In this document: positions 1 through 64,000 of the stretch, piece after piece
Layout: every line of letters starts with the position of its first letter
Numbering within the stretch: the first letter of the stretch is position 1
NCBI GenBank assembly: GCA_001898165.1
Contig: MKTD01000028.1
Location: 186,001 to 250,000 of the forward strand
Source: Bacteroidia bacterium 43-41
Lineage (GTDB): Bacteria; Bacteroidota; Bacteroidia; Bacteroidales; Dysgonomonadaceae
Reading direction: 5' to 3'
Length of the DNA: 64,000 bases
Notes under the pieces: generated by a model
What the model was told of the DNA's origin: nothing
What the model saw: the letters and a program-made list of their open reading frames with translations, nothing else
The model's database searches: none
Made by a program: the position numbers and the translations under genes

Positions 1-807
1 GTAAGGTTCGATCGTCCGGTGAAAACAGGAGATATTGAAGAAGCATTGCAACCGGTTTTAGGCGGTTCGGCACAGGTGATTACCATCGGCTCAACCAACC
101 AGGTGCGTATCTCGACCAACTATATGATTGATAATGAAAGCGCAACTGTTGAAGAAGATCTGATTTCATTGCTGGGACAAGGATTGAAAGATTACATTAC
201 GCCTGGCAGCACCATCAATGATCACATTCAAAGTTCGCAAAAAGTAGGCCCGAGCGTAGCCGAAGACACGATGAAAAATGCCTTCCTGGCACTTACCATC
301 GCCCTGATCTGTATGGGTATCTATATCTTTGCCCGATTCCGTAACTGGGCATTTTCTGTAGGAACAGTTGCCGCACTATCTATCGATACATATGCCGTTA
401 TCGGATTGTATTCATTGCTCTGGAAAGTAATGCCGTTCTCCATGGAGATCGATCAGACATTCGTTGCGGCTATTCTAACAATTGTGGGCTACTCCATTAA
501 CGACAAAGTAGTTGTATTCGACCGTTTCCGCGAAGTACACCAGCTATATCCTAAACGCGAGCTGCGCTCGTTGTTCAACGACTCCATGAACGCCGTATTG
601 GCACGTACCATCAATACCGGTCTGAGTACGATACTGGTCATTATATGTATTCTGTTCCTGGGAGGCGATGCCGTAAGAAGTTTCGTATTCGCTATGTTGA
701 TTGGTGTGGTTGTTGGGACTGTAACGAGCTTGTTCATCGCTTCACCCGTGGCCTATGCCATCATGAGAAAACAAGACGGAAAGAGACAATTGGAGCCTCA
801 AAAATAA
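1..807 (+). CDS. secDF: Protein translocase SecDF, C-terminal (SecF) part, truncated by window start
   Basis: This is the C-terminal 268 residues of the accessory Sec translocase subunit, which uses the proton gradient to pull preproteins across the inner membrane. The reading frame is open from base 1, so the gene begins outside the window; the GTG at base 19 is only an internal codon. Visible are a periplasmic segment (about residues 1-95) and five hydrophobic segments, with the SecF signature IVGYSINDKVVVFDRFRE near residues 160-180. In Bacteroidetes SecD and SecF are normally one fused protein, so I call SecDF, although only the SecF half is seen. A strong intrinsic terminator follows 26 bases after the stop, so this is the end of its transcript. 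Confidence 0.93.
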   Translation, partial: VRFDRPVKTGDIEEALQPVLGGSAQVITIGSTNQVRISTNYMIDNESATVEEDLISLLGQGLKDYITPGSTINDHIQSSQKVGPSVAEDTMKNAFLALTIALICMGIYIFARFRNWAFSVGTVAALSIDTYAVIGLYSLLWKVMPFSMEIDQTFVAAILTIVGYSINDKVVVFDRFREVHQLYPKRELRSLFNDSMNAVLARTINTGLSTILVIICILFLGGDAVRSFVFAMLIGVVVGTVTSLFIASPVAYAIMRKQDGKRQLEPQK

Positions 808-832
808 ACGATATATTAAATATTATTATGTT

Positions 833-862
833 AAAACGGGTTGCGTTGCAACCCGTTTTTTA
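833..862 (+). terminator. Rho-independent terminator after secDF
   Basis: A perfect 12-bp stem (AAAACGGGTTGC with GCAACCCGTTTT) and a 3-base GTT loop are followed by further T residues. It sits just after the secDF stop and before the next gene on the same strand. Confidence 0.88.
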
Positions 863-907
863 TTGCATTAGCGAACAAATTACTAATTTTACCACGTAAT
901 ACATCAC

Positions 908-2464
908 ATGATTATGAAAAAGACGCTACCTGTTGTTTTTCTTTTGTGCTTTATCTTATGTGCAAACGCGCAAAATGCGATCAATAATTTCTTTATAACA
1001 AAAGATACCGTTATCGGAAAAACGTTTGACGGAAATGACATTGTTGTAAAATGCTACAAACCGCAGCACAAGATTTATCAATGGCATTGGGACGGTTTTT
1101 CTGATAATCTGTTGCTTGAACTCAGGCAGACAAACAAGAAAGGGACTTCATTCAGGAACGAGGGAAACATCGCAATGATCGATCTGGATAACAAATCGGT
1201 TAAATGGAGCAGGAATGTCAACTACAACAACTCCGAAACAAAACAACAGGGAAAGTACCTCTTCTTCTCCGAAAAGAAAAAAAACTTCTGTCTCGATCCC
1301 GAAACAGGAAACGTGTTTTGGGAAACTAAAAACAACTTATATTTTATAGATTCGAAGCTGAACATCGGCGTGGGTTATCCGGTTCAGAGCATGTCGAACA
1401 ACTTGTCGGCAATCGATTTATCCAACGGTAACACACTGTGGACTAAACCGGTTGACAGAACGCGTGGCTGGGACGATGCTTACATGCTGACCGACTCTGT
1501 TCTTTTGGTTGCCGTTAACGGAATTCAGGCATTGGATTTACCCACGGGAAATGGCTGGTCGTATAAAGCTACTACCAGTCAAAAGAAAATAGGACAAATG
1601 ATCGCGGCCAATGTCACCGGTATTTTGTTGGGAGTTCTCTCCGGAACCGTTATGTATCAGACAAGCCCCGACGAAGTTACGGAGATGGTTTCAAACATGC
1701 TGATAGATGAGGGAAACAGTATCGTTCTCGCTTCACGCGATATGATTTCCCGGATTGGAAATTCGGGAGAAATCCTATGGAGTACACCTCTACCCGAAAA
1801 ATTCACATCTAAATCATCCATCTTTTTAAAAGACTCGGTGGTTTATATGATCAATCGTGGCTATGCTTTCTACAACGGTGGTTTTTCTATGGTCGGCGAC
1901 CCGTATCTTGCCGCTTTTAACATAAATGACGGCAGCCGGCGATACCTGACTATGATTCCCGAAAAAAAAGAGTTTATCCGGAATTTTCAGGTTATTGACG
2001 ATATGCTTTTTTTGGTTTTCGAAAACAAAATCGCCACCTATTCCCTTTCCGGCGGAAGTTTGCTGACGGAAAAGATTGTCGGTCTGGAGAAAGGTGAGCA
2101 ACTGGACGCTTTTGTAGAGTCGGGAATTTATGTCCTTCAGGGCGATTCTACTTTTATGGATATGGCAGCCGCTTATCCCGAACAGAATCTGATAATGACA
2201 TCCGGAAATCGGGTAATTTCGCTGACAGACAGTTTAGAAACGCTGATTACGTACGACAAAAAAGATGTTTTTGAAAAGACAATCGATAACGGTGCCTACA
2301 GACTTCTGACCAACGACGAAAAAGAATTTATCGTTTGCGATTTTTCGGGAAAACCGATGATGAAATTTCAGGCATCGCCCAATATGTTCATGACAAACAA
2401 CAAATTGTATGCTTTCGATAAAGAATTATTTTGGGAATTGGACTTAGACGCATATGCGCAATAA
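908..2464 (+). CDS. Secreted PQQ-like beta-propeller protein
   Basis: The 518-residue protein begins with a clear signal peptide (hydrophobic core PVVFLLCFILCANA, cleavage before Q). The rest has repeated blades of the type 'G..LW', for example GNVFWETKN, GNTLWTKPV and GEILWSTPL, as in PQQ-binding-like or BamB-like beta-propellers. I do not see a lipobox, so a soluble periplasmic or surface location is most likely. A scaffold or binding role is usual for such propellers; no catalytic residues can be named. A second in-frame ATG six bases downstream (base 914) could be the true start. It stands alone between two terminator-flanked units. Its specific function is not recognised. Confidence 0.8.
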   Translation: MIMKKTLPVVFLLCFILCANAQNAINNFFITKDTVIGKTFDGNDIVVKCYKPQHKIYQWHWDGFSDNLLLELRQTNKKGTSFRNEGNIAMIDLDNKSVKWSRNVNYNNSETKQQGKYLFFSEKKKNFCLDPETGNVFWETKNNLYFIDSKLNIGVGYPVQSMSNNLSAIDLSNGNTLWTKPVDRTRGWDDAYMLTDSVLLVAVNGIQALDLPTGNGWSYKATTSQKKIGQMIAANVTGILLGVLSGTVMYQTSPDEVTEMVSNMLIDEGNSIVLASRDMISRIGNSGEILWSTPLPEKFTSKSSIFLKDSVVYMINRGYAFYNGGFSMVGDPYLAAFNINDGSRRYLTMIPEKKEFIRNFQVIDDMLFLVFENKIATYSLSGGSLLTEKIVGLEKGEQLDAFVESGIYVLQGDSTFMDMAAAYPEQNLIMTSGNRVISLTDSLETLITYDKKDVFEKTIDNGAYRLLTNDEKEFIVCDFSGKPMMKFQASPNMFMTNNKLYAFDKELFWELDLDAYAQ

Positions 2465-2539
2465 TAATACTTTTGGCATATAATGTGCTTTACACGGTAA
2501 AAACTTGGAATTATTGTATCCGGTTTCGGTTATTTTTTG

Positions 2540-2547
2540 TAATTTTG
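2540..2547 (+). promoter_or_regulatory. -7 promoter box for tRNA-Thr
   Basis: TAATTTTG matches the Bacteroidetes -7 consensus TAnnTTTG and ends 14 bases before the tRNA. A TTG lies 23 bases upstream, slightly further than usual. Confidence 0.6.
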
Positions 2548-2561
2548 CCACCCGAAATGTC

Positions 2562-2634
2562 GCCACAATAGCTCAGTTGGTAGAGTAACGCATTCGTAAC
2601 GCGTCGGTCGCGAGTTCGACTCTCGCTTGTGGCT
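2562..2634 (+). tRNA. tRNA-Thr (anticodon CGT)
   Basis: A 73-nt cloverleaf: acceptor GCCACAA pairs with TTGTGGC, D stem GCTC/GAGT, anticodon loop TTCGTAA (CGT, reads ACG), T stem GCGAG/CTCGC with loop TTCGACT. The last anticodon-stem pair is A-C, mismatched. CCA is not encoded. It is followed by a hairpin terminator. Confidence 0.95.
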
Positions 2635-2642
2635 CTTTCTTT

Positions 2643-2675
2643 AAAGCCTTTGGCCACCTTCGGTTAGGGGCTTTT
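2643..2675 (+). terminator. Terminator after tRNA-Thr
   Basis: An 11-bp stem using several G-U pairs (AGCCTTTGGCC with GGTTAGGGGCT, loop ACCTTC) is extended by A-T pairs and followed by TTTTT. It abuts the stop codon of the converging glycosyltransferase gene and may serve both directions. Confidence 0.65.
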
Positions 2676-3761
2676 TCAGTTACTTTCGCAAATCTCCTTG
2701 ATAAATCGTTCTTCCGCCTGATGTACCCAATCACGGAAATTTTCATCGGGCCGGTAATGCGGTATGAAATTCAACAGTTTGTTCAGTTTAAACTTTCCAC
2801 TGCTTATCCCGGCTCCCGAAAGGCTGGCATCATAAGCGTTAAATTCCTGCTCCACATGGACAGGAATCATCAGGATAGGTTTTTTGTAATACAGCGCTTC
2901 GCACACCGATTCAAAACCCGATGTGGTGGAATAAGCCATACACCCCGCCATGCTTTTTAGAAAAAGCTCATCGTTGATACGATAAAGAATCAGATTCTCG
3001 TCTATTACCGTAACATCATCGGCATCTTTTTTGTCCCAGAAAAAACGGAGCGGTATGTGCGGATTCTTGGTGTGCCAATCCAGAACTTCCTCGTAATATC
3101 CGGTATTAATCATATACCCATGAACATAATCACCGTCAGTAGGCTCATTTTCAAAAACTTCCGGTCTTAGCAGCGGCGGAACAACCACCAGGTTTTTTTC
3201 GCTGCATCCGGGCATATCACGAAACGAAAGCGCCAGAATTTTTGATGAACACCGGCAGGTAACTCTCGTAATCATCCGAAGAAAATAAAATTTGATATCT
3301 TGCTCGTTAGTGGTTTTGTATTTCGGGTTTAACAGCATATATTGATGCGCGATGCTGATCAATTTAATATTTAACTTCTTATCCAATCGATAGGTCCTAA
3401 AAACCACACCCGTAATCATTTCATAAAAATTAATCACTGCATCGGGACGATATTCTTCAATTTTAGACCTGACGAAAAGAATGCTTTTGCGGAAGATGAG
3501 TGATTGTGAAAAATTACCGATGACACTTAATACAAGGTTTGGCCGTTTTTGTTTGTATAACGCGGTGAAATTAGGACTTCTAAAATCAAAAACAGGCGCG
3601 TCGATCTTATCGAGATAAAACCTGGGGATTTGTCGCGAATCGTCTTTACCCACCAATACAGCCATTACTTCGTGGCCGTGTTTTCTTAATATAGACGCCA
3701 AAGAGAGCGATTGCGTAAAGTGCCCCCTGCCCTCGCCCTGTACGGTAAATAAAAATTTCAC
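2676..3761 (-). CDS. MurG/MGDG-synthase-like glycosyltransferase
   Basis: The 361-residue protein starts MKFLFTVQGEGRGHFTQSLS. The GEGRGH motif at the N-terminus is typical of the GT-B glycosyltransferases related to MurG and monogalactosyl-diacylglycerol synthase, where this glycine-rich loop contacts the acceptor and donor. The second half carries the expected donor-binding stretch (AYSTTSGFESVCEALYYKKP, about residues 278-297), in which the Ser/Gly-rich loop and following Glu resemble the UDP-sugar site. No membrane segment is seen, so it is probably a peripheral inner-membrane enzyme. A -7 box (TATCTTTG on the minus strand, 3785-3792) lies upstream of its ATG. The sugar and acceptor cannot be deduced. 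Confidence 0.75.
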   Translation of the reverse strand: MKFLFTVQGEGRGHFTQSLSLASILRKHGHEVMAVLVGKDDSRQIPRFYLDKIDAPVFDFRSPNFTALYKQKRPNLVLSVIGNFSQSLIFRKSILFVRSKIEEYRPDAVINFYEMITGVVFRTYRLDKKLNIKLISIAHQYMLLNPKYKTTNEQDIKFYFLRMITRVTCRCSSKILALSFRDMPGCSEKNLVVVPPLLRPEVFENEPTDGDYVHGYMINTGYYEEVLDWHTKNPHIPLRFFWDKKDADDVTVIDENLILYRINDELFLKSMAGCMAYSTTSGFESVCEALYYKKPILMIPVHVEQEFNAYDASLSGAGISSGKFKLNKLLNFIPHYRPDENFRDWVHQAEERFIKEICESN

Positions 3762-3832
3762 AGTTATTTCTTCTTGATTCCGCGCAAAGATATAAAATTA
3801 TTGTCACAAAATTGCTACAACTTCACACAGAA

Positions 3833-5173
3833 TTACCGGTCGAATATCAATGCTTTTCCCTGAGCCGATTCAACGATATGTCCGTTATCGAAGACCAGGT
3901 TACCGTTGACAAACGTTTTCTCTATGCTGTGACGGAATATTTCTCCTTCAAACGGCGACCAGCCGCATTTGTACAGAATGTTATCCTTGCCTACGGCATA
4001 AGGTCTATCAGGGTTTATAAGCACCAGGTCAGCAAAATATCCTTCGCGGATAAACCCACGGCCCTTCACCTGAAAAAGGTCTGCAGGTGCGTGACACATT
4101 TTTTCCACTACAAATTCTTTTGAATAGAGACCCTGTAACGACAACTCCAGCATAACCTGCAAAGAGTGCTGAACCAACGGCCCTCCCGAAGCGGCTTTCA
4201 GGCATCCACCTTCTTTTTCGCTCAACAAATGTGGTGCGTGGTCAGTGGCAACGATATCCAGTTTTCCCGATTTCAGTGCGGAGCGCAAGGCATCGCGGTC
4301 GGCACGGGTTTTTACGGCCGGGTTCCATTTGATCCGGGCACCCAACCGGGCATAGTCTTCATCGGTAAACCAAAGGTGGTGCACACACACTTCCGACGTT
4401 ATTTTTTTGTCTTTTACAGGCGAACTGCTGAACAAACTCATTTCCCGGGCAGTGGAAAGATGCAGTACATGCAAGCGCGAACCATACTTATCAGCGAGCC
4501 CTGCAGCTTGTACCGAAGACCGGTAACAGGCCTCTTCACTACGAATAAGCGGATGATACTGAATGGGAATATCTTCGCCGAATTGTTTTTTGTAAACACC
4601 TATATTGTCGCGGATGATCTCTTCTTTTTCGCAATGCGTGGCAATAAGCGAATCTACTTCGGCAAAGATCCGCTGAAGCGTTTTAGCATTGTCCACCAAC
4701 ATATTTCCGGTGGAAGCGCCCATGAATACCTTTACACCACAAACGTTTCTTTTATCAACCTTTATCAGTTCTTTGATGTTGTCGTTGGTAGCACCCAAAT
4801 AAAACGAATAATTGGCAATGGATTTTTGCGCGGCCAAATCGAATTTTCCGCGTAAAGCATCTAAAGTTACGGTTTGCGGGTTGGTGTTGGGCATTTCCAT
4901 AAACGAAGTCACACCTCCGGCAACAGCCGCCCTGCTTTCCGTGTAAATATCGCCTTTGTGCGTAAGCCCGGGATCACGAAAATGCACCTGGTCATCAATC
5001 ACGCCCGGAATCAGATATAAGCCTCTGGCATCGATTATTTCGCAACACTGTTGAAGTACATTTTCGGGAACTTCGCCTTCAAACACTTTCGAGATCCTTT
5101 CTCCCTCAACCAATACAGAACCGATGAATGAGCGGCCTTCGTTAATAAGAGTCGCCTTATGAATGAGTTTCAT
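3833..5173 (-). CDS. pyrC: Dihydroorotase
   Basis: The 446-residue amidohydrolase interconverts N-carbamoyl-aspartate and dihydroorotate in de novo pyrimidine synthesis. Family landmarks are the metal-binding opening [13 protein letters not shown] (about residues 57-69), the substrate segment MEMPNTNP, the metal-ligand histidines in [10 protein letters not shown] and LHVLHLS, and the catalytic aspartate in [10 protein letters not shown]. The first histidine of the usual HxH metal pair is glutamine (codon CAG). I recall the same DQVHF form in Flavobacteria homologues, so it looks like a lineage trait rather than damage. The start ATG overlaps the stop of the upstream glycosyltransferase by four bases (ATGA), so the two are translationally coupled. 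Confidence 0.92.
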
Positions 5174-5913
5174 AATTGTTTAGGTTTTATTTTGCCCAAT
5201 ATTTTTCGCCATCGCAAATTTATTACACCAAGGAAAGCTTCCCCAAAAATGCTGGTGTTCATCTTAGATGTTCCCAATTGACGATTAACGAATATAACCG
5301 ATACTTCTTTTATCTTGAATCCCAGTGTATAAGCCGTATATTTCATCTCAATCTGAAACGCATAGCCTTTGAATCTTATATCATCCAGATTGATGGTCTC
5401 CAACACCTTCCGCCTGTAGCAAACAAATCCGGCAGTGGTGTCCTTAATATTTACATTCGTAATCATTTGAACGTATTTTGATGCGAAATACGACATCAAA
5501 ACGCGTCCCATAGGCCAGTTAACCACGTTCACGCCGCTACAATACCGCGATCCCACCGACATATCGAATCCGTCATCGCGACAAGCAGAATAGAGCCTTG
5601 GCAAGTCATCAGGGTTATGGGAAAAATCGGCATCCATCTCAAAAATATAGTCGTAGGAACGATTTAACGCCCATTTAAAACCATGAATGTAAGCCGTCCC
5701 CAAACCTAACTTTCCTTCACGTTCTTCAATAAAAAGCCGATTTGAAAATTCAGTTTCCATCAAACGGCGTACAATGGTTGCGGTTCCGTCCGGCGACCCA
5801 TCATCAATGACGAGTATATCGAACGGTTTTGGTAAACCAAAAACTGCTTTTATAATGTTTTCGATGTTTTCTTTTTCGTTGTACGTGGGTATAATTACAA
5901 TGCTGTCGGACAT
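5170..5913 (-). CDS. Polyprenol-phosphate glycosyltransferase (GT2, dolichol-phosphate-mannose-synthase-like)
   Basis: The 247-residue GT-A enzyme starts [20 protein letters not shown] and carries the GT2 hallmarks [20 protein letters not shown] and [13 protein letters not shown] (the DxD-type metal site). It probably moves a sugar (mannose or glucose) from a nucleotide donor to undecaprenyl phosphate at the inner membrane. There is no C-terminal GtrA-like membrane domain. I chose base 5913 because an in-frame extension to 6075 would run through the tRNA-fMet gene; a -7 box TACTTTTG on the minus strand at 5931-5938 lies just upstream of this ATG and supports the choice. It is translationally coupled to pyrC, although no functional link is obvious. 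Confidence 0.85.
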
Positions 5914-5978
5914 GGTCGTGAAATTTATGCCAAAAGTACAATTTTTGTTGTAGAAAGAAAAAAGAAAGAGCAAAAAAC

Positions 5979-6009
5979 TTGTTTTATAAATTAAAATGTC
6001 GTATCTTTG
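5979..6009 (+). promoter_or_regulatory. Promoter of tRNA-fMet (TTG - 20 bp - TATCTTTG)
   Basis: TTG at 5979-5981 and TATCTTTG at 6002-6009 are separated by exactly 20 bases, the arrangement expected of the Bacteroidetes primary-sigma promoter. The tRNA begins 24 bases downstream. Confidence 0.8.
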
Positions 6010-6032
6010 CACCTCAATTAATGAAAACATAT

Positions 6033-6105
<73 letters not shown>

Positions 6106-6111
6106 CTATCG

Positions 6112-6138
6112 AAGGAAGTTTCAACGCTTCCTTTTTTA
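6112..6138 (+). terminator. Terminator after tRNA-fMet
   Basis: A 7-bp stem AAGGAAG/CTTCCTT with an 8-base loop is followed by a T-rich run, ending the tRNA-fMet transcript. Confidence 0.8.
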
Positions 6139-6238
6139 TTTTGTACAGGTTCCGATCCCATCCCAAAAAAATAAAAAAAACAGGGAAGTTCTCGTTTTTT
6201 TTATATATTTGCAGTGTTAAAATCAAAAACAAGAGGCA

Positions 6239-6703
6239 ATGAAAAAGTCACTCTTTTTTATTATCATTCTGTTTATAAACACATTAAATTATTCTGCTAT
6301 CGCACAGCAAAAAGGAAGGGCGTCGTATTACGCCGACAAGTTTCACGGGCGAAACACATCAAGCGGCATACCCTATCACAGGGACAGCCTGACTTGCGCT
6401 CACAGGACTTATCCGCTGGGGACCATTTTGGAAGTGGTGAATCCCAAAAACGGGAAGAAAGTTTTGGTGGAAGTAACCGACCGCGGCCCTTTCTCGCGAA
6501 ATAAAATTATCGACTTATCTTATGCCGCCGCCAAACAATTAGATATTATACATCAAGGCGTCACCACGGTGGAGCTCAGCGAATGGGTCTGGGATTTTAC
6601 AAAATTCAAGCCACTTATTTTTGAGTTTAAAAATGTCTTCGTGAAAGTATCCCGTCAGGCAGATAAGAATTTGAAAATTGATAAGGAAAAAGTGCTGAAG
6701 TAA
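6239..6703 (+). CDS. rlpA: RlpA-like double-psi beta-barrel protein
   Basis: The 154-residue exported protein has a signal peptide ([22 protein letters not shown]) followed by the RlpA core: [18 protein letters not shown], then [20 protein letters not shown] and [20 protein letters not shown]. RlpA proteins are septal lytic transglycosylases acting on denuded peptidoglycan; the conserved GxASxYxxxFxGxxTAxG-type start and the late DRGPF with the following Asp are present. It is a minimal version without a SPOR domain, so septal targeting by SPOR is not expected. A -7 box TATATTTG lies at 6204-6211. A strong terminator overlaps its stop codon. Confidence 0.88.
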
Positions 6704-6720
6704 ATTTCAGCACTTTTCGT
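6688..6720 (+). terminator. Terminator overlapping the end of the rlpA-like gene
   Basis: A 12-bp perfect stem AAAAGTGCTGAA/TTCAGCACTTTT with loop GTAAAT includes the stop codon region and is followed by CGTTTTGTT. Confidence 0.82.
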
Positions 6721-6767
6721 TTTGTTATCTTATTCAACTCTCGCATGTATCCCTGTATAGTACTATC

Positions 6768-9050
6768 TTATCTGTTCTCATTGGAAAATGAGTATGGAAA
6801 ATCGGATTTTTTGGTCCCTCTTGTCTTATTCGGTTGATCCGACAGTTGTATATCTATTGTAGTCCCATTCATCAGATCCTGATGCTTCACGTAGTTCTTT
6901 GTATATGCTTTTCCGTTCAGTTTAAAATCTGAAATATAACGTTTTGATTTGCTGTTCCCCGGAGAATTTATCTGCAGGCTTTTTCCATTTTCGAAATGAA
7001 CGGTCATTTTCTCAAACAGCGGTGAGCCTAAAATATATTCATCGCTTCCCGGACAAACGGGGTAAAAACCCATAGCCGAAAACACATACCATGCCGATGT
7101 TTGTCCGTTATCCTCATCACCGCAATAACCGTCGGGCGCAGGCGTATAGAGTCTATCCATCACCTCACGCGCCCAGTATTGAGCTTTCCAGGGTTCTCCG
7201 GCATAGTTATAAAGATAAACCATATGCTGGATGGGCTGATTTCCATGAGCATACTGCCCCATATTCATAATCTGCATCTCCCTGATTTCGTGGATAGGGA
7301 AACCGTAATAACTATCATCAAAAACCGGCGGCATCTTGAAAACAGAATCCAGCATATTCACAAATTCTTTGTTTCCGCCCATCAGATCGATCAACCCCTG
7401 CGGATCGTGGAAAACCGACCACGTGTAGTGCCAGCTATTACCCTCGGTAAACGCGTCTCCCCATTTTGTGGGGCTGAAAGGCGATTGAAACGTTCCATCC
7501 TTATTCTTACCCCTCATCAGTTTATACTCGGGTGAATACAAATTGCGGTAATTCTGACAGCGCTTCGCATAAAGATCAATCTCCGATTGAGGGCGATTCA
7601 AGGCTTTGGCCAGTTTGTAAATTGTCCAGTCGGCATAAGCATATTCCAATGTACGGGCTGCATTTTCATTGATTTTCACATCGTATGGAACATAGCCGAG
7701 TGTATTGTAATATTCATGTCCCAAACGTCCGGTAGTCGATACCTTCGGGTGCACATTCTCCGTCCCGTGTATCATCGCCTTGTATAGCGTTTCTATATCG
7801 TAGCCGCGCAAACCTTTCAGATAAGCATCGGCAACCACCGAAGCCGAATTGTTTCCAATCATAATCCCCCGGTGTCCGGGACTTGCCCACTCGGGCAGGA
7901 AACCGCTTTCCTTATACGCGTTAATCAATCCTTCCTGAATTTCCCTGTTAACAGACGGATACATCAGGTTGAGCAACGGGAACAAGGAACGGAAAGTATC
8001 CCAGAATCCGGTATCGGTGTACATATATCCCGGGAGCACCTGTCCGTTATAAGGGCTGTAATGCACTGTTTTTCCCTGCGCATCAATTTCATAAAACTTC
8101 CGTGGGAAGAGCGTCGAACGATAGAGGGTAGAATAGAAAGTACGTTTGTTATCGATATTGTTGTCTTCTATTTCTACTCTACCCAGCACATCATTCCACA
8201 ATTTCCGCCCTTCCGCCTTAACGGTCTCAAAATTCTTGTTTTCAACCTCTTTCAAATTCTGCCAGGCCTGTTCGTAACCAATAAAAGAGGAGGCAACTTT
8301 CGCAATAACCTTCTCTCCTTTTTTAGTGGAAAATCCGATAAAAGCGCCCGCATGATTATCTTCAGCCTTATAGGCATTCTTTACAATCTCTCCGTTTTTC
8401 ACCACACACTTATATTCAAATGGCTTATCAAAAACAATCACAAAATAATTTTTGAAGTTTTCCGGAACACCTTTGCTATTGCGTGTTGTGTAACCGATGA
8501 TGGCATTTTTCCCCGGAATAATTTCCACGGATGACCCTTTGTCAAAAGCATCGACAAGTACATACGAACTGTCTGTTTCCGGAAAAGTGAAACGAAAGAG
8601 AGCCGCACGTTCCGTCGGAGTAATTTCGGTTGTAACATCGTAATCTGCCAGATAAACACTGTAATAATAGGGTTTGGCCGTTTCAGCCTTATGCGAAAAC
8701 CAACTTGCCCTGCTCTCTTCGTTAAACTCCATTTTATCAGTCATCGGCATAATCGAAAACTGTCCGTAATCATTCATCCAGGGACTTGGTTGATGTGTTT
8801 GCTTGAATCCGCGGATTTTATCCGCGTCGTAGCGATAAATCCATCCGTCACCCATCTTTCCCGTCTGCGGAGTCCAAAAATTCATTCCCCACGGCGCTGC
8901 AATGGCAGGATAAGTATTTCCATTGGAAAGCTCAAACTTGGATTGGGTTCCGACAAGGATACTCACATAATCAACCGGTTCGGGTTTAACCTGTGCATTT
9001 ACAACATATATACTCAGTAACAAAATAAACAATACTGATTTCAACCTCAT
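6768..9050 (-). CDS. GH92 alpha-mannosidase, secreted
   Basis: The 760-residue protein has a signal peptide (LKSVLFILLLSIYVVNA) and full-length GH92 structure. Landmarks are the N-terminal sandwich motif PAIAAPWGMNFWTPQTG, the GFKQTHQPSPW segment, and the catalytic-domain motifs YTDTGFWDTFRSLFPL, HEIREM (general-acid region) and CGDEDNGQTSAWYVFSAMG near residue 645, whose aspartates act as base with Ca2+. GH92 enzymes are calcium-dependent exo-alpha-mannosidases (mostly 1,2- or 1,3-linked) used on N-glycans or yeast mannan. It lies just downstream of a decayed GH125 alpha-1,6-mannosidase on the same strand, so the two were once a mannan or N-glycan trimming pair. No SusC/SusD pair is nearby. 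Confidence 0.92.
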   Translation of the reverse strand: MRLKSVLFILLLSIYVVNAQVKPEPVDYVSILVGTQSKFELSNGNTYPAIAAPWGMNFWTPQTGKMGDGWIYRYDADKIRGFKQTHQPSPWMNDYGQFSIMPMTDKMEFNEESRASWFSHKAETAKPYYYSVYLADYDVTTEITPTERAALFRFTFPETDSSYVLVDAFDKGSSVEIIPGKNAIIGYTTRNSKGVPENFKNYFVIVFDKPFEYKCVVKNGEIVKNAYKAEDNHAGAFIGFSTKKGEKVIAKVASSFIGYEQAWQNLKEVENKNFETVKAEGRKLWNDVLGRVEIEDNNIDNKRTFYSTLYRSTLFPRKFYEIDAQGKTVHYSPYNGQVLPGYMYTDTGFWDTFRSLFPLLNLMYPSVNREIQEGLINAYKESGFLPEWASPGHRGIMIGNNSASVVADAYLKGLRGYDIETLYKAMIHGTENVHPKVSTTGRLGHEYYNTLGYVPYDVKINENAARTLEYAYADWTIYKLAKALNRPQSEIDLYAKRCQNYRNLYSPEYKLMRGKNKDGTFQSPFSPTKWGDAFTEGNSWHYTWSVFHDPQGLIDLMGGNKEFVNMLDSVFKMPPVFDDSYYGFPIHEIREMQIMNMGQYAHGNQPIQHMVYLYNYAGEPWKAQYWAREVMDRLYTPAPDGYCGDEDNGQTSAWYVFSAMGFYPVCPGSDEYILGSPLFEKMTVHFENGKSLQINSPGNSKSKRYISDFKLNGKAYTKNYVKHQDLMNGTTIDIQLSDQPNKTRGTKKSDFPYSFSNENR

Positions 9051-9060
9051 TACTCTTATC

Positions 9061-9730
9061 TCAAAAATTTAATAAATTCATTTTATTTTCCTTCTCCAAC
9101 CTGAGGATCAACTCTCCAAAAAGAGTGTTTACCCATGCAAACCACTTTCGGGTGAAATTCGCAGGATCATCCTTATGAAAGGATTCATGCATAAATCCGG
9201 TACCGGCATCTGTGTCCCGAAGCATCCTGAGGCAATGTTGAATCTCGTCATCACTCTTGCTGGTCATTGCCCGCAAAATAATACTCATTGGCCAAATCAT
9301 ATCGTAACCGATGTGCGGCCCGCCAATTCCCTCTGCGGCAGTTCCTTTAAAAAAATAGGGATTATCTTTGCTCAGGACAAAATTCCGGGTGTTCCGGTAA
9401 ATCTCATTATCATCATACGCGTTGCCTAAATACGGTATTGCCAGCAAACTGGGGACATTGGCATCGTCCATCAGGTAATGACTTCCAAATCCATCTACTT
9501 CAAAAGCGTAAATTTGTCCATGGGTGGGATGAACAGTGATTGCATATTTTTTAACCGCTGCATCTACCTCATCGGCAAGCAACTTACATTTTATCTGCAT
9601 GAGACCGCTGTGAAACATATTTACCCGCTTGGGTAAAGGTTGTTGTTTTTTCTCTTGCCCACGAAGGTGTTACTGCTAAAGCCGTAAGGCCCAGGGCACT
9701 TTTTTTAATAAAATTTCTCCTTGAAGTCAT
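9061..9730 (-). pseudogene. Decayed GH125 exo-alpha-1,6-mannosidase with internal deletion and frameshift
   Basis: Two pieces of one GH125 gene are visible. The 5' piece (9730 down to 9584) encodes a twin-arginine signal start MTSRRNFIKKSALGLTALAV and about 25 further residues, ending in a stop. The 3' piece (about 9618 down to 9061, a different frame) encodes the C-terminal third of GH125: LADEVDAAVKKYAI, MDDANVPSLLAIPYLG, GGPHIGYDMIWPMSI and GTGFMHESFHKDDP, ending in FAWVNTLFGELILRLE. An intact enzyme is about 480 residues; roughly 230-250 middle residues, including the catalytic acid aspartate region, are missing. A secreted functional mannosidase cannot be made. The neighbouring GH92 gene is intact. 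Confidence 0.9.
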
Positions 9731-9741
9731 TTCTAAATTCC

Positions 9742-10206
9742 TTATGAAAAATCTATCGGCAATTTCTTGCGGAAAGCATCTTTGAAACACATCAGCGTTT
9801 CGGTTCTGGCCAGGCCAAGAGGTTGAAGCTGGCTATGGATGATGCGAAGTAAATCTTTATTGTTTCTCGCAAACACTTTAATTAACAGGTCGTATTGCCC
9901 GGTAGTGTAATAACATTCCACTACTTCGGGAATTTTCTCCAATTCTTTAACTACGCCATCGAAAGACGAAGGGGAGACAAGGAACAGCCCCACATAAGCA
10001 CACGTTTCATAGCCTATCTTTTCAGAATCGATAATAAATTCCGATCCTTTAATAACGCCTAAATTGACTAATTTTTGTACGCGTTGATGAATTGCCGCAC
10101 CCGACACACCACATTCACGGGCAACCTCAAGAAAGGGAATTCGCGCATTGTTTACAATCAGTTTTAGAATTTTAGCATCCAGTTCGTCTAAATCATGATA
10201 CGCCAT
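9742..10206 (-). CDS. Lrp/AsnC-family transcriptional regulator
   Basis: The 154-residue protein has an N-terminal winged helix-turn-helix (LDELDAKILKLIVNNARIPF through IHQRVQKLVNLGVIKG, residues 5-55) and a C-terminal RAM effector domain (residues about 70-145, with VECYYTTGQYDLLIKVFA). Lrp-type regulators bind amino acids or related metabolites and form octameric DNA-binding assemblies. A -7 box TATTTTTG on the minus strand (10248-10255) precedes it. Its stop lies 11 bases before the GH125 remnant start. The effector is unknown; the neighbouring M20 amidohydrolase is a plausible target because both are leftward and close. Confidence 0.9.
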   Translation of the reverse strand: MAYHDLDELDAKILKLIVNNARIPFLEVARECGVSGAAIHQRVQKLVNLGVIKGSEFIIDSEKIGYETCAYVGLFLVSPSSFDGVVKELEKIPEVVECYYTTGQYDLLIKVFARNNKDLLRIIHSQLQPLGLARTETLMCFKDAFRKKLPIDFS

Positions 10207-10295
10207 AGTTATACTTTTAAATTGTTAGAAAAACGATTTATTTTTTGCAAAAATATAAAAAAATACGTTCATAACAGGCGAAAACAAATAAATTA

Positions 10296-11495
10296 TTACA
10301 ATTTAAGCGTATCGAGGGCGATAAAAGCGAATAACGATGAAGAGGTTAACAACGCTTTCTCGTCAATAAGGAAAGAAGAAGAATGAAGTTTGCCACAGGC
10401 ACCCTCCTTGTCGGCCACGCCAAACCGATAGAAACAACACGGATATTGTTGGGAAAAGAAACCAAAATCTTCTGCCGTCATCCGTACGGGATATTCCGAA
10501 ACACCGGCTTCGCCCATAAATTCGAGAGCCTGCAAACGTACCTTTTCTGTTACGCCGGCATGACTGATGGTACACGGATAGCCGTCGGGCATAACAATCT
10601 CGCATGTACAACCATAGGCTGTGGCGGTAGATTCAATAATTTGCGGAATGATGCAAAGCATTTTCCGCCGTTCGTTTTCGTCCATACACCGGAGTGAGCC
10701 GGCGAGCACAACCTCCGAAGGAATAACGTTGGTGGCGCCATCGGCAATGAATTTCCCAAAGGAGAGCGTCATCGGCTGAAAAGGGTCTCTACGGCGGCTT
10801 ACCACTTGTTGCAGGGCAATGATAATATTCGAAGCGGCAAGCACGGTATCATTCAGTTCGTGAGGTAATGCCCCGTGCCCGCCCTGCCCTTTCACCTTGA
10901 TGTGAATCTCGTCGGCTGAAGCCATTACCGTTCCGGTCTGGAAGGCCACCATTCCGGCAGGCAAATCCACATAAGCGTGTTGTTTTACAATAAAATCGGG
11001 TTCGAAATTCCGGAAAACACCCTCTTTTAACATCAATCCGGCGCCGCCGGGCGATTGCTCCTCACCCGGTTGAAACACAAACAATGCTGTTCCGGCAAAT
11101 CTGCTCCGCAGCGAATTCACTACCTTAGCCGCTCCCATCAGCGACGCGGTGTGCGAATCGTGTCCGCAGGCATGCATTACACCTTCGGTCAGCGACTTAT
11201 AAGGCACACTGTTTTTTTCGTGTACGGGCAAAGCATCCATATCGGCAACAAAAGCGACAGCCTTTTCATTGTTTGCTTTTTCTCCTTTTACCCACGCTAA
11301 GATTCCGTATCCTCCAATATTTTTACGGTACGGGATTCCTTCGACATCTAAAAATTCGGTGATGTATCTTGCCGTATTCTCTTCTTTATAAGAAAGTTCG
11401 GGATGTTGATGCAAATAGCGGTAATGACGAACTATTTCGGGGAAGATTTTCTCCGTTTCTTTCCTTATCATTACCGCTATACTTGCCACCTTCAT
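10296..11495 (-). CDS. M20-family amidohydrolase (N-acyl-amino-acid or hippurate hydrolase type)
   Basis: The 399-residue cytosolic metallohydrolase has all the di-metal landmarks of the M20D/IAA-amidohydrolase group: RYLHQHPELSYKEENT, VADMDALPVHE, MHACGHDSHTASLMGAAK, the catalytic FQPGEEQSPGG, and a late AEDFGFF and LHSSSFLID. Such enzymes cleave acyl or aminobenzoyl groups from amino acids or act on diaminopimelate-related substrates; the substrate is not predictable here. The start may be at the first ATG (11495) or the third (ATIRKET-type start, 24 bases inside). It is followed after 90 bases by the Lrp regulator, suggesting amino-acid-linked control. Confidence 0.88.
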   Translation of the reverse strand: MKVASIAVMIRKETEKIFPEIVRHYRYLHQHPELSYKEENTARYITEFLDVEGIPYRKNIGGYGILAWVKGEKANNEKAVAFVADMDALPVHEKNSVPYKSLTEGVMHACGHDSHTASLMGAAKVVNSLRSRFAGTALFVFQPGEEQSPGGAGLMLKEGVFRNFEPDFIVKQHAYVDLPAGMVAFQTGTVMASADEIHIKVKGQGGHGALPHELNDTVLAASNIIIALQQVVSRRRDPFQPMTLSFGKFIADGATNVIPSEVVLAGSLRCMDENERRKMLCIIPQIIESTATAYGCTCEIVMPDGYPCTISHAGVTEKVRLQALEFMGEAGVSEYPVRMTAEDFGFFSQQYPCCFYRFGVADKEGACGKLHSSSFLIDEKALLTSSSLFAFIALDTLKL

Positions 11496-11539
11496 TTTAT
11501 CTATTGTATTTTACGGGGTACCCATTGCTCACGATGAAC

Positions 11540-12784
11540 TTATGATAACTTATGTATCACTAATCCCGACCGTAACTTCGGTTCAAACCACGTGGTTTTG
11601 GGCGGCATGATGTTTCCGGTATCGGCAATCTCCATCAACTGTTTCATGGATACGGGATAAAGCGCAATCGCCAACGCCATCTCTCCGCTGTCCACCCGTC
11701 TTTTCAATTCTCCCAGACCACGGATTCCGCCTACGAAATCGATACGTTTATCGGAACGCAGGTCTTTTATTCCCAAAATTTCGTCCAGAATAAGATTGGA
11801 AGTAACCGTTACATCCAGCGCGCCAATAGGGTCGTTATCGTTGTATGTCCCGGGTTTTGCCGTCACACTGAACGAGCGCCCGTTTAAATATATCGAGAAA
11901 TTGTGTAGATGCCCGGGTTTTTGTATTTCGGAACCGGTAGGTTCAACGGTAAAATTCTTATCTAATTTTTTCAGAAATTCTTCGGGAGTTAACCCGTTCA
12001 GATCCTTTACCACCCGGTTGTAATCGATGATCGTCAATTGGTTGTCCGGGAAGCAGACCGCCATAAAATAATTGTACTCCTCATCTCCCCTGTGGGCGGG
12101 GTTATTTTTCGCCTTTTCTGCACCTACCAAAGCAGCAGCCGCAGAACGATGATGCCCGTCGGCAATGTACATGGCCGGGAAAGTGGCAAAAATTTCGGTA
12201 ATGCGGTTAATATCGGCATTGTCCGAAATCAGCCAGAAGTGGTGCCCCACCCCATCCACTGAAACAAAATCGTATTCCGGTTCCTGCTCGGTAATACGGG
12301 CAACAATAGCGTCGATTTCCTTATTGTAAGGGTAAGCAAAAAATACAGGCTCGATGTTGGCATCATTCACACGCACGTGTTTCATCCGGTCCTCTTCTTT
12401 ATCGCGTCGGGTTAACTCATGCTTCTTGATTTTCCCGCTGATGTAATCTTCCACATAAGCGCCGACAACCAAGCCGTACTGTGTTTTGCCGTGCATTGTC
12501 TGGGCATATACATAGTACATCTCCTTGTTGTCTTGTACCAACCAACCCTTATCCTGGAACAACCGGAAATTTTCTGCTGCCTTCACGTACACATCCTCAT
12601 CGTGCTCATCTTTTCCAACCGGAAAATCTATTTCCGGTTTAATGATGCGATACAGCGATTTCTCGTTTCCTTCAGCTTCCTTGCGGGCTTCATCGGAATT
12701 AAGCACATCGTACGGGCGCGACGCAACCTCTTTTACAAACTGTTTGGGTGGACGAACACCCTTGAATGGTTTAATAATTGCCAT
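11540..12784 (-). CDS. DUF1015-family protein
   Basis: The 414-residue protein starts MAIIKPFKGVRPPKQFVKEV and continues with ASRPYDVLNSDEARKEAEGN, which are the conserved opening of the DUF1015 family. A central YIADGHHRSAAAALVG (about residues 210-226) resembles the ParB/Srx-type nucleotide-binding motif GxxRxxA and is the family's most conserved feature. The protein has no signal peptide. In Bacteroidetes it often accompanies serine biosynthesis genes, but not here. A minus-strand -7 box TAATTTTG (12820-12827) precedes it. Biochemical function is not established. Confidence 0.88.
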   Translation of the reverse strand: MAIIKPFKGVRPPKQFVKEVASRPYDVLNSDEARKEAEGNEKSLYRIIKPEIDFPVGKDEHDEDVYVKAAENFRLFQDKGWLVQDNKEMYYVYAQTMHGKTQYGLVVGAYVEDYISGKIKKHELTRRDKEEDRMKHVRVNDANIEPVFFAYPYNKEIDAIVARITEQEPEYDFVSVDGVGHHFWLISDNADINRITEIFATFPAMYIADGHHRSAAAALVGAEKAKNNPAHRGDEEYNYFMAVCFPDNQLTIIDYNRVVKDLNGLTPEEFLKKLDKNFTVEPTGSEIQKPGHLHNFSIYLNGRSFSVTAKPGTYNDNDPIGALDVTVTSNLILDEILGIKDLRSDKRIDFVGGIRGLGELKRRVDSGEMALAIALYPVSMKQLMEIADTGNIMPPKTTWFEPKLRSGLVIHKLS

Positions 12785-12924
12785 AATTTAAGATTAATAG
12801 TTGTTTCTTAATATCGTTGCAAAATTACTGTTTTTTTTCTTATCCCATACTCTTTTTCTCCCAACCTTATAGTTATTCGGCGAAATTGCTTAACTTTGAT
12901 GCGAACAATCAAATATTTACTATT

Positions 12925-12981
12925 ATGGGTGGCGAAGCAGACATGTTGGACATGATAAAGAAGGTGGAGCTAAACAAATAA
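12925..12981 (+). CDS. Possible 18-residue peptide upstream of the DMP19 gene
   Basis: A short frame reads MGGEADMLDMIKKVELNK and ends 13 bases before the DMP19 start. A -7 box TAACTTTG lies at 12891-12898, so the frame would be the first one on the transcript. It could be a leader peptide, a remnant of a longer gene, or chance. No ribosome-binding sequence of the classical type is seen, which is normal in Bacteroidetes. Confidence 0.3.
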   Translation: MGGEADMLDMIKKVELNK

Positions 12982-12994
12982 AACTTAACGCACC

Positions 12995-13495
12995 ATGATT
13001 CAGATTCCCGAACAAAAGATCGTCGAAGCAGCCGAAAAAGGCATGGATGAATTCCTGAAGGTATTTACCGATGCCTACCTGACAGAGTTAGGCGGCGATA
13101 TTACGGCGGAAAATATGGATAAGCTTAATGGTTATCAACACACTCTCCTCGCTTTCCGGTTTTTTACCGATAACGTACGCGAAGGAGGTTTTGTGCAGTT
13201 GATCCAGAACGGATACGGCGGATACGTTTTTGATAATCCCACGGCGAAAGCCTTGAAATTGATGGGAGCTAAAGGTCTATCGAAAATCCTGTACAAAGCC
13301 AAGGAGATTTACGACACTCACCGGGACGAACTGGAGCGCGACACCACCGAAGAAGAGTTTATGGCCATGTACGAAAAATTTGAACAGTTTGATGAGCTGG
13401 AAGAAAAGTATATGGAAATAGAGGAAGAACAAACCGCTATTATCGCTGAATACGTGGATGAGAACATGGAAGATTTTGCAGAAGTGGTGAAGTGA
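12995..13495 (+). CDS. DMP19/DUF4375-family protein
   Basis: The 166-residue acidic protein has the family core LNGYQHTLLAFRFFTDNVREGG followed by FVQLIQNGYGGYVFDNPTAKALKLMGA. The C-terminal third is highly charged with many Glu residues (EEFMAMYEKFEQFDELEEKY). DMP19 is an acidic DNA-mimic protein in Neisseria, but the wider DUF4375 family has no proven common role, so DNA mimicry here is only a possibility. It converges with the DUF3109 gene, leaving 3 bases between stops. Confidence 0.75.
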   Translation: MIQIPEQKIVEAAEKGMDEFLKVFTDAYLTELGGDITAENMDKLNGYQHTLLAFRFFTDNVREGGFVQLIQNGYGGYVFDNPTAKALKLMGAKGLSKILYKAKEIYDTHRDELERDTTEEEFMAMYEKFEQFDELEEKYMEIEEEQTAIIAEYVDENMEDFAEVVK

Positions 13496-13498
13496 TTG

Positions 13499-14065
13499 TT
13501 ACTCCAGTAGTTTCGCCGCTTCACAAACCTCGTTGTACCATTCTTCACCGAATTTCCGGATAAGCGGTTCGCGGAGGAACTCGTAAATTTTCACACCCTC
13601 ATGTTTTCCCAGCTTCACAGCAGGTTTACATATCAGCCAACGGTTATAGTTTAGCGCCGTAAATTCGCTGAGTTTCTGCAAACGGATGGGATAAAGGTGG
13701 CACGAAATGGGTTTTTGCACCGAAATCCGGCCTTCCCTATGCGCCTTTTCAATGGAACATTTGCAGGTGCCGTCTTCATCGAAATAGGTGAATACGCACT
13801 CCCGACCGTTAACGATCGAAGTGACCAACTCACCGTCGTAATCGGTATAAGCAATGCCTTGCTCTTCGATAAGAGCCTGCGCCCGCGGCGACAGGTCGTC
13901 CCAGATTTCGGGAAGGATCGACTTTATTTGCTCAAACTCTTCCTGTTCCAGTGGCGCGCCAGAATCGCCTTCAACACAGCAAGCACCTTTACATTTGGCT
14001 AAATTGCAAATAAAATGCTTCTCAAAAATATCGTCCGACAATACAGTATCTCTAATTTGAATCAT
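13499..14065 (-). CDS. DUF3109-family cysteine-rich protein
   Basis: The 188-residue protein begins MIQIRDTVLSDDIFEKHFIC and has a dense cysteine pattern, C20, C25, C29 and C30 (CNLAKCKGACCVEGDSGAPL), plus further Cys at CVFTYFDEDGTCKC and SCHLYPIR. This is the YkgJ/DUF3109 arrangement that probably holds a zinc or iron-sulfur cluster. The start overlaps the end of the upstream CPBP protease gene by 14 bases, so the two are co-transcribed and likely coupled. Function is not known. Confidence 0.85.
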   Translation of the reverse strand: MIQIRDTVLSDDIFEKHFICNLAKCKGACCVEGDSGAPLEQEEFEQIKSILPEIWDDLSPRAQALIEEQGIAYTDYDGELVTSIVNGRECVFTYFDEDGTCKCSIEKAHREGRISVQKPISCHLYPIRLQKLSEFTALNYNRWLICKPAVKLGKHEGVKIYEFLREPLIRKFGEEWYNEVCEAAKLLE

Positions 14066-14951
14066 CTTTTTTAAACAGTTCTTTGTATCGTAAAAACAGG
14101 AAATAAGTCAATAACCCGCTTGCAGTCATCACAACTAACGACATCCATGTCAACGGCTTATCTTCCAATTGTTTCAGAAAATTATTTTCATCCCAAAAGT
14201 AAGTGATTACAACCACAGCAGCATTATTCACAAAGTGATAAAGTATGGGGATCCATAAATTCCGCGAATAAAGAAACAGATACCCCAACACAGCTCCCAT
14301 AATCAGCCGCGGTATAAAACCATAAAATTGTAAATGAATGGCACTAAAAATAAACGCCCCTATCCACACTGCCGCGTGTCCGTTGTGCAGCCATTTCTCT
14401 ATAAACTGTTGCAGGACACCCCTGAAAAAAACCTCTTCCACAAAAGCGGCAGCTGCGGCAATAATCAACAAATTCAAAAACAGATCGGGGATGGTTTCTC
14501 CTGAAAGGAATAAATCGGTAACCTGCTTGGCGGCATCCTCCATCTGTCGCATCCAATCCTCGATAACTTTTAGCGAATCCGGAAGTACAATTTGTTCATT
14601 CCACCGGCCAATAACGGCTATCGCAGGATAGGAAATCAAAAAAATCAAAAGTCCATAGAAAAGGCCTTGTGGCAGTTTCCCACTCTTTTTTAACCCGATC
14701 ATCTTCAGCGGATTATCCGTAATCCAACGGCAAATGGTATAAGCCGGCAAAAACACCACAAAGATATCCTGCAAGACAATACTGAGCCGATAATACCAGA
14801 TGCTGTTCTCAAACGAAGGCAATGAGGTGCCGGCCATAAATAAAATGCCACTCGCCACAAACGAACCCATCAGTGAAAACAAAAACAGGTAAATAATTCT
14901 TGTCCGTTGTGAGCTATGTTCAAGTATTTTTTGCATATTTCGTAATTTCAA
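14052..14951 (-). CDS. CPBP-family intramembrane glutamic protease
   Basis: The 299-residue polytopic membrane protein has about eight hydrophobic segments. The catalytic CAAX-protease motifs are present: FVEEVFFRGVLQ (EExxxR, about residues 172-183), FIFSAIHLQFYGF with its histidine, and LYHFVNNAAVV. These enzymes cleave peptides in the membrane or process secreted peptides; the substrate is unknown. A minus-strand -7 box TATCTTTG (14956-14963) precedes the gene, and a divergent promoter serves tig. It forms an overlapping pair with the DUF3109 gene. Confidence 0.88.
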   Translation of the reverse strand: MKLRNMQKILEHSSQRTRIIYLFLFSLMGSFVASGILFMAGTSLPSFENSIWYYRLSIVLQDIFVVFLPAYTICRWITDNPLKMIGLKKSGKLPQGLFYGLLIFLISYPAIAVIGRWNEQIVLPDSLKVIEDWMRQMEDAAKQVTDLFLSGETIPDLFLNLLIIAAAAAFVEEVFFRGVLQQFIEKWLHNGHAAVWIGAFIFSAIHLQFYGFIPRLIMGAVLGYLFLYSRNLWIPILYHFVNNAAVVVITYFWDENNFLKQLEDKPLTWMSLVVMTASGLLTYFLFLRYKELFKKDDSN

Positions 14952-14984
14952 GCTGCAAAGATAGCTAAAATCGGGTGAATAATT

Positions 14985-15015
14985 TTTGTAGTTATCAATA
15001 TAAAGCGTATTTTTG
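14985..15015 (+). promoter_or_regulatory. Promoter of trigger factor gene
   Basis: TTTG ends at 14988 and TATTTTTG occupies 15008-15015, with a 19-base spacer. The expected transcript has a leader of about 85 bases before the tig ATG, in which an ATC/AAA-rich stretch occurs. Confidence 0.7.
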
Positions 15016-15105
15016 CATCCGATTAAAAAAATCGGTTTTTAATATTTAAATCGATTGATATTCAAACTATAACAAAACTTAAAAAGCGTAAAATAAACAG
15101 TTCAA

Positions 15106-16482
15106 ATGAAGGTAACACTCAACAAAACAGACCATGTGAACGGCATCATCGCCATTGAATTAGAAAAGCCTGATTATCAAGAAAATGTTGACAAATCGCT
15201 GAACCAATTCCGTCATAAAGCCAACATCCCGGGTTTCAGACAAGGGAAAGTGCCCAAAGGAATTATTCAGAAGATGTACGGAAAATCGATACTCGCCGAA
15301 GAAATCAACAAGTTAGTCAGCAACGAATTATACAAATACATAAAAGATAACGAACTGAATATCCTGGGTGAACCGCTGCCGAACGAAGAAGAACAAAAAA
15401 CAATCGATTTCGATAAGGATGAAAATTTCGAATTTAAATTCGATATTGCCCTGGCTCCTGAATTTGAACTCCCGCTCAACAAAAGAGACACGCTCACCTA
15501 CTACAACGTTAAGCTGGAAGACGATTTACTCGACAAACAACACGATGCTTACAAACAAAATTACGGAACATATAAAAAAGTAGAAACAGAAGCAGTTGAA
15601 ACCGATCTTATTAAAGGGAGAATTACGGAAATCGACAACGGCGAACCCAAAGAGAACCTGATCGAAATTGAGAATGGCATGATAATGCCATCGTACCTCA
15701 AAGACGAAGAGACCAAGAAGAAATTTGTGGGTGCCAAAGTGGGCGACAGCATCGTTTTCAACCCAAAAACCGCTTATGACAACAATGCTGCAGAAATAGC
15801 ATCGTTGTTGCAAATTGCCAAAGAGAACGTTCCGGATGTCATCAATTCCGACTTCTCATTCGAAATTCAGGAAGTTACCCGGTACGAAGAAGCGGAGATG
15901 AACCAGGAGTTGTTTGATAAAGTGTTGGGCGAAGGGGCGGTTTCATCGGAAGAAGATTTCAAATCGAAAATCACCGAATTATTGAACAACCAGTTCAAAC
16001 CGGCTGCTGATAATTTGTTTATGAAATCGGCACGCGAACTGATCCTAAAAAAGCTGAAAGACGTTGAGTTTCCCGATGCTTTTCTGAAACGATGGTTGTT
16101 GGTCGCCAACGAAAAAAACAGTGAAGAAACTATCGAGAATGACTATCCGAAAATCGCTGAAGATTTGAAATACCATCTGTCGAAAGAAAAAATCGTAAAG
16201 GAACAGGATATTAAAATTGAAGATGCTGATTTGGAAGCATTTGCAACCGAAGTAGCCAAAGCACAATTTGCACAATACGGGATGAGCAACGTTCCGGCCG
16301 ATGTGGTGGAGAACTATGTTAAGCGGTTACTGGGCGATCAGAACACGGTTAGAAACATGTATGACCAGTTGGTTGAAAACAAAGTTATGGAATGGCTGAA
16401 ACAAACCATTAAGGTCAACGAGAAGGAAATTCCATCGAAAGATTTCGAAAAACTGCTTTCTGAGGAGAAGGAAGAAAAATAA
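15106..16482 (+). CDS. tig: Trigger factor, ribosome-associated chaperone
   Basis: The 458-residue protein matches the Bacteroidetes form of trigger factor, which binds at the ribosome exit tunnel and shields nascent chains. The ribosome-docking signature GFRQGKVPKGIIQKMYG lies near residues 44-60. The middle domain (about 150-240) occupies the peptidyl-prolyl isomerase position but is divergent, so isomerase activity is doubtful; the C-terminal arm region (240-430) is helical and charged. It is followed by clpP and clpX, the common tig-clpP-clpX order, but clpP has its own -7 box, so both read-through and independent transcription are possible. Confidence 0.93.
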   Translation: MKVTLNKTDHVNGIIAIELEKPDYQENVDKSLNQFRHKANIPGFRQGKVPKGIIQKMYGKSILAEEINKLVSNELYKYIKDNELNILGEPLPNEEEQKTIDFDKDENFEFKFDIALAPEFELPLNKRDTLTYYNVKLEDDLLDKQHDAYKQNYGTYKKVETEAVETDLIKGRITEIDNGEPKENLIEIENGMIMPSYLKDEETKKKFVGAKVGDSIVFNPKTAYDNNAAEIASLLQIAKENVPDVINSDFSFEIQEVTRYEEAEMNQELFDKVLGEGAVSSEEDFKSKITELLNNQFKPAADNLFMKSARELILKKLKDVEFPDAFLKRWLLVANEKNSEETIENDYPKIAEDLKYHLSKEKIVKEQDIKIEDADLEAFATEVAKAQFAQYGMSNVPADVVENYVKRLLGDQNTVRNMYDQLVENKVMEWLKQTIKVNEKEIPSKDFEKLLSEEKEEK

Positions 16483-16524
16483 AATCTTTCTGCCGAAACA
16501 TGGGCATTATTTCATAAAAATAAA

Positions 16525-16532
16525 TATCTTTG
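16525..16532 (+). promoter_or_regulatory. -7 box of clpP
   Basis: TATCTTTG matches TAnnTTTG and lies 55 bases upstream of the clpP ATG in the gap after tig, indicating separate transcription of clpPX. Confidence 0.65.
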
Positions 16533-16587
16533 TCGAGCAGGATGCCTATCGTATCGGAGTTAAAACCGATGATAAAAAATAAGAATT

Positions 16588-17262
16588 ATGCAAAACGATT
16601 TCAGAAAATACGCCGTTAAGCACCTTGGAATGAGCAGTGCCCGTTTAGACGGCTATACAAAAATAATAAGTTCCGGCGGCGGATATATCTCCCCCACTAT
16701 CATCGAAGAACGTCAGCTGAACGTTGCTCAAATGGATGTTTTTTCGCGTCTGATGATGGACCGCATCATTTTTTTGGGCACTCAGATCGACGATTACACG
16801 GCCAACGTTATCCAGGCACAGTTGCTTTATCTCGACTCTGCTGATCAGGGGAAAGATATTTCCATTTATATCAATTCGCCGGGTGGGTCTGTATATGCCG
16901 GTTACGGAATTTATGACACCATGCAGTTCATTTCCAGCGACGTCACAACCATCTGCACGGGAATGGCAGCATCAATGGCAGCAGTCCTGCTGGTTGCCGG
17001 GACGCCCAAAAAGCGCTTCGCACTGACGCACTCGCGCGTGATGATTCATCAACCGCTCGGCGGCGTGCAGGGACAGGCATCGGATATTGAGATTACCGCA
17101 CGCGAAATCGCCAAGGTAAAACAAGAATTAAACACCATCATTTCAAAACATACCGGAAGGCCTATCGAAGAGGTCTCCCGCGATTCGGACCGCGACTTCT
17201 GGATGAGCGCTTCGGAAGCAAAAGAATACGGAATGGTGGACGATATTTTAACCAAGAAATAA
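16588..17262 (+). CDS. clpP: ATP-dependent Clp protease proteolytic subunit
   Basis: The 224-residue serine protease forms the tetradecameric degradation chamber. The nucleophile is Ser129 in the conserved TGMAASMAAVLL, the histidine is His154 in SRVMIHQPLGG, and the acidic residue lies in the SRDSDRDFWM segment. Oxyanion-loop and handle regions (YINSPGGSVYAGYGIYDT) are normal. The N-terminus is about 25-30 residues longer than E. coli mature ClpP and may be removed by self-processing. The stop is 20 bases before clpX, so the protease and its unfoldase are one operon. Confidence 0.96.
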   Translation: MQNDFRKYAVKHLGMSSARLDGYTKIISSGGGYISPTIIEERQLNVAQMDVFSRLMMDRIIFLGTQIDDYTANVIQAQLLYLDSADQGKDISIYINSPGGSVYAGYGIYDTMQFISSDVTTICTGMAASMAAVLLVAGTPKKRFALTHSRVMIHQPLGGVQGQASDIEITAREIAKVKQELNTIISKHTGRPIEEVSRDSDRDFWMSASEAKEYGMVDDILTKK

Positions 17263-17282
17263 GTACGATATCGGATCAAAAG

Positions 17283-18524
17283 ATGGCAAAAAAAGCAAAC
17301 AGCAGCAATCATTGCAGTTTCTGCGGAAGAAGTGAAAACGATGTGAATTTACTTATTTCGGGAATATCGGGTTATATCTGCGATATGTGCTCGGAACAGG
17401 CACACGAAATTGTAAACGAGACGTTCAAAAGCAGTGGAAAGTCAACTCCCGATATTTCACTGAATTCACTTCCCAAACCCAAACAGATAAAAGAATTTCT
17501 TGATCAGTACGTTATCGGTCAGGACAGCGCAAAACGTTTCCTTTCTGTTTCGGTTTACAACCACTACAAGCGGATCCTGCAAAAAACGGTAAAAGACGAT
17601 GTGGAGATCGAAAAATCAAACATTATCATGGTCGGCGCTACCGGAACGGGGAAAACCCTGTTGGCAAGAACTATCGCTAAATTGCTGCGTGTGCCGTTTA
17701 CAATAGTTGATGCTACAGTCCTTACCGAAGCCGGTTACGTGGGAGAAGATATCGAAAGTATCCTCACCCGGTTGTTACAGGTCGCCGATTATGATGTTGC
17801 CGCTGCAGAGCGCGGCATCGTTTTCATTGATGAAATAGATAAAATTGCCCGTAAAGGCGACAATCCTTCCATAACCCGTGACGTAAGCGGTGAAGGTGTT
17901 CAGCAAGGATTGTTGAAGTTGCTGGAGGGATCGATCGTAAACGTTCCCCCACAAGGCGGAAGAAAACATCCCGAACAACGGATGATTGCTGTAAATACCA
18001 AAAACATTTTGTTTGTTTGCGGAGGTGCTTTCGACGGAATAGAGAAAAAGATAGCCAACAGGCTGAATACACGTGTGGTTGGTTATGCGGCTAGCGGAAG
18101 AAACGCAGACATAGACCGTAACAACTTGCTCCAATACATCACGCCGATGGATTTAAAAGCTTTTGGCTTAATACCTGAAATTATCGGGCGTTTGCCTATA
18201 CTGACCTATCTGGAACCGTTAGACAGAGATGCTTTGATGAGAATTCTCGTCGAGCCTAAAAACTCCATCATCAAGCAGTACGAAAAGCTCTTTGCCATGG
18301 ACGGTGTTACACTCACCTTAGATAAGGATGTTTACGAGTATATCGTTGACAAAGCCATTGAGTTCAAACTCGGTGCCCGCGGATTACGTTCCATTGTGGA
18401 AGCTATCATGATAGACGCAATGTTCAGTTTACCTTCCGAAGAAAAGAAAAAACTACACGTAACACGCGAATATGCAGTAAAGCATTTTGAGAAATCAGAT
18501 TTCCGACACTTGAGGGTAGCTTAA
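17283..18524 (+). CDS. clpX: ClpX unfoldase
   Basis: The 413-residue AAA+ unfoldase delivers tagged or specific substrates to ClpP. A zinc-binding N-domain has Cys11, Cys14, Cys33 and Cys36. The AAA module has Walker [12 protein letters not shown], Walker [11 protein letters not shown], the [19 protein letters not shown] segment and an IGF-type ClpP-docking region: here the loop region reads ENDxx differently and is hard to place, but sensor 2 ([10 protein letters not shown]) is normal. It is in operon with clpP. A 312-base gap follows before recQ. Confidence 0.95.
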
Positions 18525-18606
18525 AAACTGCTTTTCGGTCTTTTATCTTTCCCATTCCTGTTTCAGGAAGCGGTTTATTGTGTCTTTATTTCCCCCGAAA
18601 GATCAG

Positions 18607-18670
18607 GGAACTGTTTAAACTTGTTTTAGGCGAAGCTCTTTTTTACTTCTTTTGAAATTTAAACAGTTTC
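18607..18670. repeat. Short inverted-repeat element, related to the MITE-like family
   Basis: GGAACTGTTTAAACTT (18607-18622) is an inverted copy, with two mismatches, of AAATTTAAACAGTTTC (18655-18670). The termini resemble the AGAAACTGTTT ends of the larger repeats at 26.7, 50.2 and 58.2 kb, and the right end closely matches a segment inside the 58.2-kb copy (AGAAACCGTTTAAATTTC, 58235-58252). It occupies the otherwise gene-free clpX-recQ gap (18525-18836), which also holds the recQ promoter box; I see nothing else in that gap. Confidence 0.55.
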
Positions 18671-18759
18671 TAATATCAAAATTTGTATATTCGGTTTTTA
18701 TTCATTAATATTGGTTTTATTTTTAAATTGGAATTGTTTTTAAATATAAAATACTTTCT

Positions 18760-18767
18760 TACATTTG
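18760..18767 (+). promoter_or_regulatory. -7 box of recQ
   Basis: TACATTTG fits TAnnTTTG, 69 bases before the recQ ATG; a TTG lies 23 bases further upstream. Confidence 0.55.
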
Positions 18768-18836
18768 CATTATTCCATTTGCATTGCACGAAATTGCACG
18801 AAAATATTTTTTAAGTTTGTGGCGTAAATTGCTCTT

Positions 18837-21038
18837 ATGGAAAAACAAGAAACTCTATACAAGGAATTAAAGAAATATTTCGGGTTCGACACCTTTAAAG
18901 GAAATCAAAAAGCCATTATAGAGAGTGTCCTATCCGGAAAAGATACTTTTGTATTGATGCCTACAGGCGGCGGAAAATCACTTTGTTACCAGCTGCCGGC
19001 ATTGATTTCCGAAGGTACGGCAATCATCATCTCGCCACTTATCGCACTGATGAAAAATCAGGTAGATGCTATGCGGAATTTCAGCGAGGATGACGGCGTT
19101 GCGCATTTTCTGAACTCTTCGTTGAACAAACAGGAAATTGAGAAAGTAAAACAGGATATCGTTTCGGGTAAGACTAAATTACTGTACGTTGCTCCCGAAT
19201 CACTCACCAAGATGGAGAATATCGATTTTCTCCAAAACGTGCCCATCTCTTTTTATGCGGTGGACGAAGCGCACTGTATATCGGAATGGGGGCATGATTT
19301 CCGTCCCGAATACCGGCGCATAAAGCCTATTATCAACGAGATAGGACCAAGACCGGTAATTGCCTTGACAGCGACGGCCACACCCAAGGTGCAGCACGAT
19401 ATTCAGAAAACATTGGGGATGTTGGATGCAGCAGTTTTTAAATCATCATTCAACCGATCCAATTTATACTACGAGGTAAGAAAAAAGACCGATAAGGTAG
19501 ATGAAGAAATCATAAAATACATCTTGTCACAAGGCACAAAATCAGGAATTGTTTATTGCCTGAGCCGTAAAAAAGTAGATGACTTTTCGCTGATACTGCA
19601 AGCCAACGATATACGGGCCTTGCCCTATCACGCCGGGATGGATGCTGCCACCCGAAGCGCTAATCAAGATGCGTTCCTGATGGAACAGGCAGAAGTGATT
19701 GTCGCTACTATTGCCTTCGGGATGGGAATTGACAAACCCGATGTGCGCTATGTGATCCATTATGACATTCCCAAAAGTCTCGAAGGGTATTACCAGGAAA
19801 CCGGCCGTTCGGGACGCGACGGAGGCGAAGGCAAATGCATCGCTTTCTATTCCAAGAAAGATTTACAAAAACTGGAACGTTTTATGCAGGGTAAGCCTGT
19901 TTCCGAACAGGAGATCGGGAAACAACTGCTGTTAGAGACAGCCGCCTATGCCGAGACTTCCGTTTGCCGGAGAAAAATGCTTTTGCATTACTTCGGCGAA
20001 GATTATAACGAACCAAATTGTGGAAATTGCGATAATTGTTTAAATCCAAAAATAAAAGTGGAAGCTAAAGAATTACTTGTAACCGTTTTAGAGGCGATCT
20101 CTGTGCTGAAGGAAAAGCATAAAGCCGATTATTTGATCAATTTTTTACTCGGAAAAGAAACATCCGAGATAGAAACATTTGAACACAACGAACTGGAAGA
20201 GTTCGGTTCAGGCTCGGATGAGGAAGAGAGCACTTGGGAAACGGTTATCCGTCAGGCACTGCTTGACAATTATTTAAAGAAGGACATCGAGAACTACGGA
20301 ATTCTTAAGATCACAAAAAAAGGAAAAGAATTCCTGAAAAAACCCGTTTCATTCAAGATCACGAAAGAAGATTACGAAGATGAAACCGATATTGAAGAAC
20401 TCGAATCTGAAGAAGGTGTAATCACATCGGGCGGAGGAAACTCCGGAGCGGCCGATCCGGCATTGTTCTCGATGATGAAAGATTTAAGGAAGAAAATATC
20501 CAAAAAACTCAACGTTCCGCCATATGTCATATTTCAGCCCGCATCACTGGAAGCCATGGCCACTTCATACCCTGTTACGCTGGAAGAACTGCAAAATATT
20601 CCGGGCGTAGGAGCAGGAAAAGCAAAACGTTATGGACAAGAGTTTATTGAACTCATCAAAAAGCATGTAGAGGAAAACGAAATCATTCGTCCCGAAGATT
20701 TGCGGGTTAAGACCGTAGCTAATAAATCGAAGCTCAAGGTTTCTATCGTACAGGCTATCGACAGAAAAGTTGCCCTTGACGACTTGGCTGAATCTAAAGG
20801 AATAGATTTCAACGAGATGCTTTCGGAAGTAGAAGCTATTGTCTATTCGGGCACAAAAATAAACATCAACTATTTTCTCGAAGAGGTGATGGATGCGGAT
20901 ACGGTTAAAGACATCTACGAATATTTCCGGGAAGCCGAAACCGATAATCTGGATAAAGCCATGGACGAGCTTTCCGATTATACCGAAACGGAAATCCGTC
21001 TGGTTCGTATCAAGTTTTTCTCCGAAATGGCGAATTAA
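18837..21038 (+). CDS. recQ: RecQ DNA helicase
   Basis: The 733-residue 3'-5' helicase has Walker A LMPTGGGKSLCYQLPAL (about residue 40), the DEAH box YAVDEAHCISEWGHDFRPEYR, the conserved VIVATIAFGMGIDKPDVR and QETGRSGRDG motifs, and the RQC zinc site with Cys in CRRKML and CGNCDNC (about residues 380-400). An HRDC domain follows at about 541-611 (LRKKISKKLNVPPYVIF). The last 110 residues form an extra helical domain, making it longer than E. coli RecQ (about 610 residues), which is usual in Bacteroidetes and Firmicutes. It acts in recombination and fork repair. The dxs gene follows after 64 bases. Confidence 0.95.
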   Translation: MEKQETLYKELKKYFGFDTFKGNQKAIIESVLSGKDTFVLMPTGGGKSLCYQLPALISEGTAIIISPLIALMKNQVDAMRNFSEDDGVAHFLNSSLNKQEIEKVKQDIVSGKTKLLYVAPESLTKMENIDFLQNVPISFYAVDEAHCISEWGHDFRPEYRRIKPIINEIGPRPVIALTATATPKVQHDIQKTLGMLDAAVFKSSFNRSNLYYEVRKKTDKVDEEIIKYILSQGTKSGIVYCLSRKKVDDFSLILQANDIRALPYHAGMDAATRSANQDAFLMEQAEVIVATIAFGMGIDKPDVRYVIHYDIPKSLEGYYQETGRSGRDGGEGKCIAFYSKKDLQKLERFMQGKPVSEQEIGKQLLLETAAYAETSVCRRKMLLHYFGEDYNEPNCGNCDNCLNPKIKVEAKELLVTVLEAISVLKEKHKADYLINFLLGKETSEIETFEHNELEEFGSGSDEEESTWETVIRQALLDNYLKKDIENYGILKITKKGKEFLKKPVSFKITKEDYEDETDIEELESEEGVITSGGGNSGAADPALFSMMKDLRKKISKKLNVPPYVIFQPASLEAMATSYPVTLEELQNIPGVGAGKAKRYGQEFIELIKKHVEENEIIRPEDLRVKTVANKSKLKVSIVQAIDRKVALDDLAESKGIDFNEMLSEVEAIVYSGTKININYFLEEVMDADTVKDIYEYFREAETDNLDKAMDELSDYTETEIRLVRIKFFSEMAN

Positions 21039-21102
21039 CATTTCACAATGAACTATCGAACCCGGTCCTTCGTTTATCAAAAACGAAGAAAAAACAAAAG
21101 GA

Positions 21103-23064
21103 ATGATATATTTACAAAAGATAAATAGCCCGGCTGACCTGAAAAAATTCAATATAGAACAACTAGAACAAGTCTGCAAAGATTTGAGAGAATTCATTAT
21201 TGAGCAGCTGTCTCACAATCCCGGACATTTTGCGTCGAGTTTAGGTACCGTTGAACTTACTGTCGCGCTTCACTATTTATATAACACTCCGTACGACAAG
21301 CTGGTCTGGGACGTTGGCCATCAGGCCTACGGACACAAAATCCTTACGGGGCGGCGTGATGTTTTCCATACGAACCGCAAACTGGGAGGCCTTTCGGGCT
21401 TCACCAATCCACAGGAAAGCGAATACGATACTTTTGTTGCCGGACACGCCTCCACCTCCATTTCCGCCGCATTGGGAATGGCCGTTGCCGCATCGCTCAA
21501 CGGCGAAGAAGACCGCCATGTAGTAGCCATTATCGGCGACGGGGCCATGACCGGAGGCTTGGCTTACGAAGGACTGAACAACGTATGTTCACAACCAAAC
21601 AACCTGCTTATCATCCTCAACAACAACGATATGTCTATTGACAGTAATGTGGGTGGAATTCAGGATTATCTGGTTAAAATGACCACCTCTTCCAAGTACA
21701 ATAAAATGCGGAACACGGTTTATCAGTCCATCAAAAGTAAAAATCTCATCACGGAAGAGAAGAAAAACATTGTACTCCGCTTCAACAACAGCATAAAATC
21801 GCTTATTACCCAACAGCAAAATTTGTTCGAAGGGTTCAATATCCGATATTTTGGTCCCATTGACGGGCACGATTTACCGGGGCTTATCCGTGTTCTGCGT
21901 AACATCAGGGATATGAAAGGCCCTAAACTGCTTCATATCAAAACCGTCAAGGGAAAAGGGTTTAAGCCCGCTGAAAAAGCCGCTACCATCTGGCACGCCC
22001 CCGGGTTATTCGATAAAGATACAGGGGAACGGATCATAAGAAACAGAATAGATCAGCCGCAACTCTATCAGGATGTTTTCGGACATACATTGGTGGAACT
22101 TGCCGAAAAAAACCAGAAAATAGTCGGGATTACGCCGGCTATGCCTACGGGCTGTTCCATGACGTATATGATGCATAAATTTCCGGGCAGGGCTTTTGAT
22201 GTGGGAATTGCTGAAGCACATGCCGTTACTTTCTCTGCCGGACTGGCAAAAGAGGGTTTCATCCCGTTTTGCAATATCTACTCATCGTTCATGCAAAGGG
22301 CTTATGACCAAGTCATCCACGATGTGGCGCTGCAAAAGCTCAAGGTTATTATGTGCCTCGACAGGGCCGGTTTGGTAGGCGAAGACGGGCCAACGCATCA
22401 CGGGGTATTCGATCTGGCCTATTTACGACCCATTCCCAACCTGGTTATTTCGGCGCCTTTCAATGAACATGATCTCCGCAACCTGATGTACACAGCCGTT
22501 TATGGCAACGATGGCCCGTTTGTGATCAGGTATCCGCGCGGACAGGGCGAGATGATTGATTGGCGGAACCAACCGCAGCTTATCCCGATAGGAAAAGGGA
22601 AAAAACTGAAAAAAGGAAAAGATATCGCCCTGCTTTCCATCGGAGCCATTGGCAATACTGCTGTAAAAGCCATCGCACGGGCAGAAGAAATGGGAATTAG
22701 CGTGGCGCACTACGATATGCTTTTCCTGAAACCCATAGATACAGAGATGTTGAGTAAGGTTGCAAAAAAATTCAAGTACATCATTACGCTTGAAAACGGA
22801 GTAATAAAAGGCGGAATGGGAAGTGCCGTAATAGAATTTTTAGCCGATAACGGCTTTACCAATAACAGGATTTTCAGAATTGGTATAAAAGATGAGTTTA
22901 TTACTCACGGGGCAATAAAAGAGTTGCAGAAAGTAGCCAAAATTGATGAAGATAGTATTTTACAAAAAATTATTGAGGCATACGAATTAAAAAAACAAGA
23001 ACAAAAAGAAAATCAAAACGAAGCTATTGTTATCATTCAAGAACAAAACAACTTGAGGGATTAG
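21103..23064 (+). CDS. dxs: 1-deoxy-D-xylulose-5-phosphate synthase
   Basis: The 653-residue thiamine-diphosphate enzyme condenses pyruvate and glyceraldehyde-3-phosphate in the first step of the MEP isoprenoid pathway. Landmarks include [17 protein letters not shown], the TPP/Mg motif [16 protein letters not shown], the transketolase-type [15 protein letters not shown] (with the conserved glutamate and histidines) and the C-terminal THGAIKEL domain. The central insert [16 protein letters not shown] is canonical. It lies between recQ and trkA and is 57 bases from the latter. Its need for TPP fits the thiamine salvage genes at 31.8-34.8 kb. Confidence 0.96.
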
Positions 23065-23120
23065 AAACAAAATAACGGCGTTTGGTGTTGTTCATGGGAA
23101 ATTGTAATAAACCATAACTG

Positions 23121-24458
23121 ATGAAAATATTAATAGCAGGAGCAGGGGAAGTAGGCACCCATCTGGCAAAATTGCTCGGGCAGGAAAATCACGATATCAC
23201 ATTGATGGACAGTAGCAAAGAGCGATTGATGGCCGTTCGCGATAACGCTGAGTTGTTGACTTTCGTAGGAAACTGTACATCGCTGAAAGACCTTACGGAA
23301 GCCGGTGTTACCGATTCAGACCTCTTTATCGGCGTTACCCCCGAAGAATCCAAGAACATCAATGCGTGCATGCTTGCCGCCAACCTAGGCGTCAAAAAAA
23401 CGCTGGCCAGAATTGATAATTACGAATACCTTCTGCCAAAAAACGTAGAGTTTTTTGATAAATTAGGTATTCACTCCATGATTTATCCCGAGATGATGGC
23501 CGCACGCGAAATAGTCTCTTCGCTCAAAACTCCCTGGACAAGAGTTTGGTGGGAGTTATCGAACGGCTCCATCATTCTTACCGCTGCCAAAATAAGGGCG
23601 AACGCGCCTATTGTCAACTGGTACCTGCGCGAACTTCCAAACGTGGGCAAGAAATTTCACATCGTGGTTATAAAACGTGGAAATCAAACGCTGATCCCAA
23701 AAGGAAGCGATCAGATTTTACCAAACGATATTCTCTATTTCACTACGTTAAGAAAAAATCTGGATGAAATGCCTACTATCATGGGAAAAACATCGTTCGA
23801 AACCAAAAATGTGATGTTTATGGGCGGGAGCAGGATTACCATGCGGGCTGTGCAATATCTGCCATCAAACATAAACATAAAAATTATCGAGCAAAACCGG
23901 GAAAGGGCGGAAAAACTCGTTGAAATTTCTCCGTCGAACGTAACCATATTTCTGGGTGATGCACGCGATGCGGAGCTATTACTCAGCGAAGGGATCTCCG
24001 AAATGGATGCTTTTGTTGCGCTTACCGGAAATTCCGAAGCCAACATACTCGGCTGTATGATGGCAAAACAATACGGGGTTAAAAAGACCATTGCCGAAGT
24101 AGAAAATATAGACTATATACCTATGGCCGAACGTTTCGACATTGGTACCGTAATCAACAAAAAACTACTGGCCGCCAGCAAGATATACGAACTTCTTCTC
24201 AAAGCCGATGCCTCAAACATAAAGTGCCTCACTTTCTCGAATGCTAACGTTGGGGAGGTCATTGCGAAACCTAACTCAAAGGTCACCAAAAAACTGATTA
24301 AAAACTTAAATTTACCTTCCGATATGACCCTCGGTGCGCTTATCAGAAACGGGGAACCGATGCTTGTTGACGGTGACACGCTTATTGAGCCTTACGATCA
24401 GGTAATGGTGTTCTTTATGAATACATCATTAAAAAGCATAGAGAGCTTCTTCAATTGA
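23121..24458 (+). CDS. trkA: Trk potassium-uptake regulatory subunit TrkA
   Basis: The 445-residue cytoplasmic NAD(H)/nucleotide-binding gating subunit has two RCK modules. The first Rossmann motif is ILIAGAGEVGTHLAKLL (residues 3-19) with the acidic DSSKERL end of strand two; the second begins near residue 231 (VMFMGGSRITMRAVQYL), where the glycine pattern is loosened. Two RCK-C domains follow each Rossmann unit. TrkA controls the TrkH channel. In many Bacteroidales trkH follows directly; here the next gene is a convergent CoA-transferase, so trkH must lie elsewhere. Confidence 0.94.
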   Translation: MKILIAGAGEVGTHLAKLLGQENHDITLMDSSKERLMAVRDNAELLTFVGNCTSLKDLTEAGVTDSDLFIGVTPEESKNINACMLAANLGVKKTLARIDNYEYLLPKNVEFFDKLGIHSMIYPEMMAAREIVSSLKTPWTRVWWELSNGSIILTAAKIRANAPIVNWYLRELPNVGKKFHIVVIKRGNQTLIPKGSDQILPNDILYFTTLRKNLDEMPTIMGKTSFETKNVMFMGGSRITMRAVQYLPSNINIKIIEQNRERAEKLVEISPSNVTIFLGDARDAELLLSEGISEMDAFVALTGNSEANILGCMMAKQYGVKKTIAEVENIDYIPMAERFDIGTVINKKLLAASKIYELLLKADASNIKCLTFSNANVGEVIAKPNSKVTKKLIKNLNLPSDMTLGALIRNGEPMLVDGDTLIEPYDQVMVFFMNTSLKSIESFFN

Positions 24459-24470
24459 TATTTTCAAAAG

Positions 24471-24497
24471 CGGGATGACTGCCAATCAGTCATCCCG
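24471..24497. terminator. Bidirectional hairpin between converging trkA and CoA-transferase genes
   Basis: An 11-bp perfect stem CGGGATGACTG/CAGTCATCCCG with a 5-base loop lies 12 bases after the trkA stop. The following sequence is only moderately T-rich in each direction, so it is a likely but not classic terminator for both genes. Confidence 0.65.
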
Positions 24498-24562
24498 GCT
24501 ATAAAAATCACTCAACTTTCGCATGTATCAACTACTCATAAATACAGCGAAACTTTAAAAAA

Positions 24563-26065
24563 TCACTTCCTGAATTTCGAAAAATCGGCATTGATCATGT
24601 CTCCGGTTTCCATAAATGCTTTATGAAATTCGAAGCACGCGTATAAATTCTGCGGCGTATGCCCTTTTTTGGTCAGGCTAAGATAGTCGTGCAACAACGG
24701 ACGATAGTCAGGATGCGCACAATTCTCAATGATCTCTTCGGCACGTGCATAGGTTCCCTTACCGCGCAAATCGGCAACACCATACTCCGATACAATTACC
24801 TTTACAGAGTGTTCGCTATGGTCTTCGTGAGCCACTTTCGGAACGATGGCGCTTATTTTTCCACCTTTTGCAGTAGATGGGGTTAAGAAAACAGAGATAT
24901 ATGCGCTTCTGGTGAAATCACCCGAGCCACCAATTCCGTTCATCATCATATTGCCCATCACGTGGGTAGAGTTGATGTTTCCGAAGATATCTGCTTCGAG
25001 AGCCGTATTCACGCCAATAACTCCCAAACGGCGCACAAGTCCCGGATTGTTGGAAATTTCCGACGGGCGAAGCACGAGTTTATTCTTGAAGAAATCCAAA
25101 TCGCGATAAAAGCGCTCCATGGCTTCGTTACTTAACGTAAGCGAACAACCGCTGGCGAAAGAGATGTGCCCCTTCTGCATCATGTCCAATACCGCGTCCT
25201 GAATAACCTCGGTATATACTTCGAAACGGGGAATATCCTTATTCTGTGCCATGGACGCAAGAACGGCATTGGCAATATTTCCCACACCCGACTGAATGGG
25301 CAGGAAAGTGGGCGGGATATGCCCTTTTTTCAATTCCGAAACGAAAAAGTTAGATACATTCTCTCCGATTTTTGCCGTGATCTCGTCAACAGGTGCAAAT
25401 CCGCTGCCTTCGTTCTCTTCACTGGTCTTAACCACATATATTTTTGCCGGATCAACTTTCACGTATTCCAACCCAACACGTCCCTGTACTTCAAAAATAT
25501 TTATATGCCGGCGTTTTGGAGGATCCTGAAGTTCATATAAATCATGTACTCCGCGCATTTTGGCGGGTACCTTGTCGTTAAGTTCAACAATCACTATTTT
25601 TGCTAAACGGCAAATAGTGGGCATAATTCCAACACCGCTGGTGGGAACTATCTCCCCCGAATCGGTAACTTCACAAGCTTCCACAATGGCAACATCAACG
25701 CCGCCTAAAAATCCGTAACGGATTTCCTGTGCCACTTGCGATAAGTGCATATCAAAATACTGTACCGGTTCATGCTGCACGGCATTAATGGCATTGCGCA
25801 TATCTTTGTTAGTCTGGTACGGTGTGCGGAACTTTACCGCATTGGCGCGGGCCAGGCTGCCGTCGATAGAATCGCCGGTTGAAGCGCCGGTAAACATACC
25901 GATCTTGAACGGATTGCCTTTGGCGTGCTCTTCTTCGGCACGTTTTGCAATTTCAACCGGAACCACTTTGGGGCATCCGGCATGTGTAAAGCCGCTGAAA
26001 CCCACATTGTCATTGTGGTTGACAAGCGCAGCAGCTTCTTTCGCTGTTACATAAGTAAGACCCAT
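24563..26065 (-). CDS. Acetyl-CoA hydrolase/transferase family (probably succinyl-CoA:acetate CoA-transferase)
   Basis: The 500-residue family I CoA-transferase exchanges CoA between acyl groups; acetate and succinate are the usual substrates of close relatives of AarC/Cat1 type. The glutamate that forms the glutamyl-CoA thioester is in FEVYTEVIQDAVLDMM (about residues 288-303). Family motifs GFSGFTHAGCPKVVP, FTGASTGDSIDG, GIGGSGDFTRSAY and HSVKVIVSEYGVADLRG are intact. In a fermenting anaerobe it would allow acetate formation with energy conservation via succinyl-CoA. It is a single-gene unit, converging on trkA. Choice between hydrolase and transferase cannot be settled by sequence alone. 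Confidence 0.88.
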   Translation of the reverse strand: MGLTYVTAKEAAALVNHNDNVGFSGFTHAGCPKVVPVEIAKRAEEEHAKGNPFKIGMFTGASTGDSIDGSLARANAVKFRTPYQTNKDMRNAINAVQHEPVQYFDMHLSQVAQEIRYGFLGGVDVAIVEACEVTDSGEIVPTSGVGIMPTICRLAKIVIVELNDKVPAKMRGVHDLYELQDPPKRRHINIFEVQGRVGLEYVKVDPAKIYVVKTSEENEGSGFAPVDEITAKIGENVSNFFVSELKKGHIPPTFLPIQSGVGNIANAVLASMAQNKDIPRFEVYTEVIQDAVLDMMQKGHISFASGCSLTLSNEAMERFYRDLDFFKNKLVLRPSEISNNPGLVRRLGVIGVNTALEADIFGNINSTHVMGNMMMNGIGGSGDFTRSAYISVFLTPSTAKGGKISAIVPKVAHEDHSEHSVKVIVSEYGVADLRGKGTYARAEEIIENCAHPDYRPLLHDYLSLTKKGHTPQNLYACFEFHKAFMETGDMINADFSKFRK

Positions 26066-26106
26066 AAATTCTTTTTATTTTTATTGTTATTTTTTCGATA
26101 ATACCA

Positions 26107-26523
26107 TTAGTATTTTCTGTTCAAAATCTCACTGTAAATGACTGCCTTACGAATTTCAGACTGCCCGTCTTTGCTTCTCAATTGTTCCAGAATGGGATGG
26201 ATGGTTTCCTCCACTTTCATCTCCTGGTGATTGTCGAACAACCCGGATGCGAACATGGAGCCCTTCAACGAAGATTCACCCTCAAAATTAGTTACCAGAT
26301 CCAAAGAAGACTGAAACTCCCGGTAAGTACGTCCGACAGGGTTGATGGTTGATCTTGCAAGCTGACTTTTACTCTTTACAGTTTTTGGTGTTGGCGGCGG
26401 GATTGGTTGTTTTTCAGGTTGGGTACTTTCACTTATCTTCTTTCTCTTCTTAGAATCATTAAAAATTCCAAAAACAACGAAAGCAAGCAGGAGTATTAAA
26501 TAAATGATATCGCCAAATTCCAT
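26107..26523 (-). CDS. Small single-pass membrane protein, unknown function
   Basis: The 138-residue protein starts MEFGDIIYLILLLAFVVFGI: one N-terminal transmembrane helix followed by a basic, proline-rich linker (NDSKKRKK, QPIPPPTPKTVKSK) and a soluble tail of about 80 residues ending in the conserved-looking KAVIYSEILNRKY. Base 26523 is preferred over an upstream ATG at 26550 because it puts the helix at the N-terminus. It lies 42 bases before (upstream of) the CoA-transferase start on the same strand. The transcript leader carries a promoter and terminator-like hairpin at 26588-26705, suggesting attenuation. I do not recognise the family. Confidence 0.6.
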   Translation of the reverse strand: MEFGDIIYLILLLAFVVFGIFNDSKKRKKISESTQPEKQPIPPPTPKTVKSKSQLARSTINPVGRTYREFQSSLDLVTNFEGESSLKGSMFASGLFDNHQEMKVEETIHPILEQLRSKDGQSEIRKAVIYSEILNRKY

Positions 26524-26587
26524 AAATTGATTAATTTTGCAGTCCGACAAAAGTAATCAATTTTCACGAATAAAGGAAGGGTTATTC

Positions 26588-26670
26588 AAAAAAACAGGGG
26601 CAACTTCACAGCCGCCCCTGATTGTTTAACCAAAACCTTAACTATGAAAAAATTTTTATTTTTTCGTTCG
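26588..26670 (-). ncRNA. Candidate small RNA or attenuated leader
   Basis: A consensus promoter on the minus strand (26674-26705) would start RNA near 26670. About 50 bases later comes a stem CAGGGGC/GCCCCTG (26595-26620, 12-base loop) directly followed by TTTTTTT, a textbook intrinsic terminator. The predicted RNA is about 80 nt. It either ends there as a small RNA or reads through into the membrane protein gene starting at 26523. The plus strand of this stretch holds only a 9-codon frame MKKFLFFRS. Confidence 0.5.
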
Positions 26671-26673
26671 TGA

Positions 26674-26705
26674 CAAAAGTAAAACAAGAATTTAGATTTT
26701 ACAAA
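26674..26705 (-). promoter_or_regulatory. Consensus minus-strand promoter (TTTG - 20 bp - TACTTTTG)
   Basis: On the minus strand TTTG (26705-26702) and TACTTTTG (26681-26674) are separated by exactly 20 bases, the same geometry as the tRNA-fMet promoter in this window. Confidence 0.7.
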
Positions 26706-26727
26706 TATTTTAATTTAAAATATACTA

Positions 26728-26850
26728 AGAAACTATTTTAATTTTTTTTATGTACTGTTTTTTAGTCATTTTTTTGATGGATTTGGATTTTTGTTTCGCA
26801 TCGTATAGCGGGCTATCCCGGGAATAAGAAAAAATTACAGCAAAAAAGAT
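26728..26850. repeat. MITE-like repeat, copy C (degenerate)
   Basis: Begins AGAAACTATTTTAATTTT and aligns over about 95 bases, at roughly 85 percent by eye, with the reverse complement of the copy at 50.15 kb, including the TTTATG..ACTGTTTT segment, GGATTTGGATTTT and the palindromic core GTATAGCGGGCTAT. The far end is worn (no clear right terminal repeat) and stops at the miaB start codon, so the element forms the whole immediate upstream region of miaB. Confidence 0.65.
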
Positions 26851-26854
26851 AAAA

Positions 26855-28216
26855 ATGAATACAAATACAAAAACAACAAATACCCCAAAAGACAAAAAGT
26901 TATTTATCGAAACATACGGTTGCCAGATGAACGTGGCCGACTCTGAAGTAGTCGCGGCCATCATGGAGATGGACGGTTACTCGATTACCGAAGACGACAA
27001 GGCTGCCGATGCCATTTTCGTTAATACCTGCTCCATCCGCGACAATGCCGAACAGCGGGTGATACAAAGACTTGACTATTTCAACGCTTTAAAGAAAAAA
27101 AAGAAAGGCAATCTCATTATTGGCGTTTTGGGATGTATGGCAGAGCGCGTAAAATCGGAACTGATTGACCATCATCATGCCGATCTGGTCATTGGCCCCG
27201 ACGCCTATCTCGATTTACCCAATCTTATAGGCAGTGCCGAACGGGGAGAGAAAGCAATTAACGTGGAACTTTCCAAAACCGAAACCTACAAGGATGTGAT
27301 TCCATTGAAAATGAACGGTGTAAATATTTCGGGATTTGTTTCCATTACACGCGGATGCGACAAGTTTTGCACCTACTGCATCGTTCCGTTCACACGTGGC
27401 CGCGAACGGAGCCGCGAACCGGAAAGCATTCTTAACGAAATCCGCGACCTTAGGGATAAAGGCTACCGCGAAGCCACCCTGTTGGGACAGAACGTAAATT
27501 CATACAAGTTCGAGGAAGGTGAAAGAGTTATTAATTTCCCCGCTCTTTTGGCAATGGTTGCCGAAGAGGCACCCCAGATGCGTATCCGCTTTACGACTTC
27601 TCATCCCAGGGATATGACCGATGAAACGCTGGAGACCATTGCCAAATATAAGAATCTATGCAATTATATCCATCTGCCCGTGCAATCGGGCAGCTCACGG
27701 ATGCTGAAACTGATGAATCGCAAGTACGATCGAGAATGGTATCTAGACCGTATCTCGGCCATCAAGCGCATTATTCCCGGTTGCGGGCTCTCTACCGACA
27801 TTATGTGCGGATTTCACAGTGAAACCGAAGAAGATCATCAGGAGACACTTTCGCTTATGCGTGAAGTGGGTTTTGATTCGGCATTTATGTTCAAATACTC
27901 CGAGCGCCCGGGTACATACGCCGCAAAAAAGATGGAAGACGATGTACCTGAAGAGGTAAAAGGGCGTCGTTTGCAGGAAATAATCGATCTTCAGCTTGAA
28001 CTATCGCAAAAAAGTAACGAACAAGACGTTGGAAAAGAGTTTGAAGTGTTGGTAGAAGGTTTCTCAAAACGCTCCCGCGAACAACTTTTCGGAAGGACCG
28101 ATCAGAATAAGGTGGTTATTTTCGATAAGAAGAAGCACAGGATTGGTGAATTTGTAAAAGTTAAGATTACAGGATTTACTGCAGCAACACTTTTTGGGGA
28201 GCCCGTCGGGGAGTGA
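26855..28216 (+). CDS. miaB: tRNA-2-methylthio-N6-dimethylallyladenosine synthase
   Basis: The 453-residue radical-SAM methylthiotransferase adds the 2-methylthio group to i6A37 of tRNAs reading UNN codons. The UPF0004 domain has three cluster-binding cysteines (ETYGCQMN, VNTCSIRDN, GVLGCMAER), the radical-SAM motif is RGCDKFCTYCIVPFTRGRER, and a C-terminal TRAM domain covers about residues 385-450. Length is normal. The region upstream is a worn repeat, so its promoter may be supplied by, or have been disturbed by, that element. No neighbours are functionally linked. Confidence 0.95.
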   Translation: MNTNTKTTNTPKDKKLFIETYGCQMNVADSEVVAAIMEMDGYSITEDDKAADAIFVNTCSIRDNAEQRVIQRLDYFNALKKKKKGNLIIGVLGCMAERVKSELIDHHHADLVIGPDAYLDLPNLIGSAERGEKAINVELSKTETYKDVIPLKMNGVNISGFVSITRGCDKFCTYCIVPFTRGRERSREPESILNEIRDLRDKGYREATLLGQNVNSYKFEEGERVINFPALLAMVAEEAPQMRIRFTTSHPRDMTDETLETIAKYKNLCNYIHLPVQSGSSRMLKLMNRKYDREWYLDRISAIKRIIPGCGLSTDIMCGFHSETEEDHQETLSLMREVGFDSAFMFKYSERPGTYAAKKMEDDVPEEVKGRRLQEIIDLQLELSQKSNEQDVGKEFEVLVEGFSKRSREQLFGRTDQNKVVIFDKKKHRIGEFVKVKITGFTAATLFGEPVGE

Positions 28217-28318
28217 TAAATTAACTTTTTCGGGAGCGAGTAAACATTTTCAAAATAAAAACGTTTTAGTAGATAGACAACGTTGTAAACAAACTATTAA
28301 CATCTAAAAAACAAGATT

Positions 28319-28561
28319 ATGAAATCAGAAGCAAAATTATTACTCGGATTAGGAATTGGTGTTGCTCTTGGAGCAGCTGTGGGTTACATTATGGGAAGCG
28401 ACAAAAAGGAAGAGTGGCTCGAACAAGCAAACGCATTTGCCGACAAAGTACGTGCTAACGTAAAATCCGCTATTTACAAAGGGAAAAGCGAAGTGAGCGA
28501 TCTGAAAGAAGACATTGACGACATTGCAGAAATTGCAAAAAAAGAATTGGCTAAACATTGA
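28319..28561 (+). CDS. YtxH-like small membrane protein
   Basis: The 80-residue protein has an N-terminal glycine-rich membrane segment (LLLGLGIGVALGAAVGYIMG) followed by a charged amphipathic tail (KEEWLEQANAFADKVRANVK). This is the YtxH/GvpP-type architecture associated with general stress. It is the first gene of a tight three-gene set (30-base gap, then a 1-base overlap) with a holin-like and a basic protein, a combination recurrent in Bacteroidetes. Confidence 0.82.
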   Translation: MKSEAKLLLGLGIGVALGAAVGYIMGSDKKEEWLEQANAFADKVRANVKSAIYKGKSEVSDLKEDIDDIAEIAKKELAKH

Positions 28562-28591
28562 AATTTTCTTATATTTTAATACACCACTTCG

Positions 28592-28972
28592 ATGGAGGAC
28601 AAAACGGTTACCGGTTTATTTGAAGAGATGAAAAGTGATGTTACAAGTTATGTAACAAACACTATTGAAATTGTAAAACTCGAAGCTTTCGAAAAAGCAA
28701 GTAAGGGAACAGCGTCAGCTGCCATTACTCTGTTTTTGGCCTGCTTCGTTTTTCTGATATTAGCGTTAGCACTTCTCACTCTCGGATTTTATTTGGCAGA
28801 CGTTTTTGACAGTAATTGGAAAGGTTTTGGCATTGTTACCTTAGGTGCAATTGTCCTTACCTTAGTTTTGTTGTTGATAAAAAAGCCACTGAAGAACTCA
28901 ATTATTAATTCTGTAATCAAATTCCTGCAACGTCAGGAAGACGAAGAGGTTAAATATACAACGAAAAACTAA
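28592..28972 (+). CDS. Phage-holin-superfamily (Holin-X-like) membrane protein
   Basis: The 126-residue protein has a cytosolic helical start (EEMKSDVTSYVTNTIEIVKL) and two strong transmembrane helices (AITLFLACFVFLILALALL and GFGIVTLGAIVLTLVLLLI), then a short charged tail. This matches the putative actinobacterial Holin-X/phage-holin III group, which in chromosomes is not phage-derived and probably has an envelope role. Its last base is the first base of the next gene's ATG (sequence TAATG), so translation is coupled. Confidence 0.78.
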   Translation: MEDKTVTGLFEEMKSDVTSYVTNTIEIVKLEAFEKASKGTASAAITLFLACFVFLILALALLTLGFYLADVFDSNWKGFGIVTLGAIVLTLVLLLIKKPLKNSIINSVIKFLQRQEDEEVKYTTKN

Positions 28973-29352
28973 TGAAAAGTTACAAACTTACTCCACTCGA
29001 CGAGCTCCATCTAGAGAAGAAAAAGTTGCGTGAAGAACGCGCAATCTCAGGGCAACGTTTATCTTATCAGATTCAGTATCTGGCAGATAATTGGGGTTCT
29101 ATGCTCACCAAAGGTGTAACAACTAGCATTAAGAACAAATTTAGTGAAACGGTTGACAACCTGTCGTACGGTTCGTCGTCATCCGTTGCACCCTTTAAAA
29201 CAAAGAAACCGGGAAATCCGTGGGTAAACCTGGCTCTCTCGAACTTGCCTTTAATAAGCGGGATTGCCTGGAGAATTGCCAAGCCGGCCATTTTTGCCTT
29301 TGCTGCAAAAAAAATTACCGGCAGATTGTTTGGGTGGAAAAAACGAAAATAA
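28972..29352 (+). CDS. Basic protein of the YtxH/holin-like cluster, unknown
   Basis: The 126-residue, lysine-rich protein has a charged helical N-terminus (LDELHLEKKKLREERAISGQ) and one or two weak hydrophobic stretches near the C-terminus (NLPLISGIAWRIAKPAIFAF), ending in KKITGRLFGWKKRK. It overlaps the holin-like gene by one base, so it belongs to the same operon. It is probably a membrane-associated partner. I do not recognise a defined family. Confidence 0.65.
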   Translation: MKSYKLTPLDELHLEKKKLREERAISGQRLSYQIQYLADNWGSMLTKGVTTSIKNKFSETVDNLSYGSSSSVAPFKTKKPGNPWVNLALSNLPLISGIAWRIAKPAIFAFAAKKITGRLFGWKKRK

Positions 29353-29366
29353 AAAAGTATAACTAA

Positions 29367-31637
29367 TTAAATTAAGGCTCTGTGGACGGTGGTTACGCCG
29401 TCCACTTTTGCTATCTTCGAAATCAAGATATTTACATCTTCCACGCTGTGGACATGCACATGGAAAGTGCCTTCGAAAATACCGTCTTTCGACGTAACGT
29501 TCACACTTTTAATATTTACCACGATATCTTCCGACAGTTTAGACAATATGGTATTTAGAATTCCTATCCGGTCGATCCCTGTGAAAACGATGGATGAAAG
29601 AAAAGAATATTGCTTGTAATCACCCCACTCTGTCGCCACGATTCTTTCTCCAAAACTCGATTTCAGTTTTATCCCTGTTTCACAGGAGCGTTTATGAACC
29701 TCCACCTCATTTTTGTCGGTAATAAAACCGAAAACATCGTCACCGGGCAACGGATTGCAGCAAGGGGCAACAATGAAGTTTTTCTTGAAATTCACTTCCT
29801 GTAGTTTATATACCGATTTATTGTCGATACCAACGGTCTCTTTGCTGTTTCCTTCCGCAACAGCAACACCCTTACTTTCCTCGGGTGCTTTCTTAAAACC
29901 GCTCATCGCCTGCTTCATATAGCGAACAAACAAGTTGTCTTGTTTGGGTTCTGTTGTCTCCCGTTGTTTAAGCAGTTTATCCTTTGAATCGGGAAGTTTC
30001 AGATCGCCGTTGCCAAGGCCATAGTGCAAATCCTCTCTTTTTTCTGTTTTGTAATAATTCAGTGTTTTGTTGTACAGGGTATTATCGAGTTGTTCTTTTC
30101 CGATAAACTCTTCCAGCATTTTCTGGCCGCGTTCACTTATCCTCCTTCGTTGCCGGCGAAGGGCAGCTTCGATTTTTGTCCTGGCTTTGGCGGTAGTAAC
30201 ATAGTTAAGCCACTCGGATTGCGGCTGTTGCGATTGAGATGTCAGAATCTCGATCTGATCGCCGCTTTTCAGTTTCTGGCTGAGAGGAACCAACGTATGG
30301 TTCACTTTTGCTCCCAGGCAATGGTCGCCTATACGGGTGTGTATGGTGTATGCAAAATCGAGAGCGGTAGCGCCCAGAGGGAGGGTTTTAATCTCACCTT
30401 TTGGGGTGAAAACAAAGATTTCGGAAGCGAACAGGTTCATTTTTACCGTATCAAGAAAATCAATGGCGTTGGGATTGGGATTTGCCAACACCTCCTGAAT
30501 GGTTTTAAGCCATTTATCGAGTTCATTGTCTTCTTCTATCCTGTTTTCCTTGTATTTCCAATGAGCGGCAAAACCTTTTTCTGCAATATCGTCCATTCTC
30601 CGGCTTCGGATCTGAATCTCGATCCATTTCCCGTCGGGACCCATTACCGTCAGGTGAAGGGCCTGATAGCCATTGGCCTTGGGATGGCTTACCCAGTCAC
30701 GAATACGGTCCGGGCGGAGTTTATAGATATCCGTAATGGCGGAATAGATGTCCCAGCATTGCTTTTTTTCATCCATCCCGGGATATATCTCAAAGATGAT
30801 CCGGACGGCAAAAAGGTCATATACTTCGTTGAAATCAATACCTTTAGCCTGCATTTTCTTCCAGATGGAGTAAAGCGATTTTACGCGGGCACGCATCTCA
30901 TATTCGATGTTCATCTTATCAAGCGCTTTAACCACCGGTTCGGCAAAACTCTCATAAATTTCATACCGCTCCTGGGCCGACTTTTCAACTTTTCTCGAAA
31001 GTTCAGCATAAGATTCCGGGTGTTCGTACTTGAAACAAAGTTCTTCGAGTTCGGTTTTTATGGCAAAGAGGCCCAATCTATGCGCCAAAGGCGCATAGAT
31101 GTACATGGTCTCACCAGTTATCTTGAATTGCTTGGCAGAAGTCATGGACGACAATGTCCGCATATTGTGCAAACGATCGGCAATCTTTATCAGGATCACA
31201 CGGATATCTTCCGACATCGTCAACAGGAGTTTACGAAAATTTTCCGCCTGTGCCGATACATTTTCACCAAACATACCGTGTGAGATCTTTGTTAATCCGT
31301 CAACAATCTGTGCAATCTTATCGCCGAATATTACTCTAAGGTCTTCCACCGTATAGTCGGTGTCTTCCACCACATCGTGCAACAATGCCGCCGATATGGA
31401 TGTAGATCCTAGCCCCATCTCCCTGGAAACAATCCTCGCAACGGCCAGCGGATGCATAATATACGGTTCTCCCGAACGACGGCGCGCTCCTTTATGGGCT
31501 TCTTTCGCCATATTAAAGGCTTTGGTAATGATTTCCACTTTACGCCGGTGATTCGAGTTTAAATAATCGTTAATAAGCGCTTGAAACTCATCTTCGATCA
31601 TCTGTTCTTCTGCCGCTAACTTATCCTCTTCGCTCAT
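29367..31637 (-). CDS. rel: Bifunctional (p)ppGpp synthetase/hydrolase (Rel/SpoT)
   Basis: The 756-residue stringent-response enzyme makes and degrades (p)ppGpp. The hydrolase domain is intact (MHPLAVARIV, then ALLHDVVEDTDYT with the HDxxED motif), as is the synthetase (YQALHLTVMGPDGKWIEIQ and AEKGFAAHWKYKE). A TGS domain (FVFTPKGEIKTLPLGATALD), a zinc-finger region (VAPCCNPLPGDDVFGF) and a C-terminal ACT domain follow, the usual long RSH order. I start at 31637 (MSEEDKLAAEEQM) because the 26-residue extension from 31715 looks like a spurious hydrophobic stretch. It is divergent from the thiamine operon and converges with the YtxH cluster, with only 14 bases between stops. Confidence 0.93.
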   Translation of the reverse strand: MSEEDKLAAEEQMIEDEFQALINDYLNSNHRRKVEIITKAFNMAKEAHKGARRRSGEPYIMHPLAVARIVSREMGLGSTSISAALLHDVVEDTDYTVEDLRVIFGDKIAQIVDGLTKISHGMFGENVSAQAENFRKLLLTMSEDIRVILIKIADRLHNMRTLSSMTSAKQFKITGETMYIYAPLAHRLGLFAIKTELEELCFKYEHPESYAELSRKVEKSAQERYEIYESFAEPVVKALDKMNIEYEMRARVKSLYSIWKKMQAKGIDFNEVYDLFAVRIIFEIYPGMDEKKQCWDIYSAITDIYKLRPDRIRDWVSHPKANGYQALHLTVMGPDGKWIEIQIRSRRMDDIAEKGFAAHWKYKENRIEEDNELDKWLKTIQEVLANPNPNAIDFLDTVKMNLFASEIFVFTPKGEIKTLPLGATALDFAYTIHTRIGDHCLGAKVNHTLVPLSQKLKSGDQIEILTSQSQQPQSEWLNYVTTAKARTKIEAALRRQRRRISERGQKMLEEFIGKEQLDNTLYNKTLNYYKTEKREDLHYGLGNGDLKLPDSKDKLLKQRETTEPKQDNLFVRYMKQAMSGFKKAPEESKGVAVAEGNSKETVGIDNKSVYKLQEVNFKKNFIVAPCCNPLPGDDVFGFITDKNEVEVHKRSCETGIKLKSSFGERIVATEWGDYKQYSFLSSIVFTGIDRIGILNTILSKLSEDIVVNIKSVNVTSKDGIFEGTFHVHVHSVEDVNILISKIAKVDGVTTVHRALI

Positions 31638-31785
31638 ATTTCCACTCAAACATAGTAGTGATTGAACTTTGAAATGAAAAAACGAAATTACAAATAAAAC
31701 AGCTATTAAAGCCATCTATAACGAACTTTTTATTACCGGAAAGTTAAAATCCGGTATTTTCATTCTTTCATGAACAAAAAAGAAG

Positions 31786-31793
31786 TACCTTTG
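31786..31793 (+). promoter_or_regulatory. -7 box of the thiamine operon
   Basis: TACCTTTG matches TAnnTTTG and lies 13 bases before the TPP riboswitch, placing the riboswitch at the very 5' end of the RNA. Confidence 0.68.
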
Positions 31794-31806
31794 TTTCATC
31801 AACAAT

Positions 31807-31887
31807 AGGGGTGCCACATAACAACGGGCTGAGATCATACCCAGAACCTGATCCGGATAATGCCGGCGGAGGGATGCAAAAACCCCT
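31807..31887 (+). promoter_or_regulatory. TPP riboswitch (THI element)
   Basis: The conserved THI-box pieces occur in order: GGGGTGCC, GGGCTGAGATCATACCC, then GAACCTGATCCGGATAATG and CCGGCGGAGGGA. The closing helix P1 is AGGGGT (31807-31812) with ACCCCT (31882-31887). It binds thiamine diphosphate to lower expression of the genes behind it, here a TonB-dependent receptor and PnuT-type transporter. A separate A/T-rich hairpin lies between it and the start codon. Confidence 0.95.
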
Positions 31888-31906
31888 TTTTTATTTTACT
31901 GAATCC

Positions 31907-31931
31907 GACACAAAAAACATTTTTTTGTGTC
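31907..31931 (+). promoter_or_regulatory. Hairpin between TPP riboswitch and receptor start
   Basis: GACACAAAAAA (31907-31917) pairs perfectly with TTTTTTGTGTC (31921-31931) around a CAT loop, 17 bases before the ATG at 31949. It may be the expression platform. It lacks a following T-run, so translational control is more likely than termination. Confidence 0.5.
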
Positions 31932-31948
31932 ATAAAAGTCAATTGTAA

Positions 31949-34201
31949 ATGAAAAAGGTATTTATTCTTGCAGGGCTTCTTGCCCTGAGCTTTTCATCGT
32001 TTGCCCAGGCAAACAAACAAACCGACAGTTTAAAAAACATACGCCTCGAAGAAGTAGTGGTTTCTGCCACAAGAGCGGGAAAGGATACACCGATGGCGTA
32101 CAGTAACGTTCTCCAAACAGAGATTAAAAAAGAAAACGCTGCACGAAACATTCCGGTAATCCTGCAAAACATCCCATCGTTGGTGTCGTTCACCGAAGAT
32201 GGATCGGGTGTGGGGAACACCTCCATGCGCATACGCGGAACAGATGCTACCCGCATCAACGTTACGCTCAACGGAATGCCGCTGAACAATCCCGAAAGCC
32301 AGGAGGTGTATTGGGTGAATTTACCCGATTTATCATCATCCCTGCAAAGCATTCAGGTACAGCGCGGCGTTGGAACTTCAACAAACGGAGCGGCTGCTTT
32401 CGGGGCCAGCATCTCCATGAAAACCGTTGGCTCACGGCCGGAGGTATATGGCGAAGCCTCTACGTCAATCGGCAGTTACAACACATTTTCGTCTTCCATT
32501 GCCGCAGGAAGTGGAATCCTGAAAAACGGCCTGGCGCTCGATGTGCGTTATTCACGAAACACTGGCGACGGGTATATCCGCAACGGATTTGTGAATCACG
32601 GTAACTTGTTTGTATCGCTCTCTCATCATTCTGACAATCAATTGATCCGGTTGAGTTATATTAACGGAAAGCAGAAAACAGGAATCACGTGGGAAGGAAT
32701 TTCGCCCGGAGATATGGAGAAACAGGGAAGGAGGTATAATCCGGCGGGAAAATACCTGGACGAAGCCGACAACGTACATTACTACGATAATGAAACCGAT
32801 AACTACACCTCACACATCCTGCAATTTCTTTTTACACGCCAACTCAACCAATATTTATTCCTGAACGCCAACCTGAATTACAACAACGGTTTTGGATATT
32901 ACGAGAATTACCGTTCCGATCCGGATGGCGGATTCAAGCGGGGCGATAAGTTTTCTAAATACGGATTGCCCAATCAAACCGTAAATGGGATAACCTATTC
33001 GCGCTCACAGTTAATTCGTCAGAAACTGATGCGCAACGATTTTTATGTGGCAAACCTGTCGTTGAACTACGCAAAAGATGCCCTTAATTTAGCCCTTGGA
33101 GGAATGTATAGTTTTTACGACGGCGATCATTACGGAAAACTGCCTTGGGTAAAATACAATCAGAACATTCCCGAAAATTATGAATGGTATCGGAACAGGG
33201 GTAAAAAGGGCGAATTTAATTTTTTCACAAAAGCGGAATACCGGTTCAATGAAAAAGTCTCGCTCTTCGGGGATATCCAGTACAGGCATATCAATTATCG
33301 TTTCACCGGTATCGACGATGACTTGATGGAACTCACCGGTGTTTTCAAATACAACTTTTTCAATCCCAAAGCCGGAATTTCCTATCGAATAGATGATCGC
33401 AACAATCTATACGCTTCGATAGCAGTGGGACAACGCGAACCACTTCGTACCGACCTGAAAGACGGGGCAAAAGGAGGCGCCGTAAACCCTGTCAAGGCGG
33501 AACGCATGCTTGATTATGAGCTTGGATATCGTTTTTCGAACGAGAACGGCGTGAATCTGGGTGCAAACTTTTACTATATGGATTATAAAAACCAATTGGT
33601 CCAAACCGGAAAACTCACCGATGTGGGTTATAAGCTGATGGAGAATGTGAAAGATAGTTATCGGGCAGGTGTGGAATTAGAGGCATCGGTACCGTTTGCA
33701 AATAACAAATTTCGTTTGGATGCCAACGCCACGTTGAGCCAAAACAAAATTAAAAATTACACGGCCTATTTCGATCAGTACGATATACCGGATAACTATG
33801 AATGGGTAGGACAAACCACTAAATCGATAAAGAGCACAAATATTTCATTCTCGCCAAATGCAATAGGAATGGCAAGCCTGACCTACCAACCCCTGCAAAC
33901 GTTGTATTTTAACCTGCTGGGAAAATATGTAGGAAAACAGTATCTCGACAATACATCGGATGATGCAAAAGCCATTAACGCCTATTTTGTAAGCAATTTA
34001 TCGGCCGGATACACCTTCGACAAAACACCGGTCGGCAGAATTGCATTGCAGGTTTTTGTGAATAATCTCTTCAACAAAGAATATATCGCCAACGGCTGGG
34101 CGGCTACCGATACTTTCCAGGACGGCAGCGCCCTCAATTGGATCGGTTATTATCCGCAAGCTACCCGGAATTATACGATAAGGATTACAATTAGTTTTTA
34201 G
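31949..34201 (+). CDS. TonB-dependent receptor, probably for thiamine or its phosphates
   Basis: The 750-residue outer-membrane receptor has a signal peptide (MKKVFILAGLLALSFSSFA), a TonB-box-like region (RLEEVVVSATRAGKD), a plug domain (about residues 50-160: PVILQNIPSLVSFTEDGSG, IRGTDATRINVTLNGMPLNN, VQRGVGTSTNGAAAFGAS) and a 22-strand-type barrel ending in the outer-membrane insertion signal YTIRITISF. The ligand is inferred from the upstream TPP riboswitch and the downstream PnuT-like gene, which together match the known Bacteroidetes thiamine-uptake operon. It lies 9 bases before pnuT. Confidence 0.9.
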   Translation: MKKVFILAGLLALSFSSFAQANKQTDSLKNIRLEEVVVSATRAGKDTPMAYSNVLQTEIKKENAARNIPVILQNIPSLVSFTEDGSGVGNTSMRIRGTDATRINVTLNGMPLNNPESQEVYWVNLPDLSSSLQSIQVQRGVGTSTNGAAAFGASISMKTVGSRPEVYGEASTSIGSYNTFSSSIAAGSGILKNGLALDVRYSRNTGDGYIRNGFVNHGNLFVSLSHHSDNQLIRLSYINGKQKTGITWEGISPGDMEKQGRRYNPAGKYLDEADNVHYYDNETDNYTSHILQFLFTRQLNQYLFLNANLNYNNGFGYYENYRSDPDGGFKRGDKFSKYGLPNQTVNGITYSRSQLIRQKLMRNDFYVANLSLNYAKDALNLALGGMYSFYDGDHYGKLPWVKYNQNIPENYEWYRNRGKKGEFNFFTKAEYRFNEKVSLFGDIQYRHINYRFTGIDDDLMELTGVFKYNFFNPKAGISYRIDDRNNLYASIAVGQREPLRTDLKDGAKGGAVNPVKAERMLDYELGYRFSNENGVNLGANFYYMDYKNQLVQTGKLTDVGYKLMENVKDSYRAGVELEASVPFANNKFRLDANATLSQNKIKNYTAYFDQYDIPDNYEWVGQTTKSIKSTNISFSPNAIGMASLTYQPLQTLYFNLLGKYVGKQYLDNTSDDAKAINAYFVSNLSAGYTFDKTPVGRIALQVFVNNLFNKEYIANGWAATDTFQDGSALNWIGYYPQATRNYTIRITISF

Positions 34202-34210
34202 ACGCATTTC

Positions 34211-34777
34211 ATGCAAACCCTTGAAATTTCCGGAGCCATTATCGGGCTTATCTATCTCTATCTCGAATACAAAGCCAATAGATGGCTGTGGCTCTTCGGC
34301 GTTATTATGCCGGTGGTGTATATTGTCATCTTCTATCAGTCCAAGTTTTATGCCGATATGGGTATCAACATTTACTATTTCTTTGCGAGTATCTGGGGAT
34401 GGATGGTTTGGACAAAGAAGAAAGATTCAGCAGAAAACGGGAAGATCTCCCATACTCCCATCCGCTTCATTGCACCGCTAACGTTAACAGGGATCGCCAT
34501 TTTTGCACTGATCGCCTTTATTCTGGTCAACTACACGGACAGCCCGGTACCTTATGGGGATTCGTTCACCACAGCCCTGAGCATCATTGCCATGTGGATG
34601 CTGGCGTATAAATACATCGAACAGTGGGGGTTGTGGTTTGTGGTGAACATAGTTTCATGCGGACTTTACTTTTGGAAAGATCTGCATTACACCGGCGGGC
34701 TGTTTGCCGTATATGCCGTTATTTCCATTTTCGGGTATTTTAAGTGGAAGCGGATGATGAGGAATGAGGTAAGGTGA
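34211..34777 (+). CDS. pnuT: PnuC-family vitamin transporter, thiamine type (PnuT)
   Basis: The 188-residue inner-membrane protein has about seven helices and PnuC-family motifs including the segment FYADMGINIYYFFASIWGWMVW and the C-terminal WGLWFVVNIVSCGLYFWKD. PnuC-type carriers use facilitated diffusion followed by intracellular phosphorylation; PnuT handles thiamine. It is the second gene of a riboswitch-controlled operon. A thiamine pyrophosphokinase gene usually comes next in Bacteroides but is absent here; the following DNA is a pseudogene scar. Confidence 0.85.
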   Translation: MQTLEISGAIIGLIYLYLEYKANRWLWLFGVIMPVVYIVIFYQSKFYADMGINIYYFFASIWGWMVWTKKKDSAENGKISHTPIRFIAPLTLTGIAIFALIAFILVNYTDSPVPYGDSFTTALSIIAMWMLAYKYIEQWGLWFVVNIVSCGLYFWKDLHYTGGLFAVYAVISIFGYFKWKRMMRNEVR

Positions 34778-34808
34778 GGCCGGTCATTGGATTTTTTTTT
34801 ATCTATAT

Positions 34809-35096
34809 TCAAGAGATGAAATGAAAACGGTTGTAGTAATCGATTGTATCTTTGGTCAGAATATCGAGGCTAACATAGTTCTGCAGTTTGACGGGACCAC
34901 GGTATATTAAATACTCGATCAGGGTCTTCATGGCCAAAAAGCCCTGAAGTTCAGGTTCCATTGCTGTAAATGGTATTTTCACAATCTCATTGGAGATACT
35001 CCTCTCCTTGAGATAATCAACAAAGCCCATTTTTCGCAGGATACTGGTATTGGCACTCTCATCCCCAATTCTAACTGCCTGAAGCATACCGATCCG
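34809..35096 (-). pseudogene. Fragment resembling C-terminal part of a LacI-family regulator
   Basis: The minus-strand frame reads TSILRKMGFVDYLKERSI and, after an apparent deletion, PELQGFLAMKTLIEYLIY and NYVSLDILTKDTIDYYNRF. The last segment looks like the LacI/PurR ligand-domain ending (…DIxTKxNxDYY…). No HTH headpiece is present. The frame upstream joins abruptly to a GH2 fragment in another frame. Assignment is from motif resemblance only. Confidence 0.4.
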
Positions 35097-35278
35097 AGAT
35101 AATCGATCCCTGTCCAGAGGAACTGTCCGAAGATATGCTCCCTGTCGCGCGTGGCTTTCCATGCAGCCTCGTACCTGTTTTCACTTCCATAAATCACCCG
35201 CCCGGGATAGGTTGAATGGTCGCTTACGAGTCTATATGCTTCTATCTCCCTGGGGCGGAAAAATCTGCATTTATTTGT
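35093..35278 (-). pseudogene. Fragment of a GH2 beta-galactosidase-like enzyme
   Basis: The minus-strand frame (open from just after a TGA at 35279-35281) reads EIEAYRLVSDHSTYPGRVI, YGSENRYEAAWKA and FGQFLWTGIDYLG. YGSEN (with the nucleophile-type glutamate) and GQFLWTGIDYLGE-type ending are hallmarks of GH2 catalytic barrels. Only about 60 of some 800 or more residues remain. It is fused out of frame to a LacI-like fragment at about 35093. Confidence 0.6.
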
Positions 35279-35453
35279 TCAAAGGATATAATTTTATTAC
35301 AACAACATCCAAGCTAAGTTATTAACATACAATACTATATATTATCAATAACCCATATTTTTTGAAGTTCTTTATACGTTGACCCTGAATAACGTTGTTC
35401 TATTTGCTTTACCTACCAAGACAAAAAATAAATTCTTTAATTTGGAATTTAAT

Positions 35454-35484
35454 TTTGCAGTTTGGCATCTTATACTTATCTTTG
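35454..35484 (+). promoter_or_regulatory. Promoter of higBA
   Basis: TTTG (35454-35457) and TATCTTTG (35477-35484) are 19 bases apart; the higB ATG follows 20 bases later, so the leader is short. Confidence 0.72.
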
Positions 35485-35504
35485 ACTAACAAAACGGACA
35501 GAGT

Positions 35505-35801
35505 ATGAGAATTTTCATATACCGTACGTTGGCAGAATATTACCAAAAGCATCCCGATGCCAAAACAGCATTGGAAGATTGGTTCTCAAAAACGAAAGAG
35601 TCGGAATGGAATAATTTTTCCGATATGAAAGCCACATTCAACAGTGTGGACGCTGTAGGGAATCGCAGATATGTTTTCAACATAAAAGGGAATTCCTACC
35701 GTCTGGTAGCCATCGTACTGTTTGTGCCCAAATATGTCTATATACGATTTATAGGTACTCATAACGAGTATGACAAAATCGCGGATTGTTCAACCCTTTG
35801 A
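35505..35801 (+). CDS. higB: HigB-type toxin (type II toxin-antitoxin)
   Basis: The 98-residue protein belongs to the HigB_toxin family of RelE-fold ribosome-dependent mRNA interferases. Typical features are the N-terminal RIFIYRTLAEYYQKHPDAKT helix region, DMKATFNSVDAVGNRRYVFN, and IKGNSYRLVAIVLFVPKYVY followed by FIGTHNEYDKI. It precedes its antitoxin with a 12-base gap, the toxin-first order characteristic of higBA. The pair sits beside gene fragments, an accessory-type location. Confidence 0.9.
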   Translation: MRIFIYRTLAEYYQKHPDAKTALEDWFSKTKESEWNNFSDMKATFNSVDAVGNRRYVFNIKGNSYRLVAIVLFVPKYVYIRFIGTHNEYDKIADCSTL

Positions 35802-35813
35802 AAACAACAAGCA

Positions 35814-36218
35814 ATGAAAGCAATTACCAACGACAGGGAATACAAGGCTATAACCAAAAGAATAGATCAGCTGTTGGACATAGTTACCGATGATAACTAC
35901 AACTCCATACCCGAGGCTGTGGAACTCGATTTTCTTTCAACACTGATTGAGGAATACGACCGTATGCACTATCCGATAGCACTGCCGCAATTGTCCGAAG
36001 CGATTAGGCTCCGGATGTATGAAATGAACATTAATCAGGCCCAACTGGCTAAACTACTGAGTGTAAGCCCCTCGCGCATTACCGAGTATTTGTCAGGCAA
36101 AGAGCCCAGCCTTAAGGTTGCCCGGACAATATGCGAAAAATTGAATATCAGTGCCAATGTCGTGTTGGGCGTATCTAAACCCGTCTATCCGAAGTCGGTA
36201 TTGATCGAATCATCTTAA
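35814..36218 (+). CDS. higA: HigA-type antitoxin
   Basis: The 134-residue protein has an acidic helical N-terminus that probably wraps the toxin, and a C-terminal XRE-type helix-turn-helix (about residues 70-120: YEMNINQAQLAKLLSVSPSR, ITEYLSGKEPSLKVARTICE). It neutralises HigB and is expected to repress the operon promoter at 35454-35484. Downstream (36219-36526) there is no further gene except tRNA-Met on the opposite strand. Confidence 0.9.
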   Translation: MKAITNDREYKAITKRIDQLLDIVTDDNYNSIPEAVELDFLSTLIEEYDRMHYPIALPQLSEAIRLRMYEMNINQAQLAKLLSVSPSRITEYLSGKEPSLKVARTICEKLNISANVVLGVSKPVYPKSVLIESS

Positions 36219-36305
36219 CGGTTTCACTATTCCCATTTCTAACGTAGGGCTATATTTGAATAAAAAAAGATTCGTTTTTGTGCCCAAATTTTTGCATTTC
36301 CCGGT

Positions 36306-36340
36306 AAAAAATAAGGAGTTCCTTTTCACTGAAACTCCTT
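36306..36340 (-). terminator. Terminator of tRNA-Met
   Basis: On the minus strand AAGGAGTT (36340-36333) pairs with AACTCCTT (36320-36313), loop of 12, followed by ATTTTTT (36312-36306). It begins 10 bases after the tRNA 3' end. Confidence 0.85.
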
Positions 36341-36350
36341 TATAGAACTG

Positions 36351-36424
36351 TAGCGAGACCGGGGGATGATCCCGGGACCTCATGATTATGAATCATGCGC
36401 TCTAACCAACTGAGCTATCTCGCC
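36351..36424 (-). tRNA. tRNA-Met (elongator, CAT)
   Basis: A 74-nt cloverleaf: acceptor GGCGAGA/TCTCGCT, D stem GCTC/GAGC, anticodon stem CATGA/TCATG with loop TTCATAA, T stem CCGGG/CCCGG. The T-loop is ATCATCC, lacking T54 and A58. The normal G1-type acceptor start excludes initiator; a CAT anticodon could also be tRNA-Ile2 with lysidine, but the stems resemble elongator Met. A minus-strand promoter (TTG, 20 bases, TACTTTTG; 36462-36492) precedes it. Confidence 0.88.
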
Positions 36425-36526
36425 AACATGTTATTCCGAAAATGATTCCAAATTCGAGGTGCAAAAGTAGTTTAAATATTTTAATTTTGCAACCCTAAAA
36501 CAATAAAACCCGAGAAAAATTTGTTT

Positions 36527-37609
36527 TTATTCCAACGCCATCAGGGCAAATGATGCCAGCCAATGCTCTCCGCCATAATTCCCATCAAAAACAAGCGGAA
36601 GGGCATTGCTCAATAGTTTTTGTGCGGTTTGTTCAAAATGCGGCTTCAGCGGATGTCCTTCGGACAACGATTTTGCAATTCCCTTCATGCACCACGCCCG
36701 CGAGAACGATAATCCCACCAGATGAACGGTTTGATAATCACTTAAATCGCTCACTACAGGAATTTGACTGATTCTGTCGATCCCCTTTTGTGTATAAAAA
36801 GAATCGAGCCATTTTTCAAAGTCGTTCCGGGAAAGGATTCTCCTCATTAAATCAGTAATTTCCAGGCTGGGAGAGAAAAAATCAGCGCCGTCCGGCTCCA
36901 GATGTGCCGGGGTCTCTCTGTCATCTCCGTAAAAATCCAGAGATTTATTTATCAATTCTTTTTCAAATTCTTTATTACCGTTCTCCCTTGCCCAGTCAAT
37001 GGCAAAGCCCAATGCAAAAGCTGAATTCGGATGCACACCGGTTCTGTTCGGATAGGTTTGTTTGGGTAGATACTCCATCCACAACTCAATGATTTGCCCG
37101 ATAAGCGGCTGAAGATTTTCGTGCCATTGCCCGGCAATCGGGTTATCCCACGATACCAGTTCCTCATCAAGCTTCAATAACCACGCCCAACCATAGGTCC
37201 GCTCAAATCCTTTACCTGTCACGTACTTCGTAAAGTATTCCTTTTCAACCTCAACAGCCTGTTTATTGAAGGAGCTGTTCAACTTTGCAATGATTTCGTT
37301 CTTGTTCGCAATATCGGGTTTTATCTTCAACAACCGGACCAACATCCAATGTGCGTGGACGCTACTGTGCCAGTCGAAGCATCCGTAAAATACAGGATGC
37401 AGCGCTTTGGGCGAAAAGCCTGTTTCATCGGCAGACCCGTACGTGTGCCCCGGCTTGTTGGGATATTCCTGATCGATGCAATTGAGTGGCAGGGCAGACA
37501 ATTTAAGTGCAATTTCATCGGTAAGATCCGGCTTATTTTGTGAAAAAAGAGGTAAAAAAGTCACGACGAAAAAAAGGTTGAGAAGCAAAAGAAAAAAGGA
37601 CGATTTCAT
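36527..37609 (-). CDS. DUF2891-family secreted protein
   Basis: The 360-residue protein has a signal peptide (SSFFLLLLNLFFVVTFLPLFS) and the DUF2891 core: ALHPVFYGCFDWHSSVHAHW, FERTYGWAWLLKLDEELVSW and LEPDGADFFSPSLEITDLMR. Its all-helical (alpha/alpha)-barrel-like pattern resembles glycosidase-related folds, but no catalytic activity is established for the family. It is a single-gene unit with a minus-strand -7 box TATCTTTG (37631-37638), divergent from mutS2. Confidence 0.88.
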   Translation of the reverse strand: MKSSFFLLLLNLFFVVTFLPLFSQNKPDLTDEIALKLSALPLNCIDQEYPNKPGHTYGSADETGFSPKALHPVFYGCFDWHSSVHAHWMLVRLLKIKPDIANKNEIIAKLNSSFNKQAVEVEKEYFTKYVTGKGFERTYGWAWLLKLDEELVSWDNPIAGQWHENLQPLIGQIIELWMEYLPKQTYPNRTGVHPNSAFALGFAIDWARENGNKEFEKELINKSLDFYGDDRETPAHLEPDGADFFSPSLEITDLMRRILSRNDFEKWLDSFYTQKGIDRISQIPVVSDLSDYQTVHLVGLSFSRAWCMKGIAKSLSEGHPLKPHFEQTAQKLLSNALPLVFDGNYGGEHWLASFALMALE

Positions 37610-37661
37610 AAGAATTCTGATTTATGACTTCAAAGATACGTATTATATCGGCTAAAAAGAG

Positions 37662-37669
37662 TATTTTTG
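37662..37669 (+). promoter_or_regulatory. -7 box of mutS2
   Basis: TATTTTTG fits TAnnTTTG, 50 bases before the GTG start of mutS2; between them lies a short direct repeat of AAATCGT (37680-37697). Confidence 0.55.
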
Positions 37670-37718
37670 CACCAAATCCGAAATCGTAAATCGTAAATCC
37701 CAATTCTGAAATTTAAAC

Positions 37719-40139
37719 GTGATTTATCCCGAAAATTTTGAGCAAAAAATAGAGTTCTTCAAGATAAGGCAGTTGCTGGAACAACATTGCCTCAGCCCGC
37801 TTGGCAGAGAGAAGGTGGAAGAGATGCAGTTTTCCGCCACTTTTGAAGAAGTTGATATGCAATTGTCGCAGACCGATGAATTTGTACATATATTACAGGA
37901 AGAAGACTCTTTTCCGTCGGACAACTTTTACGATGTGCGCCCTGTTCTCAGACGCATTCGCGTTGCAGGATCGTGGATTGAGCAAAACGCTTTGTCGGAA
38001 CTGAATAAATCGCTGCAAACGATAAACTCCATCGTGGCGTTTTTTAAAAATGACGAAGAGAAATCGGAACGCTATCCCCATTTAATGCTGCTGGCAAAAG
38101 ATGTATTCGTTTCGCCGGAAATCAGTAAAAAAGCAGAGCTGATCATTGATGAGACCGGACAAATAAGGGACAATGCGTCGCCTCAACTGAGCAATATCCG
38201 CAGAGAAATCACCTCAACCCTCAACGGTATTTCGCGGAGCCTGAATTCAATTTTACGCAAAGCACAAGCCGAAGGTTTTGTGGATAAAGAGATCACTCCC
38301 GGCATGCGCGACGGACGATTGGTGATTCCCGTAAACCCGGCTTTCAAGCGAAAGATAAAAGGTATTGTCCACGACGAGTCAGCATCGGGTAAAACCGTCT
38401 ATATAGAACCCTCGGAGGTGGTAGAAGCCAACAATCGCATCCGTGAACTGGAAAGTGACGAGCGTCGCGAGATCATCCGCATCCTGACCATATTTACCGA
38501 TTACCTGCGCCCTTTCCTACCCGATTTGCTGGGATCGTACGATTTTCTGGCCCAAACGGACTTCATCCGCGCCAAAGCTAAATTTGCACTCCAGATAAAC
38601 GCCCTGAAACCCGGTTTCGAAAACAGGCTCGTCATCGACTGGGTGCAAGCTGTCCATCCGCTCCTTTTCCTGGCCCTGCAAAAGCAAAACCGTAAGGTGG
38701 TACCGCTCGACATAACCCTCGAAGATAAAAACCGTATATTGGTCATTTCGGGGCCCAATGCCGGAGGCAAGTCGGTTTGTTTAAAAACCGTCGGGTTACT
38801 ACAATATATGGTTCAATGCGGTCTGTTGATTCCGTTACGTGAAAATTCACGAGTGGGCCTGTTCGATGATATCTTTATTGATATCGGCGACGAGCAGTCC
38901 ATCGAGAACGATCTCTCCACATACAGCTCCCACTTGCAGAACATGAAGTTCTTCGTAAAAAACTGTAGCAAGCATTCGCTGTTGCTTATCGACGAATTTG
39001 GCAGCGGCACGGAACCGCAGATTGGCGCTGCCATTGCCGAGTCGTTGTTAGACAGGTTTAACCAAAGGAACTCTTTTGGCGTCGTCACTACCCATTATCA
39101 AAACCTGAAACATTTTGCCAACGAAAACGAAGGGGTGATCAACGGCGCCATGTTGTACGACAGACACGAGATGCAGCCACTTTTCCAACTTTCTATCGGA
39201 AATCCCGGAAGCTCCTTCGCCGTGGAAATTGCCCGGAAAATCGGGCTGCCCGACTATGTAATCACCCAGGCGTCAGAAATTGTCGGAAGCGATTACATCA
39301 ATATGGATAAATACTTGCAGGATATCTCCCGCGATCGCCGCTACTGGGAACGTAAACGCGAAGAAGTGCGTCGCGAGCGAAACCGCCTTAACGAAATTTC
39401 GGAAAAATACGAATTCGAAATGGAGGAGATAAACCGGAAGAAAAAGGAGATAATGGCCCAGGCCAAACAACAGGCCGAGCAACTCATTGCTGAAAGTAAT
39501 GCAAAAATTGAAAGTACCATACGTCAGATAAAAGAAGCACAGGCAGACAAGGAAAAAACCAAGCAGGCACGCCAGTCACTCAGCGAGTTTCGCGAAAAAA
39601 TAGACTCACACACGGACAAGGAAGTGAGCCGTAAAAAACATAAACCCAAGCCCACAGCTCAACCTCAAACATCAAGCCTTAAACAACAAATCACCACAGG
39701 CGACACCGTCCGCATGAAAGGCCAAACCGTAACCGGAGAAATCTTAGAGATACAAGGCAAAAAAGCAACCGTTGCTTTCGGCGTGATAAAATCCACGGTC
39801 GATCTTGAAAAGCTGGAAAGGGTGAGCAATAAACAACCGGCCAAAGAAAGTAAATCATCCAACACACGCGACTTGCTGCACGATCGCAAGCTCAATTTCA
39901 GGCAGGATATCGATGTGCGCGGAATGCGCGGCGACGAAGCGCTCCAAGCCGTGATGTACTTTATCGACGATGCCATCCAACTGAACGTTTCGCGCGTACG
40001 TATTCTTCACGGTACCGGCACCGGCGCATTACGACAAATTATTCGGGACTACCTGAGAACGGTTTCGGGCGTCGTCCATTTTCAGGATGAACATGTCCAG
40101 TTTGGCGGCGCCGGAATTACGGTAATTGATTTGGATTAG
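37719..40139 (+). CDS. mutS2: MutS2 endonuclease/ATPase with Smr domain
   Basis: The 806-residue protein uses a GTG start. It has a MutS-type core with Walker A VISGPNAGGKSVCLKTVG (near residue 342) and Walker B LLLIDEFGSGTEPQ, a long charged coiled-coil (about 520-650), and a C-terminal Smr nuclease domain (729-806) with the conserved DIDVRGMRGDEAL and RILHGTGTGALRQIIR. There is no mismatch-recognition domain I. MutS2 proteins suppress homologous recombination or rescue collided ribosomes, depending on the species. It stands alone on its transcript. Confidence 0.95.
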   Translation: MIYPENFEQKIEFFKIRQLLEQHCLSPLGREKVEEMQFSATFEEVDMQLSQTDEFVHILQEEDSFPSDNFYDVRPVLRRIRVAGSWIEQNALSELNKSLQTINSIVAFFKNDEEKSERYPHLMLLAKDVFVSPEISKKAELIIDETGQIRDNASPQLSNIRREITSTLNGISRSLNSILRKAQAEGFVDKEITPGMRDGRLVIPVNPAFKRKIKGIVHDESASGKTVYIEPSEVVEANNRIRELESDERREIIRILTIFTDYLRPFLPDLLGSYDFLAQTDFIRAKAKFALQINALKPGFENRLVIDWVQAVHPLLFLALQKQNRKVVPLDITLEDKNRILVISGPNAGGKSVCLKTVGLLQYMVQCGLLIPLRENSRVGLFDDIFIDIGDEQSIENDLSTYSSHLQNMKFFVKNCSKHSLLLIDEFGSGTEPQIGAAIAESLLDRFNQRNSFGVVTTHYQNLKHFANENEGVINGAMLYDRHEMQPLFQLSIGNPGSSFAVEIARKIGLPDYVITQASEIVGSDYINMDKYLQDISRDRRYWERKREEVRRERNRLNEISEKYEFEMEEINRKKKEIMAQAKQQAEQLIAESNAKIESTIRQIKEAQADKEKTKQARQSLSEFREKIDSHTDKEVSRKKHKPKPTAQPQTSSLKQQITTGDTVRMKGQTVTGEILEIQGKKATVAFGVIKSTVDLEKLERVSNKQPAKESKSSNTRDLLHDRKLNFRQDIDVRGMRGDEALQAVMYFIDDAIQLNVSRVRILHGTGTGALRQIIRDYLRTVSGVVHFQDEHVQFGGAGITVIDLD

Positions 40140-40150
40140 AATTATTATTT

Positions 40151-40158
40151 TAACTTTG
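40151..40158 (+). promoter_or_regulatory. -7 box of the MFS transporter gene
   Basis: TAACTTTG fits TAnnTTTG, 50 bases before the ATG and just after the mutS2 stop. Confidence 0.55.
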
Positions 40159-40208
40159 CACGAAAAATTGATATTTGTGAACCAAATCAACAGATAAAAC
40201 GTACTATT

Positions 40209-41585
40209 ATGACGAGATTTTCAAAACCTTTTTGGGTCGCGAACTTTGTAGAACTACTTGAACGTCTGGCATTTTATGCCGTTTTTATTGTAATCACCTT
40301 ATATCTGTCCAATGTATGGGGTTTCTCCGATGTACAAGCGGGCATCATTTCCGGGATATATTCCTCATTTTTATATTTACTTCCAACCTTTACCGGCGCC
40401 ATTGCCGATAAAATAGGATTCCGCAACTCCATCATCCTCGCATTTGCCCTCTTAACCATCGGTTACGGAGGATTGGGTTTAGTTCCCACAATTTTGCAAA
40501 GCGCAGGGCTGGTACATTACGGAATGACAACCACTTACTCGGGATTGATCGGAAGCGTACACCAATGGTCGATTATCCCGATTCTTGTTTTTATAGTGAT
40601 CGGCGGTGCTTTCATAAAAGCCGTAATATCGGGAACAGTGGCTCGTGAAACCACTACTGAGACTCGTGCCCGCGGATATGCTATTTTTTATATGATGGTG
40701 AATATCGGGGCATTTTTGGGTAAAACGGTGGTTGATCCGTTACGCAAAAGCATGGGTGATGAAGGTTTGGTTTATCTTAACTATTTCTCTGCTTCGATGA
40801 CGTTTCTGGCACTGGTTGCAGTGTTCTTCTTTTACAAATCAGCGCATACGGAAGGGCAGGGAAAGAAAATTCAAGAACTTTTTCAGTCGCTGGGCAAGGT
40901 GCTGACAAACGGCAGATTGATGATCCTGATACTTATTATAAGTGGTTTTTGGATGATCCAAAGCCAAATGTACGCCACGATGCCTAAATATGTAATACGA
41001 CTGATAGGCGACGGCGCCACGCCCGGATGGTATGCCAATGTAAATCCGCTGGTGGTATTTATAAGCGTTAATTTTATCACTTCGATGATGAAAAAACGAA
41101 ATGCCATCACCTCCATGATGGCGGGAATGTTTATTATTCCGCTTTCAGCGCTGGTAATGTCTTTTGGAAATCATATGGGAGATACGTACATTTTTGGGAT
41201 ACATCCCGTTGCGTTAATGATGATCATTGGTATTGCCATACAGGCATTGTCCGAATGCTTTATTTCACCCCGTTATTTAGAATATTTTTCGTTGCAAGCG
41301 CCTAAAGGAGAAGAGGGACTATATCTGGGATTCAGCCATTTGCACTCTTTCTTCTCCTATTTGTTTGCCTTTGGAATATCGGGCTTCCTGCTTGAAAAAT
41401 ATTGTCCCGATCCACGTCTGTTTACCAACGCCGAAGGCCTACTCGATACAGCAGCCTATTCTGCAGCAACACAGCATGCACATTACATTTGGTACGTCTT
41501 TGTGGGGATAGGGGCGATTTCTGCTGTCGCGCTATTTATCTATTCCAGAGTTGTTAAAACACAGACAGAAAGACAAAAAAACTAA
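40209..41585 (+). CDS. MFS transporter, POT/PTR-like
   Basis: The 458-residue inner-membrane carrier has about 12 helices. The N-terminal FVELLERLAFYAVFIV resembles the ExxERF motif of proton-dependent oligopeptide transporters, and TGAIADKIGFRNSI is the MFS loop 2-3 signature. Some POT-signature residues later in the protein (YFSASMTFLALVAVFFFY) are less clear, so peptide specificity is tentative. It is preceded by its own -7 box and followed by 170 bases of simple-repeat-like DNA. Confidence 0.8.
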   Translation: MTRFSKPFWVANFVELLERLAFYAVFIVITLYLSNVWGFSDVQAGIISGIYSSFLYLLPTFTGAIADKIGFRNSIILAFALLTIGYGGLGLVPTILQSAGLVHYGMTTTYSGLIGSVHQWSIIPILVFIVIGGAFIKAVISGTVARETTTETRARGYAIFYMMVNIGAFLGKTVVDPLRKSMGDEGLVYLNYFSASMTFLALVAVFFFYKSAHTEGQGKKIQELFQSLGKVLTNGRLMILILIISGFWMIQSQMYATMPKYVIRLIGDGATPGWYANVNPLVVFISVNFITSMMKKRNAITSMMAGMFIIPLSALVMSFGNHMGDTYIFGIHPVALMMIIGIAIQALSECFISPRYLEYFSLQAPKGEEGLYLGFSHLHSFFSYLFAFGISGFLLEKYCPDPRLFTNAEGLLDTAAYSAATQHAHYIWYVFVGIGAISAVALFIYSRVVKTQTERQKN

Positions 41586-41586
41586 A

Positions 41587-41640
41587 AGTGAAAAATTAAG
41601 AGCAAAGAATCAAGAATCAAGACAAAAGACAAACAGACTG
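41587..41640. repeat. Imperfect AAGA/ATCAAGA-rich intergenic repeat
   Basis: The gap after the MFS gene repeats units such as AAGAATCAAGAATCAAGAC and AAAGACAAAC. It is a short, degenerate tandem run with no coding potential. Similar but different short repeats occur at 37676-37705 and 56079-56103. Confidence 0.45.
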
Positions 41641-41760
41641 ATAAAACTTGTGAGACCATAAATTTAGAATACTTAACGGTCAATATTCATTAAATTTTTT
41701 CATTAGTTGCCTAATTTTGCCTATTTTTGTCAGTGGAAAATCTTTTTTAAAAATCATGTC

Positions 41761-43761
41761 ATGCGATTAGATTTAAGTTCTTACATTACACTCGAAAGAA
41801 TACCGCAAAGGTATTACAAACCGGAAAACGATTTTGAAGAATATACGCTCAGCCGCTTCGAAAAAATCCCGATCCATATTTTTGAAAAGTCGGATCGTGC
41901 TGCAAGAAAAGTAGCCAACGGCATTGTAAAAAACATGCAAAAGCATCAGGCAGAAGGGAAACAGTTTATACTCGGCGTTTCCGGCGGCTCTTCACCGATT
42001 CAGATATATGAAGAATTGACCAGGCTACATAAAGAAGAAGGAGTCAGCTTCAGTAATCTGGTTGTATTCAATATTTATGAATTTTATCCGGTTTACGAAC
42101 CTTCCCTCACCAATTTATACGCCATCAGGGAAGCTTTTTTAGATCATATTGATATAGCTCCCGGAAACATATATTCGATTGATGCTTCAATCGAAAAGGA
42201 CCTCATCGCAGAAAAATGCGAAGAATATGAAAATACTTTACATCAATTAGGGGGGTTGGATTATTTACTGCTGGGATTGGGGAGTAAAGGAAATATCGGT
42301 TTTAACATGCCGGGTAGCAACCTTCACTCGCAAACCCGTTTGGTGATGCTCGATGGAGATTCGCGCCGCGATATAGCCTCAAGCTACGAATCACTTGACA
42401 AAGTACCCGTCAGCGCTATTACCATGGGGATTGCGGATATGATGCGGGCAAAAAGAATTTCACTGATCGCCTGGGGCGAGCAGAAAGCAGAAAGCATCAA
42501 GCAAATGGTGGAAGGAAGCGTAACAGAATCGATGCCTGCATCAGTTTTGCAAACTCATCCTGAAGCAGATGTTTACATCGATTTGGCCGCAGCCAGCGAC
42601 CTGACCCGTATAAGCCAGCCTTGGCTTGTAACCAATTGTGAATGGACAAGCAAGCTCATCCGCAGGGCAATTGTCTGGCTGTGCGGCATTGTGAATAAGC
42701 CCATTTTGAAACTTACCAACAAAGATTACAACGATAACGGACTAAGTGAACTCATCACCCTCTATGGCTCTGCCTATAACGTGAATATAAAAATATTCAA
42801 CGACCTGCAGCACACCATCACCGGCTGGCCCGGCGGAAAACCCAATGCCGATGATTCTAACCGGCCGGAAAGAGCCAAGCCGTTCCCCAAACGCGTGATT
42901 ATCTTCAGCCCCCACCCCGATGACGACGTGATATCTATGGGCGGTACATTTCAACGGTTAGTGAATCAAGGCCATGAAGTGCACGTTGCCTACCAGACTT
43001 CGGGAAATATTGCTGTGGGCGACGAAGAGGTAATCAGGTATTTATCGGTATTCAAAAACCTCATTAAAGAGTTTGAACCGGCCAACACCACCGTTCTTAA
43101 CAAGCTTTCGAATATATTGAACTATCTGTTCCACGAAAAGGGAAACGATGACGTGGACTCACCCGAAGTCCGTTTCCTCAAAGGCAGAATTCGTCGCGAA
43201 GAAGCCCGCTCTGCCGACAGATATGTGGGTTTACCACACAGCAACGTCCATTTTCTCGATTTGCCATTCTACGAAACCGGAAGGGTAAAAAAAGACCCTA
43301 TTTCGGAAAAAGACGTGGAAATTGTACGGGATTTCATCGAAAGCATCAAGCCTCATCAAATTTATGTAGCGGGAGACCTTGCCGATCCGCACGGAACACA
43401 CAAAGTGTGCCTGGATGCTATTTTGGCCTCTATAGATATGATGAAAGACGATGAGTGGTATAAAGATTGCCGCGTCTGGATGTATCGTGGCGCCTGGATG
43501 GAATGGGAAATAGACCATATCGAGATGGCGGTACCTATCTCCCCCGAAGAGCTGCGCCAGAAACGAAATGCTATCCTGCGCCATCAGTCGCAAATGGAAA
43601 GCGCACCATTCCTTGGTGATGACGAACGTTTGTTCTGGCAACGTTCAGAAGAGCGTAACCGGGCAACTGCCGCCATGTACGATAAGCTGGGGTTGGCATC
43701 TTATGAAGCCATAGAAGCCTTTGTGGAATATAAACCCCTCCGGGAAAATATCGATAAATAA
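41761..43761 (+). CDS. NagB-like domain fused to PIG-L deacetylase domain
   Basis: The 666-residue protein combines an N-terminal glucosamine-6-phosphate deaminase-like domain (about residues 1-280) with a C-terminal PIG-L/LmbE-type N-acetylglucosamine deacetylase domain (from about 375; zinc motif FSPHPDDDVISMGG near 380 and DPHGTHKVC near 541). The deaminase half has the fold motifs FILGVSGGSSPIQIYEEL and NIYEFYP, but residues that are catalytic in E. coli NagB (Asp72, and Asp141/His143/Glu148 of the DGHIAFNEP loop) align with Tyr, Lys, Asn and Met (GLGSKGNIGFNMP). It is therefore probably not an ordinary deaminase. I recall the same fusion in Bacteroides. Base 41761 is preferred to 41707 because family members begin here. 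Confidence 0.88.
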   Translation: MRLDLSSYITLERIPQRYYKPENDFEEYTLSRFEKIPIHIFEKSDRAARKVANGIVKNMQKHQAEGKQFILGVSGGSSPIQIYEELTRLHKEEGVSFSNLVVFNIYEFYPVYEPSLTNLYAIREAFLDHIDIAPGNIYSIDASIEKDLIAEKCEEYENTLHQLGGLDYLLLGLGSKGNIGFNMPGSNLHSQTRLVMLDGDSRRDIASSYESLDKVPVSAITMGIADMMRAKRISLIAWGEQKAESIKQMVEGSVTESMPASVLQTHPEADVYIDLAAASDLTRISQPWLVTNCEWTSKLIRRAIVWLCGIVNKPILKLTNKDYNDNGLSELITLYGSAYNVNIKIFNDLQHTITGWPGGKPNADDSNRPERAKPFPKRVIIFSPHPDDDVISMGGTFQRLVNQGHEVHVAYQTSGNIAVGDEEVIRYLSVFKNLIKEFEPANTTVLNKLSNILNYLFHEKGNDDVDSPEVRFLKGRIRREEARSADRYVGLPHSNVHFLDLPFYETGRVKKDPISEKDVEIVRDFIESIKPHQIYVAGDLADPHGTHKVCLDAILASIDMMKDDEWYKDCRVWMYRGAWMEWEIDHIEMAVPISPEELRQKRNAILRHQSQMESAPFLGDDERLFWQRSEERNRATAAMYDKLGLASYEAIEAFVEYKPLRENIDK

Positions 43762-43787
43762 GTTCCGGACAGGCGGTTTAGAGCGAA

Positions 43788-44399
43788 TCACACCAATTTT
43801 TGCTCCAGGGCTATACGCACCAAAACCGCCGTGTTCCTGGCGTTAAGTTTGCAAAGGAGCTTTTTTCGGTAGTTATTAATGGTATCGACGGCCAGAAACA
43901 TCTGTTCCGCTATTTCAGGATTGGTGTATCCGTCCACGATATACTTCAACAGTACCTTTTCCCGTGGAGTCAGCCAAATTTGTTCCAGGGAACGTTTATT
44001 CATTAAAAGATCGATCTCTTCGCACAAAAAAGTTTCGTTATTAGTCACGGCTTGGAGACCCAATAAAATTTCTTCGGGCATGGCATTTTTAATAATATAG
44101 CCCGATGCGCCGTTCTCGAGCATTTGTCGAACGATGGAATATTCCGAATAACTGGTGAGCGCCACTACTTTCACCTGCGGATATTTCTCTTTTATTACGT
44201 TGCAGAGATCAATCCCGCTCCAATCGGGCAGATTGATGTCCAGCAAGATGACTTGCGGCTGTTCGAAATTTAATTTCCACAGGCAATCTTTTCCGGTGTA
44301 GCTCACAGCCGTGGTTCGGGCAAAGCCGGAATTATCTACCAGCTTTTTCAGCCCCTCCACCAAAATCTTGTGGTCGTCCACTATATGAACTGTTATCAT
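43788..44399 (-). CDS. NarL/LuxR-family response regulator
   Basis: The 203-residue regulator has a receiver domain (residues 1-120; phosphoacceptor Asp54 in VILLDINLPDW; VHIVDDH at the acidic pocket; Lys in YIIKNA) and a C-terminal LuxR-type helix-turn-helix (about 140-200: LTPREKVLLKYIVDGYTNPE, VDTINNYRKKLLCKLN). It lies two bases after the histidine kinase gene on the same strand, so it is the cognate partner. Targets are unknown; the divergent Yip1/OmpA-like genes are the nearest candidates. Confidence 0.93.
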   Translation of the reverse strand: MITVHIVDDHKILVEGLKKLVDNSGFARTTAVSYTGKDCLWKLNFEQPQVILLDINLPDWSGIDLCNVIKEKYPQVKVVALTSYSEYSIVRQMLENGASGYIIKNAMPEEILLGLQAVTNNETFLCEEIDLLMNKRSLEQIWLTPREKVLLKYIVDGYTNPEIAEQMFLAVDTINNYRKKLLCKLNARNTAVLVRIALEQKLV

Positions 44400-44401
44400 A
44401 T

Positions 44402-46324
44402 CTATATCTTAATCTCCACATCCACTTCTGTGCCTTCACCCGGGGAAGAATGAATGTTCATTGTACCGTTAACTGCTGCAACGCGTGTACGGATATTGTT
44501 TAAACCTGCGCCTTGAGTTTCGGCGTCCGGATCAAAACCTTTGCCATCGTCCTGGACGTTTAAGGATATCAGATCGGCGCCACACACCAGTTGCACGTTT
44601 ACGGTCTCTGCATCTGAATATTTTAAAGCGTTGTTTATCAACTCGGTTGCGGCACGATAAATAACCGTTTCCAACTTTTTTTCAACCCTCTGCTCTATAC
44701 CGAAGTAATGGAATTTTACGTTTCTGAAGTTTTTACAGAAGTCGTTCAAGGCTGTTTTCAACCCATAGCGCGAGAGCGTTTCGGGCATCATATTGTGCGC
44801 CACGCGCCGGAGCTCCCCGATGGAATTATCCAACATTTCCATCACTTTATTGAAGCGTAAAACATCTTCCTCTTCTATTATTACATTTTGTTTCATATCG
44901 AATAAGTTTAATTTTACTGCCGACAGCATTCCGCCCAATCCGTCGTGAAGGTCACGCGCAAGCCGGGTGCGTTCTGCAGTTTCGCCACTCAGTACAGCTT
45001 GTGCGGCGATGAGCTGGTTTTCCTGTTCGAGTTGAAGGATTCTTTGCTTGTTCAATTGCTCTTTGGTTTGTATTGCCCTGTTTCGTAAATAGAGTACCAA
45101 CAAAAACAGGAACAGGCCTACCGTACTTATTATGAAGATAATTGAATAAAGTTTTTTTTCTTCCTCCAGTGTACTTATCCGGAGCTCCTTTTTCTCGGTT
45201 TGGTAGTTTTTCTCCAATTCTGCCATTTCCTGCTCAAACTCCGCTGTAGAGCGCGTATCAATCAGGCCCCGGTACTTATCGAAGTAAAGGAGCGCTTCCT
45301 GTTGATGGTTTAAAAATATCCCTGCCCTCACCATGTTCGCGTACAGGTTTGATGTTACGTTGGCATCCGTGGTGTCGACTTCTATTGCTTCCCTGGCCGA
45401 CTTCAAACAATTGGCATAATCTTTCTCGTTAAAATAAATATTCGACAAGATATTTAACGAACCGGCAATGTTTGCCTTGTAATCTGTTTCTTTTGTTAAC
45501 TCCAAGGCTTTCAGGGCATATTCTTTAGCTTTCGGATAATCTTTATAATCCAAATAGTAAACCATGGCTATCCCTTGAAGGGCTATGGCTTCGGATGCTT
45601 TATAATTGCCCTTGTGAAAGATATCTGCTGCCTTTTTAGAATATTCCAACGAAGCTTTAAAATCTTTTCGTTTTAAAGCTATTCTACTGAATCCCTCATA
45701 CGCACGCCCCATATTATACATATCGTTGGCCTCAAGACTCTCTTTTTCAAGCTTCGAATAGTATTTTTCGGCCTGGCTTAAGTTTACCAAACTGGAATAT
45801 AAGGCTGCTATATTTCCGAGCAACGACCGTATCCGCTCTTTATTGCCTTGCTCCTCAAACATAGAGAGCGCCTTGAGGTAATACGTGAGCGCTTCCTGAT
45901 AATTTCCCGATACATTGTGTACATTTCCGATAGCCCCATAAATGCCGGCTTCCAGTTTTTCATCTTTTAACAGGAGGGCTTTTTCGAGTGAGGTATTTAA
46001 ATACAATTGAGCCGTATCCATCCGACTATTCATATAATAGGCCACACCCAAATTCCGGTATAGCCGCGCCTCCATGAGCAGGTTATTCTCCGATTTTGCC
46101 CTTTCAATACCCAGCACAGCATATTTTTTTGATTTCACAAAGTCATCGTTGAGGTAGTTCCAACTTAAATCGTCGCATGCTGCCAGATACTCTTTCGATG
46201 AAATATTTTTGTCGTTCAGCACATTTTCCAAACTATCCAAGTCCTGGGCAAATCCGTTTACAGAAGACAAGCAAAGCCCGATAAACAGGAAACGCATCAG
46301 TACTCTTTTCCAGAAAGTAGCCAT
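44402..46324 (-). CDS. TPR-containing sensor histidine kinase (HisKA_3)
   Basis: The 640-residue kinase has a signal peptide, a periplasmic stretch of TPR-like repeats (about residues 60-360; for example ARLYRNLGVAYYMNSRMDTA), a coiled-coil, one transmembrane helix (about 395-415), and a cytosolic HisKA_3 dimerisation domain (RTRLARDLHDGLGGMLSAV, phosphoacceptor His in LHDG) with a HATPase_c (ATELINNALKYS, VQDDGKGFDPD). Periplasmic TPRs suggest that it senses a protein or peptide. A minus-strand -7 box TATATTTG (46363-46370) serves the pair. Confidence 0.9.
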   Translation of the reverse strand: MATFWKRVLMRFLFIGLCLSSVNGFAQDLDSLENVLNDKNISSKEYLAACDDLSWNYLNDDFVKSKKYAVLGIERAKSENNLLMEARLYRNLGVAYYMNSRMDTAQLYLNTSLEKALLLKDEKLEAGIYGAIGNVHNVSGNYQEALTYYLKALSMFEEQGNKERIRSLLGNIAALYSSLVNLSQAEKYYSKLEKESLEANDMYNMGRAYEGFSRIALKRKDFKASLEYSKKAADIFHKGNYKASEAIALQGIAMVYYLDYKDYPKAKEYALKALELTKETDYKANIAGSLNILSNIYFNEKDYANCLKSAREAIEVDTTDANVTSNLYANMVRAGIFLNHQQEALLYFDKYRGLIDTRSTAEFEQEMAELEKNYQTEKKELRISTLEEEKKLYSIIFIISTVGLFLFLLVLYLRNRAIQTKEQLNKQRILQLEQENQLIAAQAVLSGETAERTRLARDLHDGLGGMLSAVKLNLFDMKQNVIIEEEDVLRFNKVMEMLDNSIGELRRVAHNMMPETLSRYGLKTALNDFCKNFRNVKFHYFGIEQRVEKKLETVIYRAATELINNALKYSDAETVNVQLVCGADLISLNVQDDGKGFDPDAETQGAGLNNIRTRVAAVNGTMNIHSSPGEGTEVDVEIKI

Positions 46325-46524
46325 TGTGTTTAGTTATTTGTGTATTAGCACGTTGAAAGCAACAAATATACGAGATTTTATTGATACAAAATTAATATTG
46401 TCCGGAATAAATAAAAACTCCCTTTTGGGTCTATTTTTCACTTTTTACAGCTCGTAAGTTTGTATCCAAAGAGCCGGATAATAGAAAAGCATGTTCAATA
46501 AACAAATTTTAAAATCAATATCTT

Positions 46525-47091
46525 ATGGAAATTATTAGCAAAGTAAAAAACATTTTGTTGAATCCCAAAACAGAATGGGAAGTAATATCGGAAAAAAACG
46601 ATACACATGTGAAAGTATTAATCACTTACCTGATTCCTCTGGCGCTCATCCCTACCATTGCGGGGTTCATCGGGTACGGAATCCTCGGCTACGGCATGTT
46701 CGTAGGAATCGGCGTACGCTATGCATTGTCCTCGTTTATCTCTACCGTAGGAGGAGCTTACCTGTCGGCGTGGATCATCGCTTTTCTGGCCGATAAGTTT
46801 GAATCAGAAAAAAGTTTCGACAAGGCGTTTTCTTTGGTCGCTTACTCTTACACCCCCATGTGTGTGGCGGGAATACTTTTGCTGTTGCCCCATCTGTCGT
46901 TTGTAGTTATGCTGGGCGGGCTGTATGGCCTCTACCTGCTCTATCTGGGCCTGACGCCGATGATGAAGACACCCGAAGAGAAGAAAATAACCTTCTTCAT
47001 TGTGAGCCTGCTCAGCGTGGTGGTGGTTACAGCCATCATTTCCGCCGTACTGGGTACCCTGATCATTTCGTCTGCACGATTCATTTATTAA
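46525..47091 (+). CDS. Yip1-family integral membrane protein
   Basis: The 188-residue protein has a short N-terminal motif KVKNILLNPKTEWEVISEKN, typical of bacterial Yip1/DUF1282 proteins, and about five hydrophobic helices (LITYLIPLALIPTIAGFIG, ISTVGGAYLSAWIIAFLA, VVVVTAIISAVLGTLII). Family role is unknown; links to cell-surface stress are suggested. It is followed after 11 bases by the OmpA-like gene, so they are probably co-transcribed. Confidence 0.82.
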   Translation: MEIISKVKNILLNPKTEWEVISEKNDTHVKVLITYLIPLALIPTIAGFIGYGILGYGMFVGIGVRYALSSFISTVGGAYLSAWIIAFLADKFESEKSFDKAFSLVAYSYTPMCVAGILLLLPHLSFVVMLGGLYGLYLLYLGLTPMMKTPEEKKITFFIVSLLSVVVVTAIISAVLGTLIISSARFIY

Positions 47092-47102
47092 AACAAATGA
47101 TC

Positions 47103-48395
47103 ATGAAAAAAGTACTTATTTTATTGGGTTTTTGCCTGCTGTTTTCCCTGCAGGCAGATGCCCAAAAATGGTTGAATAAACTGGGCAACACGGCAAAGGA
47201 AGCGGCAAAGAGCACCATGGAGCGACGGGTGGAACAGAAAACAGAAGAAGTGACCGAGGGGACGCCGAATGAAGCAGAAAGCACGGTAATAAAAGAAGAA
47301 ACAGAAGCGGAAGAGAAGGAAGAGACCGGCCTGAAAGAGAGCAAGGAGGAGGCAAAGGAGCCCCCGCAAAAATTGGTTAGCGCCGGTAAGTACGATTTCG
47401 TGCCGGGAGATAAAATCCTCTATTTTGAAGATTTCTCGCAGGATGCCATCGGCGACTTCCCGGCTCTGTGGACAACAAACGGAAGCGGCGAAGTGAAAAC
47501 GGTGAATATTGCTCCCGGAAAGTGGTTCCATATGAACGGGGAGGATGCGGTATATTGTTACACGCGTCAGATAGATTTTCCGGATAATTTTATTGTGGAG
47601 TTCGACATTATTCCGGAAAAAAAAGACAAAGATTATTATTCCAGTATTCAATTCTCACTTTATCAGGAGAGAACAGGTGAAGCAAAAGAGATGAATGACG
47701 AGTTGTATCCGGGCGAAGCGGGGCTTCATATCGATCTGGGGTTTAGCAGCATGGATACTAGCTGGGAGACTAGGGGCTACAAGGAAGGTGATAATTTAGA
47801 CTGGCTTAGCGGACAGGGAGGTAAAAATCCGGTCCTCCTCGAAAAAGTGAACCACGTGATCCTCTGGATTCAGAAACGCCGGGTACGCATTTATCATCAG
47901 AATGAAAAAGTGTTGGATATGCCTACCAACATCTATCCCGATGTGAAGTTCAACCGCATGCGCTTCTCGGGATGGGATAGATACAGCGCGCCGTATGTGA
48001 CGAACCTTAAAATAACAACCGCATCGCCCGACACGCGCAGCAAACTGATTACCGAAGGAAAACTGGTTACCTACGGCATCACCTTCGATGTGAACAAGGC
48101 AGATGTGAAGCCCGAATCGTACGGGACACTGAAGAGCATTGCCGATGTACTGAACGAAAACGCCTCCGTTAAAGTAAAGATCGTGGGGCATACCGACAGC
48201 GACGGCGATGATACCATGAACCTCGAACTGTCGCGACGCCGGGCCGAATCGGTGAAGAATGAACTGGTCAAAAACTTCGGGATCGATGCGTCGCGGATGG
48301 AGACCGAAGGGGCGGGCGAAACCAAACCGGTTGCACCCAATGATATTCCGGCCAACAAGGCACAAAACCGCAGGGTCGAGTTTGTCAAGTTATGA
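47103..48395 (+). CDS. OmpA-family outer-membrane or periplasmic protein
   Basis: The 430-residue exported protein has a signal peptide (MKKVLILLGFCLLFSLQADA), a charged Glu/Lys-rich linker (about 30-90), a central beta-sandwich-like domain (about 95-300; YDFVPGDKILYFEDFSQDAI, with a concanavalin-like pattern) and a C-terminal OmpA peptidoglycan-binding domain (320-430: VKIVGHTDSDGDDTMNLELS, RRRAESVKNELVKNFGID). It probably tethers a surface or periplasmic domain to the cell wall. An ATG six bases upstream (47097) is an alternative start; the frame stays open further upstream inside the Yip1 gene, which I do not accept as coding. Confidence 0.86.
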   Translation: MKKVLILLGFCLLFSLQADAQKWLNKLGNTAKEAAKSTMERRVEQKTEEVTEGTPNEAESTVIKEETEAEEKEETGLKESKEEAKEPPQKLVSAGKYDFVPGDKILYFEDFSQDAIGDFPALWTTNGSGEVKTVNIAPGKWFHMNGEDAVYCYTRQIDFPDNFIVEFDIIPEKKDKDYYSSIQFSLYQERTGEAKEMNDELYPGEAGLHIDLGFSSMDTSWETRGYKEGDNLDWLSGQGGKNPVLLEKVNHVILWIQKRRVRIYHQNEKVLDMPTNIYPDVKFNRMRFSGWDRYSAPYVTNLKITTASPDTRSKLITEGKLVTYGITFDVNKADVKPESYGTLKSIADVLNENASVKVKIVGHTDSDGDDTMNLELSRRRAESVKNELVKNFGIDASRMETEGAGETKPVAPNDIPANKAQNRRVEFVKL

Positions 48396-48455
48396 TTATA
48401 AACAACGGTCAGTCAACGCACATCTGTTGGCTGACCATTATTAAACCGAATAATC

Positions 48456-48563
48456 ATGAAAAGAATTACGATTGTTATCCTATGCCAACTGGTACCCTTT
48501 TGCTCTTTTGCAGTGGAGCGGTATGATCGTAAAACAATAATAAATATAACGTGCTATGACTAA
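48456..48563 (+). CDS. Possible 35-residue secreted peptide or gene remnant
   Basis: The frame reads MKRITIVILCQLVPFCSFA followed by a short tail, so it looks like a signal peptide with 16 further residues. Its end overlaps the next ATG by eight bases (ATGACTAA). It may be a leader peptide that couples translation, a tiny exported peptide, or the residue of a deleted gene. Confidence 0.35.
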   Translation: MKRITIVILCQLVPFCSFAVERYDRKTIINITCYD

Positions 48564-49539
48564 AACATCAATATTTTTTGTGATACTATTGAGTATCGTG
48601 ACGGGAAAAACACCTGCACAAGTTACGCCCGAAGCGCTGTTGAGTCAATTACCAAGTGTGCCAACAGTCAATTGTGCTACCGACACAGCAGAAATAAACC
48701 GTTTTATGGGCCAAATTTATAAAGTAAAAGAGATGCTCAATCAAGAGGTTGACCGTATCCATTCCGATGCACAGAGTAATATGGATCAGTCGAAAGATAA
48801 GATTCTGTCAAACGTAACTCGCCAATTGGATTTGAATAAAAGCGATGTACAGAAACTTCAACAGTCGGGTGGTAACGAAGAGCTAGAACGAAAAGTCGCA
48901 GAAAAGGCTGTTGCCAAACAACACGGAGTTTCGTTGCAAGAGCTGGAAAAAGTAAGCGAGATGAGTGGTGCCGGACAGGAGAAATGGGCACAGCAATACG
49001 CTGCTCAAATGATGGATGAGGCGAAAAAGAATCCCGAAGCCACTATAAAAAAAGAGAATAAAACCAAGCATCTGATTGAACTTGAAGAGGAGAAAAAAGC
49101 CCTCGGCGAGCGCATTACGGAAAAGATGGAAAGAATAGCACTGTTGTATAGAAATGTGGAGCAGCAAGATTCAATCGAGACTCATGAGCTCGAAGAGAAA
49201 CTCCGCCCGCTCAGAGAACAAGAACAGATGATGTACAACGAAATATGTTCTGATGCCGAAATCGCCCGTTCCAAGGCGGCAAAGAAGCAAATTTATGCTC
49301 TGAAAATAAAGTATTGCGAAAAAATGTCGCCCCTGCAAACCGATGCTATATCGCAATCTTTGAGCATCATTAAATCTCTTTTTCCCGATTACAGAAAATT
49401 TACCGACGTACAAAATGAAATATTTAAATTACAGCAAACAGGTATAATTATATCCGCCGATTTGAGCTGCTATGATGCGGTTAACAAATATGCCAGCGCT
49501 TTGTCAGGCGCCTATAAATATTGGGTAGGAAAATTTTAA
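48556..49539 (+). CDS. Exported coiled-coil protein, unknown function
   Basis: The 327-residue protein has a signal peptide (MTKTSIFFVILLSIVTGKTP) and long charged helices rich in Glu, Lys and Gln (for example ELEEEKKALGERITEKMERI and EEKLRPLREQEQMMYNEICS), predicted coiled-coil. The N-terminal region after the signal contains an invariant-looking PTVNCATDTAEINRFMGQI. No domain is recognised. It follows the OmpA-like gene, so an envelope role is plausible. A -7 box for the next gene lies just after its stop. Confidence 0.65.
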   Translation: MTKTSIFFVILLSIVTGKTPAQVTPEALLSQLPSVPTVNCATDTAEINRFMGQIYKVKEMLNQEVDRIHSDAQSNMDQSKDKILSNVTRQLDLNKSDVQKLQQSGGNEELERKVAEKAVAKQHGVSLQELEKVSEMSGAGQEKWAQQYAAQMMDEAKKNPEATIKKENKTKHLIELEEEKKALGERITEKMERIALLYRNVEQQDSIETHELEEKLRPLREQEQMMYNEICSDAEIARSKAAKKQIYALKIKYCEKMSPLQTDAISQSLSIIKSLFPDYRKFTDVQNEIFKLQQTGIIISADLSCYDAVNKYASALSGAYKYWVGKF

Positions 49540-49648
49540 TAAACCACCCCGCTCTCCTATTTTTGCACAATTACACAAAAAACTGTTACAATATGCAGTT
49601 ATATTGAAAAAAAAGTTGTACATTGAGCGCAATTTATAGTGAGCAGTT

Positions 49649-50041
49649 ATGCTTAAAGAGAAGTTTCATATAGAGTTTGTGATGGGAAGTGCCACACAAG
49701 CGAGTTTGTGGAGAATGATCAGCCAGGTTGACGGATTAGCGGAATGGTTTGCCGATGAAGTCACGATGAACGAGGAAGAAAATGTTTACACATTTTTTTG
49801 GGGCAAATCGGATAATCAGGCAGAAATTGTAAGTTTGAAACCGCAGCAAAGTATCCGTTTCCGATGGTTGGACGAAGACGATGAAAATATATATTTTGAA
49901 TTCCAGCTCCACAAACTGGAATTATCAAACGAAATTGCTTTACAAGTCACCGATTTTGCGGAACCTGACGAAAAAGGCGATGCCATAACCTTGTGGGAAA
50001 CACAAATCGATAAAATGAAAAGACAGCTTGGAGTGTTGTAA
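49649..50041 (+). CDS. START/AHSA1-like domain protein
   Basis: The 130-residue protein has the SRPBCC (START-like) pattern LWRMISQVDGLAEWFADEV, followed by VSLKPQQSIRFRWLDEDDE and a C-terminal helix ITLWETQIDKMKRQLGVL. This compact Bacteroidetes family probably binds a hydrophobic ligand in the cytosol; function is unknown. A -7 box TATTTTTG lies at 49558-49565. A repeat element separates it from the LptF/G-like gene. Confidence 0.82.
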   Translation: MLKEKFHIEFVMGSATQASLWRMISQVDGLAEWFADEVTMNEEENVYTFFWGKSDNQAEIVSLKPQQSIRFRWLDEDDENIYFEFQLHKLELSNEIALQVTDFAEPDEKGDAITLWETQIDKMKRQLGVL

Positions 50042-50151
50042 CAATCGAAAACAAGCCGAGTTATTCTTTTTGTTTTCTTAAACCTTAAAGCTGTTTTGAA
50101 TTTTATATTTATACTTTTCTCCATAGGAATTTATTATCTTTGTATCGAATT

Positions 50152-50338
50152 CAGAAACTGTTTTGAATTTTACGAATTATAGTTGTACTTTTGTCTTTTA
50201 TGCTGTTTTATGCCCTTTTTCGCGTCTTTGAACTTTCCTTTCTTCCGTATAGCCCGCTATACGGTACGAAACGAAAATCCAAATCCATAAAAAAATGACT
50301 ATAAAACAGTGCATAAAAAGATTCAAAACAGCTTCTTA
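50152..50338. repeat. MITE-like repeat, copy A (best preserved)
   Basis: A 187-base element with imperfect terminal inverted repeats: CAGAAACTGTTTTGAATTTT at the left and ATTCAAAACAGCTTCTT at the right. Its centre has a perfect palindrome CCGTATAGCCCGCTATACGG. Its reverse complement aligns with copies at 26728 and 58199. A solo terminus (GCTGTTTTGAATTTTATATT) lies at 50091-50110 just before it. No gene lies in 50042-50359 beyond these repeats, and no target-site duplication is obvious. Confidence 0.8.
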
Positions 50339-50359
50339 AAAAAGGTTTCTTTTTAACAG

Positions 50360-52297
50360 ATGAGAAGGAATTTCCACATAAAAAGACTTTACGGCTATTT
50401 GTTAAAAACCTATATCCCCCTATTTCTGATGACATTTGCCATATGCCTTTTTTTGGTATTGATGCAATTTCTGTGGAAATATGTTGAAGATATGGTTGGT
50501 AAAGGACTGGGGTTAAACGTAATAGGCGAAATGTTCCTGTACGCCGCACTTCAGTTGATACCCTTGGCGCTGCCCTTATCCATATTATTGGCGTCCTTGA
50601 TGATGTTCGGAAATCTGGGTGAAAACCTGGAATTGCTGGCCATTAAATCGGCGGGGATCTCTCTTATCAAAGCCATGGCCCCGCTTATCGTCCTGGTTGT
50701 TTTGATAAGTATAGGCACCTTCTTTTTCCAAAACGACGCTATGCCGAAGATCCAACCTAAGTATTACTCGCTTTTGATTTCCATTCGGCAGAAATCTCCC
50801 GAACTGGAGGTTCCCGAAGGGGTCTTTTACAAGGAGATCGGAGGATATAATTTGTATGTGGACAAGAAGAACAGGAAAACCGGAATGCTATATGGAGTCT
50901 CCATCTACGATGTCAGCAAAGGGTTTCAGAACATGGCTGTCATTATCTGCGATTCGGCCGAGATGCGTACCTCACAAGATAAATTATCCCTGATCTTCAC
51001 CATGCATAACGGGCAACAGTTCCAAAACTTTACCGAAGGAACGGAAAACATGGATTTCTCATCGGAGTTTATCCCTTATGCCCGCGAAAGTTTTGTTACC
51101 AAGACCATGACCATACCTTACGATGACAATTTCAACCGCATGGAAGAAAGCGTTTTGCAGGAGAGCTCATCAAGCAATTATGTTTCCAAAAATATCGCAC
51201 AGTTAAGAGTTTCCATCGATTCAATGGAACAACTTATCGATAGCGTAAATATTTCTGACCGGAAAGTAATGAAACAATATACCTATCTTTCTTTCCGGAA
51301 CAGCTATCCGCAAGATAAAAAGGACTCCATTATCCAGCATGCAAGCGCATCCGTGAAACCCGATATGGACTCTATCTTCGCATCGAAAGATATTCAAACC
51401 CAGACGATGATCCTTCAAAATGCTTACTCAAAAGCCGATAATAATGGAAGCGATTATCTTTTCCGGTCGATGTCTAAAACAACAACACAACGAAATATAA
51501 ACCGGCAATGGATAGAATGGCACACCAAATTCACCATTCCCTTTGCCTGCCTCATATTCTTTTTCATCGGCGCCCCGCTGGGTTCCATCGTGCGCAAAGG
51601 CGGTTTAGGAACACCCATTGTAATTTCGGTAATCCTGTTCATCATCTATTACGTGCTCAACAACGTGGGCTATAAGATGGCCCGAGATGGTGTTTGGGAC
51701 CACTGGATCGGGATGTGGTTCAGCTCGATGATCTTGCTTCCTTTGGGTGTTTTCCTGACTTACAAGGCTATGACAGACTCGGTAATTATGAGTGCCGATA
51801 CTTATTTGAGCTTCTTTAAAAAACTTTTCTTCATCCGCGAGAAAAGAAATTACACCATAAAAGAGGTCGTTATTGAAGAACCCGACTATGTTGAGATTTA
51901 CAATTGGTCAAGCAAGTTGACTCAGGAAGTGTCTGATCATTTGCAAAAATACGGTAACCTCGGATACAAAATCTATTGGACGGATAACGAATACGATGAG
52001 GGTTTAACATCGATAAAAAACAGTATGGAAGATATTCTTAATCAATTATCCAACTCACGTAAGCCGGTGATCATTGAGAAAGCAAAAGAATATCCGGTTT
52101 TAATAAAATACGTCAGGCCGGTTAAAGCGGGATCTCCTCTTGCAAAAATATTTATGTACGTTTTTCCCCTCGGGATTGTGACGAAACTACTTTCGTTGCC
52201 TTTTGAAAGGCGAATCAACAGGGACTTGAATGCCATATTGAGATTAAACAAAGAATTGACTGAATTAATGAACCAGCAAAGTAAAATAGCTGTATAA
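50360..52297 (+). CDS. LptF/LptG-family lipopolysaccharide export permease with C-terminal extension
   Basis: The 645-residue inner-membrane protein belongs to the YjgP/YjgQ family, which with LptBC pushes lipopolysaccharide to the outer membrane. It shows N-terminal helices ([39 protein letters not shown]), a periplasmic jellyroll region (about 130-260), and C-terminal helices from about residue 388 ([20 protein letters not shown]). A further cytosolic tail of about 165 residues (480-645) exceeds the E. coli proteins (about 360 residues) and is common in Bacteroidetes. Its start lies 22 bases after the repeat; ribBA follows after 10 bases. Confidence 0.9.
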
Positions 52298-52307
52298 AAG
52301 ATACGAA

Positions 52308-53528
52308 ATGAAAGAATTTACGCTAAACACGATAGAAGAAGCTATCGAAGAGATAAAAAAGGGAAACTTTATTATCGTGGTTGATGACGAAGACCGCGAA
52401 AACGAAGGCGATCTGATTATCGCCGCCGAATGTATTACCCCGGAAAAGGTCAACTTTATGGAAACGCACGCCCGGGGGCTTATTTGCGCACCCATTACCA
52501 TAGAGCGCGCCGAAGAGCTGGAGTTGCCCATGATGGTCACCCACAACACTTCCATCCACTCCACACCGTTTACGATATCCATAGACTTACTTACGCACGG
52601 CTGTACAACCGGAATTTCCGCCTACGATCGCGCACAAACCATACTGGCGCTTGCACGTGAAGAGACCAAACCCGAAGATTTCGGCCGGCCGGGACACATT
52701 TTTCCGTTACGTGCCATGAGCAGGGGGGTTATTCGCCGTGCAGGGCATACGGAAGCTTCTATCGATCTGGCCCGTTTAGCCGGATTGTACCCTGCCGGAG
52801 CGCTTGCAGAGATCAAAAAGGAAGACGGAGAGATGGCGCGTTTGCCCGAACTCATGAAGATGGCGAAGGAATTCAACCTGAAGATTATCTCGGTTGCCGA
52901 CCTCATCAAGTATCGCCTGAAAACCGAATCGCTTGTGAACCGTGGTGAAGAGGTGCATTTACCAACACAGTACGGCAACTTCCACATGGTTCCTTTTCGT
53001 CAGAAATCAAACGGATTAGACCATGTGGCACTCATAAAAGGCGAATGGCAAAAAGACGAGCCCATTTTGGTCCGTGTTCACTCGTCGTGCGTAACCGGCG
53101 ATATTTTCGGTTCAATGCGTTGCGAATGCGGAGAACAATTGCACAAAGCCATGCAGATGATCGAAAAAGAAGGGAAAGGCGTACTGGTTTACCTCAATCA
53201 GGAAGGACGCGGAATTGGTCTTATGGCAAAAGCATCCGCCTATAAATTGCAGGAAAAGGGAATGGATACGGTTGATGCCAACCTTCATTTAGGCTACAGG
53301 GCCGACGAACGTGATTATGGCGTAGGCGCACAAATACTCCAGAGCCTGGGCGTCACAAAAATGCGATTAATGACCAACAATCCTGTTAAACGTATCGGAT
53401 TGGAGTCTTATGGCCTGGAAGTGGTGGAAAACGTCCCCATCGAAATTACGCCTAACCAATACAACCATTTTTATATGGAAACCAAAAAAAATAAAATGGG
53501 ACATATTTTGGGAAACATAAAAATTTAG
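52308..53528 (+). CDS. ribBA: Bifunctional 3,4-dihydroxy-2-butanone-4-phosphate synthase / GTP cyclohydrolase II
   Basis: The 406-residue enzyme supplies both precursors of riboflavin. The RibB half has [27 protein letters not shown] and [10 protein letters not shown]; the RibA half (from about 205) has the zinc site [20 protein letters not shown] and GTP-binding [12 protein letters not shown]. All catalytic residues look normal. It sits between the LptF/G-like gene (10-base gap) and rmuC (13-base gap), probably one operon. No FMN riboswitch is seen nearby. Confidence 0.95.
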
Positions 53529-53541
53529 AAACTGTTTCTTA

Positions 53542-54864
53542 ATGCAACTTATTTATCTTCTCATAGGTTTTATAACCGGTGGAACAATTGCCTGGATCAT
53601 AGCGACACTGCTCGTCAGATCGAAAATGAATGCCGAGCTCGTTGTTGCGTACGAAAAACTGAGATCAATGGAAGAAAATGAGGCGGAATTAAAAGAAGAT
53701 ATCGGCTCTTATAAGTTGGAATTGAAATCGAAAACTGATGAATTCAACGAAACCAACAAATTGCTTGCCACCTCTACTGCCGGATTTAACGCGCTGAAAG
53801 AAAAGCTGGAAACGCAAAAAATCGAAATGGAGGAGTTGCGAAAGCAATTCAACCTGGAGTTCGAGAACATCGCAGGGAAGATATTGGACGAAAAAACACA
53901 CAAGTTCACCCAAATGAATCAGGAGAACTTAGAGATCATTCTCAAACCGTTGGGTGAAAATATCGACTCGTTCCGGAAAAAAGTGGAAGAGGTTTACGTT
54001 ACCGAAGCCAAAGAAAGGTTTTCGTTGGGCGAAGAAGTAAAAAAGCTGAAGGAGTTGAACACGAAACTCAGCGAGGATGCTGTGAACCTGACCAATGCCC
54101 TGAAAGGAAGCTCTAAAACGCAAGGCGACTGGGGACAGATGATTTTGGAAAACATTCTTGAAAAGTCGGGTTTAACGCGCGACAGGGAATATTTCGTGCA
54201 AGAGTTCCTGAAAGACAGTGATGGCGCCTACCTCGTAAACGAGGATGGCAACAAGATGCAACCCGACGTAATTATCTCCTACCCAGACGACCGCAAGGTA
54301 ATTATCGATGCCAAGGTTTCACTCTCGGCTTATCTCCGTTACACGCAAGCCAATGAAGCGGGCGAACAAAATGCATGTATCAGGGAACACCTGCGCTCGG
54401 TAAGAAAACACATTGATGAGCTAAGCCGGAAAAGCTATCAGGATTATGCCGTAACACTGGATTTTGTGATGATGTTCGTTCCAAACGAACCGGCATATAT
54501 GCTTGCTTTGCAACATGATCCGGATCTCTGGCAGTACGCCTACGACAAAAAAATCCTGCTGATCAGCCCTACAAACCTGATTGCAGCGTTGAAACTGATT
54601 GTTGACCTGTGGAAGCGCGAATATCAAAATCGCAACGCGATAGAAATTGCCGAACGCGGGGCAAAACTGTACGATAAGTTTGTCGGGTTTATAAGTAATC
54701 TCGATAGAATCGGGAAAAACCTGGATCAGGCTCAAAACGCGTATAACGATGCCTACAAACAACTTTCTGCCGGAAACGACAATTTGGTTTTACAGACCCA
54801 GAAATTAAAAGATCTGGGAGTTAAAGCAAAAAAAAGTTTGCCGCAATCGTTGCTTGAAGGATAA
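53542..54864 (+). CDS. rmuC: DNA recombination protein RmuC
   Basis: The 440-residue protein has an N-terminal membrane anchor (IYLLIGFITGGTIAWIIATL), a long coiled-coil (about 30-190) and the RmuC nuclease-like domain (about 200-400: GDWGQMILENILEKSGL, PDVIISYPDDRKVIIDAKVS, FVMMFVPNEPAYMLALQ). RmuC limits DNA inversions and probably processes DNA. It lies in the rightward run between ribBA and kbl. The bases AGAAACTGTTTC next to the ribBA stop resemble a repeat terminus but are too short to call. Confidence 0.92.
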   Translation: MQLIYLLIGFITGGTIAWIIATLLVRSKMNAELVVAYEKLRSMEENEAELKEDIGSYKLELKSKTDEFNETNKLLATSTAGFNALKEKLETQKIEMEELRKQFNLEFENIAGKILDEKTHKFTQMNQENLEIILKPLGENIDSFRKKVEEVYVTEAKERFSLGEEVKKLKELNTKLSEDAVNLTNALKGSSKTQGDWGQMILENILEKSGLTRDREYFVQEFLKDSDGAYLVNEDGNKMQPDVIISYPDDRKVIIDAKVSLSAYLRYTQANEAGEQNACIREHLRSVRKHIDELSRKSYQDYAVTLDFVMMFVPNEPAYMLALQHDPDLWQYAYDKKILLISPTNLIAALKLIVDLWKREYQNRNAIEIAERGAKLYDKFVGFISNLDRIGKNLDQAQNAYNDAYKQLSAGNDNLVLQTQKLKDLGVKAKKSLPQSLLEG

Positions 54865-54890
54865 AAGATAATTATTAAATAAAAACTATT

Positions 54891-56078
54891 ATGTACAAAA
54901 AAATGCAACAACACCTGCAAAGCGAATTAGCCGCTATCCGGGAAGCAGGGCTTTACAAAAACGAGCGGATTATCGTAACGCCTCAAAAGGCAGAGATCAA
55001 AGTAAAATCAGGCCAGGAAGTGCTGAACTTTTGCGCCAATAACTACCTGGGGTTGTCGGACAATAAACAACTGATTGAGGCTGCAAAAAATGCTCTCGAT
55101 GAGCGCGGATACGGAATGTCATCCGTGCGTTTCATCTGCGGGACGCAAGATCTCCACAAAGAACTGGAGGCCTCTATCAGTGAATTTTTTAAAACGGAAG
55201 ACACCATTTTATACGCCGCTTGTTTCGATGCCAACGGCGGACTGTTCGAGCCCTTATTCACCGAAGAAGACGCCATTATTTCGGATGCACTTAACCACGC
55301 ATCCATTATCGACGGAGTCCGTCTTTGCAAAGCCAAACGCTATCGCTATGCCAACGCCGATATGGCCGACCTGGAAGCAAAGTTACAGGAAGCGCAAGCG
55401 CAACGCTTTCGCATCATCGCAACGGATGGTGTTTTCTCGATGGACGGGAATGTAGCTCCCATCGATAAAATAATGGAATTAGCCGAAAAATATGATGCGC
55501 TGGTGATGATCGATGAAAGCCATTCGGCGGGGGTTGTCGGGAAAACCGGACGCGGCGTCACCGAAAAATACAACTGCATGGGAAAAGCGGAAATCATCAC
55601 AGGAACCCTTGGAAAAGCGTTTGGCGGCGCCATAGGCGGCTTCACTACCGGACGCAAAGAAATTATCGATATGCTCCGCCAGCGTTCACGCCCCTATCTT
55701 TTCTCCAACTCTATTCCTCCTTTGGTGGCAGCTGCAGGAATCAAGGCTTTTGGCTTGCTCCGGGAATCGAACGATCTGCAAGACAAATTACACGAGAATG
55801 TCGATTACTTTGTGGCAAAAATGAAAGAAGCCAATTTCGATATCAAGCCTACCCAATCGGCTATTTGTGCCGTAATGCTCTACGATGCCAAGCTGTCACA
55901 GGAATTTGCGTCAGAACTGCTCGATGAAGGTATTTACGTTACCGGATTCTATTATCCCGTGGTTCCGAAAGGGGAAGCGCGCATCCGTGTTCAACTATCC
56001 GCCGGACACAAACGCGAACACCTGGACAAAGCCATTGCAGCGTTTACAAAAGTTGGCAGGAAGCTGAATGTAATTTAA
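54891..56078 (+). CDS. kbl: Glycine C-acetyltransferase (2-amino-3-ketobutyrate CoA ligase)
   Basis: The 395-residue PLP enzyme cleaves 2-amino-3-ketobutyrate with CoA to glycine and acetyl-CoA. Motifs include [25 protein letters not shown], the cofactor-binding [15 protein letters not shown] and the PLP lysine in [16 protein letters not shown]. Length matches E. coli Kbl. It is followed after 28 bases by tdh, the enzyme before it in the pathway, so the two form the threonine-to-glycine operon. Confidence 0.95.
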
Positions 56079-56106
56079 ACTCATAACTTATAATTCACAA
56101 CTCATT

Positions 56107-57132
56107 ATGAAAGCCTTAGTAAAACTACGCCCCGAAAAGGGAATATGGATGCAAGAGGTACCCGTTCCTGAAATCGGAGTGAACGATGTTCTCATCAGAA
56201 TTAAAAAAACCGCTATCTGCGGAACCGATTTGCACATTTATAAATGGGACGATTGGGCGCAAAAAACCATAAAAACCCCCATGACCATCGGTCACGAATA
56301 TGTGGGCGAAATTGTGGATATGGGAAGCGGGGTGAAAAACCTGAAAACAGGCGACCGTGTTACGGGCGAAGGACATATTGCCTGCGGACACTGCCGCAAC
56401 TGTCGCCGCGGGAAGCTACACGTTTGTGAAAACACCATCGGTGTGGGCGTAAACCGCGATGGCGCCTTTGCCGAATACTTGTCGCTCCCGGCGGAAAATG
56501 TAGTTAAACTGGACTCCCGCATTCCCGATGAAATTGCTTCCATTATGGATCCGTTCGGAAATGCCACGCATACGGCGTTATCTTTCCCGCTCATTGGAGA
56601 AGATGTGCTTATCACAGGGGCCGGCCTCATCGGGAGCATGGCAACCGCTATTTGTCGTTTTGCAGGCGCCAGGTACATTGTAGTCAGCGACCTGAATGAT
56701 TACCGGCTGGATATAGCCCGAAGAATGGGCGCAACACTCACCGTTAATCCTACGAAAGGAGAATCCATTAAACAAGCCGTCGAAAAATTAGGTATGCGCG
56801 GCTTTGACGTAGGGTTGGAAATGTCCGGCTCCCCGGCAGCATTCCGCGAAATGATTGCCAATATGTACAACGGTTCAAAAATATCGTTGCTGGGTATTCT
56901 GCCTAACAACACAACCGTTGAATGGAACGATATTATCTTTAAAGCGCTTACACTGAAGGGGATTTACGGTCGTGAGATGTGGGAGACCTGGTATCAGATG
57001 GAGCAAATGCTGATTTCCGGAATTGACCTGACTCCCGTTATCACGCATCGTTTCTCCATCGACGAGTACCAAAAAGGTTTCGATGTGATGGAAAGCGGAG
57101 AATGTGGAAAAGTAATCCTCAGTTGGGATTAG
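56107..57132 (+). CDS. tdh: L-threonine 3-dehydrogenase
   Basis: The 341-residue zinc- and NAD-dependent dehydrogenase oxidises L-threonine to 2-amino-3-ketobutyrate. It shows the catalytic-zinc motif [12 protein letters not shown] and GHEYVGEIV, the structural-zinc site [15 protein letters not shown], and the Rossmann motif [18 protein letters not shown]. Kbl just upstream completes the pathway, so threonine yields glycine and acetyl-CoA. The gap to kbl carries a short AT repeat (56079-56103). Confidence 0.96.
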
Positions 57133-57138
57133 TAGCTT

Positions 57139-58182
57139 CTAACTTTCGGTTATGGTAATTATCTGAAAGTCCCTGTCCAATTCGAGATGAATGATGTATC
57201 CCGAAACGGTTTTCTGTTGTCCGCCCTCGGTAAATGATTTTTGAACAGGAACATTTACCTTGTAATGTTCAATCAACGTTTTTTCATACGCTACTGCACT
57301 TATGTCCGGTAGGAATTTAATGGTTGGAGCTTGTGTCCTCGCTCCCGAGATAATCAAGTCTCCAACTATTTTTTCACGTTGCCCTCCACCGGAGTTGAAA
57401 AATCGAAAAACCACAGGAGCCAGGTATTTACTTATTTCATTGGCATTAAGAGCAGATAATGCCGTAAAAAATCCGTCAACGGTGAGCCTGATACTGTCCA
57501 AATCGCTTTGTGTAACCGGAAACGACTGAAACAGCATCTCGTATCTTTCCTGAGCATTGCCAAAGTAGTCGCCCGGAATTTCTCCGCTTTGCGACATAAC
57601 CATATAGTTGGAATAACTTTCCACGGTATTATCGTTTAGTGTAGCCACCCAGGTAAGCGAATCCAATCGCTTTTTCACTAACGGTTGGTAAGGGCTTTGA
57701 GGATATTGCGTCAAAAAGTCACGTAACTCCGCACCGTTTTCGGAGGTTTGTAATTTCCTCCAGAGCTCCGCTTCGTTTTCTTTGAGTTTCATCAGGCTTT
57801 CCTCTGCCAGGTTGTAACATTTTCCTTTTGGAAATGCCTGCATATAGGTCAGGTACCCGCTTACCGTATTCTCTTTCACAGCCATATCCCATAGCGACCT
57901 GTCTAAATTGCCTTTTCTCACTGTATTCCCGTAATAAAAGAACCCGGCAACCAGCAAAACACCCAATACAAGCAACCCCACAAATAAATTTCGCCTGACA
58001 TCGATACTCTCCTCTACCGGTTCCTGCCCAGCAGAGGCCTGGCCAATCATCACAGTATCAATCCTTTCTTTTTCTGCGGGAACATCAACTTCATATTCCT
58101 TTTCTATCTTTTCTTTGCAGTGGCTGCAAAACAATGCTTTTTCCGGTTTACTCTTTCCACAAAGCGGGCAAAATTGAGACAT
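57139..58182 (-). CDS. Zinc-ribbon membrane protein, unknown
   Basis: The 347-residue protein has an N-terminal zinc ribbon (C5, C8, C19, C22 in CPLCGKSKPEKALFCSHC), a transmembrane helix near residues 67-88 (NLFVGLLVLGVLLVAGFFYY) and a large extracytoplasmic domain with two similar helical-repeat segments (WDMAVKENTVSGYLTYMQAF and VATLNDNTVESYSNYMVMSQ) and a C-terminal NTF2-like part. It probably senses or scaffolds at the inner membrane. It converges with tdh, leaving 6 bases between stops. Confidence 0.75.
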   Translation of the reverse strand: MSQFCPLCGKSKPEKALFCSHCKEKIEKEYEVDVPAEKERIDTVMIGQASAGQEPVEESIDVRRNLFVGLLVLGVLLVAGFFYYGNTVRKGNLDRSLWDMAVKENTVSGYLTYMQAFPKGKCYNLAEESLMKLKENEAELWRKLQTSENGAELRDFLTQYPQSPYQPLVKKRLDSLTWVATLNDNTVESYSNYMVMSQSGEIPGDYFGNAQERYEMLFQSFPVTQSDLDSIRLTVDGFFTALSALNANEISKYLAPVVFRFFNSGGGQREKIVGDLIISGARTQAPTIKFLPDISAVAYEKTLIEHYKVNVPVQKSFTEGGQQKTVSGYIIHLELDRDFQIITITES

Positions 58183-58198
58183 ATTGTTCTATTTAATT

Positions 58199-58447
58199 CA
58201 GAAACTGTTTTGAATTTTTTATGCACTGTTTTATAGAAACCGTTTAAATTTCTTACAAAAGAGGACAATAAAGATATCTTCGCCTTCAAAAAGTATTTTT
58301 GTATTCTTCTCCCTTTTATTTGGCTCAAATAGCCCGAATTGATTTGGATTTTCATTTCGCATCGTATAGCAGGACGCGAAAAAGGGCACAAAACAGCATA
58401 AAAGAGAGAAGTGCAACTATAATTCGTGAAATTCAAAACAGTTTCTC
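58199..58447. repeat. MITE-like repeat, copy B (with internal insertion)
   Basis: A 249-base element bounded by CAGAAACTGTTTTGAATTTT and AAATTCAAAACAGTTTCTC, an inverted pair. It is in the same orientation as the 26.7-kb copy and opposite to the 50.15-kb copy. The shared parts include ATGCACTGTTTTATAG, GATTTGGATTTTC, CGTATAGC, CGCGAAAAAGGGCA and ACTATAATTCGT. About 100 bases between 58237 and 58343 are absent from copy A and look like an insertion, beginning AAACCGTTTAAATTTC. It fills most of the gene-free gap 58183-58550. Confidence 0.75.
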
Positions 58448-58496
58448 AGACAAAGATAAAAAATGCACAGCAATAAAGAGAAAAAAACGACCTGTT

Positions 58497-58527
58497 TTTG
58501 TAAAGAGCATCAAAGTTTGTATATTTG
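58497..58527 (+). promoter_or_regulatory. Promoter of the GNAT-dgkA-helicase operon
   Basis: TTTG (58497-58500) and TATATTTG (58520-58527) are 19 bases apart; the GNAT ATG follows 23 bases later. Confidence 0.75.
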
Positions 58528-58550
58528 GAAGTTCATAAATAACCGCCCAA

Positions 58551-59060
58551 ATGATCGAAATTATTCGTGCAAACAAAAATCATATCAAGGATATCCAGGA
58601 TGTATCGGACGTGGCCTGGCCACACACTTTTAAAGAAGTTTTATCACCCGGGCAGATCAGGTATATGATGGACTGGATGTACAGCAATGAGTCGTTGCAA
58701 GAACAGATGGATGTAAAAGATCATCACTATTTCCTGGCAAAAGAGAACGATAAATTTTTGGGATATATGTCCATACAACATAATTGCGAAAACACCGGTA
58801 AAACCAAAATCCATAAAATCTATATTTTGCCCGACATGCAAAAGAGAGGTATCGGCAAACAGTTGCTCAACACGGCAATCAACGAAGCCCGCAAGCAAAG
58901 CAATACAGCCATTTATCTGAATGTGAACAAATATAACGAAAGCGCCATCGGATTTTATAAAAAAAGTGGTTTTTTTCTCGTCAAAGAAGAAGTGATCGAT
59001 ATAGGAAACGGTTTTGTGATGGATGATTATGTATTTGAAAAAGAGATTGTTTATGAATAA
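58551..59060 (+). CDS. GNAT-family N-acetyltransferase
   Basis: The 169-residue enzyme has the acetyl-CoA-binding motif A IHKIYILPDMQKRGIGKQLL and motif B YNESAIGFYKKSGFFLVKEE. It transfers acetyl from acetyl-CoA to an unknown amine. It is the first gene of a tight rightward operon: its stop overlaps the dgkA start region by eight bases. Confidence 0.88.
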   Translation: MIEIIRANKNHIKDIQDVSDVAWPHTFKEVLSPGQIRYMMDWMYSNESLQEQMDVKDHHYFLAKENDKFLGYMSIQHNCENTGKTKIHKIYILPDMQKRGIGKQLLNTAINEARKQSNTAIYLNVNKYNESAIGFYKKSGFFLVKEEVIDIGNGFVMDDYVFEKEIVYE

Positions 59061-59421
59061 TTTTTGTAAAAAACGCACAGATAGTTTTAAATACGCCTTT
59101 CAAGGTGCAGCAACACTATTCCACGAAACGCCCAATGCGATAATTCACCTTATAATGGCCATTTTAGGGGTCCTTCTGGGGTTTATCTTTTCAATTTCCG
59201 CTACGGAATGGCTGGCAATAATTATCGTTATTGGATTGGTTTTCGCGTTGGAAGCCGTAAATACGTCCATAGAATCGCTTGCCGACTTTGTTTCAAAAGA
59301 GCGGAACGAGTCGATTAAAAAGGTGAAAGATCTGGCTGCTGCAAGCGTTTTAATAGCCTCTATGGCTGCATTGGCCATAGGAATTTTGGTTTTTCTGCCG
59401 AAGATTATTGAGTTATTTTAA
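59053..59421 (+). CDS. dgkA: Diacylglycerol/undecaprenol kinase family (DgkA)
   Basis: The 122-residue integral membrane kinase has three helices and the DgkA signature EAVNTSIESLADFV (about residues 70-83), plus the N-terminal DSFKYAFQGAATLF. In this phylum such short forms most likely phosphorylate undecaprenol or diacylglycerol. I choose base 59053 (MNNFCKKRTDS) because an upstream start at 59023 lies deep inside the GNAT gene. The helicase gene follows after 5 bases. Confidence 0.9.
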   Translation: MNNFCKKRTDSFKYAFQGAATLFHETPNAIIHLIMAILGVLLGFIFSISATEWLAIIIVIGLVFALEAVNTSIESLADFVSKERNESIKKVKDLAAASVLIASMAALAIGILVFLPKIIELF

Positions 59422-59426
59422 ACATA

Positions 59427-62400
59427 ATGCCGGATTACACAACGTACCTTACGGAGATACAAGAAATTTCAAAATCGGAGTTAACTTTTAACGACAAACT
59501 TTTCGAACTAAAAAAGTTGTTGGAACGGTTGTCGAGGGAACTGACTTCCGGCGAATCCATTCAGTTTCCCACTCTCTTTTCACGGTTAGTGTTTTTAGCT
59601 CAAAAACATCAACTTCACAAACAATTGGAGTGGCAACTGCAAAATCTGCGCGTCCGGGCGAAAGAGATCAGAAAAAAGAGAGAAGATTTGTCAGGGATCG
59701 AGTATCGGCAACACGAAAGAGCGCTGCTCAACTTTCTGGAACTCCTTTCGGGCAACAAAATTAATCCGGATGAAAATCTTAGACTTGCCCCTCAACCCAT
59801 TCACAAAGGAGGGACACTGCGTGTACAGGTTCAGCATATCGACAAGGAAAAATCTGAAATCCGGTGTCTGGCAGAAGAACATCCGGGAACAGTGGTGACG
59901 GTTAAATACAGCCCGATAGAAAAAATTTGGGAAGGTGCGCAGCTCAACCTGATAGATTTTTTGGTGGACAAGAACGGAAGTTTAATTCCCAAACTCATCG
60001 TTTTGGAACCCGATTACCTGATAGACGCTTCAGCTGTCGCGGAGTGTTTTCACGATTATTGCACTACGCCGATGCACTATTTCAGAAATAAGTTCGAAAC
60101 ACTCGAAAACCGCTCATACATCCTGCTGGGTAATCTGGCAAACCTTTTTCTGGACGAATTGATTTTTGCGCAAAACCCCGATGAAGTTAATTTCGGCGAA
60201 ACTTTTCTCAAATCATTCAAACAATTGCCTTTCGAATATGCAAGTTGCCAGGACATCGCCTCGAATGAAGATTTTCGTGATTTTATGAAAAAAGCGCACT
60301 TGCAGTTCGAAAACATCAAGCGGGTAATTATCGAAGATTTTCCACAGAGAAAAATAGATGTGCACAAATGTACGCTCGAACCCTCTTTTTTCAGCGAGAA
60401 ATATGGTTTTCAAGGACGGCTGGACTTACTGCACATCAACAAGAACGAGTATAAAATTGTAGAACTGAAATCGGGAAAACTCCCCTATCCTGCTTATGAC
60501 CCGGGAAAAATTGCCCTTAACCACGAAGTTCAAACAGGGGTTTACCGATTGATGACCGAAAGCGTATTCAGTGTGCCCCCACGTCAGGTAGAGGCCGCCA
60601 TTTTATACTCATCGGGAAACATTCCGGGAACAAATTTGCGTTTTGCTGCCGAATTCCAACAGTTGGAAAAAGAGATCATCAACGTCAGGAATCACATTGT
60701 CGCCTATGAACATACCGTGGTGAACGGCGACAACGATACTGTAGCGCAACTGTTTGATGAACTTTATGCCACAACCGGTTTCGCACGGGATACCGCTAAA
60801 TTTTACATGCGGAAAATAGAAGATTTCAAATCGGTTCTGCGGCAATGCACACCCACGGAGTTGAGCTACTTTTACCGATACATCCGTTTTGTTTCGAGAG
60901 AGCTGTACCTGCAAAAAATTGGCGATATAGAATACGAGTCGCCCACCGGTGCGGCTTCGTTATGGAACAGTGACTTTGCCGAACGCGCCGAGGCATTAGA
61001 CGTCTTGTTCGATTTATCCATCGAGTCGATTGACGATTCGGGGAACGACATGAAAATTATTTTTCGCCGAAATCATGTTGACAACGAAATCACAAACTTC
61101 CGCGAAGGTGAAATCTGTATCGTTTATCCGCGACAAAACGAACAGGATACTGTTCTCAACAAGCAAATCATAAAAGGCAACATAGCGGCAATCTCCAAAG
61201 AATTTACCGAAATCCGCTTCCGAAACAAACAACGAAATCACTCGTTCTTTAACGAAAACAGGCTTTGGGCAGTTGAACACGACACGTTGGACACATCGTA
61301 CAACAGTATGTATAAGAGTCTGTTTACTTTTCTGAACGCCGAAAAACAGCAACGGGATTTGTTGTTGGGAGTTACAGAGCCAAGAGCAGAAAAAAATGAG
61401 ACAGAAAACATCAATTATCCCGAAAACATTATCCGGAAAGCCATGGCCGCCGAAGATTATTTCCTGATTATCGGCCCGCCCGGAACCGGAAAAACATCCA
61501 TCTTTGCCCGACGGCTGATTGAAGAGCTTTGTGCGAAAAAGAACACCAATATATTGGTTTTGGCCTATACGAATCGTGCTGTCGATGAACTTTGTGAAGT
61601 CATAAACTCCGACAAGTTTATCCGTGTGGGAACAGAACTTTCGTGCGCCGGGAAATATCGCGAGCGGTTGTTGCAAAACATCTCCGGAAAAGCCAAAAAT
61701 CGGGAATCGCTGCTGCAGGAAATTCAGGACACCCCTGTTTTTGTTTCCACATTGGCATCGATAACTGGAAAATCGGAGCTTTTCAACCTGAAAAAGTTCG
61801 ATGTGGCCATTATTGATGAAGCATCGCAAATCCTGGAGCCACAAATCATCGGGTTACTGCCCCGTTTCGATAAATTTATTATGATCGGCGACCACAATCA
61901 GTTGCCTGCTATCGTCTTGCAAAAAAAACAGTTCTCTGCCATCCGCGAACCCGAACTAACCGGAATAGGAATTACCAACTGTGCGCATTCCCTTTTTGAA
62001 CGGCTACTACGTAACTGCATTAAAAACAACTGGACACACGCGTATGCCCAACTGACCATTCAGGGTAGGATGCACGAGCAAATAGCAGCGTTCCCCTCCA
62101 TCCATTTTTATCCACAAACCCTTTTGCCGGCGCTGGAATGGCAATCTCAACCGTGGGAATCATCGTTCCCCTACACCGATAATATTTTTCTACAGAACGT
62201 ATCAAAAAACCGGATGGCATTTTTTTCGACCGAACAACTATGTTCGCCAAACATTTCATCGAAAACAAATGACAATGAAGCGGAGATCGTGGTGGAGATC
62301 ATAAGATCCATTACGAAGGTTTATGCGCACGATAAGCGGAATTTTGACACACGGAATATCGGGATCATTGTACCGTACCGGAATCAAATCGCACTCATCA

Positions 62401-62729
62401 AGCACAAACTTGTGGAAGCAAACATTGCAGCGTATGAAAATATCATGGTGGATACGGTAGAGCGTTTTCAAGGCAGCCAGCGCGATGTCATCGTTATTTC
62501 CTTCTGCGTGAATAAACCGTATCAATTGAATTTCCTGTGCAACCTGAACGACGAGGCAACCGTTGACCGGAAACTGAACGTTTCGCTCACACGTGCCCGC
62601 CAACAACTGTTTATGGTGGGGAATCGCCAGATACTCAAAAAGCATCCCGTTTACGCTACGTTAATAAATTTTTTGAAAGAGAAAACAGCAATTGTAAAAG
62701 ATACTACCGGGGTTAACTCAACGAAATAG
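59427..62729 (+). CDS. Dna2-like nuclease-helicase (PD-(D/E)XK plus superfamily 1 helicase)
   Basis: The 1100-residue protein has a nuclease-like region around residues 200-400 (GFQGRLDLLHINKNEYKIVE followed by LKSGK, the D..ELK pattern of the Cas4/RecB-type PD-(D/E)XK fold) and a superfamily 1B UPF1/DNA2-type helicase: Walker A IIGPPGTGKTS (near 681), AYTNRAVDEL, Walker B VAIIDEASQ (near 794), GDHNQLPA, and VDTVERFQGSQRDVIVIS and NVSLTRARQQLFMVGN near the end. An early CFHDYC may bind a cluster but the full four-cysteine Dna2 set is not evident. It is the third gene of an operon with a GNAT and dgkA. It is probably a DNA end-processing or repair enzyme. Confidence 0.85.
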   Translation: MPDYTTYLTEIQEISKSELTFNDKLFELKKLLERLSRELTSGESIQFPTLFSRLVFLAQKHQLHKQLEWQLQNLRVRAKEIRKKREDLSGIEYRQHERALLNFLELLSGNKINPDENLRLAPQPIHKGGTLRVQVQHIDKEKSEIRCLAEEHPGTVVTVKYSPIEKIWEGAQLNLIDFLVDKNGSLIPKLIVLEPDYLIDASAVAECFHDYCTTPMHYFRNKFETLENRSYILLGNLANLFLDELIFAQNPDEVNFGETFLKSFKQLPFEYASCQDIASNEDFRDFMKKAHLQFENIKRVIIEDFPQRKIDVHKCTLEPSFFSEKYGFQGRLDLLHINKNEYKIVELKSGKLPYPAYDPGKIALNHEVQTGVYRLMTESVFSVPPRQVEAAILYSSGNIPGTNLRFAAEFQQLEKEIINVRNHIVAYEHTVVNGDNDTVAQLFDELYATTGFARDTAKFYMRKIEDFKSVLRQCTPTELSYFYRYIRFVSRELYLQKIGDIEYESPTGAASLWNSDFAERAEALDVLFDLSIESIDDSGNDMKIIFRRNHVDNEITNFREGEICIVYPRQNEQDTVLNKQIIKGNIAAISKEFTEIRFRNKQRNHSFFNENRLWAVEHDTLDTSYNSMYKSLFTFLNAEKQQRDLLLGVTEPRAEKNETENINYPENIIRKAMAAEDYFLIIGPPGTGKTSIFARRLIEELCAKKNTNILVLAYTNRAVDELCEVINSDKFIRVGTELSCAGKYRERLLQNISGKAKNRESLLQEIQDTPVFVSTLASITGKSELFNLKKFDVAIIDEASQILEPQIIGLLPRFDKFIMIGDHNQLPAIVLQKKQFSAIREPELTGIGITNCAHSLFERLLRNCIKNNWTHAYAQLTIQGRMHEQIAAFPSIHFYPQTLLPALEWQSQPWESSFPYTDNIFLQNVSKNRMAFFSTEQLCSPNISSKTNDNEAEIVVEIIRSITKVYAHDKRNFDTRNIGIIVPYRNQIALIKHKLVEANIAAYENIMVDTVERFQGSQRDVIVISFCVNKPYQLNFLCNLNDEATVDRKLNVSLTRARQQLFMVGNRQILKKHPVYATLINFLKEKTAIVKDTTGVNSTK

Positions 62730-62817
62730 CCGGATTGCGCTTCAACAACTCGTGCTGCACTTCAACAAAAAAAATAAACTTTAAGCCTGAGGAGTTTTTT
62801 GTTAGAATAAATTTTTG

Positions 62818-62825
62818 TAATTTTG
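62818..62825 (+). promoter_or_regulatory. -7 box of tRNA-Gln
   Basis: TAATTTTG matches TAnnTTTG and ends 11 bases before the tRNA. Confidence 0.6.
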
Positions 62826-62836
62826 TGCCCAGAAAT

Positions 62837-62907
62837 TGTCTTATGGTGTAATGGTAGCACAACAGATTCTGGTCCTGTTTGTCCAGGTTCGAATCCTGGT
62901 AAGACAA
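62837..62907 (+). tRNA. tRNA-Gln (anticodon CTG)
   Basis: A 71-nt cloverleaf: acceptor TGTCTTA/TAAGACA, D stem GTGT/GCAC, anticodon loop TTCTGGT (CTG, reads CAG), T stem CCAGG/CCTGG with loop TTCGAAT. The last anticodon-stem pair (A-C) is unpaired. CCA is not encoded. Confidence 0.94.
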
Positions 62908-62920
62908 CAATTTAAGAATC

Positions 62921-62950
62921 AGACTGTTGGCAAAAACCGACAGTCTTTTT
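62921..62950 (+). terminator. Terminator after tRNA-Gln
   Basis: AGACTGTTGG pairs with CCGACAGTCT (one G-A mismatch region at the top, loop CAAAAA) and is followed by TTTTTTATTT. Confidence 0.88.
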
Positions 62951-62958
62951 TATTTCAT

Positions 62959-64000
62959 ATGCAGCAAAAACGAAAAATAATCAACGATCCGGTTTTTGGA
63001 TTTGTAAATATTTCCGACGAGTTCATTTACGAGCTTATCCAACATCCGTACCTGCAACGGCTGAACCGGATCCGGCAACTTGGAATGGCATCGTATGTTT
63101 ACCCCGGTGCACAGCACACCCGGTTTCACCACACCATAGGCGCGATGTACCTGATGGATGTGGCGTTGCGGAATTTGCGCGACAAAGGGCACGAAATCAC
63201 CAAAGACGAATACCGCGGAGCGTTGGTTGCTATTCTGATGCACGATATCGGGCACACACCGTTTTCTCATGTACTCGAAAACACACTGACAAACAACGTG
63301 CATCACGAAGAAATTTCGTTGTTGCTAATGCAACAGATAAACGACGAGGAAAAAGGCGCGCTCAACACGGCAATCGATATTTTCCGGGATCATTATCCCA
63401 AACGGTTTTTACATCAGTTGGTGAGCGGACAGTTAGACGTTGACCGGCTGGACTATCTGCAGCGCGACAGTTTCTTCACGGGCGTCAGCGAAGGAAATAT
63501 CGGTGCGGCACGCATCATGAAAATGCTGGACGTGATTGACGATAAGTTGGTGGTAGAATCGAAAGGAATCTATTCGATAGAGAACTTCCTGATGTCGCGC
63601 CGGTTTATGTACTGGCAGGTTTACCTACACAAAACGGCGGTGGCATCGGAAAAAATGTTGATAAACACCATAAACCGGGCAAAATACTTGTCCCGAAACG
63701 GCGACAATTTGTTTGCGCCGCCATCGTTGGCATTCTTTTTGAAAAACGATATCACACTAAATGATTTTCAGAAAAACCCGGAAGCATTGGAACATTTCAT
63801 CAATATAGACGACAACGATATCTGGACATCGTTAAAAGTATGGAAGTATCATTCCGACAAAGTTTTATCGTTGTTAAGCGGCGGAATGGTCAACCGGAAA
63901 TTATTCAAAATCCAGATCACCAATGAACCGCATCCCGTAAAGAAAAAACAGGAATTTATCGAAAAATTCACCCACAAATACGGAATTTCGGAAAGCGAAG
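62959..64000 (+). CDS. HD-domain phosphohydrolase, truncated by window end
   Basis: The frame is open from the ATG at 62959 to the end of the window (347 residues). It starts MQQKRKIINDPVFGFVNIS and has the HD metal motifs: RFHHTIGAMYLMD, the paired HD in ILMHDIGHTPFSHVLE, and a late QLDVDRLDYLQRDSFFTGV. This is the SAMHD1/dGTPase-related group (YdhJ-like), probably acting on nucleotides or on phosphate esters; substrate is unknown. The start sits 9 bases after the tRNA-Gln terminator. The C-terminus is outside the window. Confidence 0.88.
   Translation, partial: MQQKRKIINDPVFGFVNISDEFIYELIQHPYLQRLNRIRQLGMASYVYPGAQHTRFHHTIGAMYLMDVALRNLRDKGHEITKDEYRGALVAILMHDIGHTPFSHVLENTLTNNVHHEEISLLLMQQINDEEKGALNTAIDIFRDHYPKRFLHQLVSGQLDVDRLDYLQRDSFFTGVSEGNIGAARIMKMLDVIDDKLVVESKGIYSIENFLMSRRFMYWQVYLHKTAVASEKMLINTINRAKYLSRNGDNLFAPPSLAFFLKNDITLNDFQKNPEALEHFINIDDNDIWTSLKVWKYHSDKVLSLLSGGMVNRKLFKIQITNEPHPVKKKQEFIEKFTHKYGISESE

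Follow-up and report, generated by a model that had tools for sequence, protein, structure and literature searches.

Does the short stretch between a miaB-type gene and a small membrane-protein gene of Bacteroidia bacterium 43-41 hold a true small RNA gene, and if so, what would the RNA do? The locus lies in 64,000 nucleotides of contig C28 (MKTD01000028.1, positions 186,001 to 250,000; hereafter the window), in a 3.6-Mb genome. A first-pass annotation of these letters had read the minus strand as a promoter and an intrinsic terminator enclosing a small RNA, and had added that the transcript could be an attenuator of the membrane-protein gene that follows. The anatomy of a terminated sRNA stood up to analysis; the attenuator was not supported. 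To judge from its sequence, the stretch is very probably the gene of a regulatory RNA some 80 bases long, which we call the miaB-side RNA. A near-invariant seed, the neighbourhood of miaB and a kinship with the FopS RNAs were not part of that annotation and are described here.

Direct reading of the minus strand confirmed the parts that had been named, TTTG, a 20-base spacer, TACTTTTG and a run of seven T (Table 1). We take TTTG and TAnnTTTG to be the letters of the Bacteroidota promoter elements, and by sequence the miaB-side RNA has a canonical sigma-ABfr promoter. The hairpin before the seven T is also present, with a stem of 11 bp, seven of them G-C pairs in the window copy, rather than the 7 bp first given. 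Promoter and FopS model together place the probable 5' end near 26669-26666; 21 bases separate TACTTTTG from the conserved element TTTTTTCATAGTTAAGGTTTTGGTTAA, and five more lie between that element and the hairpin. The fold of the 82-nt strand has an energy of -25.6 kcal/mol (z -3.6), equalled by none of 200 shuffles. As in FopS, a single-stranded 5' part precedes an intrinsic terminator hairpin, and the leader and U run of the window copy may pair as a weak A-U hairpin. Promoter and terminator of its own, no conserved ORF and independence from the next gene are, taken from the letters, features of a stand-alone sRNA gene, and they support the anatomy proposed earlier, that of a roughly 80-nt minus-strand RNA with a terminator. 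In B. thetaiotaomicron and B. fragilis, promoters are reported to consist of two elements, at -7 and -33 (PMC7366714).

Table 1. Features of the miaB-side RNA locus and related loci of the 43-41 genome; coordinates are window positions unless a contig is named.
Feature	Coordinates	Strand	Remarks
-33 box TTTG	26705-26702	(-)	sigma-ABfr type promoter, read directly; 3/4 columns invariant in 22 family loci
-7 box TACTTTTG (TAnnTTTG)	26681-26674	(-)	20-base spacer after TTTG; 6/8 columns invariant in 22 family loci
Predicted sRNA, about 82 nt	26588..26669	(-)	3' end in U run
Near-invariant 27-nt element, RNA UUUUUUCAUAGUUAAGGUUUUGGUUAA, DNA TTTTTTCATAGTTAAGGTTTTGGTTAA	26652-26626	(-)	proposed seed; 22 family loci
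Terminator hairpin, 11 bp, GUGA loop	26620-26595	(-)	fold and covariation, 49 sequences
U7 tail (seven T) of terminator	26594-26588	(-)	read directly
Second, separate TACTTTTG box	26548..26555	(-)	precedes membrane-protein gene; TAnnTTTG here in 22/22 family loci
Membrane-protein gene, 138 aa	26107..26523	(-)	downstream context, outside the RNA
miaB-type gene (UPF0004, radical SAM, TRAM)	26855..28216	(+)	conserved divergent neighbour
FopS-like locus L031	G000:C28:79852-79923		
FopS-like locus L032	G000:C46:54167-54240		
FopS-like locus L033	G000:C26:135585-135667		
Short RRM_1 protein L160, 93 aa	G000:C11:236491-236703		RbpB-like by domain
Short RRM_1 protein L161	C76:9532-9738		RbpB-like by domain

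Taken by itself, this one genome gives evidence barely above chance, because a terminator scan of positions 24000-29000 finds 5 sites where 5.4 are expected; the promoter scan used the E. coli consensus. A chance meeting of promoter and terminator is ruled out by conservation and covariation in relatives. The exact TAnnTTTG occurs at a fitting distance in 42 of 75 non-redundant loci, where shuffling the upstreams leads one to expect 0.6 and gave at most 3 in 200 rounds; at least five of the six box letters are found in 72, for 10.6 expected and a maximum of 21. Over 49 aligned non-redundant loci, stem pairing is kept in 94.9% of cells, and the covariation score of 0.886, compared with 0.305 in shuffles, was reached by none of 500. 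Changes on both sides occur at all 11 stem pairs; this measure is weaker, and 21 of 500 shuffles matched it. The terminator loop reads GNGA in all 49 sequences (columns 67-70 of alignment A1).

A family alignment pointed to the part under the closest constraint. It took 22 of 30 fetched loci, leaving out L003 (identical here in its letters to L002), L025 and L029 (without a clean seed match, or with a match confined to the promoter part) and L022, L023, L027, L028 and L030, which belong to other families. The most conserved part is the 27-nt element, ahead of both promoter and stem: its mean identity to the window copy is 97.9%, an upper estimate because rows found by blastn favour keeping a conserved block, and 20 of its 27 columns are invariant. 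Identity falls to 83-87% for the promoter boxes and 93% for the loop, and further to 72% for the leader, 65-73% for the stem, 63% for the spacer and 61% past the tail; the 98% of the element compares with a range of 52-73% over flanks, leader, spacer and stem. The first-pass annotation had asked for promoter and stem to be conserved in relatives; they are, in the sets of 22, 49 and 75 loci.

How far does the RNA extend? By blastn, 32 of 61 genomes gave a match at E <= 0.001, some of which are incomplete or due to chance, and the RNA is present in all nine other same-genus genomes examined and in many of the family. An exact scan of GTDB species genomes for TTTTTCATARTTAAGKTTTWRGTTAA returned at least 118 loci. 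These rows are silent on conservation of the seed, because it is present in them by construction; promoter, hairpin and neighbours are free tests. The listed loci include Bacteroides (among them B. fragilis), Phocaeicola, Mediterranea, Parabacteroides, Massilibacteroides, Tannerellaceae, Porphyromonas (P. gulae, P. canoris), Barnesiella, Paludibacter, Proteiniphilum, Fermentimonas, Azobacteroides, Prevotellaceae bins, a few other candidate genera and unplaced Bacteroidales, Bacteroidia or Bacteroidetes bacteria; a B. thetaiotaomicron record was not seen among those listed. The seed has two main forms, GGTTTTGG in Dysgonomonadaceae, Parabacteroides and Porphyromonas, and GGTTTAGG in Bacteroides, Paludibacter and Barnesiella. 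A covariance model of the RNA (R1), which scores the window copy contained in it at 91.3 bits, matched 82 of 295 Bacteroidales genomes at E <= 0.001, and in 34 of these the score was 60 bits or higher; the weaker matches include at least one start of a protein gene (G015), and FopS-like loci may be among them. Across the phylum, under strict filters, the model matched four of 395 sampled genomes at E <= 1e-6; all four are Bacteroidales, an order of which the listing shows six genomes.

Furthermore, the surroundings travel with the RNA. A divergent miaB lies within 4 kb in 87 of 121 listed occurrences, at a median of about 190 bases, and an acetyl-CoA hydrolase gene lies beyond the RNA on the same strand in 60 of the 121, of which 100 had more than 1.5 kb of sequence on that side and 72 more than 2.5 kb. 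Neither neighbour was found in 30; in some of these the contig piece ends, and in others the copy lies elsewhere. Counting matches of at least 60 bits, 32 of the 34 genomes with such a match carry a single copy, usually beside miaB, and a few relatives carry two. The 43-41 genome has one copy both by blastn and by the model, which excludes a repeat element. The locus thus presents itself, on the evidence of sequence, as a real, deeply conserved and mostly syntenic small RNA gene, whose expression and function we infer.

Several observations on placement may be added. Three records (L059, L113 and L144, one of them from Paludibacteraceae) have two occurrences close together, and in Parabacteroides gordonii, P. 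goldsteinii, P. intestinavium and P. distasonis (L046, L104, L120, L149) a copy lies away from miaB. A phage-borne RNA was considered and rejected: the two IMG/VR matches (L157, L158), although classed as viral, look like bacterial chromosome because miaB adjoins the RNA in both. Within the window, a weak R1 match of 23 bits at 48393-48481 joins a hairpin after an upstream gene to the start of the next gene and is probably not an sRNA.

The annotation had not recognised a named RNA family, and none is reached. An Rfam scan of the window gave nothing at the gathering threshold apart from four tRNAs elsewhere. At lowered thresholds there were 12 weak matches, of which FopS (RF04319) and BTnc231 (RF04180) are nearest by sense, both recurring in relatives' loci, of which seven were searched. 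FopS aligns end to end with 25 bits against a cut-off of 56 (E 0.06), BTnc231 with 22.6 bits against 80.4. Two FopS copies of the 43-41 genome itself exceed the cut-off (80.4 and 77.6 bits), a third scores 53.8, and the miaB-side RNA ranks fourth in the same genome search (25 bits, E 0.2); conversely, R1 recovers the three FopS-like loci at 33-37 bits. The copies of B. bouchesdurhonensis and B. fluxus reach 31.3 bits with the FopS model, and every copy scored (25-31 bits) stays below 56.

The two RNAs share a sigma-ABfr type promoter, a 5' UUUUUCAU, a later GGUUAA, a terminator with a GNGA loop (GUGA or GCGA at FopS loci, GUGA also in BTnc231), a seed complementary to start regions, and RRM_1 genes in the genome. 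They differ in the core of the seed, CAUAGUUAAGGUUUWGGUUAA in FopS and CAUGGUAUUAGAUUUAAGGUUAA in the miaB-side RNA; the R1' seed of FopS was not found in the latter, whose letters are related yet other, with alignment gaps inside the seed. They differ also in number, one copy beside miaB as against many copies of FopS, which is reported at 12-15 per Bacteroides genome (PMC11697453) and gave 8, 10 and 10 over the cut-off in three Bacteroides genomes, two of which carry the miaB-side copies of 31.3 bits; that multicopy state was not seen for the miaB-side RNA in 43-41. A third difference is that FopS, and not the miaB-side RNA, has a seed enriched at SusC starts. The miaB-side RNA is thus FopS-like in design, as far as its letters tell, while its score, seed and copy number set it apart from FopS; the two perhaps share an origin, yet can be separated. 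FopS itself, reported in Bacteroidaceae by BLASTn with a word size of 28 (PMC11697453), is over its cut-off in 43-41 and in one genome each of Porphyromonas, Parabacteroides, Barnesiella and Proteiniphilum, so that its range is now wider than published.

Other known RNAs offer further comparisons. BTnc231 has the 5' part UUUUUUCAUAG in common with the miaB-side RNA, as well as a GUGA-looped hairpin, and its matches of 22.6-29.8 bits, the highest in a Bacteroides relative, remain under 80.4; its model is longer (154 positions) and has extra hairpins that the miaB-side RNA pairs poorly. GibS of B. thetaiotaomicron, compared by description only, is likewise intergenic and terminated, with a conserved single-stranded 5' seed acting around start codons, and differs in its 145 nt, a second seed and another promoter motif (PMC7366714). 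No published name for the miaB-side RNA was found in the accessible portions of the literature, PMC11697453, PMC7366714, PMC10994844 and PMC12119571 included. Nevertheless, 22 of 49 high-confidence intergenic sRNAs are reported as conserved in two or more genera (PMC7366714), and it is consequently quite possible that a Bacteroides copy already bears a BTnc number.

What would the RNA do? We put at about three in four the probability that it is a stand-alone trans-acting sRNA of the FopS and GibS kind. Transcription would start at its own sigma-ABfr promoter and end at the intrinsic terminator, whose GNGA-capped hairpin would form the transcript end; the 5' part, with the 27-nt seed, would pair with target mRNAs at and near their AUG (complement ...CCUUAACUAUGAAAAA) and in this way block the initiation of translation, as FopS and GibS do in Bacteroides. 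Anatomy, conservation, covariation, synteny with miaB, likeness to FopS and the RRM_1 genes, on which this reading builds, are established here by sequence. Pairing at start codons is likely to be the working mode: the complement of the seed resembles gene starts and the element read backwards is one, TTAACCAAAACCTTAACTATGAAAAAA, so that the start-blocking mode of FopS is the natural reading. FopS-10 has been reported to pair around the susC start codon and to block translation in vitro, a block countered by the RRM-1 protein RbpB, whose binding site on FopS RNAs lies in their 5' portion (PMC11697453). The 43-41 genome has two RRM_1 genes (81 and 78 bits); a part for an RbpB-like protein at the miaB-side RNA is a guess by analogy.

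The earlier suggestion that an A/T-rich part could pair with other mRNAs is upheld as a possibility, and general searches gave it little direction. The 43-41 genome has no second site within three mismatches of the 26-mer, and near-matches to the 18-mer complement numbered 15, the RNA itself counted, against 19 for a reversed control, hence no global excess. An apparent general enrichment at gene starts, 61 at or below -12 kcal/mol where whole-seed shuffles gave 28, was gone once CAU was kept fixed and internal ATGs served as comparison: 74 of 302 genes, sampled from about 13% of the genome, reached that value at their starts and 77 at internal ATGs. A SusC regulon is unsupported as well, since in 30 of the 57 susC-type matches of 43-41 the seed reached -12 at 7 starts, where 25 shuffles of it gave 5.0 +- 3.0; with the FopS seed the count was 11 of the same 30 (shuffles 3.9 +- 2.4, maximum 9), which fits FopS acting on susC in 43-41 as well.

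One gene start was followed through relatives. Of the 15 near-sites, seven with an ATG were read, and two of these open intact frames, of 360 codons (L181, which we take from its sequence to be a FabH-like synthase) and of 226 codons. The latter is an OmpA/glycine-zipper lipoprotein (Pfam OmpA, 85.9 bits), whose start forms a duplex of -18.3 to -19.6 kcal/mol in 43-41. With CAU-fixed shuffles, 18 of 24 orthologues (OmpA-type ORFs at first ATGs, loci L263-L286) pair at p <= 0.05, compared with 6 of 66 neighbouring ORFs, a comparison in which same-genus rows are not independent because the gene was chosen for its match in 43-41. Another choice of starts gave 17 of 23 rows (L273 with a start that is probably wrong; L275 and L287 without one). 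Elsewhere the same level was reached by 31 of 292 sampled genes of 43-41, and by 3 of 24 miaB, none of 22 acetyl-CoA hydrolase and 2 of 19 membrane-protein starts. The miaB-side seed pairs better than the FopS seed at 22 of 23 lipoprotein starts, where several differences replace A by G facing a U of the seed and thus keep the pairing. The duplex stands at -15.3 kcal/mol in 14 genomes with the RNA and -12.2 in nine without it (Mann-Whitney p 0.004, kinship ignored); five of the nine genomes without detected RNA also pair at p <= 0.05, and other sampled genes pair as strongly, four of the 292 at or below -16. We infer the lipoprotein to be a plausible target, at somewhat less than even odds.

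The attenuator first suggested, in which read-through of the terminator would control the membrane-protein gene, draws on the shared strand and on an ATG about 65 bases past the T run. All 22 family loci, the gene being recognised in 20, have a separate TAnnTTTG box between terminator and gene, so that the gene need not depend on read-through, and Bacteroides-type loci have the RNA and miaB while the gene was not found there (tblastn, 1e-5; a fast-evolving gene could escape). The 138-aa protein has no Pfam match at 0.001. We regard attenuation as very unlikely, and we give still less credit to a plus-strand leader peptide that would act on miaB (in the window, MKKFLFFRS). Its start, ATGAAAAA, does belong to the conserved block; the frame, however, can be as short as 6 and as long as 59 codons among 75 non-redundant loci, whose peptides have nothing in common past the first three residues, and promoter boxes and terminator lie on the opposite strand.

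A decoy has more in its favour, although we still think it improbable. In that case the element would mainly be a binding site for an RbpB-like RRM protein and the RNA a sponge or decoy for that protein, acting in this way rather than by pairing, as might be expected from the two RRM_1 genes of 43-41, from general target complementarity that is weak and from a frozen block of 27 nt that exceeds the needs of a short seed. RbpB binds the 5' portion of FopS, yet FopS, bound by the same kind of protein, pairs with mRNAs (PMC11697453). The element, moreover, contains CAU and mirrors a gene start, and lipoprotein starts keep their complementarity across genera; these points argue for the trans-acting sRNA that we prefer.

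If the OmpA-type target holds, the job of the miaB-side RNA would resemble that of MicA and RybB, Hfq-dependent enterobacterial sRNAs that repress outer-membrane proteins, with pairing near the start codon of an envelope mRNA; we know of no sequence kinship between these and the miaB-side RNA. A broader picture, which we hold to be rather doubtful, is a core Bacteroidales RNA beside miaB, inherited vertically, which would throttle a major OmpA-type lipoprotein and a few envelope genes, with the FopS RNAs as multiplied and retargeted offspring or as siblings. If true, it would be the Hfq-less Bacteroidota counterpart of the enterobacterial envelope-stress sRNAs, with a seed that has hardly changed between Porphyromonas and Bacteroides. 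To our knowledge, with place and seed both kept, it would be the deepest-conserved pairing RNA of Bacteroidales; it would also form a new Rfam family. Trans-acting sRNAs of Bacteroidota have been studied in few cases, among them GibS, FopS and MasB of B. thetaiotaomicron, and a single gene that can be deleted in many species would probe the role of riboregulation in Bacteroidales. A near-frozen seed against a drifting stem also makes it testable what holds the seed, many mRNAs, one essential mRNA or a protein. Bacteroides has been reported as without an obvious Hfq (PMC7366714).

Further gene starts are complementary to the seed. The start of a gene that looks from its sequence like an MFS-type transporter, MKTKTIPFIANFTG... 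(L244, minus strand), is the best of the 292 sampled genes for both seeds (-26.1 kcal/mol with that of FopS, -18.9 with that of the miaB-side RNA) and is a candidate shared target. Two 502-codon frames of other Bacteroidales, lipoprotein-like by sequence (L198 in G015, L199 in G152), have starts that match the complement of the seed in 23 of 26 letters.
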